From Photobacterium profundum SS9 (lineage in GTDB: Bacteria; Pseudomonadota; Gammaproteobacteria; Enterobacterales; Vibrionaceae): a stretch of DNA of 64,000 bases. Shown in pieces: positions 1-64,000 of this stretch. Both the position numbers and the translations under genes were made by a program. Positions within the stretch are counted from its first letter, which is position 1; each line of letters begins with the position of its first letter. The notes beneath the pieces are model-generated. The model worked only from the letters and a program-made list of their open reading frames with translations, ran no database searches and had not been told where the DNA came from. Where the stretch lies: positions 2,989,411-3,053,410 of the forward strand of contig NC_006370.1 in the NCBI RefSeq assembly GCF_000196255.1, given 5' to 3'.

Positions 1-130
1 TGTATATAAAGCATCATATATCCTTCCGTTATATTTAAACAAAAAAACATAACTGACTGTAATAAATAAGATTAAATTAACAATCGTGTAAAATAAGCCA
101 TTAAATTAAAAAACATCTTAATGGTGTATT

Positions 131-152
131 TATAGTGAATAAGATCACAAAA
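131..152. promoter_or_regulatory. Candidate CRP (cAMP receptor protein) site
   Basis: AGTGA (134-138), six bases, then TCACA (145-149) gives a near-consensus CRP palindrome with A/T-rich flanks. It lies about 200 bp before the yjiH-like gene. Binding is inferred from the motif only; no start site can be mapped from sequence. Confidence 0.55.
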
Positions 153-193
153 CCGCCAACTAACCCTAAAGTGTTAATATTCAGTAGCACATA

Positions 194-207
194 TTGACCC
201 CAATCAA
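194..207. promoter_or_regulatory. Candidate FNR-type site
   Basis: TTGAC-CCCA-ATCAA differs by one base from the FNR consensus TTGAT-N4-ATCAA. It lies between the candidate CRP site and the yjiH-like gene, which fits control by carbon state and oxygen. Inference from the motif. Confidence 0.45.
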
Positions 208-352
208 TAAATCCCCATCAAAATCAGTGAAAATAGCGCTAGTTTATTTCAATCTTAGTTTTCACTTGTATCAAAATATTAAAAGTTTTGAACAGGATTA
301 CGAAAGACATATTTTCGCATTTGCGATTTTAATTTCCTAAGGGGTTACATTC

Positions 353-1084
353 ATGAGCAATCAGGTTGGACAAGACCGCAAAGTCACGATTGGCAGCTAC
401 ATTGCCCTCGCCTTTGCTGTGGTCTTCTTTTCTGGGCTACTTCAATCAAACGAATGGTATGGTGTTTTTGATTTCACAACCTTAAATGGTTCATTTGGTA
501 ACGTTGTTTACGCTGTAAACGACACTGCTGATGGCATCCAAACGGCTACAACCTCACTGCGCGGTAAAGGCGGTAGTGGTGCTCGTGACGGTTTCATTTT
601 CGCGTTAACATTAATTCCAACCGTAATGTTCGCTTTAGGTATGATCAATGTTCTAGAACACTATGGTGCGCTAGATGCTGCTCGTAAAATTCTAACACCG
701 CTGCTTCGCCCTTTAATGGGTATTCCAGGTAACTCTGGCCTTGCACTTATTGCCTCGCTACAAAGTACAGATGCAGGTGCCGCAATGACCCGTCAATTAA
801 AAGATGAAGGCCACCTAACCAAACGTGAAACCGATGTTTTCACCATGTTCCAATTTTCTGCTGGTGCGGCCATTGTTAACTTCTTCTCTTCTGGTGCTGT
901 GCTGTTCACATTAACCAATTCAGATGGTACACCGGCAGTCACATCATCTATTGGTCTCGCTGTTGCCATCATGTTTATCTTTAAATTTGTTGGTGCCAAC
1001 ATGTTCCGCTTATACCTAAACATTACTGAAGGTAAAGCAGATAAAGAAGATACAACGCCTGAAATGAAAGAGGAAACAGCATAA
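353..1084 (+). CDS. yjiH: YjiH-like gate-domain inner membrane protein
   Basis: A 243-residue hydrophobic protein of the YjiH/nucleoside-recognition (Gate) family. Hydrophobic segments occur near residues 13-33, 84-104, 168-188 and 200-217. The conserved Gate core (around residues 105-145) carries PLLRPLMGIPGNSGLA and a following STDAGAAM motif. An AAGGGG ribosome site at 339-344 lies 8 bases before the ATG. The stop codon overlaps the next gene's ATG (TAATG), so the two halves are probably translated together and form one membrane complex. The E. coli pair yjiH-yjiG precedes the isoaspartyl dipeptidase gene iadA; here an M20 peptidase follows. The transported substrate is unknown. Confidence 0.85.
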   Translation: MSNQVGQDRKVTIGSYIALAFAVVFFSGLLQSNEWYGVFDFTTLNGSFGNVVYAVNDTADGIQTATTSLRGKGGSGARDGFIFALTLIPTVMFALGMINVLEHYGALDAARKILTPLLRPLMGIPGNSGLALIASLQSTDAGAAMTRQLKDEGHLTKRETDVFTMFQFSAGAAIVNFFSSGAVLFTLTNSDGTPAVTSSIGLAVAIMFIFKFVGANMFRLYLNITEGKADKEDTTPEMKEETA

Positions 1085-1545
1085 TGACTACAGCTAAAAA
1101 ACCAATGGTGACAGACATTTTCGTTGAAGGTGCTAAAAAAGGTTGGGTAATAGCAACAACGTCAACCGTACCCAACGTATTAATGGCTTTTGTGATCATC
1201 AAAGCATTGCAGATCACTGGCGCTTTAGAACTAATGGGCACCCTATTTTCACCAATTATGGCTGTATTTGGTCTTCCTGGTGAAGCCGCTGCTGTACTGA
1301 TCGGCGCTTGGATGTCGATGGGCGGTGCGGTAGGTGTGGTTATCACACTTTTTGACCAAGGTATCTTGAATGGTCAACACATCGCAATTTTAGCCCCTGC
1401 TATCTACCTTATGGGTTCTCAGGTTCAATACATGGGCCGTATCATGGGGCCTATCGGCACTGAAGGGCGATACATTCCAGTAATGGTTGCTCTATCTGTG
1501 CTCAACGCTTTTGCTGCCATGTTTGTAATGAACATTCTGGTATAG
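1084..1545 (+). CDS. yjiG: YjiG-like gate-domain membrane protein
   Basis: A 153-residue membrane protein of the YjiG/SpmB-like Gate family, partner of the preceding gene, with which it shares one base (TAATG overlap). It has about four hydrophobic segments and the conserved motifs FGLPGEAAAVLIGAWMSMGG (about residues 59-78) and MGSQVQYMGR (about 115-124). The same motifs occur in the SpmA/SpmB pair of sporulating bacteria, where the pair acts in the membrane. The likely role is one subunit of a small transporter or gate acting with the downstream peptidase. That role is inferred from gene order and is not demonstrated by sequence. Confidence 0.85.
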   Translation: MTTAKKPMVTDIFVEGAKKGWVIATTSTVPNVLMAFVIIKALQITGALELMGTLFSPIMAVFGLPGEAAAVLIGAWMSMGGAVGVVITLFDQGILNGQHIAILAPAIYLMGSQVQYMGRIMGPIGTEGRYIPVMVALSVLNAFAAMFVMNILV

Positions 1546-1638
1546 GTTTTCCGTATATAGATGTTAATGGAGAGGGGCTCTACCCTCTTCCTTCTTTTCG
1601 CGATTAAAACTCACCACTGAGTCTCTTTGGAGTTTCCG

Positions 1639-2775
1639 ATGACTTTCGCCCTACAAGATTTCTCTCTAGAAAATTACTTACAAGAGCTACGCCCATTAAT
1701 TGATGTTGATTGCGGTACGTATACTAAAGACGGTATCGAAGTTATTGCCACTCAGATGCAGCAAAAATATCTGGATATGGGCTGGTACGTCAAACGTATC
1801 GATTGTGGTATTGCGGGTACTGGCATAGAAGTTCGCAACAAGCCTGAAACCAGCGATATCGACGTAATGCTTATTGGCCACATGGATACTGTTTTCCCTG
1901 AAGGAACCGCTGCTGCACGACCAATGACGTTTGATGAAAAACGCGCATACGGCCCCGGTGTTTCTGACATGAAATCAGGCCTACTTAATGTTGTTCATGC
2001 TTTACGTAATATGGACAAAGAAACACTTGATAAGCTATCTATCTGCATTTGCATGAACCCTGATGAAGAAATCGGTTCATTGCACTCAGAATCATGGCTA
2101 AAAAGCATTGCCGTTAATGCAAAGAATGTACTTGTTGCAGAAGCAGCACGTGCTGATGGCTCTTTAGTGAAAGCGCGTAAAGGCATGGCTCGTTACCGTC
2201 TAACATTCGCAGGTAAAGCTGCGCATGCTGGCAACGAACCGCAGAACGGTCGCAGTGCTATCACGGAAATGGCCAACTGGGTTTTAGCGATAAACAATTT
2301 AACCAATTTTGAATCGGGTACGACGTTAAATGTCGGTATCGCTAAAGGTGGTGCGGGTGCGAATATCGTACCTGATTCAGCAGAAGCGGTTGTTGATGTG
2401 CGTTTCTGGGATAACGACGAATACGCAGATGCTGATGCAAAAATTCGTGCACTAACAGAAACACCCTTTGTTGAAGGCGTGACTATCACGGTTGAACGTG
2501 AAGCGCATAAACCATCAATGGTGCCAACAGAGAAAACAGAAGCACTGATGGCATTGGTTGAAGAATCAGGCAAAGAGCTTGGTATCGATATTACGTGGCA
2601 AGAAGTGGGTGGTGGCTCAGATGCTAACCTAACGGCGGTACTGGGCATTCCAACGCTTGATGGTCTTGGTCCTGCTGGTGCGGGCTTCCACAGTGCTGAT
2701 GAGTACTTAGAGCTCGATACTATCGAACCTCGTATTAAGCTACTGATGAAAGTACTAACCAAGATTGCTGGTTAA
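1639..2775 (+). CDS. M20-family metallopeptidase (carboxypeptidase G2-like)
   Basis: A 378-residue zinc-dependent M20 peptidase. Metal and catalytic motifs appear in order: GHMDTVFPEG (His-x-Asp), GPGVSDMKSG (bridging Asp), MNPDEEIGS (catalytic Glu and ligand Glu), the dimerisation-domain motif AAHAGNEPQNGRSA, and a C-terminal ligand in AGFHSADEY. This order matches glutamate carboxypeptidases (CPG2) and related dipeptidases. The ATG at 1639 was chosen over an in-frame TTG at 1627 because GGAG at 1629-1632 is correctly spaced for it. There is no signal peptide, so it is cytoplasmic. It probably hydrolyses a peptide or N-acyl amino acid imported by the two upstream membrane proteins; the substrate is not predictable. 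Confidence 0.88.
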   Translation: MTFALQDFSLENYLQELRPLIDVDCGTYTKDGIEVIATQMQQKYLDMGWYVKRIDCGIAGTGIEVRNKPETSDIDVMLIGHMDTVFPEGTAAARPMTFDEKRAYGPGVSDMKSGLLNVVHALRNMDKETLDKLSICICMNPDEEIGSLHSESWLKSIAVNAKNVLVAEAARADGSLVKARKGMARYRLTFAGKAAHAGNEPQNGRSAITEMANWVLAINNLTNFESGTTLNVGIAKGGAGANIVPDSAEAVVDVRFWDNDEYADADAKIRALTETPFVEGVTITVEREAHKPSMVPTEKTEALMALVEESGKELGIDITWQEVGGGSDANLTAVLGIPTLDGLGPAGAGFHSADEYLELDTIEPRIKLLMKVLTKIAG

Positions 2776-2796
2776 TATAAAACATCTGTAATAAAA

Positions 2797-2868
2797 AAGG
2801 CTGTGATCTGTTAACTGCACTTCGGTAATGAGATGATTACCGAAAAACAACTATCAAAACACAGCCTT
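2797..2868. terminator. Nested hairpin downstream of the peptidase gene
   Basis: The outer stem AAGGCTGTG (2797-2805) pairs with CACAGCCTT (2860-2868). It encloses an inner stem TTCGGTAAT (2821-2829) with ATTACCGAA (2836-2844). Both are perfect 9-bp pairs. The position between converging genes suggests transcript termination, but there is no long T-run, so a different structured role is possible. Confidence 0.5.
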
Positions 2869-2929
2869 GGTAACGTTCTACGTCAGTGGCTCCCGCCCTT
2901 CGCTATCTTAATCTATCACCGTCATCAGG

Positions 2930-3292
2930 CTATTTAATATTGCCTGTTCTACGTGAAGATAAAATAGTGTTTGAACGCATCTCATCGACTTTAAACTGTA
3001 GCGCTTTAACTGGATGCCGCCACAAGAACCTTGGTAACGACCAGCGTACCACATGCATGATTTGCAAGCGTTTTGCTGATTGGTAACACTGCCCCTGACA
3101 TTGTAAACAACTTGGTTTTTCATCGGCTAAACGACAATTGACCATCCTGCTTTCAACATACTCGAAAAGACTTTCACATTCAGGGCAAGTAATCGCCCCA
3201 CGGTGCAACGTTTTACAATATAGGCGAATCATCGCCGTCACTGTATCCAGTTCACGTTGCGTACGAACTGAATGTCTATTTAGTACTGTCAT
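2930..3292 (-). CDS. ygbA: YgbA family protein (nitrous oxide-stimulated promoter family)
   Basis: About 120 residues, cysteine-rich and basic, resembling E. coli YgbA. It contains two cysteine pairs, CPECESLFEYVESRM and CLQCQGQCYQ, and a basic C-terminal part with WRHPVKAL. E. coli ygbA belongs to the nitric-oxide stress regulon; its biochemical function is not well defined. The ATG at 3292 is chosen here; a GTG at 3310 is in frame and possible, and neither has a strong ribosome site. A perfect FNR/DNR-type palindrome lies directly upstream, matching anaerobic or nitrosative control. Confidence 0.7.
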   Translation of the reverse strand: MTVLNRHSVRTQRELDTVTAMIRLYCKTLHRGAITCPECESLFEYVESRMVNCRLADEKPSCLQCQGQCYQSAKRLQIMHVVRWSLPRFLWRHPVKALQFKVDEMRSNTILSSRRTGNIK

Positions 3293-3328
3293 AGTGCGGC
3301 TATTATCCACAGCTGCACCATCAGATTG

Positions 3329-3342
3329 TTGATTAAGATCAA
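3329..3342. promoter_or_regulatory. Perfect FNR-type palindrome before ygbA
   Basis: TTGAT-TAAG-ATCAA is an exact match to the FNR half-site pair. It lies 37 bp before the chosen ygbA start on the minus strand. The only other gene nearby (yejK) is also on the minus strand and ends at 3613, so ygbA is the natural target. The rest of 3343-3612 shows no recognisable gene or hairpin. Confidence 0.65.
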
Positions 3343-3612
3343 AACAATACTTTGATCACGTTTTTATGTTGATAAATACACCACTTTACAGAGCAAAATA
3401 CTGTAATAATGCCTTCTCTTTCCAGTCTTAAGCATGTGTATTCGATTCTTCAGTAATATAAGACGTTGCCTGTGTAATACATTCATCTAAGATTTATAAG
3501 GGGATATATAATAATTCACACCGCCTTTAAACGATGTATTAGGGCCTATTGATCTTTCAACATTGTAAAGCCAAGCTAGACAATTATGTGCAAGTTCAAC
3601 AGGCCCCCAGTA

Positions 3613-4626
3613 TTAATTATCGGTATTCAAACGGCGTAGTAACTGATCTTTCAAGTTTGGAGGAGTGCCTTTAATGGTCAAGGTATCGGTTTCTGCATCA
3701 TAGAAAATACGCTCACCTAATAGCATGCTGTCAAAATTAATCGACATGCCACCACCCGCACCCACAAATTTGGTCAATTTACGCATCGCAGTACGATCAG
3801 CAGGAAAGCTTTCTTCTAGTTCGTAGCCCTGCTTTGACGTGAATTCATAAAAATTAGTGCCGTCTTCTGCTGGTGGTAATTCACCCGCCAATTCTTTAAC
3901 CGCCACTTCATCGCCAGCTTGTAATTGACCATTACAATAATCATAAACTTGCTTGCGGTATTGTTGCTTCTCTTCTTTATCAAGACGAGAATCAGCACAA
4001 AAATCTTCAACAGCTTGCATCAAGACTTGATTTTGTTCTTTTGCATCAAGACCAACAACAGCTTGCAGAAAATCAAGGAAGAAATCTGAAATTTTTCGTC
4101 CTACACGCCCTTTAATGAACGTTAGGTAACGATTTGAATCCGAATTCGTCTCCCATGATGATAAATCAATGCGGGCAACAATATCCATTTTAGCGACATC
4201 AAGATAATCGGTGGCGCTGATGTCTAATTGCTCAGTCACTTTCATGCTGTGGCAAGTTGGCAACAAACCAATAAATAGATAATCAGTTGCTAGTGATTGG
4301 TATTCTGCCATCACCAACGTACCCGCTTCAGCGAAGGGATATTTTGCTAATTCAACCTGTAAACGCTGGGCTGATTGGTTAGAAAAAGTTACAAAATCCA
4401 TTTCGCCAGTACGATATTGTTTCAACCAATGACAAAATTCACTGTCTTCAGCAAAGAGAGCGAAGCCTTTTGCCCCTTTACTGCTGTATACTCGATGCAA
4501 TTCGGCAACGAGACCTTCGGTAGAAGAATCGGCGTCAAGCACCTGATTTCTTAGATTAATTTCGATTTCATCTTGATCGTTTTTTGTCAGCTGATGAAGG
4601 ATGACATTAGAAAGTGTAAGACTCAT
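3613..4626 (-). CDS. yejK: Nucleoid-associated protein YejK (NdpA)
   Basis: A 337-residue member of the 37-kDa nucleoid-associated protein family (YejK/NdpA), the usual family length. Family-typical features are the N-terminal VILHQLTKNDQDEIEINLR, the central RYLTFIKGRVGRKISDFF and the C-terminal RKLTKFVGAGGGMSINFD. E. coli YejK associates with the chromosome and has been linked to topoisomerase function. It is transcribed away from yejL-yejM across an 89-bp gap, the same head-to-head arrangement as in enterobacteria. No defects are visible. Confidence 0.93.
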   Translation of the reverse strand: MSLTLSNVILHQLTKNDQDEIEINLRNQVLDADSSTEGLVAELHRVYSSKGAKGFALFAEDSEFCHWLKQYRTGEMDFVTFSNQSAQRLQVELAKYPFAEAGTLVMAEYQSLATDYLFIGLLPTCHSMKVTEQLDISATDYLDVAKMDIVARIDLSSWETNSDSNRYLTFIKGRVGRKISDFFLDFLQAVVGLDAKEQNQVLMQAVEDFCADSRLDKEEKQQYRKQVYDYCNGQLQAGDEVAVKELAGELPPAEDGTNFYEFTSKQGYELEESFPADRTAMRKLTKFVGAGGGMSINFDSMLLGERIFYDAETDTLTIKGTPPNLKDQLLRRLNTDN

Positions 4627-4715
4627 AATGGAAAAGGTTATCAGTAAGACTAGAGTGTGGGTTATTATAGGGCGCTTTCTTAAACTTTAAACTAAGACAT
4701 TAAACAAGATTTCCT

Positions 4716-4928
4716 ATGCCAATTACTTCAAAATATACAAATCAGAAAATTGAACAGATCATTAGCGATGTGTTTGACGTACTTGAAAAGCATGATGCAT
4801 CAGCGGAATTAGCGCTAATGGTGGTAGGTAACATTGCAACCAACATCATCAATGCCGATGTTCCAGCATCAAAGAAAAAAGAAATTGCCGAGCAATTTTC
4901 TCAAGCTCTGCTTAAGTCAACTAAATAA
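4716..4928 (+). CDS. yejL: YejL family small protein (DUF1414)
   Basis: A 70-residue soluble protein matching the YejL/UPF0352 family (DUF1414). The family pattern is a starting MPITSKY followed by a helix with DVFDVLEKHDASAELALMVVGN. It is predicted to be mostly alpha-helical, and its function is unknown. It lies 53 bp before yejM on the same strand and opposite yejK, an arrangement conserved in gammaproteobacteria. That suggests a shared promoter with yejM. Confidence 0.9.
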   Translation: MPITSKYTNQKIEQIISDVFDVLEKHDASAELALMVVGNIATNIINADVPASKKKEIAEQFSQALLKSTK

Positions 4929-4981
4929 GATTTAAGTTTGCTGTAGTAAACGACATTTAAGACTGAGAAGAACTGACATAT

Positions 4982-6841
4982 ATGGTCGCCAGCGGAAATA
5001 ATTATAAAGACAAAGTCTCACAGCTGATTAGCTGGGGACACTGGTTCAGCTTTTTCAATATTATCGCAGCCATGCTATTGGGCTCGCGATATATTGTGCA
5101 TTCTGAATGGCCAGAAACGCTACTTGGACAACTTTACCTCTTATTGAGTTGGGTTGGTCATTTTGGCTTTCTGGTATTTGGTCTTTACATATTAATCATT
5201 TTCCCTGCGAGCTTTTTGATCCCCTCACAACGCTTAATGCGGTTTTTTGCCGTATTAGTCGGCACGATTGGTCTAACGATCTTGTTGTTAGATACTCATG
5301 CTTACGAAAGTCTTAGCTTACACCTCAGCCCCCTTGTTTGGGATCTGTTGTTAAGTGGTGAGAAAACCGATCTGAATGCCCGTTGGCAGTACCTCTTTGT
5401 TGTTGTTCCGATCATCTTCCTTCTACAGTTAATTCTGTCTGAATGGTTATGGCGTAAACTCAGGAAGCTCACACGTAAGCATGTTGGCGTGCCTATCGCT
5501 ATCGTGTTTGGCATGTCCTTCCTGGGTAGCCATCTTTTATATATTTGGGCTGATGCTAACTTGTATCATCCTGTCACTATGCAACGTTCAAACTTTCCAT
5601 TGTCATACCCAATGACAGCGAAAAGCTTTATGGAAAAGCACGGGCTACTTGATCTTCAAGATTATGCCAAGCGGAGTGCCGAACAAGGCTTAAGTGAAAG
5701 CCAGCGCATTCGCTACCCAACCGAGAAGTTGAATTTTGATGGCTTGGGTACAGGTCAAAACCTACTCGTCGTTATGGTTGATAACCTTCGCAGTGACATG
5801 GTTAACAACAAAACCATGCCCAACCTATCTGCGTTTGCTAACCAAAATGTAAACTACACTAACCATTACAGTGCTAACAATGACAACATGGTGGGTATTT
5901 TTGGTTTGTTCTACGGGTTACCTGGTGGTTACGTTAATAGCGTACGCGCAGAAGGAACTACCCCGATTCTTCTAGATACATTAGAGAAGCGCGGTTATGA
6001 CTTTGGCCTGTTCAGTGGTAATCAATTTAAATCTTCAATTTACTCTCAAGCTATTTTTAATGATAAACAGCTTAAAGAGCAATTATCAACAAAATCAGAG
6101 CAAAAAACTAACGATAATCTAGCAATTGCAGATTGGGCAACTTGGTTAGGCGAACAGAATAATAACCCATGGTTCAGTTATCTAGAGCTAACCTCTGTCG
6201 AAGAATTTGAAGAAGGTGGTGATTACATACCACAATTCACCCCTTCACTGGGTACCGTTAAAATAAATACCGTAGGCGTAGATTCCAATCTGCTGCTTAA
6301 AAATAGTTACCGCAACGCGGCATATCATGTTGATCAGCAAATTGCTGATATTCTTGATGAACTACAACGTAAACAGGTACTTGATAACACGATTGTAATT
6401 ATCACCGCTAATCACGGTACTGAATTTAACGAAACAGGTACTAATAGTTGGGGTGCAGACACCAACTACAGCCAGTACCAATTGAAAGTACCTATGGTTA
6501 TACATTGGCCACAGCAAGCACCAGCAAAAATTGACCGTATGACCAGTCATTTAGATGTGGTACCGACCCTAATGGAATCACTACTAGAAGTCGCTTCAGC
6601 ACCAACAACGTACAGCAGTGGTACGAACCTGTTTGAGAAAGATCCCAAACGACGCTGGATTCTCGCTGGAGATGACCGTGATATCGTAATGATTCAGAAA
6701 AACAGCACTACTGTCGTTGATAAGTACGGTAATTACCGTGTTTACGATGAAGATTACAAGCTGATGAGTGAAGGTAAACCTAGGTTATCGACTTTAATGC
6801 AGGTAATGAATGAACTAAAACGCTTTTACCAGCCAAATTAG
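4982..6841 (+). CDS. yejM: Inner-membrane sulfatase-like protein YejM (PbgA/LapC)
   Basis: A 619-residue protein. Roughly the first 190 residues form about five transmembrane segments (DUF3413), followed by a linker and a large periplasmic sulfatase-fold domain (about 250-600). Visible sulfatase-fold motifs are VMVDNLRSDMVNNKTMPNL and VIITANHGTEFNE. In enterobacteria YejM/PbgA/LapC senses lipopolysaccharide and restrains LapB-FtsH degradation of LpxC, and it is thought not to be a true sulfatase. The same role here is inferred from family and gene order. It is followed by a terminator. Confidence 0.92.
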   Translation: MVASGNNYKDKVSQLISWGHWFSFFNIIAAMLLGSRYIVHSEWPETLLGQLYLLLSWVGHFGFLVFGLYILIIFPASFLIPSQRLMRFFAVLVGTIGLTILLLDTHAYESLSLHLSPLVWDLLLSGEKTDLNARWQYLFVVVPIIFLLQLILSEWLWRKLRKLTRKHVGVPIAIVFGMSFLGSHLLYIWADANLYHPVTMQRSNFPLSYPMTAKSFMEKHGLLDLQDYAKRSAEQGLSESQRIRYPTEKLNFDGLGTGQNLLVVMVDNLRSDMVNNKTMPNLSAFANQNVNYTNHYSANNDNMVGIFGLFYGLPGGYVNSVRAEGTTPILLDTLEKRGYDFGLFSGNQFKSSIYSQAIFNDKQLKEQLSTKSEQKTNDNLAIADWATWLGEQNNNPWFSYLELTSVEEFEEGGDYIPQFTPSLGTVKINTVGVDSNLLLKNSYRNAAYHVDQQIADILDELQRKQVLDNTIVIITANHGTEFNETGTNSWGADTNYSQYQLKVPMVIHWPQQAPAKIDRMTSHLDVVPTLMESLLEVASAPTTYSSGTNLFEKDPKRRWILAGDDRDIVMIQKNSTTVVDKYGNYRVYDEDYKLMSEGKPRLSTLMQVMNELKRFYQPN

Positions 6842-6866
6842 TCTTCAGCCAAGCCCGCAATAATTA

Positions 6867-6892
6867 AAGGCAGCGATTTCGTTGCCTTTTTT
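6867..6892 (+). terminator. Terminator after yejM
   Basis: AAGGCAGCG and CGTTGCCTT form a stem (one G-T pair) with a short loop, followed by a run of T, 26 bp after the yejM stop codon. Confidence 0.75.
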
Positions 6893-6904
6893 ATATCGAC
6901 TGTC

Positions 6905-6941
6905 TGTCCCGTCCTAAAATAGTGTCCCGTCCTGAGATAAG
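6905..6941. repeat. Two adjacent imperfect 18-19 bp direct repeats
   Basis: The unit TGTCCCGTCCTAAAATAG (6905-6922) is followed at once by TGTCCCGTCCTGAGATAAG (6923-6941). The motif AAGTTGAC then occurs twice, near 6940 and 6964. This looks like a degenerate end of an insertion sequence or a small duplication. No transposase gene is nearby, so the origin is unproven. Confidence 0.45.
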
Positions 6942-6976
6942 TTGACACATTGGAACCGAGCCTAAAGTTGACTACG

Positions 6977-7264
6977 TTAATGGTATTCAGCATTATCGGC
7001 ATAACACTGTTCGTAACCATCATTCCAACCACTCGCATATTTATCTTCAACCTTCATTCGCTCGGGATCTCGACGAAAGCCCTCTAAATAGGTGTTCAGA
7101 TCTTCTTTACGGCTATTACACCCATCTTGATAACCATCAAGGTAGTGTCGAGTGAAGCCTAAATTCGATAACTGAACATGCCGTGTAGCAGAGCATCCGC
7201 TCAAAATAATCAACATACCAGCAGCAATACTTATACGCGCAATTAAGAACATCAGTGCCCTCAC
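6977..7264 (-). CDS. Small predicted lipoprotein of unknown function
   Basis: A 95-residue protein with a signal sequence ending in the lipobox LSGC (cysteine about residue 24), so it should be lipidated and membrane-anchored. The mature part is short, polar and rich in Tyr, Asp and Arg, with YLDGYQDGCNSRKEDL and YASGWNDGYEQCYAD. The two similar GYxDGC / GxNDGYEQC patterns suggest an internal duplication and possibly one disulfide. I do not recognise the family. It is a monocistronic minus-strand gene with its own gap on either side. Confidence 0.65.
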   Translation of the reverse strand: MRALMFLIARISIAAGMLIILSGCSATRHVQLSNLGFTRHYLDGYQDGCNSRKEDLNTYLEGFRRDPERMKVEDKYASGWNDGYEQCYADNAEYH

Positions 7265-7518
7265 TATTCATTGCTTTAGTCTTTAAAACTAGTCAATCAA
7301 GGCATCTATCTTTGTCTCATTTTTAACACTCCGTATAAATTATCATGATGATTTATCGTTCTCGAGAATAGTCATGATGTGCCGATGAGGCATACATCGC
7401 AATTTTATAAATCGACACGGATTATCACAATATAGTGTGGAGTATACGCATACTTTTAGCGTAATTTGGTTAAAAATAAGCTCATAGTAATCAATACATA
7501 TCATTTGGAACTGCGCTA

Positions 7519-9141
7519 GTGGCAAGTAATAAACAATTAAGTATTTTCTATCAGATAATTATCGAGCAATGGGGAAAAGCCCATAGCCTGCGTACAATTT
7601 GTGAGTTAACTTGCCGTAATTTTTGTGAAAGCTTTAATGCACAGTATTGCCAAATCATTGTCGACTATAAATCAACATGGAAAGTTTTGCTTGAGATGGA
7701 TAGCCAAGGGATAAGCTATCAATCTCCTCCTTGTGAGATACCTGATAAGAATCATTTCCCATTGGAACACATCATTGAATTCACGAAATTCAACCAACCG
7801 CATGTTACACGCCAAAATAATGTACAACGTTTATGGCTACCTTTAGAGCGTCGAGCTCGTATTATCGGATGCTTAGTGGTTGATATACCGCTTAGCGAAC
7901 CACAGCTAGATTGTCAGGCATTCTCCACGCTAACCTCATTGCTAGCCTCAGAAATTGATACAGGTTTTCTTACTCAGTCTATTCAAGATGAGCATTGGGG
8001 GCGGCGTTCAGCTGAACGTGAATTAAAAATTAGTCAGCACGAGCAAAAAAACTTATTAGAACAACTACAAGCATTGCATGATATTTCTTTTAAGCTGTGG
8101 CGTACGCACTCAATGAACGAGATGCTTTACACTGCTGTTGAAGAAGGGAAAAAACACTTACAAATTGATCGCATGGCCATTTTTATTAGCAACAAAAATA
8201 ACCGTATGCGCGGTACTTATGGTACAGATCTGCATGGTAAAACGGTTAATGAACATTATTTTGAATCCGCAATTCCCAATCAATGGTTTCTAGCACACAC
8301 TCGTTCAAATAAAGAATACCTAGCAATTGAAAATAATACGCCGCTGTATCACAATCTTAAACAAGTTGGCTTTGGTTGGAATTGTTACATTGCATTATGG
8401 GATGAAGACACACCCGTCGGTTGGATAGCTTGCGACAACCTACTAACAGGTACCCCACTGCATGATTACCACCCTCATTTACTCAAACAATTTGGTTTTA
8501 TTCTTTCTCAGAATATCGTGCGCAGGCGAGCTGAAGAAAGCCTTAGAAACCTCAATAAAGAATTAGAACAACGCGTCACAGAAAGAACCGCAGAGCTTGA
8601 GCTTGTGAATCAAAAACTAGAAAGCTTATCGAAACTCGACCCGCTTACTAACATTGCTAACCGTAGAGTATTTGATGAGAAAATCATCGAAGAATGGCGT
8701 CGAGCTGAGCGACACCAACTGCCTTTATCCTTATTAGTCATGGATGTGGATAACTTTAAATCTTACAACGACAATTACGGACATGCCGCTGGCGATCAGT
8801 GTTTAAAGGCTATTGCTACCACATTAGAAAAACTAGAACGTAGAGCAGGTGCATTATTTGCACGCTACGGCGGTGAAGAATTTGTGCTCTTGCTACCTGG
8901 GCAAGATACACATGCTGCACAATATTCAGCCAAACAAGCATTAAATGAAATTCAACAGCTACAACTAACCAGAACGAAATGTGCCAATACTGACTGCAAC
9001 TCGACAATCGTCACAATCAGTATTGGTGTAAGTACTGTTATTCCTACGGCACACCGTTCTCATCATGAATTATTCAAACAAGCCGATATCGCACTGTATA
9101 AAGCCAAATCACAAGGTCGTAATCGCTACTTTGTCATTTAA
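7519..9141 (+). CDS. GAF-domain diguanylate cyclase
   Basis: A 540-residue cytoplasmic protein with no transmembrane segment. The N-terminal ~160 residues look like a degenerate GAF sensor. A clearer GAF domain spans about 185-340 and is followed by a coiled coil (LNKELEQRVTERTAELELVNQKLESL). The C-terminal GGDEF domain (about 372-540) shows DPLTNIANRR, MDVDNFKSYNDNYGHAAGD and the active-site signature GGEEF, so c-di-GMP synthesis is expected. The four residues that would form the inhibitory I-site are RAGA, lacking the Asp of RxxD. Translation starts at GTG. The gene's last 4 bases overlap the end of topB on the other strand. Confidence 0.88.
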   Translation: MASNKQLSIFYQIIIEQWGKAHSLRTICELTCRNFCESFNAQYCQIIVDYKSTWKVLLEMDSQGISYQSPPCEIPDKNHFPLEHIIEFTKFNQPHVTRQNNVQRLWLPLERRARIIGCLVVDIPLSEPQLDCQAFSTLTSLLASEIDTGFLTQSIQDEHWGRRSAERELKISQHEQKNLLEQLQALHDISFKLWRTHSMNEMLYTAVEEGKKHLQIDRMAIFISNKNNRMRGTYGTDLHGKTVNEHYFESAIPNQWFLAHTRSNKEYLAIENNTPLYHNLKQVGFGWNCYIALWDEDTPVGWIACDNLLTGTPLHDYHPHLLKQFGFILSQNIVRRRAEESLRNLNKELEQRVTERTAELELVNQKLESLSKLDPLTNIANRRVFDEKIIEEWRRAERHQLPLSLLVMDVDNFKSYNDNYGHAAGDQCLKAIATTLEKLERRAGALFARYGGEEFVLLLPGQDTHAAQYSAKQALNEIQQLQLTRTKCANTDCNSTIVTISIGVSTVIPTAHRSHHELFKQADIALYKAKSQGRNRYFVI

Positions 9142-11087
9142 CTTTTCTTACTTTTGGTATAACGCTTTTTTTTCATTGGTTTTCTCGATTCTGGTGATGT
9201 CAATTGGCGCAAGCTTTCAGGCACTTCACTGTATTTCACTTTATCCATCAATTGACTAACTTGCTGCTGCAAAGCATCCATAAATGGTTGATAGGCACAT
9301 TTTTTATCTGCCATATCTTGCAACTGGTGTTCCCAATGAGCCGTCATATCGGGGTATGTTGCTTCATCGGGCAATGCGTAAACTAGCCCTCGCCCCGCAT
9401 CCGTCGCATGAATGTTTTTTGCTTGGCGCATCAGCAACTGTCGCTTAAACAATAGCTCTAAAATACCCGCACGAGTCGCTTCTGTGCCTAAGCCGTCGGT
9501 ATCTCGCAGTATCTTTTTCAATGAACTATCTGAGACAAAACGCGCTATTCCCGTCATCGCTTGTAATAACGTTGCTTCAGTAAAGGCTTTCGGCGGCTCG
9601 GTCACCTTGTCTTTGATTTCACCTTCGCGACAGGTCAAAATTGTTCCCTTATCAAGCGGCGGTACCTTATCGGTTAAGCCTTGATCACTATTTCCAGCAA
9701 CTTTCGTCTTGTCTTCTGCATGATCTCGCCCTAATAACTCTCGCCAACCAGCACTCATTAGCTGACGACCACGGGCAATAAAGTGCCCTTGTGTAATGGT
9801 AAACACTAACTTCGCTTCGGCATAAATCGCGGCAGGATAAAATTGCATGACGTATTGACGCGCAATCAACTGGTACACCTTACTCTCACTACCACTTAAT
9901 GCATTAGGGCTGATTTGTTTTGGTGTCGGTATGATGGCATGGTGAGCATCCACTTTTTTGTCATTCCACGCTTTCGATTTCAACGTTGTGTTTGCGCCAT
10001 TACATGCATTCGACAACTCGCTCGCATTGGATGCCACCGCGCGGCATACATCGTTGGCTTGTTTAAAGTGCTCGTTGGGTAAATAGCGAGAATCTGAACG
10101 AGGGTAAGTAATCACTTTATGCTTTTCATACAAAGACTGGCAGTTCGCCAATACATCAACAGCGCTCATACCAAATCGTTTGGCGGCATCAATTTGTAAC
10201 GCTGATAAAGAATACGGTAAAGGCGGAGCCTGACGCGTTTCTTTGCGTTCCGACTCTGTCACCTCTGCTGGTTGTCCTTTGATGCGCTTAAGCACGTTCT
10301 CACACAACTGGCGGTTGAGCACTCGCCCTTCTTCATCTTGCCAAGGTTGGCACGCCTCACTTGGCTTCCAGCGCGCACGAATATCCATATCTTGATAAGG
10401 GATCAGTGCAAATACTTCGTAAAAAGGTTTCGGCTTAAAATTCGCAATGTCGTCATCACGTCGCGTCACCAAGCCTAAAATAGGGGTTTGTACTCGCCCT
10501 ACAGACAATACGCCCCGATAACCGCCTTTCTGACCAAGCAAAGTGTACGCCCGTGTCATATTCATACCGTATAGCCAATCAGCGCGTGAGCGTGCTAAAG
10601 CAGAAACTGATAAAGGGATAAATTCACGATTACTGCGCATGGTTGATAAGGCACGTTTTACCGCGGCTGGGTTTAAATCTGAAATCAATAAACGCTGAAT
10701 TTCCGTTTTCTTTTTCGCGGAAACTTTAACGTAATCGATCACTTCATCAACTAATAATTGCCCTTCTCTATCAGGGTCGCCAGCATGCACAATGTCAGTG
10801 GCTTGTTTAGCGAGTTTACGCACCACAGCCAATTGCTGTTTAACCGATTTACGTGGAGAAAGCTGCCACTGCTCAGGAATAATCGGCAGATCTGCCATGT
10901 TCCATTTTTTGTATTTTTCGTCATAGGCATCAGGCTCAACCTGTTCCAGCAAATGCCCGATACACCAAGTTACTATGTCCCCATTTCCGGTTTCAATATA
11001 ACCATTATTATTTTTATGAGGGCGAGGTAATACCGCGGCAATCGCACGACCTAAGCTGGGTTTTTCTGCAATATATAGACGAGTCAT
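9138..11087 (-). CDS. topB: DNA topoisomerase III
   Basis: A 649-residue type IA topoisomerase, matching TopB in length. The N-terminal Toprim domain shows RLYIAEKPSLGRAIA and the metal motif DPDREGQLLVDEV. The catalytic tyrosine is in VITYPRSDSRYLP (about residue 330). A basic C-terminal tail (PMKKKRYTKSKKS) replaces zinc fingers. It relaxes and decatenates single-stranded or hemicatenated DNA. The gene is convergent with the cyclase gene, overlapping by 4 bp, and stands alone upstream. The order topB then selD matches enterobacterial neighbourhoods. Confidence 0.96.
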   Translation of the reverse strand: MTRLYIAEKPSLGRAIAAVLPRPHKNNNGYIETGNGDIVTWCIGHLLEQVEPDAYDEKYKKWNMADLPIIPEQWQLSPRKSVKQQLAVVRKLAKQATDIVHAGDPDREGQLLVDEVIDYVKVSAKKKTEIQRLLISDLNPAAVKRALSTMRSNREFIPLSVSALARSRADWLYGMNMTRAYTLLGQKGGYRGVLSVGRVQTPILGLVTRRDDDIANFKPKPFYEVFALIPYQDMDIRARWKPSEACQPWQDEEGRVLNRQLCENVLKRIKGQPAEVTESERKETRQAPPLPYSLSALQIDAAKRFGMSAVDVLANCQSLYEKHKVITYPRSDSRYLPNEHFKQANDVCRAVASNASELSNACNGANTTLKSKAWNDKKVDAHHAIIPTPKQISPNALSGSESKVYQLIARQYVMQFYPAAIYAEAKLVFTITQGHFIARGRQLMSAGWRELLGRDHAEDKTKVAGNSDQGLTDKVPPLDKGTILTCREGEIKDKVTEPPKAFTEATLLQAMTGIARFVSDSSLKKILRDTDGLGTEATRAGILELLFKRQLLMRQAKNIHATDAGRGLVYALPDEATYPDMTAHWEHQLQDMADKKCAYQPFMDALQQQVSQLMDKVKYSEVPESLRQLTSPESRKPMKKKRYTKSKKS

Positions 11088-11194
11088 TCAAATAATACAC
11101 AATGACAAAAAAGATGAAGAAACTGTACCGAAAAGAGAGTGAACGGGCAACATAATACTGGATATAACAACAGTTAAATGAAAACAGTTAAATA

Positions 11195-11247
11195 AAAACA
11201 CCCCGTATTCGCACCTAATCATAAGCATAGAAAATACGGGGTGTTTT
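11195..11247. terminator. Strong bidirectional terminator
   Basis: A perfect 15-bp stem, AAAACACCCCGTATT (11195-11209) with AATACGGGGTGTTTT (11233-11247). It lies downstream of the minus-strand selD-mnmH unit and upstream of topB, so it should isolate the two. Confidence 0.85.
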
Positions 11248-11295
11248 CGGTTTAATCAGTTTGGCTTGCTGTCTTTATTAATCAACTAACCAACA

Positions 11296-12390
11296 TTATT
11301 TATCAGCTAACCAGCTTTTAACTTCTTGGTAATTGCCACGGAACACAATGCGATCCGCTTTTTTACTCAGCTGATAAGTATACATTGGATCGTAGTATTC
11401 AATTAAGAGTGGACGTAGCCAATTATCATGTTCAGCCAATGTGCCATTACTTTTTTGGGTCGCGATGGCCTGTTTCTGTGCAGCCAGTAGTTCTTCATAA
11501 CGCTTCATTCCAAGACGCTTACGAATGCCAAACATACCGCGCTCAAGGTATTCAGTGAATAATTCCCAGCCTTGCTGCTCACCGTTTTGTGCAATATAGT
11601 CACGCTGCATACGTACAACGTAATCATCAATTAATCGATCAATACGCACATCTAACGGATCATCAACAATCGCTACGTCGGCATTACCCATCGCCGCATT
11701 AATTGATAACGGTACACTCGCCGATCCAATTGCACGACCTTCATCTTCAAACACAAAATGTGTACAGCCTTGCGCTTGCTTTTTAAGCATTTCCACAGCT
11801 AATACATTTTCAAAATCAATTTGTGTTCGTTGCGCCGTTACATAACGGCCAAACGAAGATCCACGATGGTTTGCTGCGCCTTCTAAATCAATACCATTGG
11901 CGAGTTCATTCACCATGATGGTTTTACCGCTACCCGTATTGCCACCAACAATCGTCATCGGCTGCTGCGCAACCGTATCGATAGTCTCAATTAAAAAACG
12001 GCGTAAGGCTTTATATCCACCGACAACCATCGGGTAATCAATGCCCGCTTCTTTTAGCCATTGCTGAGTAATACGTGAACGCAACCCACCACGAAAACAA
12101 TACAAATAGCCATTTGGATTTTCTTCTGCGAATGCCTTCCACTGTGCAAGTCGTGCTGCTTTTATATCACCATTGACTAACTGATGACCCAATGCAATGG
12201 CTGCATCTTGACCATGCGCTTTGTAGCATGTTCCAACCGCTTTACGTTCTTCATCTTCCATTAAAGGATGATTAATGGATGTTGGGAATGCACCTTGAGC
12301 AAATTCGATCGGTGCACGCATATCCATCAACGGGGTATCATTAACAAACAGCTGACGAAAAACTTCACAATTTTGGCGTGGCATTAGCAA
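11296..12390 (-). CDS. mnmH: tRNA 2-selenouridine synthase
   Basis: A 364-residue MnmH (SelU/YbbB). The N-terminal rhodanese domain carries the catalytic cysteine in [12 protein letters not shown] (about residue 97). A P-loop GGNTGSGKT (about 149-157) begins the C-terminal domain. The enzyme converts 2-thiouridine to 2-selenouridine at the wobble position of some tRNAs, via a geranylated intermediate, using selenophosphate. Its start overlaps the end of selD by 7 bp, so donor synthesis and use are coupled in one transcript. Confidence 0.95.
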
Positions 12391-13424
12391 ATCTCAATCA
12401 ATGTATCGCCGTCTAACGGCATCATTTCACCAATAGCTTGCAATTCAATATTATGACGTGCAGCAATTGCTTGCAGCTGCTGCTCCGTTTCCGCATCAGG
12501 GGTTACGGCAATAAGTAGGCCACCCGATGTTTGTGGATCGCATAACAACGCTTTTTGTTGTTCTGTCATTGCACCTAATTTTTGACCGTAACTATCAAAG
12601 TTACGCGTGGTGCCACCCGGTACACAACCTTGTGCTATGTAATCAAATACACCAGGTAGGTACGGTACACTATCAAAATCAACACGTGCTTTTAGTTGGC
12701 TACCTTCACAAATCTCGCTTAGGTGCCCCATCAAGCCAAACCCTGTCACGTCTGTCATGGCTTTAACGCCCTCGACATTAGCAAAGTCTTGACCCGGAAT
12801 ATTCAGTTTACACATCCAGTCACGTGCTAAGCCTTTGTGCTCATCCGCTAACTTAGATTGCTTCTCTGCTGTTGTTAATACACCAATACCCAACGGCTTA
12901 GTTAAATACAACTTACAGCCGTTTTCCGCACGGTTATTACGTTTTACCCGATCGGTATCGACAATACCTGTTACGGCAAGACCAAAAATAGGTTCAGGCG
13001 CATCAATCGAGTGACCACCAGCAAGAGAAATACCCGCTTCACGGCACACTGAACGACCACCTTCAATCACTTGTTGAGCGATTTCAGGTGCCAATACATT
13101 GACGGGCCAACCTAGAATTGCAATCGCCATGATCGGCTTACCGCCCATCGCATAAATATCACTGATTGCATTCGTTGCCGCAATACGACCGAAGTCAAAT
13201 GGGTCATCGACAATCGGCATAAAGAAATCTGTGGTACTGATTGCAGCAGTGCCATTACCTAAATCATAAACAGCTGCATCATCTTTACTTTCATTACCGA
13301 CAAGAAGATTAGGATCTGAAAATGGTGCTAACTGAGTTCGGAGAATAGTATCAAGAACTTGAGGAGAAATTTTACAACCACATCCTGCACCGTGGCTGTA
13401 TTGAGTAAGGCGAACATTTTCCAT
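12384..13424 (-). CDS. selD: Selenide, water dikinase (selenophosphate synthetase)
   Basis: A 346-residue SelD that makes selenophosphate from selenide and ATP. The N-terminal catalytic region is [13 protein letters not shown], with cysteine (not selenocysteine) at the active-site position. ATP-site features include [21 protein letters not shown] and later [13 protein letters not shown]. It is followed by mnmH with a 7-bp overlap, so at least part of the selenium goes to tRNA modification. No selA/selB is in the window, so use for selenoproteins cannot be judged. Confidence 0.96.
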
Positions 13425-13566
13425 GATACGCTCCGAAATAATTTTGAGAACCGTGAATACTACTCCTGCAAGGTGCAGGTGTCATCTATAGGGCTTGATT
13501 ACAATCAAAAGAGAGACATTTTTATCACGGCGATCAATCAGCGTTAATGCACTCCTATAAACAACA

Positions 13567-13596
13567 AACGCCCTGTTGATCACTCAACAAAGCGTT
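13567..13596 (-). terminator. Candidate terminator after ydjA
   Basis: AACGC...GCGTT encloses TGTTGA-TCAC-TCAACA, forming an interrupted hairpin 70 bp beyond the ydjA stop codon. The T-rich tract in the minus direction is imperfect. Confidence 0.45.
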
Positions 13597-13669
13597 ATAT
13601 TTATTCAAGAAGGTTTATTCTAGCTTACTGATTATTGATTGCTGAACGTTATTTGTTGCGTTATCTCTT

Positions 13670-14218
13670 TTATAAATACTCAACAAACTGACTGACATCT
13701 CGCTCATTCACTTTCGCTTCACGGCAACCCGGGGTGCCCATATACAGGAAACCGACAATCAAATCATCTCCGGTTAAACCGAGTGATTCACGCACAACAG
13801 GATGATAAGCCCATCTGCCAGTACGCCAAAAGCCAGAAAAGCCCTGTGCAACCGCAGCCATTTGCATGGCTTGAGTGGCACAACCCGCCGACAAATGTTG
13901 TTCAATAACAGGGATCTTGTCGTGTTCTGCCACTTTTGCGACCACTGTAATAATCATTGGGGCACGAAACGGAGCTTTGCTCGCTTTTTCAATCACTGAT
14001 TCATCTGCGCCATCAAACTTGGCTGCATTTACAAGAATAGCCGCAAATTTTTGCAAGCCTTCACCTTGTGAAACAATAAAACGCCAAGGTGTTAAACCAC
14101 CATGATCTGGAGCCCGAAGACCCGCACGAAAGATATTATCTAACACTTCGCCTTGCGGTGCAGGCTCCATTAGCTTATGTAATGAGCGACGATTTAATAG
14201 TAGCGTTAATGCATCCAT
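13670..14218 (-). CDS. ydjA: NAD(P)H nitroreductase YdjA family
   Basis: A 182-residue FMN-dependent nitroreductase similar to E. coli YdjA along its length. It starts MDALTLLLNRRS and contains GLRAPDHGGLTPWRF, KAPFRAPMIITVVAKV and VGFLYMGTPG. The ATG at 14218 is preferred over one at 14236 because GAGG precedes it at proper spacing and the E. coli protein starts at the same place. YdjA-type enzymes reduce nitroaromatics poorly and the physiological substrate is unknown. ydjA next to selD is the enterobacterial order, although here a 245-bp gap separates them. Confidence 0.92.
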   Translation of the reverse strand: MDALTLLLNRRSLHKLMEPAPQGEVLDNIFRAGLRAPDHGGLTPWRFIVSQGEGLQKFAAILVNAAKFDGADESVIEKASKAPFRAPMIITVVAKVAEHDKIPVIEQHLSAGCATQAMQMAAVAQGFSGFWRTGRWAYHPVVRESLGLTGDDLIVGFLYMGTPGCREAKVNERDVSQFVEYL

Positions 14219-14343
14219 AACAACCTCGAACTGCAAATAATAATTGCTCTTACAATATCATAAAACTATTCGCGTAAAACCCTGTAAATAAAAGGGAATA
14301 ATTACTCCCTTTCAATACAGATTACCTTTCGACATTGCCACGG

Positions 14344-16374
<2,031 letters not shown>

Positions 16375-16379
16375 TTAGT

Positions 16380-16396
16380 TATGGTCTGACCAGTAT
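16380..16396. promoter_or_regulatory. FadR operator upstream of fadH
   Basis: TATGGTCTGACCAGTAT closely matches the FadR consensus built on TGGTCNGACCA, with the core fully conserved. It ends 11 bp before the fadH start on the minus strand, where bound FadR would block transcription or initiation. It could also affect the divergent sppA gene 124 bp away. Confidence 0.75.
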
Positions 16397-16519
16397 ATTG
16401 CATAATCACAACATTTTTCAAACATTTGTTTACATTAAAGTAACATCGTGTGATTTAAAAATGTAATTCCTTGTTTACTAAGTTACGATAAAGAATAAGA
16501 ATCATCATCAGGAACGTTC

Positions 16520-18373
16520 ATGAAAGCAATATTTAAAGGAATTGGAAGAATATTCCGTGCTATCTGGAAATTGATCAGTTTCACCCGACAACTTATTCTC
16601 AACCTCTTTTTCTTGATCATTGTGGGCGCGATTTTCGTTGCGTTTAATTATGGTGAAGATACGCCTGAACAACCCGACAAAGCTGCATTAGTTTTAGACT
16701 TATCTGGGCCTATCGTAGAACAGCGTCGCTACATTAACCCTATTGATAGCATTGCATCGAATGTCCTAGGGCACCCCCCTGCGCAAGACAATGTGCTGTT
16801 CGATATTACCGAGACCATTCGTAAAGCATCGGCAGATAATAAAATTGAAGGTTTAGTACTCAACCTAAAAGGTATGTCTGAAACCAGCTTAACGAAACTG
16901 CGTTATATCGCTAAGGCGATTACCGAGTTTAAAGCAGCAGGTAAACCCGTTTACGCTTACGGTGACAATTTCGGCCAAAGCCAGTACTACCTTGCCAGCT
17001 ATGCTGATAAAGTATTTATGTCGCCAGACGGTGGTGTAATGCTAACCGGTTACGGTTCTTACTCGCTGTATTACAAAAGCTTGCTAGAAAAGCTAAACGT
17101 TAATACACATGTCTTCCGTGTCGGTACGTACAAATCTTTTGTTGAACCTTATACCCGCGATGATATGTCTGCTCCAGCACGAGAAGCGAATACCGTATGG
17201 CTAAATCAATTGTGGGGTGCCTTCACAACAGATGTCGCGAACAACCGCCATATTGATGCTGCAACATTAACCCCTAATATTGATGACTTTGTTCAAGCAC
17301 TCAAAGCTGTTGATGGTGATTTTGCCAAACTCTCACTAAAAATGGGCTTAGTGGATGAACTCATTTCTCGTCCTCAGTTACGAAATAAAATGATTAAAGA
17401 ATTCGGCAGTGATGGCGAACACAGCTTTAATCAAATCAGTTATTACGAATACCAGCCAACAATTATTAACACCGATTTACCAAGTGATAATCAAATTGCC
17501 GTTGTAGTAGCCAGTGGTGCCATTATTGATGGAACACAACGCCAAGGTACAGTCGGCGGAGATTCAACTGCGGCGTTATTACGAGACGCGCGTCTAGATG
17601 ATGATATTAAAGCCGTTATCTTACGTGTTGATAGCCCTGGTGGCAGTGCCTTTGCCTCTGAAGTCATTCGTAATGAAGTGGATGCATTAAAACAAGCAGG
17701 TAAGCCTGTGGTCGTATCGATGTCGAGTGTTGCCGCTTCGGGTGGTTACTGGATATCGGCAAGTGCTGATCGCATTATCGCTCAACCAACAACCATTACT
17801 GGCTCCATTGGTATTTTCGCTATTCTTACCACCTTTGAAAAAGGGCTGGAAAAAATGGGCGTATACAGTGATGGCGTAGGCACTACACCATTTTCAGGTG
17901 TTGGTGTAACACGTGAACTACCAGAAGGCGTTGGTCAAGTATTTCAACTCGGTGTTGAGCACGGCTATAAGCGCTTTATTAGCTTAGTAAGCCAATACCG
18001 TAACATGTCATTAGAACAAGCGGATAAAATTGCACAAGGGCGTGTATGGACGGGGCAAGATGCGATGGAGCTCGGACTTGTCGATCAGCTTGGTGATTTT
18101 GATGATGCCATTGCCGCTGCGGTTGAATTAGCAAAACTAGAGAGTTACGAGCTGAACTGGATGGAAGAGCCACTCAGTACTGCAGAACAATTCTTACAGC
18201 AGTTTTCAAGTGATGTTAGCACGAAAGTTGCCACTATGGTGCTTGGTCAGCTTCCAAGTGCATTGCAACCTGTCACACAACAAGTTGTAACAGACTACAC
18301 AACACTCAGTAACTTTAACGATCCAAAAGGGCAATATGCCTTCTGCCTAAATTGCAGTAATATCGAGAAGTGA
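16520..18373 (+). CDS. sppA: Signal peptide peptidase SppA, 67K type
   Basis: A 617-residue inner-membrane serine protease that degrades cleaved signal peptides. An N-terminal transmembrane helix lies at about residues 24-46. Two tandem SppA/S49 domains follow, the long form typical of Gram-negatives. The catalytic lysine is in the N-terminal domain (GTYKSFVEPYTRDD) and the catalytic serine in the C-terminal domain (MSSVAASGGYW). AGGAA precedes the ATG at good spacing. It is followed by a strong terminator and then ansA. Confidence 0.95.
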   Translation: MKAIFKGIGRIFRAIWKLISFTRQLILNLFFLIIVGAIFVAFNYGEDTPEQPDKAALVLDLSGPIVEQRRYINPIDSIASNVLGHPPAQDNVLFDITETIRKASADNKIEGLVLNLKGMSETSLTKLRYIAKAITEFKAAGKPVYAYGDNFGQSQYYLASYADKVFMSPDGGVMLTGYGSYSLYYKSLLEKLNVNTHVFRVGTYKSFVEPYTRDDMSAPAREANTVWLNQLWGAFTTDVANNRHIDAATLTPNIDDFVQALKAVDGDFAKLSLKMGLVDELISRPQLRNKMIKEFGSDGEHSFNQISYYEYQPTIINTDLPSDNQIAVVVASGAIIDGTQRQGTVGGDSTAALLRDARLDDDIKAVILRVDSPGGSAFASEVIRNEVDALKQAGKPVVVSMSSVAASGGYWISASADRIIAQPTTITGSIGIFAILTTFEKGLEKMGVYSDGVGTTPFSGVGVTRELPEGVGQVFQLGVEHGYKRFISLVSQYRNMSLEQADKIAQGRVWTGQDAMELGLVDQLGDFDDAIAAAVELAKLESYELNWMEEPLSTAEQFLQQFSSDVSTKVATMVLGQLPSALQPVTQQVVTDYTTLSNFNDPKGQYAFCLNCSNIEK

Positions 18374-18377
18374 GATC

Positions 18378-18403
18378 AGCCCAGCATATGCTGGGCTTTT
18401 TTT
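18378..18403 (+). terminator. Terminator after sppA
   Basis: A perfect 10-bp palindromic stem AGCCCAGCAT-ATGCTGGGCT (18378-18397) is followed by a run of T. Confidence 0.85.
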
Positions 18404-18458
18404 ACCGTTCGTTAACCGTATAATGCGCTCACCAAAACCGATAAGTCTGTACCCGATT

Positions 18459-19469
18459 ATGGAAAGAAAAAATATTTACATTGCTTACACCGGCGGCACC
18501 ATTGGTATGCAAAAGTCAGATCATGGCTACGTACCTGTTGCTGGATTTATGCAAAATCAACTGGATAAAATGCCGGAATTTCACCGTTCGGAAATGCCAG
18601 AATTTACTATCCACGAATACGAGCCGCTTATTGACTCGTCTGATATGTCGCCAGAGGATTGGCAGCGTATCGCGGATGATATTAAAGCAAACTACGACAA
18701 GTATGACGGTTTTGTCATTTTGCATGGTACGGACACCATGGCTTACACTGCTTCAGCTTTGTCGTTTATGTTTGAGAACCTAGATAAACCCGTTATTGTA
18801 ACAGGATCACAAATTCCTTTAGCGGAATTACGTTCTGATGGGCAAAGTAATCTATTGAATTCACTTCATATTGCGGCTAATTACCCAATCAATGAAGTAA
18901 CCTTGTTCTTCAATAACCAGCTAATTCGTGGAAACCGAAGCACCAAAGCACATGCTGACGGCTTTGGTGCTTTCATTTCACCTAACATGCCCCCTTTGCT
19001 TGAAGCTGGTATTAATATCAAGTTGAACAATATTGAACTTGATAAGAAACCTGAAGGTGATTTTAAGGTCAATGCAATAACACCACAGCCTATTGGTGTC
19101 ATTACAATGTACCCTGGCATTTCACCTGAAGTGATTCGTAATACTTTACGCCAACCTGTTAATGCAATGATTTTGCTGACATTTGGTGTAGGTAACGCAC
19201 CGCAAAACCCCGATTTACTGGCTCAACTGAAAGAAGCAAGTGAACGTGGCGTGATTGTAATGAACCTTACGCAATGCCTTTCTGGCAAAGTGAATATGGG
19301 GGGTTACGCGACAGGCTGTGCACTCGCTGATGCTGGTGTGTTAAGCGGTTATGATATGACCCTTGAAGCAGCACTCGCTAAACTGCACTACTTGTTAAGT
19401 ACCGATTTTCCGGTAGAAACGATTCGCAGTATGATGCAGCAAGATTTACGTGGTGAACTTAGCCTGTAA
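18459..19469 (+). CDS. ansA: L-asparaginase I (cytoplasmic)
   Basis: A 336-residue type I asparaginase that hydrolyses asparagine to aspartate and ammonia in the cytoplasm. The two threonine motifs are visible: YIAYTGGTIGMQ near the N-terminus and VILHGTDTMAYTASALSF (about 83-100). SQIPLAELRSDGQSNLL carries the active-site lysine-region equivalent. The ATG at 18459 (MERKNIYIAYT) is preferred to an upstream in-frame ATG at 18423, which would add 12 residues absent from the family. There is no signal peptide. sppA-ansA order is conserved, but the pncA gene that follows in E. coli is absent here. Confidence 0.94.
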   Translation: MERKNIYIAYTGGTIGMQKSDHGYVPVAGFMQNQLDKMPEFHRSEMPEFTIHEYEPLIDSSDMSPEDWQRIADDIKANYDKYDGFVILHGTDTMAYTASALSFMFENLDKPVIVTGSQIPLAELRSDGQSNLLNSLHIAANYPINEVTLFFNNQLIRGNRSTKAHADGFGAFISPNMPPLLEAGINIKLNNIELDKKPEGDFKVNAITPQPIGVITMYPGISPEVIRNTLRQPVNAMILLTFGVGNAPQNPDLLAQLKEASERGVIVMNLTQCLSGKVNMGGYATGCALADAGVLSGYDMTLEAALAKLHYLLSTDFPVETIRSMMQQDLRGELSL

Positions 19470-19500
19470 GTTTATTTATGTACTGTAAAATCATCAAAAA

Positions 19501-19530
19501 AGAGTCGAATTTAATTCGGCTCTTTTTTTA
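19501..19530. terminator. Terminator after ansA
   Basis: AGAGTCGAAT pairs with ATTCGGCTCT (one G-T), preceded by A-run and followed by T-run, 30 bp after the ansA stop codon. Confidence 0.85.
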
Positions 19531-19572
19531 GAGCTACACTTATTACCAATAAAGTTAGCTTGAGAAATAACT

Positions 19573-20241
19573 ATGATTTTGCACGGTGCATCCATTTCCC
19601 CTTTTGTTAGAAAAATCATGTTGGCACTTGCCTATAAAGGCATTGCTTATGATCTACAGCCGCTAAACCCTTATCTTGAAAAAGAATTGGCTCATAAACG
19701 TCATCCAATGGGAAAAGTGCCCGTTCTAGAACATAATAATCAAACGATCATGGATTCCACCGTTATCGCACATTACCTCGATGATATATGCCCCGTACCG
19801 CCCCTCTATCCAGGTACAGCAGAAGATAGGGCAAAGATACGTTGGCTAGAAGAATATTCAGATACACGATTAACCTCGCTCATTGGTGGGGTGCTTTTCT
19901 ATCAAAAAGTATTACGGGGTAAAATTCTCAATAAAGACGTTGATCAAGATGCCATCGATCAATGCTTACAACATCACCTTCCTATGGTGTTGGATTATTT
20001 AGAACAGCAAATACCGGCAAAAGGGTATGTTTGCGAACACTTTTCTATGGCAGAAGTGAGCTTATGGAGCATATTTCGAAATGGCTGGATGGCAGGGTTA
20101 AGACTCAATTCACATTATCCCAAGTTACATGCTTATATCAGCACAATAGAACAAGAACCTTGGATTGCGAACCTCATCAGTGAAGAAAATCATGAGCTCA
20201 GTAGCTTTTACTGTGAACCCATGATCTTTAAAGCAAACTAA
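19573..20241 (+). CDS. Glutathione S-transferase family protein
   Basis: A 222-residue cytoplasmic protein with an N-terminal thioredoxin-fold GST domain: GASISPFVRKIMLALAYKG (catalytic Ser likely near residue 6-8), the cis-proline motif GKVPVLEH, and DSTVIAHYLDD for the glutathione gamma-glutamyl group. The C-terminal ~130 residues form the all-helical domain, with AEVSLWSIFRNGWMAGL. It could detoxify electrophiles; the substrate cannot be deduced. It resembles SspA superficially, but lacks the ribosomal-protein operon context of sspA. It stands alone between the ansA terminator and convergent yeaC. Confidence 0.82.
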   Translation: MILHGASISPFVRKIMLALAYKGIAYDLQPLNPYLEKELAHKRHPMGKVPVLEHNNQTIMDSTVIAHYLDDICPVPPLYPGTAEDRAKIRWLEEYSDTRLTSLIGGVLFYQKVLRGKILNKDVDQDAIDQCLQHHLPMVLDYLEQQIPAKGYVCEHFSMAEVSLWSIFRNGWMAGLRLNSHYPKLHAYISTIEQEPWIANLISEENHELSSFYCEPMIFKAN

Positions 20242-20250
20242 AGGCGTTCT

Positions 20251-20556
20251 TTATAAATCGCCATGACCAAAGCGCGCAATATCATTAAGGTCAGATTCTA
20301 ATACCAGTTCTTTTACGCCGAAGTCGCGCTTCAATTCTGCTTTTGACTTAAATTTAATGTCACCGCCGGCTTCAACCGACATATGTTCAGCATTATCATT
20401 ATGTCGCGACTGGTATAGCATGACGGCTTGCTGCGCAGAATCACGCTGCTCTTGCGTTAATACCGAGCCATCAGGCCATTTACCTATTTCAACAGCTGTT
20501 GAGATTCGCTGATATACTTCTGGCGTCATTGCGTCTAATAATTGTTTTACATCCAT
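20251..20556 (-). CDS. yeaC: YeaC family protein (DUF1315)
   Basis: A 101-residue protein matching YeaC/DUF1315. It starts MDVKQLLDAMTPEVYQRI and includes GKWPDGSVLTQEQRD, AVMLYQSRHN and a C-terminal acidic end. The function is unknown. In E. coli yeaC adjoins msrB and gapA. Here msrB-gapA lie about 3 kb away, separated by a DUF2989 gene and the IS element, so the ancestral cluster is still visible. It is convergent with the GST-like gene (9-bp gap). Confidence 0.88.
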   Translation of the reverse strand: MDVKQLLDAMTPEVYQRISTAVEIGKWPDGSVLTQEQRDSAQQAVMLYQSRHNDNAEHMSVEAGGDIKFKSKAELKRDFGVKELVLESDLNDIARFGHGDL

Positions 20557-20813
20557 TTTTTACTCCGTTGCACGACTCTCATCCGTGCGTTTACGATCGC
20601 CATTACGTTAAATATGGTATAAGGTTTATTGCTTCCTTACCGCTAACCATAAAGGCATGGTAAAAACAGTCAAGTAAGAACCGTATTTCTGCTTTGATGA
20701 TCACATTTATATTGTCGTTCACACTGATGTCACACCATTTACTGATAGACTTATAAACAATAAACGATAGAACTTACTGCCACCCTTAACCTGTTGACGA
20801 GTAACGATAATTT

Positions 20814-21626
20814 ATGCATTTCCGATTCATTAAACTTGCTCTCTTAGCGTCCTTAACAACGCTATTGAGCGGCTGCTACGAACGCCATCGAACAACAGAC
20901 AGTTTATGTGAAAGTTACCCCGCATTGTGTGCAGAACTAAACGTCAACGATGGTCAATGTCGTATTCAACGTACGAATTTAATTTGGCAACGTTTTGATG
21001 TGCATAAAAATCCAACTGATGCTGAAAAATTCAAAGAGCTGCAATTCACATATGATTATCAAAAATGCTTAGAGTACGCGGCACGTATCGAACCGACGGA
21101 ATTAAAAGAACGTAAAACTATCCGCATGAATGCACTCATTCATAGCTACGACGCCATTAAACGTTTGAACTTAGAACTGTCAACGTCTCCGGATCCCGAC
21201 ATTATTTACTACCGTTGGAGCCAAGGCGATCAAAATGCATTGCGTCAATTTTTATTATTAGAGGGTACGCCAAAATTAGAAACACCCGCTTTGCAGCTCG
21301 CACTTGCAACCTACTACACCTATAAAGATAAAGAAAAAACATTGGCGTTATTGAAGCATGCATTAGAGCTGTATAAAAAAGGAGATAAAATACAGCCTGA
21401 AATCATCCAGAGTCTAGCAACAATTTCACATCAGAAAGGATTAACTCAGAATGCGTATATCTGGGCAACAGTAGGATCACATTTTAACCTACCCGTCGCG
21501 AACAAAGAAAAGCTTGCTGCTTTATACCCTATGGTAGACAGTAAACGAGAGACATTAGATAACAGTGCTAATAAAATCACAAATGCACTCAAGAACGGGG
21601 AATTCACAGCAGATATGATGAAATAA
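20814..21626 (+). CDS. DUF2989 family lipoprotein
   Basis: A 270-residue predicted lipoprotein: a signal sequence with lipobox LLSGC (cysteine about residue 21), then a mature helical domain. The region CESYPALCAELNVNDGQCRIQRTNLIWQRF and the repeat-like helices (LALATYYTYKDKEKTLALLKHALELYKKG) match the DUF2989 family of Vibrionaceae, and the C-terminal half looks TPR/Sel1-like. The function is unknown. A 257-bp gap upstream (20557-20813) holds its promoter; no specific operator was recognised. Confidence 0.8.
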   Translation: MHFRFIKLALLASLTTLLSGCYERHRTTDSLCESYPALCAELNVNDGQCRIQRTNLIWQRFDVHKNPTDAEKFKELQFTYDYQKCLEYAARIEPTELKERKTIRMNALIHSYDAIKRLNLELSTSPDPDIIYYRWSQGDQNALRQFLLLEGTPKLETPALQLALATYYTYKDKEKTLALLKHALELYKKGDKIQPEIIQSLATISHQKGLTQNAYIWATVGSHFNLPVANKEKLAALYPMVDSKRETLDNSANKITNALKNGEFTADMMK

Positions 21627-21673
21627 AACCACAAAATAACAAACCATAATAGCTGCATCGTAGTTTCACACTG

Positions 21674-21684
21674 TATACCCAAGC
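21674..21684. repeat. Left end of repeat family 1, copy A (split by the IS)
   Basis: TATACCCAAGC is the left terminal sequence of the 265-bp repeat, cut by insertion of the IS4-family element. Its last nine bases (21676-21684) are duplicated at 23045-23053, where the repeat resumes. Confidence 0.85.
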
Positions 21685-23044
21685 CTGAGGGATCCCCACA
21701 AAATATTCATCATAGTAGATCCTCCATGCTAACTGCTAGCTCTGATAAATGAGCTAGCACGTAAACATATTCATCTATCGTTATGGTATATCTGCCGTCT
21801 TTTACAACTTCTCGACCAATGTAAATCGTGGATAATACTGCCCGATATTTAAGTGAATTAGCTTGTAGTGAATAATGAATTTTTTTCATTACCGCGGCTC
21901 TTCCAACGCACCAGATGATAAATAAGATCAACCCTGCAATAAGAAGTAAATTGTCAAACCTTTCCACTGATTTTGAATTTGCATATTCTAAACTTATGCC
22001 CAGCTTGCCATTTTTAGTATCTCTAAAATTCTCTTCTATCTGCATTCGTTGACGGTACAGTGATACCGCGATGTTTGCGTTATTTTTGTATCTCGGAGGG
22101 AGCTTGAAAACCAGTAACCATGCTTCATTAGCGTCTTTTTCATGCGTTTTATCGGTTGTTCTTTGCGAAACCCCACCTCGCTTTTTTTTAGCACTACGCC
22201 CCTTTTTATTCCGCTTAAATAATACGCCTTCACACTTAAATTTAGCGACCTTACCGTAGTAAAGTACACCAAGATGCTCAGCTTTGTTTACCTTCGCGGC
22301 CTTGAACCATTGATAGCTTGTGTACCAGGTTTCCTTATCTTGAGATAGTGAGACTTGCCCTCGTACTCGGCCAATCCAATACCAACCTTTTAACTCTACG
22401 GCTTTAAACCAAGGTGACCGATAGATAGCATCTGTTGTGATGACGGGCTGGCATCCTTCAGGCAGCACTTGCTCTAACTCATCTAAGAAACTCTGGTGGG
22501 CTTTTTCTGTGTTGAGTTCACTTTCATGGAATGTTTTTTCATATAAAACTAACCCTCTCCCTTGCATTGGAATGCTCGCCCTCAAGAGTTGATAGATTTC
22601 CTGACCATTAATTGGAGACCAATCGATTAAAATAATAGGGTGCTTTTCTCTTCCAATTAATTGCTCGGTCATATACTCGTAGTAGTCATGACGCTCACAG
22701 TGTAAGTGTGCATTACCAATAAGGCGATCGGCTCGCTTAATGTCATGTTTTTTTGTGGTCACAGAGCCTGACTCTAAGCCTCGACCTAGATAAGTCACTG
22801 ATACTCTTTGGTCTTTAATCCCAGACTCAATAAAAGTACAAAGTGTCTTTAACCGTGAGGAGTGAATTTGAGGGTAGTATGAACGAAGATCTTGGTATAG
22901 AATTTCAGTTGCTTTCATGGCTATGCAAATTTGACGTTTATGGTGAATGTTCTGATCTCAATTAGCCATGAAAGTTTCATTTCACCTAAAAAAACTCACT
23001 TATCTTCTTATTGAAAACTCATCAATTTCGTGGGGATTCGTCAG
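21685..23044 (-). mobile_element. Intact IS4-family insertion sequence, 1360 bp
   Basis: The ends are imperfect 20-bp inverted repeats, 17 of 20 matching: CTGAGGGATCCCCACAAAAT (21685-21704) and the complement of the right end at 23025-23044. The element is flanked by 9-bp direct repeats TACCCAAGC (21676-21684 and 23045-23053), a target-site duplication. It contains a single full-length transposase gene. The target lies inside a dispersed intergenic repeat, so no gene was disrupted. Intact gene, matching ends and perfect duplication indicate a fairly recent insertion. Confidence 0.93.
21710..22918 (-). CDS. IS4-family DDE transposase
   Basis: A 402-residue transposase filling most of the 1360-bp element. 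The DDE residues are visible: first Asp in PIILIDWSPI (about residue 99), second Asp in VITTDAIYRSPWF (about 162), and the Glu in YRQRMQIEENFRDTK. That last segment fits the IS4 signature Y-x2-R-x3-E-x6-K exactly. A Lys/Arg-rich insert (KRNKKGRSAKKKRGG, about 236-250) lies between the Asp motifs and the YREK motif, in or near the insertion-domain position. The reading frame is uninterrupted, so it is probably functional. Confidence 0.95.
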   Translation of the reverse strand: MKATEILYQDLRSYYPQIHSSRLKTLCTFIESGIKDQRVSVTYLGRGLESGSVTTKKHDIKRADRLIGNAHLHCERHDYYEYMTEQLIGREKHPIILIDWSPINGQEIYQLLRASIPMQGRGLVLYEKTFHESELNTEKAHQSFLDELEQVLPEGCQPVITTDAIYRSPWFKAVELKGWYWIGRVRGQVSLSQDKETWYTSYQWFKAAKVNKAEHLGVLYYGKVAKFKCEGVLFKRNKKGRSAKKKRGGVSQRTTDKTHEKDANEAWLLVFKLPPRYKNNANIAVSLYRQRMQIEENFRDTKNGKLGISLEYANSKSVERFDNLLLIAGLILFIIWCVGRAAVMKKIHYSLQANSLKYRAVLSTIYIGREVVKDGRYTITIDEYVYVLAHLSELAVSMEDLL

Positions 23045-23308
23045 TACCCAAGCTACCTCAAGATGCAGGATTCAGAGTGATCTCAGCGTATTTAATTCAA
23101 GGAAAATGTGTGTAGGAATGGCATTCCCTTTCAAGCACATTTGACACAGAAGTAGATACGCTGAATCACTCCCGAAGGGCGAGTTTTGTTGGGCTCTATG
23201 CGGCGTTGCTCATTTTCAACGTAGGACCACTAGGTCTATAAATGAGCGCCTAGCCTACAGCTCAACAAATTCTCGCTGAAACGAGCATCTTGAGGTTACT
23301 TGGGTATA
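23045..23308. repeat. Repeat family 1, copy A (main part)
   Basis: The rest of a 266-bp MITE-like repeat whose first 11 bp lie left of the IS. It ends in CTTGGGTATA, the inverse of its left end. Internal stems: 23075-23094 with 23153-23171; TTTGTTGGGCT with AGCTCAACAAA; GCTCATTT with AAATGAGC. Compared with copies at 51.8 and 57.8 kb, paired positions change together. No open reading frame of note. Confidence 0.88.
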
Positions 23309-23315
23309 TATAATA

Positions 23316-23347
23316 AATTTAAAAGGACGCTCTCGTCCTTTTAAATT
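23316..23347. terminator. Bidirectional terminator downstream of msrB
   Basis: A perfect 14-bp stem AATTTAAAAGGACG / CGTCCTTTTAAATT with a CTCT loop, placed between repeat family 1 copy A and repeat family 2 copy 1. Confidence 0.8.
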
Positions 23348-23360
23348 CCAATCACTTTTT

Positions 23361-23525
23361 TATACCAACCTAAATAAGTATCTGATCATTCTTGCTGGTT
23401 AAAATCGATAATAACAGCGTTAGAAATTTTATAATTAGAACCACTAGTTACTCCAATTTCTGTCTTGTTCTTACCTATTTTTCCTGCGCAAATTTATAAC
23501 CACTTACTTATCCATATTGGTATTA
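23361..23525. repeat. Repeat family 2, copy 1 (about 165 bp)
   Basis: Nearly the same sequence occurs at 40661-40824. The ends are imperfect inverted repeats: TATACCAACCTAAATAAGTA at the left, and the complement of TAATACCAATATGGATAAGT at the right. It encodes nothing obvious. Its right end overlaps the msrB stop codon (23523-23525), so the repeat supplies the end of that gene. MITE-like in form; no parent transposon is present. Confidence 0.8.
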
Positions 23526-23912
23526 CTCTTCAGTATTAAACACTAAAGATACCGAGTTAACACAATACCGCTCACCGGTTGTGTTTGGTCCGTCAGGAAA
23601 TACATGCCCTAAATGACTATCGCAATTTGCACAGCGAATTTCAGTACGCAGCATACCGTGTGAATTATCTTCAATATATCGGACAGCTTCCTTATTCACA
23701 GGCGCATCAAAACTTGGCCAGCCGCAACCAGAGTCGTATTTGTTGTCAGATACAAATAAAGGGGCTTCACAACATGTGCAACTATAAAGGCCAGTTTCAC
23801 GGTTATGCAGCAATGTTCCCGAGAAAGATGCCTCTGTCCCCTTTTCTCGACAAATATGATATTGATCTTCGGTTAATTTTTTTCGCCAATAAGCATCTGT
23901 TTTATCAGTCAT
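23523..23912 (-). CDS. msrB: Peptide-methionine (R)-S-oxide reductase
   Basis: A 129-residue MsrB that repairs the R-epimer of methionine sulfoxide in proteins. Visible are the zinc cysteine pairs ([11 protein letters not shown] and [12 protein letters not shown]), the core [10 protein letters not shown] and the catalytic cysteine in [13 protein letters not shown]. The ATG at 23912 (MTDKTDAYW) is preferred because a TAGG precedes it and its length fits the family; upstream in-frame ATGs at 23951 and 23933 would add 7-13 residues. The stop codon falls in the terminal repeat of a MITE-like element. msrB next to divergent gapA is the enterobacterial arrangement. Confidence 0.95.
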
Positions 23913-24120
23913 TTTAAAACCTATTTTATCCATTTTTGCACTAACTGACATTTAGACTTGCCAATTATCACAACTGTAGCACATACTTTCTGCTCTGAAG
24001 ATTTGTTTACATGTCTAAGACAATTTTTGTTCTTAGGTACCTAATTGAAAGTTAATAACTATAACGCCGAACATTTGAACAAATAGCGTTCAAATTAACA
24101 ACGTTGTAGTAAGAATGTAA

Positions 24121-25239
<1,119 letters not shown>

Positions 25240-25261
25240 TTTTCACTTAGCAAAGTGACAA

Positions 25262-25288
25262 AAGGGCAGCTATTAGCTGCCTTTTTTT
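25262..25288 (+). terminator. Terminator after gapA
   Basis: GGCAGCTA-T-TAGCTGCC (25265-25281) is followed by seven T. The remaining ~290 bp to yeaD (25289-25580) is A/T-rich and shows no further feature. Confidence 0.85.
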
Positions 25289-25580
25289 ACACCTGTTATA
25301 CACAGAACAATTGATAATTACACTGCCATATTCAATGAACCCACCCCTTTAGTATTGTAACAACACGATAAATCGGTCACTTTTAGTATCATTGAACCGC
25401 TAAGAGTCAGCTTTACATCCGTTCCCCTTGTTGAGATTTTACAAATTTAACAAATAAGTTTTCACAAATAATGATATTTTTAAACGAAAAATAAGTATTT
25501 ATTCCGCTATCTTTTCTACACGAAATTTTGATTGAATAGCTGAATAAACATTTAAATCATAGTTAAGTAAGGAATAGTCG

Positions 25581-26456
25581 ATGGATTTACGTAAGCTTTC
25601 AACGATTAATGCACTTTCAGATGCTGTTACCATTTGTAAATTTCAGGGCGTGAAAATAGTTCGCGTTATTCATGATACTGCCGAAGCGGGTATATCTCTT
25701 CATGGTGGACACCTGATTTGGTTCAAACCAGCAGGTGAGCAAGATGTAATATGGCTTAGTGAAAAAGCTGAGTTTGATACAACTAAAGCCATTCGTGGCG
25801 GTATTCCTGTCTGTTGGCCCTGGTTTGGAAAAGCAGCAACACCGTCTCATGGTTTCGCACGAAACAGCCAATGGACACTCAAAGAACACCGTGAAAATAG
25901 CAATGGCGTGATTATTTCGCTGATGTTAGAAGACTCTGAATCAACACGTGAAATGTGGCCACATAAATTCAAAAATGAACTGATTTTTGAAATTGGCACA
26001 GAACTTAAAGTCCACTTAACATCAACCAATGTCGATGATCATAGCTGGTCATACGGCGGTGCCTTACACACTTACTTTACTGTTGCAGATATCAATACTG
26101 TTGAAATTACAGATATGGGTAAAGAATATATCGATAGTACACAGGGTGATAAAGCCGTACAAGGTGGCAACACACTCGTATTTACTCAAGAAGTGGATCG
26201 CGTTTATACCTCACCACAAGATATCATCACCATTAATGATAAAAACAATACACGCCAAATTTCAGTTAAAAACCAAGGCCATAATGCAGCGGTTATTTGG
26301 AATCCTTGGCAAGACTTATCAATCAGTATGAGTGGCATGGCAGATAACAGCTTTGAAACCATGGTGTGCGTTGAATCAACGATTTATGGTCAAGGTATTG
26401 AGTTAGCACCCGGTCAATCTCACACCCTAAGCACACTGATTTCTGTGAAAAAGTAA
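25581..26456 (+). CDS. yeaD: D-hexose-6-phosphate mutarotase (YeaD)
   Basis: A 291-residue aldose-1-epimerase-fold protein of the YeaD family, which interconverts anomers of glucose 6-phosphate and related sugars. Typical motifs are GGHLIWFKPAGEQDVIWLS, IRGGIPVCWPWFG, the region with catalytic His in SWSYGGALHTYF, and the C-terminal MVCVESTIYGQGIELAPGQ. It follows gapA on the same strand as in E. coli, but with a terminator and 340 bp between, so it is expressed separately. Confidence 0.92.
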   Translation: MDLRKLSTINALSDAVTICKFQGVKIVRVIHDTAEAGISLHGGHLIWFKPAGEQDVIWLSEKAEFDTTKAIRGGIPVCWPWFGKAATPSHGFARNSQWTLKEHRENSNGVIISLMLEDSESTREMWPHKFKNELIFEIGTELKVHLTSTNVDDHSWSYGGALHTYFTVADINTVEITDMGKEYIDSTQGDKAVQGGNTLVFTQEVDRVYTSPQDIITINDKNNTRQISVKNQGHNAAVIWNPWQDLSISMSGMADNSFETMVCVESTIYGQGIELAPGQSHTLSTLISVKK

Positions 26457-26501
26457 TCGGGTTATCATTCGACACCACTGAGCTGTAATATTCAGTTAAA
26501 C

Positions 26502-26526
26502 AAGCCGCATAGCTGTGCGGCTTTTT
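26502..26526. terminator. Terminator between yeaD and the VOC gene
   Basis: AAGCCGCA (26502-26509) pairs with TGCGGCTT (26516-26523), followed by T; usable by both converging genes. Confidence 0.8.
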
Positions 26527-26549
26527 AATATAGACATAAGCAATGCTCA

Positions 26550-26930
26550 TTAAGCCATCATATGCGATGTCGCTTCAATGAGTACCCAACCATTACCGTC
26601 TGGATCCGTAAACGTTGCAAAGCGGCCGCCAATAAGTGACACAATCTCAGACAAGCTCACCCCCCTATCCGCTAATTCATTATAAGTTGATGTTATATCA
26701 TCAGTTTTAACCACCAGACCTTGTACAGAGCCCGCTTTCATTCCAGCAAATGGCACCACTAAACTAATGGTTGTTTCCGCGCCTTTAGGTGCGAGCTGAA
26801 TCCAGCGTTTCTTATTATTTGCATGATGATCACGTACTAATTCAAAGCCCAACGCATCACGATAAAATAACAATGACTGGCCCTGATTAGAAACAGGAAT
26901 TGATACTGTATCAACACGTGAAATACCCAT
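26550..26930 (-). CDS. VOC (glyoxalase/dioxygenase) superfamily protein
   Basis: A 126-residue single-subunit VOC-fold protein with two beta-alpha-beta-beta-beta modules. Features are RVDTVSIPVSNQGQSLLFYRDALGFELVRD at the N-terminus and GGRFATFTDPDGNGWVLIEAT at the C-terminus. The usual metal ligands are only partly apparent (Glu in the last strand), so catalysis is uncertain. It could be a glyoxalase-like enzyme or a small-molecule binding protein. It converges on yeaD and has no operon partner. Confidence 0.75.
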   Translation of the reverse strand: MGISRVDTVSIPVSNQGQSLLFYRDALGFELVRDHHANNKKRWIQLAPKGAETTISLVVPFAGMKAGSVQGLVVKTDDITSTYNELADRGVSLSEIVSLIGGRFATFTDPDGNGWVLIEATSHMMA

Positions 26931-27359
26931 AAATCAAAATCCCCTATCTATACTTTTTATTTTTCTATCTCTCAAGCTTAAAACAGGGTTGTTGATTTCG
27001 CTCGAAAAATAAGCATCAACAAAGAAAAATACAGCCAATTCAACGTATTTTTTTATTCACTCTCAAAAATAGACAAATAAATTCATTTGCGTAGCACAAA
27101 AAATCACACAAACAGGTAAAAGTACATTTCTTATCATTATACGAACAGCCTTTAAAACGCAGTAATACTCCATAAAATCGACGTCAAAAACTTAATTCAA
27201 TTATAGAATAACGATAAGCAAGCATATAAAACCAAGATGCATTAATTAAAAAATGTTAACGACTACTGATAGAATAAATACTGAATACCAGCAAAGTTCA
27301 GTTACATTTTACTAACAATCTTGCTTGCATCTCCCATTTTTTAAGAGGATAGTGAGATT

Positions 27360-27503
27360 GTGAGCAAGAAATATACAAGCCAGCAAAATGATAGAAAAAA
27401 GGAAATTTATTTAAAAACCAACAACTCAGTGAAGCATTTTGATCAGTTAGGTCTAGTCTTAGATATGAGGGATGTGAAAGTTTTTTGTTTTCGTCCTTTC
27501 TAA
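27360..27503 (+). CDS. Possible small protein or leader ORF upstream of yeaG
   Basis: A 47-codon frame starting at GTG, 10 bases after an AAGAGGA ribosome-site-like sequence, and ending 29 bp before yeaG. The predicted product begins MSKKYTSQQNDRKKEIYLK: basic and polar at first, with a more hydrophobic end (VKVFCFRPF). I recognise no family. It could be a real small protein, a leader peptide or chance. The rest of the 600-bp stretch 26931-27532 is A/T-rich with nothing else recognisable; the yeaG promoter must lie in it. Confidence 0.3.
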   Translation: MSKKYTSQQNDRKKEIYLKTNNSVKHFDQLGLVLDMRDVKVFCFRPF

Positions 27504-27532
27504 TTGATTAAAGAACGATTCAGGGGGATACC

Positions 27533-29467
27533 ATGAGTATTTTTGACCATTATCGTCAACGCTATGAAGAAGCCAAGGATGAAGAGCTTTCGTTGCAAGA
27601 ATTCCTTGAGATCTGCCGTAATGACCGTAGTTCATATGTGAACGCAGCAGAACGTCTGCTTATGGCCATCGGTGAACCAAAAATGATCGATACCGCTCAA
27701 GATCCATGCTTGAGCAGACTTTTCTCTAACCGTGTGATTTCACGCTACGAAACATTCGAAGATTTCTATGGCATGGAAGATGCGATAGAACAAATTGTTT
27801 CCTACTTAAGGCATGCTGCACAAGGTCTAGAAGAGCGTAAACAAATATTGTATTTACTTGGCCCTGTAGGTGGCGGTAAATCATCATTAGCTGAAAAGCT
27901 AAAAAGCTTAATGCAAAAAATACCAATCTATATTTTAACGGCAAACGGTGAACGTAGCCCCGTTAATGACCACCCTTTCTGCTTATTCGATAAAAATGAA
28001 GATAGCGATATTCTTAATAAAGAATATGGAATTCCGGATCGTTATCTAAATAGCATTATGTCTCCTTGGGCAGCAAAACGCTTGCATGAATTTGGCGGCG
28101 ACATCACCAAATTTAAAGTTATCAAGGTACGTCCATCTATTCTAGATCAGATCGGTATTGCTAAAACTGAGCCTGGTGATGAAAACAACCAAGATATCTC
28201 AGCCTTAGTGGGTAAAGTAGATATTCGCCAGCTTGAGCACTTCTCACAAGATGATCCTGATGCATACAGTTACTCAGGTGCCTTGTGTAAAGCTAACCAA
28301 GGGATGATGGAATTTGTAGAGATGTTTAAAGCACCGCTAAAAGTGCTGCACCCTCTACTAACAGCCACACAGGAAGGTAACTACAACGGCACTGAAGGTT
28401 TATCAGCGCTGCCGTTTGACGGTATCATTCTGGCTCACTCTAATGAATCTGAGTGGCTAGCATTCCGAAATAATAAGAATAACGAAGCCTTCCTCGACCG
28501 TGTTTACATCGTGAAAGTGCCTTATTGTTTACGTGTTTCGGAAGAAATCAAAATTTACAAAAAATTACTGCAAAACAGTGAGCTATCTTCGGCTCCATGT
28601 TCACCTAGCACACTAGAAATCCTTGCTCGATTCACCGCACTTTCTCGTTTGAAAGAGCCAGAAAATTCAAGCATCTATTCGAAAATGCGTGTCTATGATG
28701 GTGAAACATTAAAAGATACCGATCCGAAAGCAAAATCGTACCAAGAATACCGCGATTATGCTGGTGTCGATGAAGGAATGAACGGCCTATCGACTCGATT
28801 TGCCTTTAAGATCCTATCTCGCGTATTTAACTTCGATCACTCCGAAGTCGCAGCAAACCCAGTGCATCTATTCTACGTACTTGAACAACAAATTGAGCGT
28901 GAACAATTCCCGCAAGATCTGTCTGAAAAATACCTTGAGTTTTTGAAAGGTTATTTGATTCCGAAATATGTTGAGTTTATTGGAAAAGAAATCCAAACCG
29001 CATATCTTGAGTCTTACTCTGAGTACGGCCAGAATATCTTTGATCGCTACGTCAGTTACGCTGACTTTTGGATTCAAGATCAAGAGTACCGCGACCCAGA
29101 TACAGGACAATTATTTGACCGTTCAGCATTGAATAATGAACTGGAAAAAATTGAAAAACCTGCGGGGATCAGTAATCCAAAAGATTTCCGAAACGAGATT
29201 GTGAACTTCGTACTTCGTGCACGAGCTAACAATGCAGGAACAAATCCAAATTGGACTAGCTATGAAAAACTACGCACTGTAATTGAGAAAAAAATGTTCT
29301 CGAATACAGAAGAACTGCTTCCTGTTATTTCCTTCAATGCCAAAACATCAACGGATGAACAAAAGAAACATGATGATTTTGTCGCTCGAATGATGGAAAA
29401 AGGTTACACCCGTAAACAAGTACGTTTGTTATCTGAATGGTATCTACGCGTACGTAAGTCTTCATAA
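27533..29467 (+). CDS. yeaG: PrkA-family serine protein kinase (YeaG)
   Basis: A 644-residue YeaG/PrkA protein. The N-terminal AAA domain has a P-loop GPVGGGKSS at about residue 110. The C-terminal PrkA kinase-like domain covers roughly 390-640. In E. coli YeaG is a stress and nitrogen-starvation induced protein kinase. A strong AGGGGG ribosome site lies before the ATG. It heads the yeaG-yeaH-ycgB cluster (49 bp to yeaH, then 71 bp to ycgB), the full three-gene form of this stress module; E. coli has ycgB elsewhere. No sigma-54 or sigma-S promoter could be recognised with confidence. Confidence 0.95.
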   Translation: MSIFDHYRQRYEEAKDEELSLQEFLEICRNDRSSYVNAAERLLMAIGEPKMIDTAQDPCLSRLFSNRVISRYETFEDFYGMEDAIEQIVSYLRHAAQGLEERKQILYLLGPVGGGKSSLAEKLKSLMQKIPIYILTANGERSPVNDHPFCLFDKNEDSDILNKEYGIPDRYLNSIMSPWAAKRLHEFGGDITKFKVIKVRPSILDQIGIAKTEPGDENNQDISALVGKVDIRQLEHFSQDDPDAYSYSGALCKANQGMMEFVEMFKAPLKVLHPLLTATQEGNYNGTEGLSALPFDGIILAHSNESEWLAFRNNKNNEAFLDRVYIVKVPYCLRVSEEIKIYKKLLQNSELSSAPCSPSTLEILARFTALSRLKEPENSSIYSKMRVYDGETLKDTDPKAKSYQEYRDYAGVDEGMNGLSTRFAFKILSRVFNFDHSEVAANPVHLFYVLEQQIEREQFPQDLSEKYLEFLKGYLIPKYVEFIGKEIQTAYLESYSEYGQNIFDRYVSYADFWIQDQEYRDPDTGQLFDRSALNNELEKIEKPAGISNPKDFRNEIVNFVLRARANNAGTNPNWTSYEKLRTVIEKKMFSNTEELLPVISFNAKTSTDEQKKHDDFVARMMEKGYTRKQVRLLSEWYLRVRKSS

Positions 29468-29516
29468 ATACAGAAGATGAACACGCAGTAGGATAAATAA
29501 ACAGGGGGGAGAGCTT

Positions 29517-30788
29517 ATGGCGCATTTTATAGACCGCAGGCTCAATGGTAAAAATAAAAGCACGGTGAATCGTCAGCGCTTCTTACGCCGCCATAAATCG
29601 CAAATTAAAGAGTCAATTGCGGATGCGGTCAATAAGCGCTCTATCACCGATGTTGAGAGCGGGGAAGATATTACTATCCCTTCTCGCGATATCAGAGAGC
29701 CAAGCTTTCATCAAGGTCGCGGTGGGCAACGTAATATTGTTCACCCAGGCAACGATCAATTTAGCCCTGGCGATCGTATTGAACGCCCCCCTAGTGGGGG
29801 TGGGCAAGGTGGCGCAGGTGAAGGTCAAGCTAGCCAAGATGGTGAAGGAGAGGATGAATTCGTCTTTCAAATATCGAAAGATGAATATCTTGATTTGCTG
29901 TTTGAAGATTTGGAATTACCTAACCTTCAAAAGAACCAACTCAATAAAATTGTTGAATGGAAGACATTCCGTTCTGGTTTTAAATCAGTCGGTGTACCGT
30001 CTAATATTGCCATAGTAAAATCGTTACAAAATTCGTTGGCACGTCGTACAGCAATGACGGCGGCAAAACGCCGACAACTACGTGAATTTGAACAAGCCCT
30101 AGACTTGTTACAGACCACCGAACCAGCACAGCCTTTTGAAGAAAAGAAAATTCTAGAAGAAATAGAGGCACTGCAAAAGAAAATAAGCCGTGTGCCATTT
30201 ATTGATACCTTTGACTTGCGCTACAAAAACTATGAGCGCCGTCCTCAACCAAGCAGCCAAGCAGTCATGTTCTGCTTAATGGATGTCTCTGGTTCGATGG
30301 ATCAAGCCACAAAAGACATTGCGAAACGCTTTTATATTTTACTGTACTTGTTTTTAAATCGAACTTACAAGAATGTAGATGTGATCTTTATTCGCCACCA
30401 TACACAAGCTAAAGAAGTCGATGAACACGAGTTTTTCTACTCACAGGAAACTGGAGGCACGATTGTATCCAGCGCCTTACGTATGATGAATGACATCATC
30501 AAAAAGCGTTACTCCCCTGCTGAATGGAATATCTATGCGGCTCAATCATCTGACGGTGATAACTGGGCTGATGACTCGCCAGGCTGTCGTGAATTACTCA
30601 ATAAAGAGATTCTACCAGTAACCCGTTATTACTCTTATATCGAAATAACTCGACGAGCACATCAAACGCTCTGGAGAGAATACGAAGCACTGCAAGGAAC
30701 TCACGCAAACTTTGCAATGCAAAACATAAGGACTGTGGATGACATTTTCCCAGTCTTCAGGGAGCTATTTAAAAAACAAGTCAGCTAG
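29517..30788 (+). CDS. yeaH: DUF444 / von Willebrand A-like protein YeaH
   Basis: A 423-residue cytoplasmic protein of the YeaH/YhbH (DUF444) family. The N-terminal ~130 residues are basic, then Gly-rich ([14 protein letters not shown]). The C-terminal half is a vWA-like domain with a MIDAS-type motif [11 protein letters not shown] at about residue 256. The family always accompanies PrkA kinases and SpoVR proteins. Its exact role is unknown; a substrate or adaptor of YeaG is plausible. A strong GGGGGGAG ribosome site precedes the ATG. Confidence 0.94.
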
Positions 30789-30859
30789 TGGCTAACACAG
30801 TTAACACCTGTTGATGATTAGTTTTTAATGTCAATAAGCGCTTTTGGGGAGTGTGTTAT

Positions 30860-32389
30860 ATGATTTCAACCACAAAGACAAAAACGCTCAGTGATGGTCC
30901 AGATTGGACTTTTGACCTACTTGATCAGTATCACGTAGAGATCAAGCGCATTGCTGAACATTATCAGTTAGATGCCTATCCTAATCAGATAGAGGTCATT
31001 ACAGCTGAACAAATGATGGATGCTTATTCCAGTATCGGCATGCCAATTAATTACCATCATTGGTCATTCGGTAAACGTTTCATCGAAACTGAACGTGGTT
31101 ACAAGCATGGTCAAATGGGTCTGGCTTATGAAATTGTTATTAACTCAGACCCTTGTATCTCTTATCTTATGGAAGAAAATACCATCACAATGCAGGCATT
31201 AGTGATGGCGCACGCATGTTATGGCCATAATTCTTTCTTCAAAGGTAACTATTTATTCAAGACATGGACAGATGCAAGTTCGATCATTGATTATCTTTTA
31301 TTTGCCCGTAAATACATCACAGAATGTGAAGAAAGGTATGGCGTAGATGATGTCGAAAGGCTACTCGATTCTTGCCACGCGTTAATGAACTACGGTGTAG
31401 ATCGCTACAAACGACCACAAAAAATATCGTTAGTGGAAGAAACAGCACGCCAAAAAGCACGTGAAGATTATTTGCAAACTCAAGTGAATTCACTATGGCG
31501 CACAATTCCAGTTAATGAAGAAAAAGAAAGCCATTCAGAAGAAGTGCGTTTCCCTTCTGAGCCTCAAGAAAACATTCTTTATTTCTTCGAAAAACACGCC
31601 CCCTTGCTAGAGCCTTGGCAAAGAGAAATCGTTCGAATTGTGCGTAAGGTTAGCCAATATTTCTACCCGCAAAAACAAACCCAAGTAATGAACGAAGGTT
31701 GGGCGACTTTTTGGCATTACACCATCATGAACCACCTCTATGACGACGGTTTAGTCACTGACCGTTTCATTATGGAGTTCCTCCTCAACCATACAAATGT
31801 TGTGCTACAGCCTGAATATAATAGCCCTTACTACAATGGTATTAATCCTTATGCCCTTGGTTTTGCTATGTTCCAAGATATTCGACGTATGTGTGAAAAC
31901 CCAACAGAAGAGGATAAACAGTGGTTTCCTGATATTGCAGGTAAGGATTGGTTAGAAACCGTACACTTTGCGATGAGGAACTTTAAAGATGAAAGCTTTA
32001 TTAGCCAATATCTTTCGCCGAAGTTAATGCGTGATTTTAAGTTCTTTGCCGTCAATGATGATGACAGGCACAACTATGTGGAAGTCGATGCGATTCATAA
32101 TGAAGAAGGCTATCGTGCTATTCGTGAAAAGTTATCCTCTCAGTACAACCTCAGTAATAATGAGCCCAACATTCAAGTTTGGAATGTGGCACTTAGAGGT
32201 GATCGTTCATTAACTCTTCGTTATGTACCACACAATCGCGTACCACTCGCAGATAGCTATAATGAGGTGATTAAACATTTACACCGTATTTGGGGATTTG
32301 ACGTAACGCTTGAAGAAGAGATGCCTGATGGCAGGACACAAATTCTGGCAACTTGCCCTATTCAAAATCAATATAACACTGAAATATAA
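30860..32389 (+). CDS. ycgB: SpoVR family protein (YcgB)
   Basis: A 509-residue SpoVR-like protein, third member of the yeaG-yeaH-ycgB module. Family-conserved segments are DGPDWTFDLLDQYH, MAHACYGHNSFFKGNY, MNEGWATFWHYTIMNHLYD (an HExxH-like gluzincin relative in some views) and NPYALGFAMFQDI. Its biochemical function is unknown; the Bacillus relative is needed for the spore cortex. ATG at 30860 is chosen over a GTG at 30851 because the GGGGAG ribosome site (30846-30851) overlaps that GTG and is spaced 8 bases from the ATG. Confidence 0.93.
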   Translation: MISTTKTKTLSDGPDWTFDLLDQYHVEIKRIAEHYQLDAYPNQIEVITAEQMMDAYSSIGMPINYHHWSFGKRFIETERGYKHGQMGLAYEIVINSDPCISYLMEENTITMQALVMAHACYGHNSFFKGNYLFKTWTDASSIIDYLLFARKYITECEERYGVDDVERLLDSCHALMNYGVDRYKRPQKISLVEETARQKAREDYLQTQVNSLWRTIPVNEEKESHSEEVRFPSEPQENILYFFEKHAPLLEPWQREIVRIVRKVSQYFYPQKQTQVMNEGWATFWHYTIMNHLYDDGLVTDRFIMEFLLNHTNVVLQPEYNSPYYNGINPYALGFAMFQDIRRMCENPTEEDKQWFPDIAGKDWLETVHFAMRNFKDESFISQYLSPKLMRDFKFFAVNDDDRHNYVEVDAIHNEEGYRAIREKLSSQYNLSNNEPNIQVWNVALRGDRSLTLRYVPHNRVPLADSYNEVIKHLHRIWGFDVTLEEEMPDGRTQILATCPIQNQYNTEI

Positions 32390-32441
32390 AGCCTATTTTA
32401 TGTTACAGAATGTGTGAAAGGTAACGTAAAGAATACAATAA

Positions 32442-32475
32442 AAAAAGCCGAAGGTAATATTACCTTCGGCTTTTT
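32442..32475. terminator. Bidirectional terminator between ycgB and fadR
   Basis: A perfect 17-bp palindromic stem centred at 32458/32459 (AAAAAGCCGAAGG... / ...CCTTCGGCTTTTT), A-run before and T-run after. It serves both converging genes. Confidence 0.9.
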
Positions 32476-32497
32476 ATATATCTAAATTAAAGAACAG

Positions 32498-33349
32498 TTA
32501 CTGCTCTTCTTCGTATAAGTAATGTGCAATTTCGATACGATTACTGTACCAAATTGCACCACTTTCACGACCATATTTCTTTAAACGATCGGCAACATGA
32601 TCAGGTTGATTATTATCACAGTAAGACTGCATTTCACGGTAGAAATCTAGTGCTAACTGGCACGCTTCTGGGCTCATGAAATAATAACCACCCACACGAG
32701 TGTAAATTTTACGCAAACCATTAATCGTCAATACGTACAACTTATTACCTGATTTGCCCGCTAAACCTTGGAACAAACGATAATCATAATAGTTAAATGC
32801 ACGAGCACGACAAATTGCTTCACACAATTCAGGATCCGTTTTGCCATATTTATCAACAATTTTCTTAACTTGCTGCATAAGTGGCAGTTTGTCATCGCTG
32901 TTTTCTACGAACTCGGCAAAGCTATTTGCATTCAACAGTTCTTCACATGATTGAATAACATGCTCAATCAATTCGCTAGATTCTTTACCGTTACCCTTCA
33001 CTGCATAGCGCATGAACACACTGCTGATATCAGTACGAGCAGCTAATAGATCTTCAAGTACACTCTGAACATCTTGACCGTCTAACGTAATCAAAGTGTC
33101 TAAAATGCTAAGACCTGAAGTCTCCATATAATTATTCACACGTGTTGGCTTACCGTGTTGGATAGTCAACCATCCATCACGAGCTAACCGTTGTAATACT
33201 TCACGTAATGTTGTGCGAGTTACGCCAATCAGTTCTGATAATTCACGTTCAGCTGGAAGAATAGACCCCTGAGGAAAGTGACCATTCCAGATACTCTCAA
33301 TGATATATTTCTCAGCAAACGTTGCTGGGCTGTCAGCCTTTATAACCAT
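32498..33349 (-). CDS. fadR: Fatty acid metabolism regulator FadR
   Basis: A 283-residue GntR-family regulator. The N-terminal winged helix includes [43 protein letters not shown] (shown here only as family hallmark; about residues 30-72). The C-terminal acyl-CoA-binding domain is longer than the 239-residue E. coli protein by about 40 residues, the insertion typical of Vibrio FadR. It represses fatty-acid degradation and activates unsaturated fatty-acid synthesis, and releases DNA on binding long-chain acyl-CoA. It is divergent from nhaB, as in E. coli. A matching operator precedes fadH in this window. Confidence 0.96.
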
Positions 33350-33789
33350 TTAAATACTATCCAATTTGCTTCTTGTTTATATTTTATTCACTCATCATAC
33401 CACCAGTTCAAGAATAGGCGAAATTACAGAAAGTAGAACAGAGACATATTCATACCTAGATGTTAAGTAAAGTTGATTCTGCACAACATTTGCTTACACT
33501 TTTAACTGTAAATTGCATACCGTGAGTTTCTAGCACATTAATATTCTCATTTTGAGATGAAACCTGAGTGATTTATGTAACATCAACCTACATAACTTGA
33601 CTGATTCAGATCTAACGGTACAGTTAGCATCGAATTAATACTGGGAGCTGAATGGACGCTGCTGCCTACTTTAAGTTAAACACCATCTAATTTATCCAAC
33701 CAGATATGATGTTTAGCTTAGAGGTCTTAATGGATACAAAGGCGCGCCCAGCTCATTTATTAACACGTACATTATAAGAGACCCCAAAG
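33350..33789. other. fadR-nhaB intergenic region, 440 bp
   Basis: This holds the divergent promoters of fadR and nhaB. I see no clear FadR, CRP or FNR palindrome, no strong hairpin and no credible small gene. The sequence near 33740-33760 (GGCGCGCCCAG) is locally G+C-rich. Confidence 0.5.
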
Positions 33790-35382
33790 ATGGCTATTTC
33801 GCTAGGGAACGCGTTTATTAAGAACTTTTTAGGTAAAGCACCTGATTGGTATAAAATTACAATAATTTCCTTTCTTATTATTAATCCCTTTGTTTTCTTT
33901 TTAGTTGATCCTTTTGTTGCTGGCTGGCTGTTAGTTGTCGAATTTATATTCACATTAGCAATGGCACTAAAATGTTACCCTCTCCAACCTGGCGGATTAT
34001 TAGCTATTGAAGCTGTTGCTATCGGTATGACTAGCCCAGCTCAGGTAAAACATGAGCTGGTTGCGAATATTGAAGTACTACTACTACTGATTTTCATGGT
34101 AGCTGGCATTTACTTTATGAAGCAGTTACTGCTTTATATTTTTACTAAAATACTGATTGGTATTCGCTCTAAGGTTCTGCTGTCATTATCCTTTTGTTTA
34201 ATGGCTGCATTTCTTTCCGCTTTCCTTGATGCACTAACGGTTATCGCCGTTGTTATCAGCGTTACAGTCGGCTTCTATAGCATTTATCACAAAGTAGCAT
34301 CAGGACAAGATCCTAGTACTTCTCATGATCACACCACAGACACTCACGTGCGTGAAGTGAGCCGAGATGATCTGGAAAATTACCGCTCATTCTTACGTAG
34401 TCTACTTATGCACGCCGGTATCGGTACGGCATTAGGTGGCGTAATGACAATGGTTGGTGAACCTCAGAACCTGATTATTGCAGACCAAGCAGGTTGGTTA
34501 TTCGGTGAGTTTATTATTCGCATGTCGCCAGTCACTGTTCCTGTTTTTATGTGTGGTTTATTGACGTGCACTTTGGTCGAAAAATTCCAAATTTGCGGTT
34601 ACGGAACACTTTTACCTGAAAACGTTCGCAGAATATTGGTCGATTATGATGACGAAGAACGTAAAAACCGTACAAACATCGATTACGCTAAATTAACGGC
34701 TCAAGCACTGATCGCAGTATGGCTGATTGTCGGTCTAGCCATGCACTTGGCTGCTGTAGGCTTGATTGGTTTGACTGTTATTATCTTTGCTACATCGTTT
34801 ACTGGTGTTACTGAAGAGCACGCTTTAGGTAAGGCGTTTGAAGAAGCGTTACCGTTTACCGCATTATTAGCCGTTTTCTTCTCAATTGTTGCAGTGATCA
34901 TTGATCAACATTTATTTACACCCATTATTTCTTGGGTGCTGACTCTTAACGGTAATGCACAAATGACGATGTTCTATATCGCCAATGGTTTACTTTCTAT
35001 GGTGTCAGATAACGTCTTTGTTGGTACTGTTTACATCAATGAAGTCAAAGCAGCCTTAGTAAATGGTGTGATTACTCGTGACCAATTCGATATGTTAGCT
35101 GTTGCCATTAACACGGGTACAAACCTACCGTCAGTGGCAACCCCAAATGGTCAAGCTGCATTCTTGTTCGTACTTACTTCGGCACTTGCTCCTTTAATCC
35201 GCCTTTCGTATGGTCGTATGGTATATATGGCATTGCCTTATACTATTGTACTTGCACTGGTTGGCTTAGCAGGTATCGAATTTATGCTTCTACCAATGAC
35301 AGAGTGGTTCTACGACATGGGCTGGCTGGTTCATAATACGAGTGAAGTTATGTCGACGATTGCACCTGCTGCTGGACATTAA
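33790..35382 (+). CDS. nhaB: Na+/H+ antiporter NhaB
   Basis: A 530-residue inner-membrane protein with about 12 hydrophobic segments, matching NhaB over its length. Family-typical stretches are [22 protein letters not shown] at the N-terminus, [20 protein letters not shown] (shown partially, about 138-157), [17 protein letters not shown] and [21 protein letters not shown]. It expels sodium in exchange for protons, which suits a marine organism. The neighbours fadR and dsbB are as in E. coli. An AGAGACC weak ribosome site precedes the ATG. Confidence 0.96.
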
Positions 35383-35421
35383 TTGAATTATTCTCGATTA
35401 TAAGTGTCCGATAGAAATGTA

Positions 35422-35446
35422 AAAGCCCTGATTAGTCAGGGCTTTA
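35422..35446 (+). terminator. Terminator after nhaB
   Basis: AAAGCCCTGA (35422-35431) pairs with TCAGGGCTTT (35436-35445); loop TTAG. Confidence 0.8.
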
Positions 35447-35484
35447 TTCTATACTTTGACTTCAATTAGCTTAGAGATCATCAT

Positions 35485-36015
35485 ATGCAATTTCTGAACA
35501 CATTCTCAAAAAGCCGTATATCTTGGTTACTGTTACTACTGTGTATTGTCTTTTTCGAGGGCAGTGCTCTGTTCTTCCAACATGGTATGAAACTAGGGCC
35601 TTGCGTAATGTGTATTTATGAGCGCGTTGCCATGATGGGCATTGCGTTTGCAGCACTGTTAGGCGCTATTGCTCCACAATATGCCATCATTCGTTGGGCT
35701 GGGCTTATTGCGTGGGGTTACAGCGCAGTAAGAGGCTTACAGCTATCAATTGAACATGTGGGTTATCAATTCAACCCATCACCTTTTGCAACCTGTGATC
35801 TCTTTGTACAGTTCCCTAATTGGGCACCATTGAATAAATGGGTTCCATGGATGTTCGAAGCTTACGGCAATTGTGCAGAAGTCGTTTGGACTTTCCTTGG
35901 GCAATCAATGCCACAATGGCTAGTTATTATCTTTGCAGGCAACTTGGTCGCATTAGCATTGATCGTTATTGCTCAGTTTTTTAGTAAGAAGACGAATACC
36001 ATTCTGGATATGTAA
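35485..36015 (+). CDS. dsbB: Disulfide bond formation protein DsbB
   Basis: A 176-residue inner-membrane protein with four transmembrane helices that reoxidises periplasmic DsbA and passes electrons to quinone. The first periplasmic redox pair is in GPCVMCIYERV (Cys about 40 and 43). The second pair is Cys in FATCDLF (about 107) and YGNCAEV (about 130). All four required cysteines are present. It follows nhaB behind a terminator, so it probably has its own promoter in the 100-bp gap. Confidence 0.95.
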   Translation: MQFLNTFSKSRISWLLLLLCIVFFEGSALFFQHGMKLGPCVMCIYERVAMMGIAFAALLGAIAPQYAIIRWAGLIAWGYSAVRGLQLSIEHVGYQFNPSPFATCDLFVQFPNWAPLNKWVPWMFEAYGNCAEVVWTFLGQSMPQWLVIIFAGNLVALALIVIAQFFSKKTNTILDM

Positions 36016-36076
36016 ATGTTCAGTTTCTTGTCTAAATTGATATAAAGCACCATTGAATACGGTTTAAACAAAAAAA

Positions 36077-36101
36077 GGAGAACATCACGTTCTCCCTTTT
36101 T
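36077..36101. terminator. Terminator after dsbB
   Basis: GGAGAAC (36077-36083) pairs with GTTCTCC (36089-36095), A-run before and T-run after; shared with the converging YecA-like gene. Confidence 0.8.
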
Positions 36102-36154
36102 AATGTGCTTTGTTTGCCGTCTAAGGCCTCTAAAATAGGATAGTCTACAGGGTA

Positions 36155-36802
36155 TTACTTACCACAACATTGCTTGAATTTTTTACCGCTATTACATAAG
36201 CAAGCATCATTACGACCTGTTTCTTTATATGGATTTACCGCTTGCGCACATGCACCTTGCTGCATCTCATCAGCAGCCATTACCACTTCACCAATCATCA
36301 GTGATACCTGAGGGTAAAGATCGCTCGGAGCGGGTAGGCTTGTCATTCCAGCCTCTTTCATTTGCGCTAATGTGTCTTCTTCATCAAGCAGCAACATCAT
36401 CGTTGTAATAAGCGCAGATAACATGCGCATCGTGCCATCTGAAATAGCTTGATCGGCCCAATTAGGTTCGATTTGAGGCCATACACTTAGAAAGCCTTCA
36501 GCGAAATGTCCTAAAGATTCGCTCACGCCATCTTCTTCATTCCACGCTACACTTTTTGGTAATTCGTATTCACCCGCTTTGATGTACTGATACTGCATTT
36601 GAAAGTGACTAAGAATTGCTTTTTTCTGTTCATCGGTCACATCTTTTTGATCTTCTTCAACCACACCACCATTAATAAGTACTGGTAACCATGCTTCTGG
36701 AACTAGTGGCTTTGGGTTTGCATTCGCAGCCAAAAGTGCGCCTTCAATGAATGCGGCTGGCATGCCGTCCCAATCAGCAGGTAGTGTCATTAAGTCTGTC
36801 AT
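36155..36802 (-). CDS. YecA/UPF0149 family protein with C-terminal SEC-C motif
   Basis: A 215-residue cytoplasmic protein. An N-terminal UPF0149 domain (about 5-170) contains SLGHFAEGFLSVWP. A short linker leads to a C-terminal SEC-C zinc motif, GRNDACLCNSGKKFKQCCG, as found at the end of SecA and YchJ. It may bind ribosomes or SecA-related partners, but its function is unknown. The ATG at 36802 is preferred to one at 36823 because GGAAA precedes it at proper spacing. Confidence 0.82.
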   Translation of the reverse strand: MTDLMTLPADWDGMPAAFIEGALLAANANPKPLVPEAWLPVLINGGVVEEDQKDVTDEQKKAILSHFQMQYQYIKAGEYELPKSVAWNEEDGVSESLGHFAEGFLSVWPQIEPNWADQAISDGTMRMLSALITTMMLLLDEEDTLAQMKEAGMTSLPAPSDLYPQVSLMIGEVVMAADEMQQGACAQAVNPYKETGRNDACLCNSGKKFKQCCGK

Positions 36803-36999
36803 TTTATTTTCCGGTTCTATCATACGGTTCTGAATATAGCCCGATTATACCTCAACAACCTGAGGATGCGAGGAACAGGACAGCAAACTCTACGTTAATA
36901 AATAGTTAAACCAAAGCGTGTAACTAAACTTTATCTTCAACCAACACTGCAATTCTACATAAATAGTGTTGATATTTGATGAAGATAAAGGCAAAACTG

Positions 37000-37049
37000 G
37001 TTTTATTCTCGCTGAAACGAGCATCTTAAGGTAACTTGGGTATATACCC
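37000..37049. repeat. Partial end of repeat family 1
   Basis: Matches only the right terminal ~45 bp of the 265-bp repeat (CTCGCTGAAACGAGC... CTTGGGTATA, ending at 37044). It continues into a perfect palindrome GGGTATATACCC (37038-37049), as if two repeat ends met or the repeat was cut back. It lies about 45 bp before the NAD(P)-binding protein gene. Confidence 0.75.
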
Positions 37050-37094
37050 ACATGACTTCATACGTATTTCTTTTTGGTAGTTAGGGACAACATA

Positions 37095-37808
37095 ATGCGT
37101 CAAGAAAAAGCGAGTGCGATTATTGCGGGTGCTAGTGGACTAGTAGGTGATGAACTTCTTCATCAATTACTGGCCTGCGAGCATTTTAATATCGTTTATT
37201 CTTTGTCACGCCGTGAACTGCCTTTTCACAGTAAAAATCTTACGCAAATTGTTCACCCAGAACTACGGGTAACAGCATGGGATGAGACAGATCATACACC
37301 AACATATGGTTACATCTGCCTAGGCACGACGAAGAAGCAAGCTGGCAGCAGCAAAGATTTAGAAGCTGTTGATTATCAATTAGTCAAAGATGTGGCTAAT
37401 ACGATGCATTTGCTGGGCGTAAAAAACATTACGGTTATATCCAGTTTCGGTGCTCATCCGTGGTCGCCGTCCCACTATTTACGCTGTAAGGGAAAAATGG
37501 AGCAAGCACTCAGCAAGATGGGCTTTGCTCGCTGCACATTCGTTAGACCCGGGCCACTAACGGGCGAACGTTCTAAACCCCGTAAAGATGAAATTATTGT
37601 TCAACGTTTATTTGAAATAATCCACCCTCTTATGATGGGTCCTCTTGGTAATTTAGAGCCCATTCCAGCTGAAGATGTTGCCCGCAACATGCTTACCCTA
37701 AGTTTGGAACCTGAGTATACCGATAGCAAAAAAACACAGGCAATATCGGGAAAAGCATTAATAAGAAAAAAATCATCACACAAGAACGATAAGAATAAAT
37801 CGGCTTAA
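37095..37808 (+). CDS. NAD(P)-binding Rossmann-fold protein (SDR-like)
   Basis: A 237-residue protein with a glycine-rich nucleotide motif near the N-terminus (SAIIAGASGLVGDELLHQLL) and a later ISSFGAHPWSPSHYLRCKGKME, where Ser, Tyr and Lys sit as in atypical short-chain dehydrogenases. FVRPGPLTGER follows. It resembles the HTATIP2/YbjT-like group of NAD(P)H-binding oxidoreductases; the substrate is unknown. The ATG at 37095 is chosen because AGGGA (37083-37087) is spaced for it; an upstream TTG at 37074 is less likely. The C-terminus is very basic. Confidence 0.78.
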   Translation: MRQEKASAIIAGASGLVGDELLHQLLACEHFNIVYSLSRRELPFHSKNLTQIVHPELRVTAWDETDHTPTYGYICLGTTKKQAGSSKDLEAVDYQLVKDVANTMHLLGVKNITVISSFGAHPWSPSHYLRCKGKMEQALSKMGFARCTFVRPGPLTGERSKPRKDEIIVQRLFEIIHPLMMGPLGNLEPIPAEDVARNMLTLSLEPEYTDSKKTQAISGKALIRKKSSHKNDKNKSA

Positions 37809-37898
37809 CGCATAAGATTAGATGACAAGCTCGCCTTTGGGCACTAAAATCTCGCACCTTACACTTTTTGTAGCCACACAGATAAAGCCACGGGTGAT

Positions 37899-38849
37899 AT
37901 GCGAGTAATTTTAGGTCCAATGGAAGGCGTCTTAGACCCTTTAATGCGAGAGATGCTAACAAACATCAATGATTACGATCTTTGCGTCACAGAGTTCGTT
38001 CGGATTATTGATAGCTTATTACCCAGTAGTGTTTTTTATCGCCTGTGTCCAGAGCTTCACCATGGTGGAAAAACAACATCAGGTACACCTGTGCGTGTTC
38101 AACTGTTAGGTCAAGAGCCTGTATGGATGGCTGAAAATGCATACCGCGCAAGTAATCTTGGCTCGGCGGGTATCGATATTAATTTTGGTTGCCCAGCGAA
38201 GTCGGTAAATAAGAATCGCGGTGGTGCAGTTCTGCTTAAAGAACCCGAAAAGATTTACCAAATAGTCAAAGAAGTGCGTAGTGCTGTTTGCCCAACGAAA
38301 CCTGTAACAGCAAAAGTCCGTTTAGGGTGGGATGACCCAACGCACTGCTTTGAAATTGTCGATGCCGTGGCACAGGCTGGCGGTGATGAAATTGCCATTC
38401 ATGCCCGTACAAAAGTCGATGGCTATAAAGCCGAAACAATAAAGTGGGACTACATCCATCAAGTAAAAGAAAAAAGTTCTATTCCCATTATTGCTAATGG
38501 TGAAGTCTGGAACTACCAAGACGGACAAGCATGCTTAAACGTTACTCAAACAGATGCATTGATGATTTGCCGTGGTGCACTCAATTTACCCAACCTGTGT
38601 AATGTCATAAAACGCAATGAAGCACATATGCCATGGCACCATGTTATTCAGCTATTGCTTAAGTTTTCTGAATTTGAAATCAAAGGTGATAAAGGGCTCT
38701 ACTACCCTAACCGCGTTAAACAATGGTTTGCCTACCTGCGTCATGAGTATCCTGAGGCTAAAGACTTATTTGTCGACATTCGCAGTTTGAATAAAGCAGC
38801 GCCCATTGTTGAAATTCTGCAACGGGCTCAGGCATTAGCACATGCTTAA
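37899..38849 (+). CDS. dusC: tRNA-dihydrouridine(16) synthase DusC
   Basis: A 316-residue FMN-dependent dihydrouridine synthase, the DusC length. It begins MRVILGPMEGVLDPLMREMLT; the catalytic cysteine is in DINFGCPAKSVNKNRGGAVLL, and FMN-phosphate contacts appear as IIANGEVWNY and ICRGALNLPNL. It reduces uridine 16 in the D-loop of tRNAs. The gene is 90 bp from the upstream gene on the same strand and ends before a strong terminator. Confidence 0.94.
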   Translation: MRVILGPMEGVLDPLMREMLTNINDYDLCVTEFVRIIDSLLPSSVFYRLCPELHHGGKTTSGTPVRVQLLGQEPVWMAENAYRASNLGSAGIDINFGCPAKSVNKNRGGAVLLKEPEKIYQIVKEVRSAVCPTKPVTAKVRLGWDDPTHCFEIVDAVAQAGGDEIAIHARTKVDGYKAETIKWDYIHQVKEKSSIPIIANGEVWNYQDGQACLNVTQTDALMICRGALNLPNLCNVIKRNEAHMPWHHVIQLLLKFSEFEIKGDKGLYYPNRVKQWFAYLRHEYPEAKDLFVDIRSLNKAAPIVEILQRAQALAHA

Positions 38850-38904
38850 GCCTGTCATTGCTAAAGCGTCAATCGACAAGGCTTTCTCTTAGTATTAGAT
38901 ACAC

Positions 38905-38954
38905 AAAACCCCGGCAATGCGTAACTTATAATAAGTCATCATTGCCGGGGTTTT
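38905..38954. terminator. Strong bidirectional terminator between dusC and ycgN
   Basis: A perfect 15-bp stem, AAAACCCCGGCAATG (38905-38919) with CATTGCCGGGGTTTT (38940-38954). The loop holds a second hairpin (ACTTAT/ATAAGT). Confidence 0.9.
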
Positions 38955-38974
38955 ATTAGAATTCGATAACGTGA

Positions 38975-39409
38975 TTAACGGTTAGGGTGGTTTGTAATGT
39001 GGTCTTCCCAATCAATGACATCAATCTCATAGACAACTTGACCTTTCACCGATTCACCCGCTTTATGCATCGCCTTTTTAGAGCCTGTAATTAAAGGATG
39101 CCACTCAGGTAAAGGTTTACCTTCGGCAAGCAAACGGTATGCACAGGTTTCTGGCAGCCAAACAAACTCGTCGATACGTTCACGTGTTAGCTTTAAACAC
39201 TCTTCACCAGATTCAAAACGGTTCTGGTAGTCTTTACAAGAACAAGTGTTGTTATCCAGTAAGCTACACGCAACATTGGTAAAATAAATATCATCTGTCG
39301 CATCATCAATTAATTTATGCAAACAGCACTTACCACAACCATCACAGAGAGATTCCCACTCTTGGTCTGTCATTATTGCTAATTCTTTATCTTCCCAAAA
39401 ACGTACCAT
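38975..39409 (-). CDS. ycgN: YcgN family cysteine-cluster protein (UPF0260)
   Basis: A 144-residue protein with the YcgN/UPF0260 cysteine pattern: [42 protein letters not shown] and [22 protein letters not shown] (last given in part). The cysteines probably bind a metal or iron-sulfur cluster. E. coli YcgN aligns along its length; the function is unknown. The ATG at 39409 ([10 protein letters not shown]) is preferred, though one at 39427 is in frame. Confidence 0.88.
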
Positions 39410-39671
39410 ACTACCCAACCTATTCATTACCTAACCCTAGCCTATATAGCTAAGGAGGCGGTTTTATAGCTGTCTAATGATTAAAGTGCAAGCGAATACT
39501 CGGATTAAGCCTGAAGAATAGCGGTAAATAAGAGGCATTATTATTTACACCATTAGAAAGAATGAAATTTTGACCCCGAGAACGATGAGTGGTAACTTGC
39601 GCAACCTTTTGTAAATGTCGTGATTGGTTGTAAAACCCAACGATATATTTTCGTGAAGTATAGGGTATGAG

Positions 39672-39919
39672 ATGGAATGTCGCTTAAGTTGTGGTGCTGT
39701 TGTATTGCACCGAGTATCTCTTCTGCTATTCCCGGCATGCCAAATGGTAAGCCAGCAGGTGTTCGCTGCATTCAGCTAAACGAGCAGAATCTTTGTAAAA
39801 TTTTTGGCAAGCCAGAACGGCCAGCGGTATGCCATAATTTTAAAGCTTGCCCTGATATATGTGGTACATCAAACGAGCAAGCTTTAGCTATTATTATGGA
39901 ACTAGAAAACATAACCTAA
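39672..39919 (+). pseudogene. yeiW: YeiW-like cysteine-cluster gene with a one-base frameshift
   Basis: The family (UPF0153/YeiW, YkgJ-like cysteine cluster) begins MECRxxCGACCxAPSIS. Here an ATG at 39672, with AGGG six bases upstream, encodes MECRLSCGA in one frame. The continuation CCIAPSISSAIPGMPNGKPAG (split here at 39697/39698) is in another frame, through CIQLNEQNLC, RPAVCHNFKAC and PDICG, to the stop at 39917-39919. One base is missing in the Ala codon after CG. Read as an uninterrupted frame from an ATG at 39677, the first cysteines (C3, C7) are replaced by MSLKLW. It may be a true mutation, a sequencing error or, less likely, translational frameshifting. Confidence 0.8.
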
Positions 39920-39950
39920 TGACAAGTTATGCTCTAATTATTGTAATGTG

Positions 39951-40196
39951 TTAAACGGCTACGGTACCCGTTAAAATACGAATAGTTGATTTAGCATGCT
40001 CTACGGCTTGATGGCCAGAGAATGTTAAATAACCACCATCTTCTTGCGTTACTAAACCTTTAGTAAACAAACGTTTTGCTGCTGCTACCATTTCAGGCGC
40101 AGCATCACCGCGGACCTTGATCCCTTCCAAATCGCTGTGCATTGGAAACCTAACAAGAAGGTTCATTTCATCAACAAGTTCTGCAGTATATGGCAT
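39951..40196 (-). CDS. TIGR02647 family small protein
   Basis: An 81-residue soluble protein similar to the TIGR02647 family of gammaproteobacteria, annotated in places as DNA-binding but uncharacterised. Typical segments are AELVDEMNLLVRFPM, GIKVRGDAAPEMVAAAKRLF and GLVTQEDGGYLTFSGHQAVEHA, a winged-helix-like pattern. The ATG at 40196 is preferred over a GTG at 40202 because GAGG lies 5-6 bases before it. It converges on the yeiW-like gene. Confidence 0.82.
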   Translation of the reverse strand: MPYTAELVDEMNLLVRFPMHSDLEGIKVRGDAAPEMVAAAKRLFTKGLVTQEDGGYLTFSGHQAVEHAKSTIRILTGTVAV

Positions 40197-40660
40197 AGTC
40201 ACCTCTATATAATTTTACTACCAATCGAGACTTGGTCTGTTTTGTTTAAATACCAACTTGCTTAATAATAGCGCCTGATATGAATAAAAGTAGGTGTAGA
40301 GATCAATCTCTGGAAACCTTTAAAGCAGATATCGCGACCTAGTTCAAATATTTGGATATTTATACCCATCGTATTCATTATCCTGTAGCTCACTATGCCA
40401 CCACTCCTGTTTATAACAAGTGCGCAATGCGCATAACTATGAATTCAATCATCTACTCAAAGTTACTGACTCTACTTTTTTAAATCTGATGACTATCTGT
40501 TCATCATACACACGTGGTACGAAAAAAGAGTGCTTCAATACATTTTACTGTTTTGCATATTCCCAAAAATAACTTTTAAACAAAGAAGATAAAAATTCGG
40601 TACTCGCAAATTACAGGCACAAAAAAGCCGCTCGATTAAAGCGGCTTCTATTTATACTGT
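40197..40660. other. Gene-free stretch with one terminator
   Basis: No credible gene. A hairpin AAGCCGCT/AGCGGCTT (40625-40647), with A-run before it, lies beyond repeat family 2 copy 2 and would terminate the minus-strand Tim44-domain gene. The remaining 400 bp shows nothing recognisable. Confidence 0.6.
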
Positions 40661-40824
40661 TATACCAACCTAAATAAGTATCTGTTCATTCTTTCTGGTT
40701 AAAACCGATAATGACTGCGTTAGAAATTTTATAATTAGAACCACTAGTTACTTCAATTTCTATCTTGTTCTTACCGATTTTTTCTGCGAAATTTATGACC
40801 ATTTACTTATCCAGATTGGTATTA
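40661..40824. repeat. Repeat family 2, copy 2 (about 164 bp)
   Basis: Close copy of 23361-23525 in the same orientation, with the same terminal inverted repeats (TATACCAACCTAAATAAGTA ... ATTGGTATTA). Like copy 1, it lies between a terminator hairpin and the 3' end of a minus-strand gene (stop at 40842, 17 bp away). Confidence 0.8.
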
Positions 40825-40841
40825 CATCGCTAATTCAATGC

Positions 40842-41711
40842 TTAAGCTTGAATACCAACAATCAACCAAGGTGCATTAGGCGTACGTAAATCACGCTCTA
40901 AATGCCAAACATCGGTAATGTCAGCTTCATGCTCTTCATTACGATCTTTGTAACGACCTGAGAATTGAATACTTAGCTGTGCTAAGTTCGCATCAAAGTC
41001 AGCACGTACCATTTCAGTATCAACATACATCACTTCTGTATGCTGCTCACCTTCAAGTTTTGCGCGCTCTGCCGTTAAATCAGCTAATAAAGCAGGTGAA
41101 ACATATTCACGAATTTTATCAAGTTCGTTGTGGTTCCATGCACCTTGTAAAATACGATAGTGATCACGAGCACCGCTCAAGAACGCATTCATATTGAAAT
41201 TAGGTGGCAAATTAAACGGCACATCACTATCTGTTGATGCATAGCCAGATTGCTGAGGCGCTGCATTCATTTCAGGCGCTTGTTGACGCTGCTGAGTATT
41301 GTTCTGCTGTTGCGGGGAGTTCCCTGCATACGCTTCACGATGACCTGTTGGTGTCCCTTTAGCGCCACGCATTGTTTTGAATAGCTTGAAGATGACAAAT
41401 GCAATCAGACCAAAGATAAGAATATCCATGAATTGAATGCCGTCAAACGCACCACCAAAAAATGCAGCAAGTAGACCACCAGCCAATAACCCGCCCATCA
41501 AACCACCCATCAGACCTTTCTTACCTGATTGTGCAGCCGTTGGATTTTGTTTGTTAATTGTATTCGTTTGTTGTGGTTGTTGCTGTTTCGCTGGCGCTGT
41601 TTTAAAGCTTTTACCAAACGATTTGCCACCACCAAATTTCTTTGCTTCTGCATGAGGAGCCGAAAACGACACCGCCACGATCAAAGCAAATAGAGTAAAG
41701 AAGCGTTTCAT
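40842..41711 (-). CDS. Tim44-domain membrane or secreted protein
   Basis: A 289-residue protein. A signal peptide (MKRFFTLFALIVAVSFSAPHAEA region, residues 1-23) is followed by a Lys/Gln-rich segment and a Gly-rich hydrophobic stretch (LMGGLMGGLLAGGLLAAFFGG). A transmembrane helix comes next (about residues 94-113), then a Gln/Asn-rich linker. The C-terminal Tim44-like domain runs from about 165 (NAFLSGARDHYRILQGAWNHNELDKIREYV, in part) to VWHLERDLRTPNAPWLIVGI. Its bacterial role is unknown. The ATG at 41711 is chosen because it starts the signal peptide and AAAGG precedes it; a frame extension to 41774 has no support. Confidence 0.85.
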   Translation of the reverse strand: MKRFFTLFALIVAVSFSAPHAEAKKFGGGKSFGKSFKTAPAKQQQPQQTNTINKQNPTAAQSGKKGLMGGLMGGLLAGGLLAAFFGGAFDGIQFMDILIFGLIAFVIFKLFKTMRGAKGTPTGHREAYAGNSPQQQNNTQQRQQAPEMNAAPQQSGYASTDSDVPFNLPPNFNMNAFLSGARDHYRILQGAWNHNELDKIREYVSPALLADLTAERAKLEGEQHTEVMYVDTEMVRADFDANLAQLSIQFSGRYKDRNEEHEADITDVWHLERDLRTPNAPWLIVGIQA

Positions 41712-41998
41712 ATTATTATTACCTTTGCCATGTTCTGATTGCATCCTATCTGTATACCTTAGAAAGTCAATCAATCCTCATGTGCAAATTGTTACTAATG
41801 ATGATAATAATGTAAAACTACGCTCAAACGGATAAATTAATAACTTGATCGAAACACATTAATAAAAAAACTTGAGACTCACTTTTATCTGTACGATCTA
41901 ACAGTGGCAAATCATAAATAGAGATAAAAGAGTAGTATGTTGTTTCAAAACAATTTTTTATTGCATTTTTCTCTATAAATTTTGTCAAAAAATGAATG

Positions 41999-42058
41999 TA
42001 TACCCAAGTTACCTCAAGATGCTCGTTTCAGCGAGAATTTTGAGGTAGCTTGGGTATA
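41999..42058. repeat. Short (60-bp) member of repeat family 1
   Basis: This is a minimal form made only of the two ends of the 265-bp repeat, TATACCCAAGTTACCTCAAG... and ...CTTGGGTATA, joined through CTCGTTTCAGCGAG. It forms a long near-perfect hairpin. It lies in the 405-bp gap 41712-42116, which otherwise holds A/T-rich sequence with the TM2 gene promoter. Confidence 0.85.
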
Positions 42059-42116
42059 ACAAGTATATGACCATGTGGCGTAACCACTTTAAATAAGAAC
42101 AACAACGGGAATATTT

Positions 42117-42512
42117 ATGCAAGATACACATAGTAAGTTAATTGGCTATTTATTATGGATTTTCGGCTTCACTGGTGCTCACCGATTTTACTATGGCAAG
42201 CCTGTTACTGGCACAATTTGGTTCTTAACATTAGGTTTGTGCGGGATAGGCTGGTTGATCGATTTATTTCTAATCCCCGCGATGGATCGCGAAGCGGATT
42301 TTCGCTTCCAAGCAGGCGACATTGATTATACCGTCGGGTGGCTGTTATTAACGTTTTTAGGTGTATTTGGTATTCATCGAATGTATATGGGTAAATGGCT
42401 TACTGGCATTCTCTATTTGTGCACTTTTGGTTTCTTTTTAATCGGTATTCTTGTCGATTTCTGGACGTTGAACGATCAGATTTCAGTCAAAAATTCAGAA
42501 CGTAACGCATAA
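42117..42512 (+). CDS. Protein with two TM2 domains
   Basis: A 131-residue membrane protein with two tandem TM2 units. The first (about 7-52) reads LIGYLLWIFGFTGAHRFYYGK and the second (about 71-116) LLTFLGVFGIHRMYMGK; each has two hydrophobic helices joined by a short turn. The duplicate H-R-(F/M)-Y-(Y/M)-G-K motifs are the TM2 signature. Bacterial TM2 proteins have no assigned function. A GGGA ribosome site precedes the ATG. Confidence 0.85.
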   Translation: MQDTHSKLIGYLLWIFGFTGAHRFYYGKPVTGTIWFLTLGLCGIGWLIDLFLIPAMDREADFRFQAGDIDYTVGWLLLTFLGVFGIHRMYMGKWLTGILYLCTFGFFLIGILVDFWTLNDQISVKNSERNA

Positions 42513-42555
42513 GCATTCAATAAAATCATGTTTTATTGTTGGGCTATATTTATGG

Positions 42556-42608
42556 TAACACTCTAAGTGCGAGTGTTATCACATATAGGCTTTTATTCGC
42601 ACTCAGAG
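42556..42608. other. Two mutually exclusive hairpins after the TM2 gene
   Basis: TAACACTC (42556-42563) pairs with GAGTGTTA (42571-42578). The overlapping segment CTCTAAGTGCGA (42561-42572) can instead pair with TCGCACTCAGAG (42597-42608), 11 of 12 matching. It could be a terminator with an alternative fold; there is only a short T-run. Function unproven. Confidence 0.4.
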
Positions 42609-42620
42609 TTGGCTAATTAC

Positions 42621-42671
42621 TTGACCATATCGTAAGTGAGCAACTAGAATATCGAACGTCGTTCTATAATT
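42621..42671 (+). promoter_or_regulatory. Candidate promoter and operator of the TetR-type gene
   Basis: TTGACC (42621-42626), 18 bp, TAGAAT (42645-42650) form a good sigma-70-type promoter. An imperfect palindrome centred on 42659, with core GAACG-T-CGTTC (42654-42664), overlaps the -10 and expected start. That is where an autorepressing TetR protein would bind. Inference from position and symmetry. Confidence 0.5.
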
Positions 42672-42755
42672 AAACTAATCATGGATCGCTGGCTATGTTG
42701 CCTTTTTCTTCATTTATAATAATAACAACAAATAAATCATTAAGAGTACTATTCG

Positions 42756-43352
42756 ATGGCAAGACGAAATGACCACACTCGTGAAGAGTTGGTAAGCATG
42801 ACACTAGAGCAAGTGAAACTTTTTTTAAATGAACACCCGCATCACGAACTCAGTTTACGAAAAGTAGCAGGCATGATCGGCTATGTACCAAGCACATTAG
42901 TGAATGTATTTGGTAACTACAATCTACTACTACTTCATGCTGTAGCACAAACACTTGATGAGTTATTCGCAGAAGCAGAAGCACAAATGAACTCTGCAAT
43001 GTCACCTGAAGATGCACTTCGTAAGCTCGCTTATTGCTATCAAGAATTTGCAGCCGCCCACCCTTACCGCTGGCAGTTAATTTTCCAACACACAATGAAT
43101 GGCGATGAACTTCCTGAATGGCAATCTGAACGAATTAATAGCATGACAAGTATGCTTGAAACCCTAATCCGTCAAATCACGCCTCAGAAATCAGATGCCG
43201 ATATCTTAGAAGCAAGCCGCGTTTTATGGGCGGGTGTTCATGGTATTACGTTATTAAGTGTTGATGACAAATTGTTTACTTCCGTTCCGGTTGACGCTAA
43301 AGCACTGATAGACAACTTATTAAACACCTATTTAAACGCTTGGCACGCATAA
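42756..43352 (+). CDS. TetR family transcriptional regulator
   Basis: A 198-residue regulator. The N-terminal helix-turn-helix covers about residues 8-55 (HHELSLRKVAGMIGYVPSTLVNVFGNYNLLLLHAV, in part). The C-terminal ligand domain contains FAAAHPYRWQLIFQH and VLWAGVHGITLLS, the WHG-type pattern. It lies 12 bp before the transporter/acyltransferase fusion gene, so one transcript is likely. It probably controls itself and that gene in response to a lipid or related ligand; the ligand is not deducible. Confidence 0.9.
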   Translation: MARRNDHTREELVSMTLEQVKLFLNEHPHHELSLRKVAGMIGYVPSTLVNVFGNYNLLLLHAVAQTLDELFAEAEAQMNSAMSPEDALRKLAYCYQEFAAAHPYRWQLIFQHTMNGDELPEWQSERINSMTSMLETLIRQITPQKSDADILEASRVLWAGVHGITLLSVDDKLFTSVPVDAKALIDNLLNTYLNAWHA

Positions 43353-43364
43353 GCGGAGTATTTG

Positions 43365-45242
43365 ATGAGTGCTCAGCCCCAATCGCGCCTTTTAACTAAG
43401 CAGCGGTTTCTACCCTATTTTCTTACGCAGGCTCTTGGGGCTTTTAACGATAATGTCTATAAGAATATCTTGCTCATTCTTATCGCATTTTCTGCACCTG
43501 GTACATTGCCCCTCGATTCAGATTTGATCATTAACCTCGCGGCTGGCTTATTCATTCTCCCTTTTTTCCTTTTTTCAGCCTCGGCAGGTGTATTAGCAGA
43601 TAAATACGATAAAGCGCAGATTATGCGTATCGTGAAATTTGCTGAAATTATTATTATGGCGTTAGCCGCTATCGCCTTTCTCACCGAAAGCTACATGATG
43701 CTGCTGATTCTATTATTTTTGATGGGGACCCAGTCTGCATTTTTTGGTCCAGCCAAATATGCACTTTTACCCCAACATTTAAGAAAAGAAGAACTCGTTT
43801 CAGGCAATGCATTAGTCGAGACAGGTACTTTTCTGGCGATTCTACTGGGTACGTTGTTAGCTGGCGTGATAGCCAACCAGCAAGATGCGCCTTTAATTGC
43901 AGCCATTAGCGTCGTCTCTTTTGCTATTTTAGGGTATGCCACATCGCGTAAAATACCCGAAGCAAAACCGAGTAATCCTAATCTTGAATTTAAATGGCAG
44001 CCGATTAAACAAACACGCCATACATTAGCAATAGCCAAGAAAGACAAAACCGTTTTTCAATGTGTGTTAGGCATTAGTTGGTTTTGGTTTTTAGGGGCAT
44101 GTTACCTAACACAATTCCCTAATTTTGCTAAAATCCACCTTGGTGGTGGCGCGGCTTCTGTTTCTTTCTTACTCGCATTATTTTCAATTGGCATCGCTAC
44201 AGGCTCACTATTATGTGACCGCCTGTCTGGCCACCGAATTGAACCCGGTATTGTCCCTCTGGGTAGTTTTGGGATTACTTTATTCAGTGCCATTCTTTTC
44301 TTTGCATCGCCAGATGTGGTACCAGTATCAAACAATTTTATTGAGTTCATTGCTCAGCCTGAGCTTTTCCATATTTTCATCGCATTAATGCTGTTAGGTG
44401 TTTCTGGTGGGGTGTTCATTGTGCCTCTTTACGCCATGATGCAAAGCCGAGCAAAAGAAGATGAACGCGCACAAATCATTGCTGCAAATAATATTTGGAA
44501 TGCGTTATTCATGGTGGCGAGTGCCATTCTATCGATTGTCTTTTTATCAGTATTAGAATTTAGTATTCCGCAGTTCTTTCTGTTTCTATCAATCACTAAC
44601 TTTATTGTTGTTATTTATCTATACGTACAAGTACCCGATTTCTTCTGGCGCTTTCTTGTATGGCTTGTTACACACAGCATGTATCGAGTAAAACATAAGG
44701 ATTTAGAGAATATTCCGCTACAAGGCGGAGCACTGATTGTCTGCAATCATGTCAGTTACATGGATGCGTTATTATTAGCGGGGGCTTATCCTCGCCCTAT
44801 TCGTTTTCTAATGGATAAAGACATTTCTAGCCTGCCGTTTATCTCGGTATTTTGTAAAGCTTGCAGGGTTATTCCTGTTGATCCTAATGATCGTCGTTCA
44901 GTGCATAGAGCCTTTTCGCAAGTCACCCAATATTTAGAAAATGGCGACATTGTTTGTATCTTCCCTGAAGGGCAACTCACCTTCGACGGTGAAATAGGCC
45001 CATTCTTACGTGGCATTGATATCATCATTAAGCGGTCTTCTGTACCCGTTATTCCCGTTGCTTTACAAGGGTTATGGGGCAGTCTTTTCAGCCGTGAACG
45101 AGGCAGCGCTTTATTGAAGATGCCAAAACGTTTTTGGTCAAAGGTTACCGTAGTGGCAGGTGAACCGATTTCACCATCAGACAATATTCATAGCTCTGAA
45201 CTGCGTGAACGAATCGTTGCCTTACGTGGCAATAATCAATAG
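43365..45242 (+). CDS. MFS transporter fused to PlsC-type acyltransferase (LplT-PlsC-like)
   Basis: A 625-residue two-domain membrane protein. Residues 1 to about 410 form an MFS transporter with about 12 helices, like lysophospholipid transporter LplT (FLPYFLTQALGAFNDNVYKN). Residues about 425-625 form a PlsC acyltransferase with the HX4D motif in NHVSYMDALLL and the substrate motif FPEGQLTFDGE. It lacks the AMP-binding synthetase domain present in longer LplT-Aas fusions. The predicted role is to flip lysophospholipids inward and reacylate them, using acyl-CoA or acyl-ACP made elsewhere. The ATG at 43365 follows GCGGAG; a TTG at 43362 is not needed. Confidence 0.88.
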   Translation: MSAQPQSRLLTKQRFLPYFLTQALGAFNDNVYKNILLILIAFSAPGTLPLDSDLIINLAAGLFILPFFLFSASAGVLADKYDKAQIMRIVKFAEIIIMALAAIAFLTESYMMLLILLFLMGTQSAFFGPAKYALLPQHLRKEELVSGNALVETGTFLAILLGTLLAGVIANQQDAPLIAAISVVSFAILGYATSRKIPEAKPSNPNLEFKWQPIKQTRHTLAIAKKDKTVFQCVLGISWFWFLGACYLTQFPNFAKIHLGGGAASVSFLLALFSIGIATGSLLCDRLSGHRIEPGIVPLGSFGITLFSAILFFASPDVVPVSNNFIEFIAQPELFHIFIALMLLGVSGGVFIVPLYAMMQSRAKEDERAQIIAANNIWNALFMVASAILSIVFLSVLEFSIPQFFLFLSITNFIVVIYLYVQVPDFFWRFLVWLVTHSMYRVKHKDLENIPLQGGALIVCNHVSYMDALLLAGAYPRPIRFLMDKDISSLPFISVFCKACRVIPVDPNDRRSVHRAFSQVTQYLENGDIVCIFPEGQLTFDGEIGPFLRGIDIIIKRSSVPVIPVALQGLWGSLFSRERGSALLKMPKRFWSKVTVVAGEPISPSDNIHSSELRERIVALRGNNQ

Positions 45243-45257
45243 ATAGCGAAATAATAC

Positions 45258-45300
45258 AAAAAAGGGCGATGATCAAAAACACTGATCATCGCCCTTTTTT
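45258..45300. terminator. Strong bidirectional terminator
   Basis: A perfect 18-bp stem AAAAAAGGGCGATGATCA / TGATCATCGCCCTTTTTT between the converging transporter/acyltransferase and menE genes. Confidence 0.92.
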
Positions 45301-45309
45301 ATACACAAT

Positions 45310-46746
45310 TTAAGACTGCTGCGCTAACCACTCGCTTAACTGCTTACGTGACACCTTAATACCCGATGTCGCTAGTTCCTTTGGCAATGCTAGGTAACGA
45401 ATCGGTCGCTTAAAACTCACGATGTTGTCCGTCATGTGGATTTCTAGTGATGCAATAACATCATTCGATAATACCGAGTCGGTATCTACGATTGCGATTG
45501 GTCGTTGCCCAAATTCTGCATCATCCATTGGCAATACAAAGGCTTGCCTAACACTAGCATGGGTCATTAATACTTTCTCGACGTCTTCTGGTTGAATATT
45601 CTCGCCACCAGAAATAAACATGTTATCAGCACGCCCTAAAATGTGCAGTTCATTGCCTCGCCATTCGCCTAAATCACGGGTGGCAAACCACTCTCCGTCA
45701 CAGGCTGGAAATATCATTTTATTACGATAATAGCCCAGACATAAGCTAGCACCTTGAACATACACTTCACCGTCTTTAATCATAAAGTTACGGTTGCCTA
45801 AAACAGTGCCTACCCCCCCACTCGCATCTGCTTTTTTTGCTGTAACGGTCGAACCCATCTCTGTCATACCGTAACCACACCAGCAGCTAATACCAATACA
45901 TTCAGCGGCATCTGTTAAGCTAGCAGGAATAGCCGCGCCACCCAATAACACTTGTTTTAAGACTAAAGTGCCACTGCCCTTACCATGCTTAGAGGCTAAT
46001 AAACGCTGAAGTTGCGTCGGCACGAGAGAAGCATGCGTCACCATAGTCAGTGAATGCTCAAAACAGGCAGGCTCTGTAACCACCAGCTTGGCACCTCGGT
46101 ATAACCAGCGCCAAAGAATGGCGAGCCCTGAAATATGAAACAAGGGTAAAGATAACAACCAACTGTCATCGCTGCCAAAATCCATCACTTCAAGTAACCC
46201 TTCAGCACTAGCAAGATGATTTTCGGCAGTATGAACAGCCGCTTTAGGTACGCCAGTTGAGCCTGATGTTAACGTTAGGGTTGCAGCTCGTGTTTGCTGC
46301 CAAGTAACAGGCACAATACGAGGTTGTTCTGGCTGCAACAAATGCAGGCGTTTTCCAGTTGTGAATTGATGAACGGTACGTGCTGGATACCAAATGTAGT
46401 CATTCTTTAATCGAGCTAGTTGTTCATTTAGCTCTATTTCTGTATTTTTCGGATTTAACCCAACATAACGGGCACCAATGCGTAACGTTGCTAAAATAAG
46501 CCATATAACCTGAATCGAATTAGGTGCAACAACCGCGATCATTTGATCGCGTTTGACACCTTGTTCAATTAAGCCTTGTGCATACTCATCAACGCGATGG
46601 CTCATTTCCGCCCAGCTGAATCGTTGCTCGCCAATACATTCACCGTCGACACATTGCGCACCAAAAGAAAGAGCGACCGCTGACGGTCGCTCCTCTGCCC
46701 AATGTTGCCAAGGCCATGTGGCGAAGTATTGAGTTACTTCTGCCAT
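45310..46746 (-). CDS. menE: o-Succinylbenzoate-CoA ligase
   Basis: A 478-residue ANL-superfamily enzyme of menaquinone synthesis that makes o-succinylbenzoyl-CoA. The AMP-binding P-loop is [13 protein letters not shown] (about 160-172); other core motifs are [11 protein letters not shown] and the hinge region [31 protein letters not shown] (in part). It is the last gene of the men operon, and its start overlaps the menC end by 13 bp. Confidence 0.94.
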
Positions 46747-47741
46747 ACCACCTCTAAATCAGACAATGCTGTTTTCGGTAAATCACAATCAGGCCACGAT
46801 GTTTCAAGTTGCGCCTTAAAGAGTTGCATCGTATCTAAACCAGGAATAACGCCCGGTGTTTGCCATTCAGCAAAGCGTGCTAACTGATTTAAGCCAAGGC
46901 TAGACTCCATACTAGAGCTAATCACAGCCGTAAGCCCTACCGCATGCGCTTGCTTAACTAAATCCATACAACGCTGCACAGAGCCCACTAACGTTGGTTT
47001 GATGATAATCGCAACTACGCCAGGTTCAGCTTTTACTTCAAAGCCTTCATCACGCACCGTTTCATCCCATGCGATGTTGATTCCTGTCTCTAGAGAAAAC
47101 GCCAAGCTGTCTTCTGGTGTCTTGCAAGGCTCTTCTAAGAACGCAATACCAGCACGGTGTTCAGGCTTCACATACTTCGCAAATTGCTGGGCTTTAATCG
47201 GCGTCCACTTACGGTTTGCGTCTAAACGCAAACGTACATCAGGAATCGCTTCAATAAACATATTTACCACGATGCCATCACGCACCGCTTCATACATACC
47301 GACTTTAATCTTTGCGACTTTCTCACCTGGCATTTCGTTCAAGCGAACGATCAAATCATCAGGATCGCCAGAACATAATGGTGCAACTAAATAATTACCT
47401 TTCATTGGTAACTCTGAAGCCTGCTCTAACATTGCCATGCTCAAACCAAACGCAACCGATGGCAGCGCTTGTGATAAGTCAATGGTTTCACCTTGAATCC
47501 AGCTTTCAAGTAACTGTTTTGCTTGCTCACCTGCTTGCTCGACAGTTTCATGACTAAACTCAGGTAAAGGTGCAATCTCACCGAAACCAACTTTATCGCC
47601 ATCACGTAATTCAACTATCCAACCTTCACGTGTTGCTAGGCGTTGAGTGCGAAGAATAACACCTGAATCCATAGGCAGTTGGTATTGATATAATTTCGCG
47701 CTACGAATATATTCTTCTGTCAGAACTACAGTTTTAGCCAT
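46734..47741 (-). CDS. menC: o-Succinylbenzoate synthase
   Basis: A 335-residue enolase-superfamily enzyme that dehydrates SHCHC to o-succinylbenzoate. The catalytic lysine is in [11 protein letters not shown], and metal ligands in [19 protein letters not shown] and [11 protein letters not shown]. The second lysine is in [12 protein letters not shown]. The ATG at 47741 follows GGA at good spacing; an extension to 47753 overlaps menH further. menC follows menH directly: the menB gene usually found between them is missing. Confidence 0.94.
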
Positions 47742-48564
47742 GATTAATTCCAATCTGTTTTACAAAATTATTGATTGCCATGCTGAATGCATAAGGTTGC
47801 TCAACATGCACATTATGCCCCGCCGATGCGATCACCTGATACTGTAACTGGGTGTCTTCGACCAAACGTTTAAATTTTTTGTCTCGCTCGCCACACACAT
47901 AAATGGTCGGCAAAACTAATGCTTCCATTATTTGTAGTAATTGTGGTTGCTTCGCTAATGATGTAGCCAGCAGCATACGTGCAACACCAGAACCAAGATT
48001 ACCACTGCGTTTCAGTACTAAGCTTTGTCTTTGGTCATGATTCAGTGACGAAAATACCGCTTGTTGATACCAGTCAGGTAAAACGAGGCTAAGTGGCTCA
48101 TATGTAAAACGCTGCGCCCACTTTTGATCATTTGCAAACCTTGTCGCACATTCTGTTCGTGGCAGTCCAAAATGCCCACCTTCTATAACAACACCCATTA
48201 ATTGTGGTGTTTTTTTGCACGCTGACTTCACGCCTGAATGCGGAACGGCATTAGGATGTATGGATGCCGCATGGTACATCGCTAATCGTGCACCCATTGA
48301 ATAGCCAATCAACACGTACTGTTCAATATTACGATGTAGCAAGGTTTGAAGAATAAGCTGATTAACGTGAGCAAAGTCGATGGCCTGCACCATCTGGCTT
48401 TTACCGTGCCCAGGTAAATCAATCGTAATACAAGGGTACCCTGACGATAATGTATTCACCACATGACGCCAATCTTGGCCCGACCCTAATAAACCATGTA
48501 GAAACACTAACGTGGGTTGTGATTCGTTGTTTAGCGAGCCAAAGGTTTCAGAGTAAAGTCGCAT
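47734..48564 (-). CDS. menH: SHCHC synthase MenH
   Basis: A 276-residue alpha/beta hydrolase that eliminates pyruvate from SEPHCHC in menaquinone synthesis. It shows [14 protein letters not shown], the nucleophile elbow GYSMGARLA (Ser about residue 93) and the catalytic His in [11 protein letters not shown] near the end. It is somewhat longer than E. coli MenH (252), with an insert after the nucleophile. The ATG at 48564 follows AAGG; the start lies inside the menD end (17-bp overlap) and the end overlaps menC. Confidence 0.9.
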
Positions 48565-50278
48565 TTTTGACCTTCCCAAATAATGCTTTTATCATTTCAC
48601 CCGCCTCACCTGCTGGGGTTTTAATTTCAATGATCGTGGTTTTTGGCTGGGTTAATGCGTACAGGCATTGTTCTTCGGCTTGAGGCAATGATTCTGGGCA
48701 GTAATAAGCTAAACCAAACATTGCCGCTGCATGGCTAAATTCAAGTCCATGCGGCATACGATAGAGCTCATCACGTTGAAGCGCAGGTACCGGCAATAAA
48801 TCGAAAATACCACCACCATCATTATTCGTTACGATGATCACTACGGGTTGAGATACATCACGCAGTAACGCCAATGAATTAAGATCGTATAACAGTGATG
48901 TATCACCCAACAATCCTACCATTGGCGCTTGTCTGGCTTTATTAATGCCAGCGATGGTCGCTATCAAACCATCAATGCCTGACGCCCCACGATTGGCGAA
49001 TGTTGCCGTTGAGGGTAATTTACCCACCATATCCAACAAACGGATAATTAAGCTATTACCCAAAAACAATTCGGTTTTATCAGGTAACCATGCCCCTAAA
49101 TTTACCGCTAAAGATAACTCGGTAAGTTGGTCTGAATACTCGCCCAGCATCTCAAAATAACGTTCAGATACAACTTGTAAAGGCATAGCCCAACCAGCGT
49201 GCTCACTGTTTTCGGTAAGGGACAACGCGCATGTAGCCCACTCACCAATAGGGGCTTGAATTCGCGAACTACGACGATGTGTTGAATCCAAACGACCCGC
49301 ACGGGGATCAATCAACCAATAATGTTCAATACTACTCGTCGCAATAAACTGTAATAAACGCTTAGAAACAATACGGGCGCCAAACTGAATAACCGTATCA
49401 GCTTGTTGAAGAAACGCCTGACAACTGGCATTTTGCAGCCAAACATCAAAGCCTGCCCATGCACTACTGCCACCAGCCTGTGGATCCAATAATAATGGCC
49501 ACCCCAGTTTTTCAGCCAGCAAGGTAACTTGACCCAGCTCTTCTGGCGCTAAACGCCCTACAATCACAACACCTTTACGCTGGGTTAATGATTGCCATTG
49601 CCGTTTATCTATCGCGATATGCGGAGCTAAAGCTTGCTGGTGTGATACATAGGGTAATTCATCACCTTTCCACTCAGAAACCGGGGCAAGGTATTCTGAA
49701 AAATCGACATCATCCCCATATAGCGGTTCAGGGTAATGACAATTGAAGTGTATTGCGCGCCCTTGCCGCTGTTGCAGTTGCATGGCTTCATCAATGGTCG
49801 ACAATAGCCAAGCGGGGGAAATATCTAGCGTTGGAGAGGGGATATCATGAAAAGCAGTCACATGCTGCGAAAAAATATCGTGCTGAACAATAGCCTGATT
49901 AGCCCCGCATTGAATCAACTCAACGGGTCTATCTGACGTTAGCAATACCAACTTTTCGCCAGTAAGACCAGCTTCTGCCACGGCAGGCAATAAATTAGCA
50001 ACCGCCGTACCAGATGTTACGACGACAGCAACAGGCTCTTGCGAAGCTTTCGCAATACCAAGCGCAAGAAAACCTAAGCCACGCTCATCAAAATGCGTGT
50101 GAATAGTAAGCTTATTATTTGCAACGGCAGCTAACGTCAACGACGTTGAACGAGATCCAGGGGCGATACAAATCTGTTTCACGCCCATGCGCACTAGCTC
50201 TTCCAGCATTAAACTCGCCCAAAGCGTATTTAATGCTGCACGATAATTGACCTGAGAGGTAATAGTGCCTATCGTCAT
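48548..50278 (-). CDS. menD: SEPHCHC synthase MenD
   Basis: A 576-residue thiamine-diphosphate enzyme that condenses 2-oxoglutarate with isochorismate. The N-terminal part shows CIAPGSRSTSLTLAAV and a catalytic Glu region HTHFDERGLGFLALG. The ThDP/Mg motif is GDTSLLYDLNSLALLRDV ... NNDGGGIFDLLP. Overlaps: 4 bp with menF upstream and 17 bp with menH downstream, so the operon is translationally coupled. Confidence 0.96.
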   Translation of the reverse strand: MTIGTITSQVNYRAALNTLWASLMLEELVRMGVKQICIAPGSRSTSLTLAAVANNKLTIHTHFDERGLGFLALGIAKASQEPVAVVVTSGTAVANLLPAVAEAGLTGEKLVLLTSDRPVELIQCGANQAIVQHDIFSQHVTAFHDIPSPTLDISPAWLLSTIDEAMQLQQRQGRAIHFNCHYPEPLYGDDVDFSEYLAPVSEWKGDELPYVSHQQALAPHIAIDKRQWQSLTQRKGVVIVGRLAPEELGQVTLLAEKLGWPLLLDPQAGGSSAWAGFDVWLQNASCQAFLQQADTVIQFGARIVSKRLLQFIATSSIEHYWLIDPRAGRLDSTHRRSSRIQAPIGEWATCALSLTENSEHAGWAMPLQVVSERYFEMLGEYSDQLTELSLAVNLGAWLPDKTELFLGNSLIIRLLDMVGKLPSTATFANRGASGIDGLIATIAGINKARQAPMVGLLGDTSLLYDLNSLALLRDVSQPVVIIVTNNDGGGIFDLLPVPALQRDELYRMPHGLEFSHAAAMFGLAYYCPESLPQAEEQCLYALTQPKTTIIEIKTPAGEAGEMIKALFGKVKNATLL

Positions 50279-51675
50279 GCTATTTTTCGCTCCAGCTCAG
50301 ACCTTTCATCAGGCCTATCTGATTCGAATAAACTGCATAACGTTGCTGTTTTTCGATCCAACTCTTTCCACTCACTGTCTGCTGTCGAGCCCGGCACAAT
50401 GCCAGCCCCAGCAAACAAGTGAATATCATCACCCATTATTAATGCACTGCGAATAGCAACACAGAACTCACTGCGTTGACGGCTTAGAAAGCCAACAGCA
50501 CCGCTATACCAGCCACGCGCAAATGGTTCATGCTCACTGATAAACGCTAATGCTTTATCTCGTGGTAAACCTGCAATGGCTGCGGTAGGTTGAAGGTTAT
50601 CAAGTAAATCAGCGCTGTAGACTTGCTTATGAAGCTGAGCATCAATGCCGCGCTTTAAATGCTGCACTTTACGTAGACGAATCAGTTCTGGTGTTTGCGC
50701 CACGTTCATTGACACACAACAAGGCGTTAAGCGATTCACAATATCATCAACCACTAAACGGTTTTCGTAGCCATTTTTATTATCAGCCATTAGCCAATTT
50801 GCTAAACGGTGATCTTCTGAGGCATCAAAGCCGCGTCCAATGGTTCCCGCCAAGGCTTCCGTTTTTAAATCACGATCATGACGATGAAATAATCGCTCGG
50901 GCGTTGAACCGACAAAACAATGCTTAGCATCAAGCGCCATCATAAAGTGAAAGCTATTATTGTTACTTTTACGGCTCGCCTTTAATAATTGCGCGGGGGC
51001 AACAGGTGTATCTAAAGTCAGTGTTGTACGACGTGCGAGTACTACTTTCTCAAACACTTTATTCGAAATAGACTCTAATGCCTGAGCGATCATTGATGAC
51101 CAGCCCGAATAATCTGGGGCATGTGTACGAGCAATAATATGACTATTGATCGCTGTTACTTCAGTTGCCGTTGATGAAATTTTGTTTAACGTTTCTACCA
51201 TCTTTTCTTTATCAGTCGACAGATTAACAGCAAGCTGCCAATCACCATCCATACGGATAACTTCAAGTTGAGGTAAAAAGAAAAAAGAAGAAAGACAACG
51301 ACGGTTGCGGTTAGTCCGTCCATCGAATGAACGCCCTCCCCAAATACGCTGATCATCAGCAAGCACTTTCTCAGCCACCATAGGGTCGGTGAATGTTTTG
51401 ACTTGTCCTAATGCTACAACCTCTTCACGGCTATCTCGAGATTGCCAATAAAATTTGGGAAATAGAGGTTGGGAGTCCATCCAATCAATTAGATCAGTAT
51501 TGGCTGGTAAATCCAGCGATACCATTAATCGTTGGGTTGTATCTGAAGATTGTTGAATTTTCTGAATTAAAAGATCAACTGCAGTTTGTAATGCGGTCAA
51601 GGTAACCTCACTCAGCTCTATTACACCATAACGGTCATCCCTGGCTGATTGTAAAATGTGCCTATCATTGAGCAC
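50275..51675 (-). CDS. menF: Isochorismate synthase (menaquinone-specific)
   Basis: A 466-residue chorismate-binding enzyme that makes isochorismate, the first step of menaquinone synthesis. The catalytic core occupies the C-terminal ~280 residues: FEKVVLARRTTLTLD, HCFVGSTPERLFHR, TEALAGTIGRG, HLKRGIDAQL and ELDRKTATLC. It is the first gene of the men operon. Its promoter should lie in 51676-51810, before the repeat copy B. Confidence 0.94.
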   Translation of the reverse strand: MLNDRHILQSARDDRYGVIELSEVTLTALQTAVDLLIQKIQQSSDTTQRLMVSLDLPANTDLIDWMDSQPLFPKFYWQSRDSREEVVALGQVKTFTDPMVAEKVLADDQRIWGGRSFDGRTNRNRRCLSSFFFLPQLEVIRMDGDWQLAVNLSTDKEKMVETLNKISSTATEVTAINSHIIARTHAPDYSGWSSMIAQALESISNKVFEKVVLARRTTLTLDTPVAPAQLLKASRKSNNNSFHFMMALDAKHCFVGSTPERLFHRHDRDLKTEALAGTIGRGFDASEDHRLANWLMADNKNGYENRLVVDDIVNRLTPCCVSMNVAQTPELIRLRKVQHLKRGIDAQLHKQVYSADLLDNLQPTAAIAGLPRDKALAFISEHEPFARGWYSGAVGFLSRQRSEFCVAIRSALIMGDDIHLFAGAGIVPGSTADSEWKELDRKTATLCSLFESDRPDERSELERKIA

Positions 51676-51703
51676 ACAATCCTACCCTTATGATAGTTAA
51701 ATA

Positions 51704-51726
51704 TATACTCAAGCTACTTGGGTATA
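51704..51726. repeat. Minimal palindrome from repeat family 1 ends
   Basis: TATACTCAAGCTACTTGGGTATA joins a left end and a right end of repeat family 1 almost directly. It lies about 30 bp before menF and 87 bp from full copy B. Confidence 0.6.
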
Positions 51727-51812
51727 AAACCTCATAATAAGCGGGCATTCTACCCCACTAATCACGCGCTGACTATTGATGTAACCACTCAATATAAATA
51801 TCGAACGCTTAT

Positions 51813-52077
51813 TATACCCAAGTCACCTCAAGATCCAGGATTCAGAGTGACCTCAACGTGTTTAATTCAAGGAAAATGTGTGTAGGAATGGCATTCCCTT
51901 TCAAACACATTTGACACAGAAGTAAACACGTTGAGTCACTCCCGAAGGGCGAGTTTTATTGGGCTCTAAACGGCGTTGCTAATTTTCAACGTAGAACCCT
52001 AGGTCTATAAATTAGCGCCTTGCCTAAAGCCCAATAAATTCTCGCTGAAACGAGCATCTTGAGGTAACTTGGGTATA
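51813..52077. repeat. Repeat family 1, copy B (265 bp, intact)
   Basis: Terminal inverted repeats TATACCCAAGTCACCTCAAG and ...CTTGAGGTAACTTGGGTATA. Internal stems: 51845-51864 with 51923-51941; 51874-51881 with 51905-51912, capped by GGAATGGCATTCC; 51955-51965 with 52028-52038 (perfect 11 bp); 51978-51985 with 52009-52016. It lies between divergent menF and alaA. The following 52078-52485 holds the alaA promoter and no other recognisable feature. Confidence 0.9.
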
Positions 52078-52485
52078 AGCATTATCTCCTTACAAAATGT
52101 ATACCTTCTCAGACAGCTTTTTTTACGCCCATACTTTGCTTCAATATAATAAAAACATAGAGAGCAACCGCTATTTTGATAAGGCAAAGGAAATTAAGCT
52201 CTGCAGTAATTGATAATTCCAACAGTATATTGACTGAAAACGATGATTTTTCAGCAAATAATATGGTAAATCATCAAAACCCACAGGTTGGAGTTTTTAC
52301 TTTATTGCTTTAAACGGTGTTTCTATCTAAACGACAAAGCATTAAGCAGTTGATCATACTCCTACAAACAGAATCATATTGCACAAAATATTGTTTAACC
52401 TGATTTTCACCTACCGGGTATTCCTTTTATACTGTTTTATAGTGTAATTTGGCAGTATAAGAAAATAATTCGCAGGAAAACAAAA

Positions 52486-53700
52486 ATGCATAACATCGGG
52501 ATGTCCTCCAAGCTTAATAATGTCTGCTATGACATACGTGGTCCCGTTCTGAAGCATGCCAAGCGCATGGAAGAAGAAGGCCATAAAATTTTAAAGCTTA
52601 ATATTGGTAATCCCGCCCCATTTGGTTTCGATGCCCCGGATGAGATTCTGGTTGATGTGATCCGTAACTTACCGACATCTCAAGGGTATTGTGATTCAAA
52701 AGGCATTTATCCTGCACGTAAAGCCATTGTTCAGCATTACCAAAAACGCGGTTTACTCGATCTTGATGTTGAAGATGTTTATATCGGTAATGGTGTATCT
52801 GAATTGATCGTCATGGCGATGCAAGCTTTACTAGACAACAACGATGAAATCTTAGTTCCCTCTCCTGACTATCCATTATGGACCGCAGCGGTTTCTTTGT
52901 CTGGTGGTAACCCAGTACATTATATTTGTGATGAAGAGTCAGATTGGTATCCAGACCTCGATGATATTAAGAAAAAAATCACCCCCAATACTCGCGGCAT
53001 CGTATTAATCAATCCGAATAATCCAACGGGTGCCGTTTATAGCCGCGATTTCTTACTCGAAATCGTTGAGATTGCACGTAAGCATAAGCTGATCATTTTT
53101 GCAGATGAAATCTATGACAAGATTTTATATGAAGGGGCTCAACACACCTCTATCGCGCCACTTGCGCCAGACGTTTTCTGTATCACGTTCAATGGCCTTT
53201 CTAAGTCATACCGCGTGTGTGGTTTCCGTGCAGGTTGGATGGTGCTATCAGGTCCTAAGCATGAAGCTAAGGGGTATATCGAAGGGTTAGAGATGCTGTC
53301 GTCTATGCGTCTGTGTGCCAACGTACCCATGCAGCATGCTATTCAAACGGCGATTGGTGGGTATCAGAGTATTAATGAGCTTATCTTACCGGGTGGGCGT
53401 TTATTAGAGCAGCGTGACAAAGCCTATGACTTGATCACTCAAATCCCTGGCGTTTCTTGTGTGAAGCCCAAAGGAGCGCTATATCTATTTCCGAAGTTAG
53501 ATCAGAAAAAATTCAACATCGTTGATGATCAACGCATGGCACTGGATTTCTTACAACAAGAAAAAGTGCTTATCGTGCATGGTACGGGCTTTAATTGGGA
53601 GAAACCGGACCATTTCCGTATTGTGACCTTACCCCGTGTCGATGATTTAGAAATGGCAATTGGTCGACTAGAGCGCTTCTTGCACAATTATCGTCAATAA
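52486..53700 (+). CDS. alaA: Glutamate-pyruvate aminotransferase AlaA
   Basis: A 404-residue fold-type I PLP aminotransferase, aligned with E. coli AlaA from its first residues (SSKLNNVCYDIRGPVLKHAK). Substrate and cofactor motifs are LNIGNPAPFGFDAP, INPNNPTGAVYS, DEIYDKILYEG and the PLP lysine in TFNGLSKSYRVCGFRAGW. It makes alanine from pyruvate and glutamate. AGGAA precedes the ATG. Its last 5 codons and stop form the first unit of a 16-bp tandem repeat. Confidence 0.95.
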   Translation: MHNIGMSSKLNNVCYDIRGPVLKHAKRMEEEGHKILKLNIGNPAPFGFDAPDEILVDVIRNLPTSQGYCDSKGIYPARKAIVQHYQKRGLLDLDVEDVYIGNGVSELIVMAMQALLDNNDEILVPSPDYPLWTAAVSLSGGNPVHYICDEESDWYPDLDDIKKKITPNTRGIVLINPNNPTGAVYSRDFLLEIVEIARKHKLIIFADEIYDKILYEGAQHTSIAPLAPDVFCITFNGLSKSYRVCGFRAGWMVLSGPKHEAKGYIEGLEMLSSMRLCANVPMQHAIQTAIGGYQSINELILPGGRLLEQRDKAYDLITQIPGVSCVKPKGALYLFPKLDQKKFNIVDDQRMALDFLQQEKVLIVHGTGFNWEKPDHFRIVTLPRVDDLEMAIGRLERFLHNYRQ

Positions 53701-53763
53701 CAGCTACCGTCAACAATAGCTATCGCCAATAACAGATATCGTCAGTAGCAGCTATCGCCAAAA
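53684..53763. repeat. Five 16-bp degenerate tandem repeats at the alaA 3' end
   Basis: Units start at 53684, 53700, 53716, 53732 and 53748, e.g. ACAATTATCGTCAATA, ATAGCTATCGCCAATA and GCAGCTATCGCCAAAA; consensus roughly RCAGCTATCGYCAAWA. The first unit encodes the alaA C-terminus and its stop codon, so the array seems to have grown outward from the coding end. Confidence 0.8.
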
Positions 53764-53829
53764 GAGTTGACCGTTAATATCGACCCAGTCGTTTAACGCC
53801 CCCTCTGCATCAACATCATTTTAGGTTAT

Positions 53830-53855
53830 AAGCCTCAGTTATTACTGGGGCTTTT
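53830..53855 (+). terminator. Terminator after alaA
   Basis: AAGCCTCAGT pairs with ACTGGGGCTT (one G-T), followed by TT; 130 bp beyond the stop codon, after the tandem repeats. Confidence 0.7.
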
Positions 53856-53957
53856 GTTTACCTGCTTTTAGCCATTTTCTGTTACCTTTAATAAATACGC
53901 ATTTAATACATATACCCAAGTCATCGGCCTTTATTTTTTGAAATAGGAGCACCCGAT

Positions 53958-54542
53958 ATGGAAAAAAGTCATTTCTTCGCACACCTAGCACGCATGAACC
54001 TAATTCAGCGTTGGCCACTAATGCGCAGTGTGTCGACTGAAAACATTTCAGAACATAGCCTTCAAGTTGCTTTTGTTGCTCACGCTCTCGCCCTGATAAA
54101 AAATAAAAAATTTGATGGCAATACCAATCCAGAGCGCATTGCACTATTAGGTATGTTTCACGATACCAGCGAGGTATTGACGGGAGATATGCCAACCCCG
54201 ATCAAGTATTACAACCCTGCTATTGCAGAGGAATACAAAAAAATTGAGTTAGCAGCAGAACAGAAATTGTTGTCGATGTTACCAGAAGAATTTCAGGAAG
54301 ATTACGCACCACTGCTTGATAGCCATTGCATCAATAAAGATGACTATGTGATCGTGAAACAAGCAGATTCATTATGCGCTTACCTGAAATGCCTTGAAGA
54401 ACTCAATGCAGGCAATCACGAATTTGCTCAAGCGAAAAAACGCTTAGAAAAAACCTTACAAACACGTTCTACACCTGAAATGGAATACTTCCTTAACACT
54501 TTTGTAGAGAGTTTTAATTTAACACTGGATGAAATCAGTTAA
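53958..54542 (+). CDS. yfbR: 5'-deoxynucleotidase YfbR
   Basis: A 194-residue HD-domain nucleotidase that dephosphorylates deoxyribonucleoside 5'-monophosphates. Metal-binding HD motifs are [14 protein letters not shown] (His about 33) and [21 protein letters not shown] (His-Asp about 68-69), with a later Asp in [13 protein letters not shown]. The stop codon overlaps the next gene's ATG (TAATG), coupling it to the dGTPase-like gene; both act on deoxynucleotide pools. Confidence 0.93.
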
Positions 54543-55909
54543 TGACTACTTTTGTTCTATCACCCGGTTGGGAACAACGAAAGAGTAACGAACAAAAAAT
54601 GCGCCGTAACGATCATCGCTCTGTGTATCAACGAGATCGCGCCCGTATTCTACATTCAGCTGCTTTTCGACGGCTACAAGCAAAAACACAAGTACACGGT
54701 GCGGGTAATCATGATTTCTATCGCACCCGACTCACGCATTCTTTAGAAGCCTCGCAGATCGGCACTGGCATTGTTGCTCAATTAAAAATCAAACAACCCG
54801 ACTTTCGTGATTTATTGCCTTCAAATAGCTTAATGGAAAGTATCTGCCTTGCTCATGACATTGGTCATCCTCCCTTTGGCCATGGTGGTGAGGTCGCTTT
54901 AAATTATATGATGCGTGATCACGGCGGCTTTGAAGGTAATGCTCAAACATTTCGTATTGTTACCTTGCTAGAACCCTACACCGAACACCACGGGATGAAT
55001 CTCGCCAGACGCAGTCTACTGGGTTTACTTAAATATCCAGCTTATATTCAAGAGACTCAAGCCACAGAGCGCCCTAACGATGTCAGTAATTTTCGTCACC
55101 TTAAAGCCAAAGACTGGCACCCAGCGAAAGGGATTTACAGTGATGATAATAAGGCATTCCAATGGGTGCTTGAAGCCTTGTCTGATCACGACAAAGCATT
55201 GTTTAAGCAGATGCGTGGGGAACGATCATCACCACTAGAACACCAGAAAACCCGCTTCAAGTCGCTTGATTGCTCTATCATGGAGCTGGCAGACGATATC
55301 GCTTATGGTGTACATGATTTAGAAGATGCCATTGTGATGGGGATTGTGAACCGTGAGCAATGGCAAAATGCCGTCGCCAGTAAGTTGGCAGAATGTGGTG
55401 ACACTTGGTTAGAAGAACGCATCACGCAATTGAGTGAAAATTTGTTCGGCACACATTACCAACGCAAAGATGCGATTGGCGCAATGGTTAATGCTCTGCT
55501 TACATCCATTCACATTGGTCCAACGATTCAAGATGGCATTCATTGTTTTGAAGAACCATTACTGAAATGGAACGCTTTTTTAACCGAACCAATGGAACGC
55601 GCACTCGATGTATTAAAACAATTCGTCAGCGTTTATGTGGTGCAAAAACCTGAAATTCAATTATCTGAATACAAAGGCCAGCAGTTAGTGATGGAATTGT
55701 TCGATGCCTTTGCATCAGATCCAGAACGCTTACTGCCAGAAAACACCCGAGATCGTTGGCTACACGCCGTTGAGCAAAATGAAAATTCACACCGTATAAT
55801 TGCTGACTACATTTCAGGAATGACCGATGGATTTGCTCAACGATTGTATAGCACCCTTTTCCAACCAACAGCTGCAGTCGCGATTGGCAATGAAGGGCAT
55901 GGTTTATAG
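54542..55909 (+). CDS. dGTP triphosphohydrolase-like protein
   Basis: A 455-residue HD-superfamily protein of the dGTPase-like type, shorter than E. coli Dgt (505). HD motifs are [16 protein letters not shown] (about 60-75), [19 protein letters not shown] and a distal [19 protein letters not shown]. It hydrolyses dNTPs to nucleosides and triphosphate, and members of this group help control dNTP pools and can restrict phages. It is co-transcribed with yfbR by a one-base overlap. The substrate range is not visible in sequence. Confidence 0.92.
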
Positions 55910-55930
55910 ACGCTAAACGGTAGGTTGTCG

Positions 55931-55976
55931 TTATCTCAAGATGTTTGTTTCAGCACCTTGAGGTAACATGGGTATA
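55931..55976. repeat. Degenerate short copy of repeat family 1
   Basis: TATCTCAAGATGTTTGTTTCAG... followed by CTTGAGGTAACATGGGTATA: a decayed version of the 60-bp form, between the converging dGTPase-like and DTW genes. Confidence 0.6.
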
Positions 55977-55998
55977 TATAACCAAGGAATACAGAGCG

Positions 55999-56652
55999 CT
56001 AGTTGCTAGAACCGCCATAATTTTTCTGATAAACCCCTTCAGGCATCTGCTGAATCTGAAAATCAATCATCTTATTGAAGGTATTTAATAATGGTTGAAA
56101 CTTTTCAGGGTGTTTTTCAAGTGCAATTAACGCTAAATAACCCGCTTCTACCGTTGAAACCCCCTGATCTTTAGCTGATTTACGGATGCGATAATTACCA
56201 TTGTCGGCATTATCAAGATTAACGGTTGGCAATTGCTGTAAATTACTTGATAGCTGCCACATCTTAAACGCTTTTTTCCACGTCCCATCTAATAAGATTA
56301 ATGTTCGGATCTTATTCGACGAACCCTCTTTCACTGTATCAGAGTGCATGGGTAACGAAGACGTAACGAGCTGAGAAATAGGGATTGAGCCATCCCCAGG
56401 ATAGACTATCCACACTTCTCTATTTTTATCGCTGAGTAAGGCATTTATTTCATCGTGTTCAGAAAAATCTTCACCCACCCATAGATGTGCGTTCGGCAAT
56501 GACAAAGTAAGTATTCGCGCTGTGCCAATCGCTCGATTAATCTCAGATGGATGTTGTAATATCCATAATTCAGTTTTAGCATCAATGACCTGAACCCAGT
56601 GACAAATACAGGCTTTTTTAGCCTTTTTACACTGTCCACAATATCGACTCAT
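55999..56652 (-). CDS. DTW-domain protein (tRNA aminocarboxypropyltransferase family)
   Basis: A 217-residue protein. N-terminal cysteines (MSRYCGQCKKAKKACICHW) form a putative zinc cluster. The DTW motif appears as LILLDGTWKKAFKMW (about 121-135), and the C-terminal RIRKSAKDQGVSTVEAGYLAL is typical. DTW proteins such as E. coli TapT (YfiP) transfer the aminocarboxypropyl group of S-adenosylmethionine to uridine in tRNA, making acp3U. Its start lies only 10 bp from the likely start of the divergent rhombosortase gene. Confidence 0.85.
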   Translation of the reverse strand: MSRYCGQCKKAKKACICHWVQVIDAKTELWILQHPSEINRAIGTARILTLSLPNAHLWVGEDFSEHDEINALLSDKNREVWIVYPGDGSIPISQLVTSSLPMHSDTVKEGSSNKIRTLILLDGTWKKAFKMWQLSSNLQQLPTVNLDNADNGNYRIRKSAKDQGVSTVEAGYLALIALEKHPEKFQPLLNTFNKMIDFQIQQMPEGVYQKNYGGSSN

Positions 56653-56661
56653 GAGGTTGCC

Positions 56662-57225
56662 TTGTCTATTCGTACGTATTTATTTCTCGTCATCATTCTC
56701 TGTATTATTGCGCAAGTACCCATGCTTCAGCCTTGGCTTGCTTGGGATCGTGATGCGATTCTTCAGGGTGAAATATGGCGGATATTAACAGGAAATCTAA
56801 CGCATACCAATTGGGCGCATTTGTTAATGAACGCATTAGCACTCCTGATTATTAGTTTTATTTTTCGTGCCCATTTTAATGCCAAGCGTTACACCGCTTT
56901 AATCATCGTGCTTTCTATCGGCATAGGCGGCGGAATATTCGCCACTAACATGCAATGGTATGCCGGATTATCAGGGGTACTGCATGGCATATTCGCTTGG
57001 GGGGCCATTAATGATATACGCACAAAAACTAAAGGTGGCTGGCTGTTATTTGTTGGGTTAATCATCAAGATCACTTGGGAGCAAATCTACGGCGGTTCAG
57101 CCAGTTCAGAAGCCCTCATTGGGGCTCGCGTGGCAACCGAAGCACACTTAATTGGTGCGTTAATAGGTGCATTGTCAGGCTTTATCTACTTTTTTCTTCC
57201 CGGCAAGGTACTGAATAAAAACTAA
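56662..57225 (+). CDS. rrtA: Rhombosortase (rhomboid-family intramembrane protease)
   Basis: A 187-residue membrane protein (longer if an upstream ATG at 56599 is used) of the rhombosortase group, with about six helices. The catalytic serine is in YAGLSGVLHGIFAWGA and the catalytic His in EAHLIGALIGALSGF. ILTGNLTHTNWAHLLMNALAL is a further family segment. Rhombosortases cleave proteins with a GlyGly-CTERM tail for surface anchoring or type II secretion. None of its substrates is obvious in this window. The TTG at 56662 with GAGG upstream is the likeliest start. Confidence 0.85.
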   Translation: MSIRTYLFLVIILCIIAQVPMLQPWLAWDRDAILQGEIWRILTGNLTHTNWAHLLMNALALLIISFIFRAHFNAKRYTALIIVLSIGIGGGIFATNMQWYAGLSGVLHGIFAWGAINDIRTKTKGGWLLFVGLIIKITWEQIYGGSASSEALIGARVATEAHLIGALIGALSGFIYFFLPGKVLNKN

Positions 57226-57260
57226 TTAGCCGGAATAACGAGACCTTCAACCACTGTAAA

Positions 57261-57275
57261 TGAGAATTATTATTG
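57261..57275. promoter_or_regulatory. Weak Fur-box-like sequence
   Basis: TGAGAAT-T-ATTATTG resembles a 7-1-7 Fur site with three mismatches. It lies 96 bp before the DUF1971 gene. A/T-rich sequences give such matches by chance, so this is tentative. Confidence 0.3.
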
Positions 57276-57370
57276 AACAAAATCTATAAAGATGTATTAT
57301 TTACACATCTTTATAGGTCAGAAAATCACTTTCTATAATCGATAAACATTTACTGTCAGAGAGGTTAATC

Positions 57371-57709
57371 ATGAGCCACTTACGAATTCCGAATAATTGG
57401 AAAATACAACGTTCGACTCCTTTCTTTACCAAAGATAATGTACCAGCCGCTTTGCTCTCTCATCACAATACAGCTGAAGGTGTTTTCGGTCAGCTTTGTG
57501 TAATGGAAGGCACTGTCACATATTATGGTTTTGCGGATGAGAATGCGACAGAGCCAGAAGCCATCATTGTCATTAACGCTGGGCAGTTTGCGACCAGCCC
57601 TCCTGAATACTGGCATCGTGTCGAATTATCTGAGGATGCCCAATTCAACATTAATTTTTGGTCAGACAAAGATAAAACCGATCAAGTGTTATTTAATGCA
57701 AAGAAGTAG
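57371..57709 (+). CDS. DUF1971 (cupin-like, TehB-associated) protein
   Basis: A 112-residue protein of the DUF1971 type, a small cupin-like barrel also found at the N-terminus of some tellurite-resistance TehB proteins. Features are GVFGQLCVMEGTVTYYGF, INAGQFATSPPEYWHRVEL with a His that could bind metal, and FNINFWSD. The function is unknown. GAGAGG lies before the ATG. It is monocistronic; a family 1 repeat follows its stop codon. Confidence 0.8.
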   Translation: MSHLRIPNNWKIQRSTPFFTKDNVPAALLSHHNTAEGVFGQLCVMEGTVTYYGFADENATEPEAIIVINAGQFATSPPEYWHRVELSEDAQFNINFWSDKDKTDQVLFNAKK

Positions 57710-57757
57710 TGACTTCTAAAAAGAATAAGTAAGAAGTACATGTCGCCAAGGAAGGCT

Positions 57758-58023
57758 TATACCCAAGTTACCTCAAGATGCTCGTTTCAGCGAGAGTTTA
57801 TTGGGCTCTAGGCAAGGCGCTAATTTATAGACGTAGTGATTCTACATTGAAAATTAGCAACACCGCATAAAGTCCAATAAAACTCGCCCTTAGGGAGTGA
57901 CTCAGCGTGTCTACTTCTGTGTCAAATATGCTTGAAAGGGAACGCCATTCCTACACATATTTTCCTTAAATTAAACACGCTGAGATTACTCTGAACCCTG
58001 CATTTTGAGGTAGCTTGGGTATA
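57758..58023. repeat. Repeat family 1, copy C (266 bp, inverted orientation)
   Basis: A full-length copy in the opposite orientation to copies A and B. Its complement shows the same stems: CAGCGTGTTTA with TAGACACGCTG; TTTATTGG with CCAATAAA; GCTAATTT with AAATTAGC. It lies between the DUF1971 gene and the 59-codon ORF. Confidence 0.88.
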
Positions 58024-58058
58024 TCAGAGCTTTCTCTAAAATCAAAAAGGTAACCTAA

Positions 58059-58238
58059 ATGACAGCTCTATATCGTGTAAATATAAAACTACCGGAGGGG
58101 ATTGTTCGAGTGGGTAAGCGAGGCAAATATAAATTTTCATTAGAAAATGCACAGGCACTAATGAGTGAATATAAGTGCTACGGCTACAACATGTTTTTAT
58201 CTACCGCTCGTGCTGCATTTACTTATCAAAATACATAG
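58059..58238 (+). CDS. Small hypothetical protein, 59 residues
   Basis: The ORF starts with ATG eight bases after AAAGG. The product starts MTALYRVNIKLPEGIVRVGK and ends near TARAAFTYQNT; it is basic, with a short predicted strand-turn-strand part and then a helix (SLENAQALMSEYK). I recognise no family. It lies just beyond repeat copy C. The ribosome site and even composition make it a reasonable small gene. Confidence 0.45.
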   Translation: MTALYRVNIKLPEGIVRVGKRGKYKFSLENAQALMSEYKCYGYNMFLSTARAAFTYQNT

Positions 58239-58358
58239 AATAAGCGTTCATTGATTAGCGAAGCTAGCTTACAAACGATCAGGGGAATCATAGAGGTAGA
58301 ACAGTCACTCATGAAGGAGTACTACGCCTCTCTCCTTCTCGTGTTATTTACAAATTAT

Positions 58359-58643
58359 TTATAATTCTATTCTTTCTCTGTTTTTATCAACAGTTGCAAG
58401 GCCAATACCTTTCACATTAATCAAATCATCTGCAGTCTGAAAATCACCCTTTTCTTTACGATAGATAATGATACTTTCGGCTTTCTCTGGACCAATACCA
58501 ATCAACAACTTATCTAATTCTTCTGCGTTTGCATTATTAATGTTAATTTTTATTTCAATTCCTTCGTATTCATTAGCAGCCTGACTTAACGGCGCTAAGA
58601 GTAACAAAACTGAAAATAATGCCATTTTAATAATCGTGTTCAT
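58359..58643 (-). CDS. comEA: ComEA family helix-hairpin-helix protein
   Basis: A 94-residue protein with a signal peptide (about residues 1-22, ending SQA) and a tandem helix-hairpin-helix domain: ININNANAEELDKLLIGIGPEKAESIIIYRKEKG (in part) and ADDLINVKGIGLATVDKNRERI. Such periplasmic ComEA proteins bind incoming DNA in natural transformation of Vibrio. It lies downstream of ppiD, a usual place for this gene in Vibrionaceae. Confidence 0.9.
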   Translation of the reverse strand: MNTIIKMALFSVLLLLAPLSQAANEYEGIEIKININNANAEELDKLLIGIGPEKAESIIIYRKEKGDFQTADDLINVKGIGLATVDKNRERIEL

Positions 58644-58767
58644 TTCTATTCCTTTGAATATTCAATTAAGTACTTAGTGATAAACCACAGTGGTTATAAC
58701 TAAGATGCAGAATAGCGGGACAGAAACGAAGGGAAAGGTTTAAAAGCATTTTTACAGTATAAAAACG

Positions 58768-58791
58768 ACGGGTCGCACAATGGCGACCCGT
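58768..58791 (-). terminator. Terminator after ppiD
   Basis: ACGGGTCGC (58768-58776) pairs with GCGACCCGT (58783-58791); in the minus direction a T-tract follows. Confidence 0.8.
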
Positions 58792-58833
58792 TAATAGAAA
58801 TATCAATTTCAGTTAATTTGCAGATATATCCAA

Positions 58834-60705
58834 TTATGGATAACTTACTTCTGCAGTATCGCGAAGCGCTTGAAGTGTTGCGGCAACATCTTGCTGCGCA
58901 TTCATTTGCTCAACTTGTTTAGCAAAATCACTGCTGATTGCCTCTTTCGCAACATCAACATCAATCACCTTATCAAGGGCGATAATTTGAACGTTGCCAG
59001 TAGCATCACGCGTCATACCATATACCGATTTATCACCAACAGGTTTAGTTAAACTAAACGCCACTTGAGAAACCATACGATCAGGGCCTGAACGACTGAT
59101 AGTTTGCTCTTCACCGAAGCTTAAACCTTCAGCTTCAAGCGCATCTGTATTTCCTGCACGAAGCCCTGCAATAAGGTCATCAGCTTTAGCTTGTGCATTT
59201 TGCTCGCCTTTCTGGCTTGCAAGTTGTGCTTTCACTTTTGCAGAAACTTCATCAAATGGTAATACCATTTCGTCACGAGAATCATCAACACGTACAACCA
59301 CCACGTGCTCGGGTGCAATCTCAATAACATCTGAGTTTAAACCATCTTCACGTACTTCAGCACTGAACAATGCTTGCATAACCGCAGGGTTAGCCAATAC
59401 ACCTTGTGCATCAATTTGTGAGATGAAATCGGTTGTATGAACCGTTGCATTCACGACAGCAGCAGCGTCGTCTAGCGAGTCAGGCATCTCGAATGCTGTT
59501 TCCGCTAACTTTGTCTGCATATCGTAGAAGTGTTCAGCAGCTTGCTGTTCACGAAGCTCTACAATGATTTCTGCACTAACATCTGCAAATGGTTTAACTT
59601 GGCTAGCTTTAACTGCGTCTAATTTGATGATGTGGTAACCGAAAGACGATTTAACAACACCAGAAATATCACCGTTATTAGCAAGACCAAATGCTGCATC
59701 TTCAAATGCAGGATCCATCACGCCACGTTCAAACCAATCTAGCTTACCGCCATCTTTGCCACTGTATGTGTCATCAGATGATGATAACGCTAGCTCAGCA
59801 AAATCAGCACCAGCATCTAGTTCGGCTTTAAGCGCTTCAGCTTTTGCTTTCGCATCAGCATTGTCACCCTGTACTAGAATGTGGCTAACTTGGCGTTGCT
59901 CAATAGAACTGTACTTATCTTTATGTTCTTCGTAATACGCTTTTACATCTTCATCAGACACATCCAGCGTATCTTTTAAACCTTCGCCAGAAAGCTCGAT
60001 ATACGCAACTTTCACTTGATCAGGACGAGTGAACATTTGAGGGTTTTGCTCGTAAAATGCTTTAGCTTCTTCATCTGTTACCGTTGCATTTTTAGTAAAA
60101 TCAGCAAGGTCTAATGTTAGGCTACGAACAACACGTTGCTGAGCTTCTAACTTGCGAAGTGCTGTTAATTCACTGTCTAGTGTGAAATCACTACCTTGGA
60201 TTGCAGTTAAGAATTGCGTACGCAACATGTCTGTACGCATGTATTCCGCAAACTGATCAGGTGTGAAACCTGAACGGCGCAGTAACATGGTGTACGAGTC
60301 ATTATCAAACTGACCATCACGCTGGAATTCAGGCATTGAGGTAATCGTTTTACGAATATGCTCATCACTAATGCGAAGACCAAGCTCTGTAGCGCGTTGT
60401 TCAATCAATACGTCATTGATCATGCGATCAAGAACGCTTTGACGGAACTGTTTAACATACTCAGGATCACCTAATAGCGTCGAGAAGTAGTCACCAAGCT
60501 GTGACTGCATTCGGTTGCGCTCATTTTGGTAAGCCTGTTCAAAATCATTTTGGCTAATTTCAGTGCCATTAATTTTTGCTGCAGCTGGCTGGCTACCACC
60601 GGCTAGATAACTACCGACCCCGGCAAAAACAAAAGAAAAAATAATTAAGCCAAGAATAACCTTAACCCAAATACTGTTAACGCCTTCGCGCAATCGTTCC
60701 ATCAT
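58834..60705 (-). CDS. ppiD: Periplasmic chaperone / peptidyl-prolyl isomerase PpiD
   Basis: A 623-residue inner-membrane-anchored periplasmic protein. The N-terminal anchor is about 15-35 (VILGLIIFSFVFAGVGSYLAG), followed by a SurA_N-like chaperone region. A parvulin (PpiC) domain starts near residue 265 (QVSHILVQGDNADAKAKAEALK, in part), with FGYHIIKLD at its end. A C-terminal chaperone-like domain follows. It assists proteins leaving the Sec translocon. Gene order lon-hupB-ppiD is conserved in gammaproteobacteria. The ATG at 60702 is equally possible. Confidence 0.95.
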   Translation of the reverse strand: MMERLREGVNSIWVKVILGLIIFSFVFAGVGSYLAGGSQPAAAKINGTEISQNDFEQAYQNERNRMQSQLGDYFSTLLGDPEYVKQFRQSVLDRMINDVLIEQRATELGLRISDEHIRKTITSMPEFQRDGQFDNDSYTMLLRRSGFTPDQFAEYMRTDMLRTQFLTAIQGSDFTLDSELTALRKLEAQQRVVRSLTLDLADFTKNATVTDEEAKAFYEQNPQMFTRPDQVKVAYIELSGEGLKDTLDVSDEDVKAYYEEHKDKYSSIEQRQVSHILVQGDNADAKAKAEALKAELDAGADFAELALSSSDDTYSGKDGGKLDWFERGVMDPAFEDAAFGLANNGDISGVVKSSFGYHIIKLDAVKASQVKPFADVSAEIIVELREQQAAEHFYDMQTKLAETAFEMPDSLDDAAAVVNATVHTTDFISQIDAQGVLANPAVMQALFSAEVREDGLNSDVIEIAPEHVVVVRVDDSRDEMVLPFDEVSAKVKAQLASQKGEQNAQAKADDLIAGLRAGNTDALEAEGLSFGEEQTISRSGPDRMVSQVAFSLTKPVGDKSVYGMTRDATGNVQIIALDKVIDVDVAKEAISSDFAKQVEQMNAQQDVAATLQALRDTAEVSYP

Positions 60706-60975
60706 AATCTGCCGTATCTCCTACATGTCTAGCTGATATGGTACTGTGAGTAATGCCTGCGCTAACAATCAACTAATCTAGCTAATCGTCTACCGCAATA
60801 TCATCTGATATAAATTACACTAGTATAAAGTAAAAAAACGCATCTACACGATGCGCCTCATCAGATTTGTCTAATTGTATAAACAACCGACAATAATCTT
60901 TGTGCTGTAATTTCACACAACGTAAACACAAGGCTAATTGCCCAGCTCTATTACAAGAGCTAATATTGCAGACGC

Positions 60976-61251
60976 TTATAAATTTACAGAATCTTTAAGT
61001 GCTTTACCTGGCTTGAAGCCTGGTACTTTCGCTGCTGCAATTTGAATTTCTTCACCCGTTTGAGGGTTACGACCTGTACGTGCTGCACGGTCACGCACTG
61101 AGAAGGTACCAAAACCGACTAGAGCAACCTGATCACCATCTTTCAATGTACCAGATACAGCATCAATGAATGCATCTAGAGCACGACCAGCAGACGCTTT
61201 TGAGATATCTGCACTTTCTGCGATTTTATCAACTAACTGAGTTTTGTTCAC
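60976..61251 (-). CDS. hupB: DNA-binding protein HU-beta
   Basis: A 91-residue HU subunit that bends and compacts DNA. It begins (GTG) [21 protein letters not shown], contains the beta-arm [22 protein letters not shown], and ends [10 protein letters not shown]. The GTG at 61251 is the family start and follows GAGGGG at suitable spacing; a longer in-frame ATG at 61332 would add 27 residues that do not belong. It sits between lon and ppiD as in other gammaproteobacteria, with a 237-bp gap to lon. Confidence 0.94.
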
Positions 61252-61445
61252 GATTTCATCCCCTCTATGAACATTGTCCGTAAGCAACCTTTTTGCAAAA
61301 ACCCTTTTTATTTGAGCTTTCACAGCGGACAACCAAAATATTTATCAAGCTTTATTATGCCAATACAACAACCCAAGATTGAGTGCATGCATTGATATTA
61401 TTGAGCAAACAGCGAATTAGACCTAACTTATAGCCAGACAAAAAA

Positions 61446-61477
61446 ACGCTGACAAGGCTTTTCGCACTTGAAAGCGT
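61446..61477 (-). terminator. Candidate terminator after lon
   Basis: ACGCT (61446-61450) pairs with AGCGT (61473-61477); in the minus direction seven or more T follow. A short stem, so only moderately convincing. Confidence 0.5.
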
Positions 61478-61488
61478 CTTTTCTTTAC

Positions 61489-63861
61489 TTAACTTTGCTG
61501 CACGTCACTATTTGGGGCATTTACCAGTTCAATGCCTGTTGGATTATTCTGCAATGCTATCGTTAGCACTTCATCAATCCAACGTACTGGGCGCACGAGC
61601 AAATCAGCAATTACGTTAGCTGGAATCTCTTCCAAGTCACGTTCATTCTCTTTAGGAATGATGACAGTTTTAATACCACCACGGTGGGCTGCTAACAGTT
61701 TCTCTTTCAAGCCACCGATTGGCAGTACTTCACCACGTAGGGTAATTTCACCCGTCATTGCAACATCAGCACGAACAGGGTTACCGGTTAAGCTTGAAAC
61801 AAGAGCTGTACACATTGCGACACCAGCACTAGGGCCATCTTTTGGTGTTGCACCTTCTGGTACGTGAACGTGAATATCACGCTTCTCGTAAAAGTCGGTA
61901 GCAATACCTAGACGCTCTGCACGTGCTCTTACAACCGTCATTGCTGCTTGAATCGACTCTTGCATCACATCACCGAGTGAGCCCGTGTAGGTCAACTTAC
62001 CTTTGCCTAGCATTGACTCCGTTTCGATGGTTAATAAATCACCACCAACTTCAGTCCATGCTAAACCAGTCACTTGACCAATACGATTGCTTTCATCAGC
62101 TTTACCGTAATCACAACGCTGAACACCAAGGTAGTCTTTTAGGTTAGCTTGATTAATCGTGACTTTCTTAACGTCTTTATTCAATAAAATTTCTTTTACT
62201 GCTTTACGACAAAGTTTTGAAATTTCTCGCTCAAGACTACGTACACCCGCTTCACGTGTGTAGTAGCGAATAATGCCGATTAACGCTGAGTCATCAATTT
62301 CAATCTCGCCCACTTTTAAGCCATTACGTTGAATCTGCTTATCGAGTAGGTGATTTTTCGCAATATTTAACTTCTCATCTTCGGTATAACCCGACAGACG
62401 AATCACTTCCATACGGTCAAGTAATGGACCAGGAATATTCATAGAGTTAGACGTTGCGACAAACATTACATCAGAAAGATCGTAATCAACTTCCAAGTAA
62501 TGATCGTTAAAGGCATTATTTTGCTCAGGATCTAGTACTTCAAGCAAAGCAGAAGCTGGGTCACCACGCATATCAGATGACATTTTGTCGATTTCATCTA
62601 ATAAAAACAGCGGGTTTTTCACTTCGACTTTTGCCATTTTTTGAATTATCTTGCCCGGCATAGAACCAATGTACGTTCTACGGTGACCACGGATTTCAGC
62701 TTCATCACGAACACCGCCTAGCGCCATTCGTACGTACTTACGCCCTGTTGCGGCGGCAATAGACTGGCCTAGTGACGTTTTACCCACACCAGGAGGACCA
62801 ACAAGACAAAGAATTGGACCTTTCAGTTTATTGACACGGCTTTGAACGGCTAAATACTCAAGAATACGTTCTTTAACGCGCTCTAAGCCATAATGATCGG
62901 CATTCAGTACTTCTTCAGCTTTCGCTAAGTTGCGCTTCACTTTAGAACGCTTGTGCCAAGGCACACTCAGCATCCAGTCGATGTAACCACGCACGACAGT
63001 CGCTTCCGCAGACATAGGAGACATCATTTTAAGCTTTTGAAGCTCTTGTTCTGTCTTCTCTTTCGCTTCTGCTGGCATCTTAGAGGCTTCAATCTTTATT
63101 TTTAAAGATTCAAATTCATCTGGTGCATCATCAAGCTCACCCAATTCTTTTTGGATGGCTTTCATTTGTTCGTTTAAATAATACTCACGTTGGCTCTTTT
63201 CCATTTGCTTCTTAACGCGTCCACGGATGCGTTTTTCAACTTGAAGCAAATCGATTTCAGATTCCATCATCGCCATCAAGAACTCTAAACGCTCTGTGAT
63301 ATCGATAATTTCGAGTACTTTCTGTTTATCTGCCAACTTCAAAGGCATGTGCGCAGCAATGGTATCAGCAAGGCGAGCCGCTTCATCAATACCATTTAAA
63401 GACGTTAGCACTTCTGGTGGAATCTTTTTATTCAGCTTAATGAAGCCTTCAAATTGGTTGATCGCAGTACGTACTAGTACTTCCTGCTCTCTTTCATCCA
63501 TCTCTGGTGTAACCAAATATTCAGCTTGTGCACTGAAAAAATCATCGTCAACGAGGTTTTCAACCGTCGCACGCTGCTGACCTTCAACCAGAACTTTCAC
63601 CGTTCCATCTGGCAGTTTCAATAACTGAAGAATAGTGGCAACTGTACCTACATCGTACAAATCTGTAATTGCAGGTTCATCTGTGGCAGCTTCTTTTTGA
63701 GCTACCAGTAGTATTTGTTTATTGTTATCCATTGCTGATTCAAGGCAACGAATTGATTTTTCCCGTCCCACAAACAATGGAATCACCATGTGAGGGTATA
63801 CCACCACATCACGCAGTGGCAGAACCGGAATATCAAGGCGCTCGGAACGCTCCAGGTTCAT
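61489..63861 (-). CDS. lon: ATP-dependent protease Lon
   Basis: A 790-residue LonA. An N-terminal substrate-binding domain (about 10-200) and coiled-coil region lead to the AAA+ module: Walker A GPPGVGKTSL (about 354-363) and Walker B LFLLDEIDKM. The proteolytic domain has the catalytic serine in TPKDGPSAGVAM and lysine in GGLKEKLLAAHRGG. It degrades damaged and regulatory proteins. A sigma-32-type promoter lies 36-63 bp upstream, so it is a heat-shock gene. In the usual order clpX lies upstream, outside the window. Confidence 0.98.
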   Translation of the reverse strand: MNLERSERLDIPVLPLRDVVVYPHMVIPLFVGREKSIRCLESAMDNNKQILLVAQKEAATDEPAITDLYDVGTVATILQLLKLPDGTVKVLVEGQQRATVENLVDDDFFSAQAEYLVTPEMDEREQEVLVRTAINQFEGFIKLNKKIPPEVLTSLNGIDEAARLADTIAAHMPLKLADKQKVLEIIDITERLEFLMAMMESEIDLLQVEKRIRGRVKKQMEKSQREYYLNEQMKAIQKELGELDDAPDEFESLKIKIEASKMPAEAKEKTEQELQKLKMMSPMSAEATVVRGYIDWMLSVPWHKRSKVKRNLAKAEEVLNADHYGLERVKERILEYLAVQSRVNKLKGPILCLVGPPGVGKTSLGQSIAAATGRKYVRMALGGVRDEAEIRGHRRTYIGSMPGKIIQKMAKVEVKNPLFLLDEIDKMSSDMRGDPASALLEVLDPEQNNAFNDHYLEVDYDLSDVMFVATSNSMNIPGPLLDRMEVIRLSGYTEDEKLNIAKNHLLDKQIQRNGLKVGEIEIDDSALIGIIRYYTREAGVRSLEREISKLCRKAVKEILLNKDVKKVTINQANLKDYLGVQRCDYGKADESNRIGQVTGLAWTEVGGDLLTIETESMLGKGKLTYTGSLGDVMQESIQAAMTVVRARAERLGIATDFYEKRDIHVHVPEGATPKDGPSAGVAMCTALVSSLTGNPVRADVAMTGEITLRGEVLPIGGLKEKLLAAHRGGIKTVIIPKENERDLEEIPANVIADLLVRPVRWIDEVLTIALQNNPTGIELVNAPNSDVQQS

Positions 63862-63896
63862 ATGCTTCTCTCTTCCTTTTGGTCTCTTTAATGAGT

Positions 63897-63924
63897 ATAT
63901 GGGGGTAACCCACTATTATTCAAC
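63897..63924 (-). promoter_or_regulatory. Sigma-32 (heat shock) promoter of lon
   Basis: On the minus strand GTTGAAT (63918-63924), 13 bp, then CCCCATAT (63897-63904) matches the sigma-32 consensus; the -10 is exact. It is very like the E. coli lon promoter. It lies 36 bp before the lon start. Confidence 0.85.
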
Positions 63925-63943
63925 GGGAGAAGTAACAGAAAAC

Positions 63944-63972
63944 AAAAAAGGAGGCAAAAGCCTCCTTTTTTT
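63944..63972. terminator. Terminator upstream of lon (for the gene to the right)
   Basis: AAAAAAGGAGGC-AAAA-GCCTCCTTTTTT, a near-perfect stem with A- and T-runs. It probably ends the preceding minus-strand gene (clpX by usual gene order; not visible). Confidence 0.85.
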
Positions 63973-64000
63973 ATTCATTATGTGCAGTTATTAGACACTT

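Follow-up and report, generated by a model that had tools for sequence, protein, structure and literature searches.

Compensatory changes in the fold of a long two-hairpin ERIC-type MITE from Photobacterium profundum and its relatives

Introduction

Why should a small mobile element without a transposase gene keep a long palindromic fold while its sequence changes? The question is raised by an intergenic repeat of about 265 bp in Photobacterium profundum SS9, three full copies of which lie in the window studied here, the whole stretch of 64,000 nucleotides that was analysed (contig NC_006370.1, positions 2,989,411 to 3,053,410). MITEs are usually viewed as two ends and a dispensable middle. 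The original prediction, made from the sequence alone, was that the stems of this repeat are preserved by compensatory changes between copies, that this implies either selection on a folded RNA or DNA cruciform or a copying process acting on hairpins, and that ordinary decaying MITEs should not show such a pattern. We collected copies from this and other genomes, derived a common fold and followed the gain and loss of pairing along trees of the copies.

Results

Copies in the window

Copies A, B and C were all found in the sequence at the predicted places (Table 1), and the stem differences quoted for them can be read there: CAGCGTAT/ATACGCTG in A is CAACGTGT/ACACGTTG in B and CAGCGTGT/ACACGCTG in C, TTTGTTGG/CAACAAA stands against TTTATTGG/CAATAAA, and GCTCATTT/AAATGAGC against GCTAATTT/AAATTAGC.

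Table 1. Coordinates of the element, its parts and its derivatives in the window
Feature	Position	Strand	Basis or comment
Copy A, full-length element split by an IS	21674..23308 (= 21674-21684 + 23045-23308)	+	
IS within copy A	21685..23044	-	402-aa DDE_Tnp_1 transposase at 21710-22918
Lone right end of the element (TTCTCGCTGAAACGAGCATCTTAAGGTAACTTGGGTATA)	37006..37044	+	
60-bp internal-deletion derivative	41999..42058		Both ends retained
Remnant, two fused end halves (TATACTCAAGCTACTTGGGTATA)	51704..51726		
Copy B, full-length element	51813..52077	+	Sequence read
Copy B, left terminal inverted repeat, 24 bp	51813..51836	+	
Copy B, hairpin 1 (HP1)	51845..51941	+	Structure and covariation; wobble mostly tolerated as + strand
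Copy B, conserved mini hairpin CC-GAA-GG between HP1 and HP2	51942..51948	+	95.8% of cells paired
Copy B, hairpin 2 (HP2)	51949..52045	+	Structure and covariation
Copy B, right terminal inverted repeat	52054..52077	-	
Copy C, full-length element, inverted	57758..58023	-	

The IS that splits copy A is flanked by a 9-bp duplication, TACCCAAGC, read in the sequence. Being an insertion inside a copy it is a passenger and was rejected as the mobiliser, as was, on the same grounds, an IS66 at another locus (L084). Copies B and C are overlapped by no ORF of at least 100 aa, and the sole such ORF in copy A belongs to the inserted IS; a transposase gene inside the element is absent, as the definition of a MITE requires. 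Taken as RNA, copy B has a better fold than all 200 of its dinucleotide-shuffled versions, whichever strand is taken (z -11.6 and -13.1), and its HP1 contains an inner 8-bp stem and a conserved internal loop with the sides CAAGG and GAC.CAGAA. At the Rfam gathering score the copies have no match, and copy B gives two sub-threshold miRNA matches (E 0.68 and 0.8). Elsewhere in the window, the Rfam sraA small RNA matches at 63885-63979 with 70.5 bits.

Fold and covariation

To derive the structure, a strand-neutral method that uses Watson-Crick pairs only was applied to 164 full-length copies (255-320 bp) in 12 genomes. The structure comprises 91 pairs, arranged as a 24-bp end stem, pairs 29-32/235-238, hairpin 1 (33-129), a mini hairpin (130-136) and hairpin 2 (137-234). 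Pairs 50-53/110-113 were added later, prompted by a significant covarying pair there, which raised the total to 95. The test alignment kept 184 of 201 copies (length 255-272, no ambiguous base), and 110 of these were below 97% identity. Among the 110 copies at least two Watson-Crick types occur at 68 of the 95 pairs and all four types at 32.

In 24 diverse copies 91.1% of the cells of the 95 pairs are paired, a percentage that favours the structure as it was derived from the same and other copies, compared with 28-43% when the partners are slid by 1-3 columns. Doubly changed pair cells in these copies number 375, against 118 (sd 8.3) in shuffled and 70-90 in slid comparisons, and 0 of 500 shuffles attain any of five covariation measures. 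Relatedness alone can beat shuffles, and the slid partners and a tree-based null therefore weigh more. Against 60 null alignments of the 110 copies, made in R-scape fashion with the tree preserved, seven of the column pairs at least 4 apart were significant (E < 0.05): six lie within the 91-pair fold, and the seventh, 51-112, belongs to a stem extending hairpin 1. On the tree of the 110 copies about 191 double changes from one Watson-Crick pair to another share a branch, compared with 5-9 for slid partners; most of the covariation is found on internal branches.

The excess of doubly changed cells upholds the claim that the stems are preserved by compensatory changes, and the check suggested with that claim, an R-scape-style test of a family-wide alignment, came out in its favour with the seven covarying pairs. 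The broader alternative of selection on the fold or a hairpin-copying process likewise survives the 184-copy alignment and the slid comparison of double changes. What was said of ordinary decaying MITEs holds only in part: the compensation is real, yet the element is itself a MITE (ERIC type, IS630-associated) and its single copies lose pairs. A homology of HP1 (+) with HP2 (-) was considered and rejected, the alignment score being 22.9 (sd 7.1) against 19.9 (sd 4.1) when shuffled, despite shared CAAGG and ACAC-like internal loops.

Distribution of the family

The exact end pattern TATACCCAAGN3CCTCAAGATGC has 104 + 94 = 198 matches in the SS9 genome (6.40 Mb, three contigs) and its reversed control has 0; BLAST gave 307 candidates in this genome, 40 of which were scored. 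Matches to the element were present in 18 of 40 genomes, SS9 included. A scan of species genomes gave at least 118 stretches with the 24-base end pattern, and those among the matches listed belong to Photobacterium, Vibrio, Pseudoalteromonas, Colwellia, Shewanella, Moritella, Motilimonas, Alkalimonas, Rheinheimera, Psychromonas, Thaumasiovibrio, Enterovibrio, Photorhabdus, Buttiauxella, one Legionella and other Gammaproteobacteria. At least 48 end pairs in the listed stretches are 255-290 bp apart, 37 of them additional to the copies already collected, and full-length forms among the matches listed come from Photobacterium, Vibrio, Motilimonas, Pseudoalteromonas, Colwellia, Shewanella, Alkalimonas and Thaumasiovibrio. 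Full-length homologues measure 263-268 bp across several genera, with a lowest pairwise identity of 44%, and 149 of 187 end pairs in the first set span 265-268 bp. Four 283-bp matches in one genome (G016; L167, L171, L172 and L173) exceed the standard 266 by about 17 bp and form a subtype. Legionella massiliensis has an exact 24-base end match (L232:2593-2616), and an end-pattern search of its 8-kb stretch gave no partner end.

The element occurs in 4 of 72,556 plasmid records, three of which exceed 850 kb and are perhaps second chromosomes; no phage record matched. When 61 copies from SS9 were compared there was no identical pair (median nearest neighbour 97.4%), and current activity is therefore doubtful.

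Ends of the element and their relation to IS630

SS9 carries 10 copies of one IS630 type and 3 of another, with transposases that are 60% identical and match NF033545 at 236 and 246 bits. Their ends read TATACCCGTGATCATTGAA(A/G)(A/G)TGC and TATACCCANTC(A/T)ACTT(C/G)AA(A/G)ATGC. The end frame of the element was found at both ends, with at most 3 mismatches, in all 13 IS630 copies examined (13 of 35 DDE_3 matches in this genome), while the background at the same stringency was 11 matches in 199,836 strand-bases of 30 RNase P loci. By eye, the two ends of the element both resemble the transposase-distal IS630 end. An IS630-type copy in Photorhabdus heterorhabditis (L223:6648-7748), with its transposase in two frames, has one end that is the exact 24-base pattern of the element. 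Used as a query, this piece matched 14 of 60 genomes, with no match to that IS630 type in the element-bearing G007, G009, G016, G021 and G023, and its stretch matched 11 of 72,556 plasmid records, none covering 80% and ten matching at most 43 bases at one end. Co-occurrence gave no clear link, as an IS630 match of at least 50% identity was present in 4 of the 18 genomes that carry the element and in 2 of the remaining 22.

Matches to empty sites numbered four, of which three were usable; between their flanks stand CA, T or TAGA, a spacing that is consistent with a TA-like target without being proof of one. Full copies at L096:1000-1265 (SS9) and L048:1501-1766 (G015) lie at different points of one stretch conserved in two species, so that each is the other's empty site, one of them only roughly aligned. 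Judged from the ends, it is likely that the element is mobilised by IS630. A link between ERIC and IS630 is not new and had been in print before: the available part of PMC6267812 connects the ERIC-like MITEPlu5 with CCC-type IS630 elements in 2018.

Comparison with known systems

The closest relatives in form are the ERIC sequences (IRU, RU-1; MITEEc1, and MITEPlu5 in Photorhabdus), which share with the element the end frame TATACCC-N7-TTCAAG-N-TGC; set against the ERIC sequence given in part of PMC2759123, the frame TATACCC-N7-TTCAAGNTGC is present in the element. Like ERIC, the element is mostly intergenic, lacks a transposase, has a palindromic fold and occurs in many copies. ERIC is 123-127 bp long with one hairpin and its own core, whereas the element measures about 265 bp, forms two long hairpins and differs in its core, so that a length of about 127 bp, a single long hairpin and the ERIC core sequence are not found in it. 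By eye, the two IS630 end types are each represented once in ERIC, whereas both ends of the element are of the transposase-distal type. A Photorhabdus ERIC copy had no match in the SS9 genome among the 7 of 23 candidates that were scored. In 19 ERIC copies at least two Watson-Crick types occur at 19 of 34 pairs, and RNAz consensus folds of ERIC are already published (PMC2267715, in the portion available). Both forms occur in Vibrio litoralis, where a 267-bp element (L303:2477-2743) lies about 1.1 kb from a 128-bp ERIC-like copy (3817-3944), and an ERIC copy of Buttiauxella noackiae (L245:2820-2946) has one end with the TATACCCAAGTTACTTCAAGATGC sequence of the long element, a mixed form.

The CCC-type IS630 elements ISPlu3, ISPlu8 and ISPlu19 have a terminal TATACCC and a similar subterminal block, as the element does, the likeness being seen at the ends only; IS630 elements are about 1.1 kb long with a transposase gene, whereas the element has none. 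REPIN/RAYT systems likewise consist of short mobile DNA with hairpins, present in many copies, and their mobility is affected by structure, while the ends of the element are like those of DDE-type IS630 elements and unlike those of REP transposases. RUP of Streptococcus pneumoniae, about 107 bp long, is small and non-autonomous as the element is, and is likened to it by mode of working, not sequence. The sources, each available in part, describe RUP as a proposed user of IS630-Spn1 (PMC2229807) and CCC-type IS630 elements as having a TA target (PMC6267812).

Gain and loss of pairs along the tree

On the tree of 182 unique copies the terminal branches carry 353 pair losses against 66 double changes. 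Shorter internal branches carry 107 losses against 43 double changes, and internal branches longer than 0.1 carry 45 against 87. Expressed as net pairs lost per paired substitution, in branch bins of 0-.01,.01-.02,.02-.04,.04-.08 and >.08, the net loss at tips is 0.61, 0.58, 0.55, about 0.24-0.25 and 0.05, compared with 0.38, -0.10, 0.06, -0.02 and 0.00 on internal branches. The contrast holds over.01-.08 in 12 bootstrap trees (tips 251 losses and 58 gains, internal 63 and 64) and in a tree built from unpaired columns only (tips 249 and 61, internal 60 and 57).

Compensatory pairs could also arise without selection if one arm of a hairpin were copied onto the other by template switching (quasi-palindrome correction) in replication. 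When uniform arm correction was simulated and scored with parsimony, part of the contrast between tips and internal branches did arise, but tips lost only 0.02-0.28 over seven settings, below the values observed in the.01-.02 and.02-.04 bins, while the tip loss observed in the.04-.08 bin equals that of uniform correction (0.25-0.28). Internal branches, too, lose pairs in the shortest bin (0.38), which counts against the idea that they hold their pairing. Simulated residents that are fully neutral overshoot in both.01-.04 bins (0.79-0.94). The best squared deviation over four net-loss bins is 0.288 for uniform correction and 0.256 for neutral residents, so the two fits are about equally bad. 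Arm copying also accords with 18 short derivatives of 48-172 bp that keep both ends and have lost one or both hairpins: their junctions have 0-6 bp of microhomology (n=18; three fit the best parent with at least 15 mismatches), compatible with hairpin slippage and with single-strand hairpins in vivo. It should, however, erase internal loops and bulges, which persist in an alignment reaching 44% identity, and as the whole explanation we consider arm copying unlikely.

We read the data as lying between the uniform and neutral-resident models, with either weak maintenance in residents or tips that hold some propagating time, as incomplete sampling of the copies would allow; selection may also be combined with a degree of arm correction. 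Since uniform correction under-predicts the loss at tips and neutral residents over-predict it, we favour the reading that the fold is selected in spreading lineages, and regard it as probable, not proved.

Strand preference of the hairpins

A fold selected in one strand can be distinguished from one selected in both by comparing G-U with A-C mismatches. Over all 95 pairs the single changes are equal, 157 to G-U and 153 to A-C, as expected if selection acted on both strands of a DNA cruciform or double-strand palindrome, which could serve supercoiling, end pairing or protein binding. By helix, entries to G-U and A-C number 86 and 41 in HP1 (p.002), 38 and 54 in HP2 (p.25) and 33 and 59 in the end stem (p.04); a preference for G-U in all helices was looked for and is seen in HP1, not in HP2 or the end stem, the latter two being again in line with a cruciform. 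The same method applied to RNase P of relatives, with minus-strand loci turned, gave 54 to G-U and 14 to A-C (28 of 30 loci; L364 left out, L373 skipped for length), with 25 to 10 for 14 genus sequences and 25 to 14 (p.23) for a structure predicted on the wrong strand. Like for like, the G-U:A-C ratio of 2.1 in HP1 is lower than the 3.8 of RNase P.

On internal branches HP1 has 26.6 changes to G-U and 7.7 to A-C (13 pairs vs 1, p.001), and HP2, on the main tree, has 7.5 and 18.5 (1 vs 9, p.05); the contrast of the two hairpins gives p.0004. Changes in loops are near 1:1 (59:67 and 92:89), which argues against mutation bias. Corresponding values are 27.3 and 8.2 for HP1 and 7.7 and 16.2 for HP2 in 12 bootstrap trees, and 31.0 and 7.6 for HP1 and 10.4 and 12.2 for HP2 on a loop-only tree. 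A strong strand claim for HP2 was rejected, as its A-C excess in the main and bootstrap trees is absent on the loop-only tree. In the 110 copies, G-U and A-C cells number 222 and 53 in HP1, 63 and 89 in HP2 and 71 and 93 in the end stem, and the + strand RNA is the better fold for HP1 in 95.5% and for HP2 in 53.6%.

From these counts HP1 resembles a structure formed by the + strand alone, while HP2 could be either strand or a cruciform. The G-U excess of HP1, similar in direction to that of RNase P, speaks against a cruciform as the selected form, which is distinctly unlikely, and it is also at odds with arm copying, which predicts no strand preference.

Gene surroundings and transcription

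Simple ORF calls of at least 90 aa were present on both sides of 159 of the 164 copies, and three of the 164 overlap an ORF call. Relative to the flanking genes, 47 copies are ++, 40 --, 30 convergent and 42 divergent, without clear bias, and there is no clear sign that orientation is set by flanking transcription. In the accessible part of a P. profundum RNA-seq study 150 of 460 putative sRNAs lie in repeated regions, their identity with the element not being seen in that part (PMC3505737), and a further study, likewise available in part, describes large transcribed intergenic regions (PMC4019646); transcription of the copies is therefore possible. That copies serve the host at each site, by providing flanking transcripts with RNA terminators, stabilisers or RNase sites, and are conserved for that reason, would agree with these sRNAs and with the effect of yersinial ERIC on mRNA levels described in parts of PMC2229807, PMC2267715 and PMC10969869, but is improbable given the lack of clear orientation bias, the loss of pairs on terminal branches, i.e. 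in resident copies, and the finding of only 4 common insertion sites among incompletely sampled copies from three close species.

Discussion

New here are the 265-bp two-hairpin form and a pairing that is lost on terminal branches and held on most internal ones; in the open-access literature we found neither this form described nor ERIC-type MITEs tested for covariation, an absence that is weakly supported. On balance, and by a little, we believe that the element is a long two-hairpin ERIC-type MITE, mobilised by IS630, whose fold is selected during spread. IS630-family transposases would move it in trans, at TA-like targets. Resident copies would drift with little constraint, and copies with an intact fold would seed most new copies, so that the fold would be a cis requirement or an advantage for spread. 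Its likeliest form would be a single-strand structure, either RNA of the element or single-stranded DNA exposed during replication or transposition, with HP1 acting as the + strand. The hairpins may, for example, shield the ends from traffic, recruit a host factor or transposase, or join the two ends. One folded RNA of the whole element predicts the bias of HP1 in HP2 and the end stem too, and this counts against the account. The narrower proposal that HP1 is a working structured nucleic acid (RNA, or single-stranded DNA of one defined strand) needed in cis for spread is tentative, and we would sooner doubt it than accept it.

The middle of the element holds its size and fold to 44% identity over several genera. 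The matched mutations in spreading lineages suggest that the fold itself helps the element to spread, and that it is the spreading lineage, not the site, to which the fold is important. If this is true, the propagation of a MITE depends on its fold and not on its ends alone, perhaps as a property of the whole ERIC superfamily. The old puzzle of ERIC-type elements, why a parasite keeps a palindrome, would then become a direct experiment with a candidate transposase, and the many natural variants in each genome would offer a means to tell selection on RNA, single-stranded DNA and cruciform apart.
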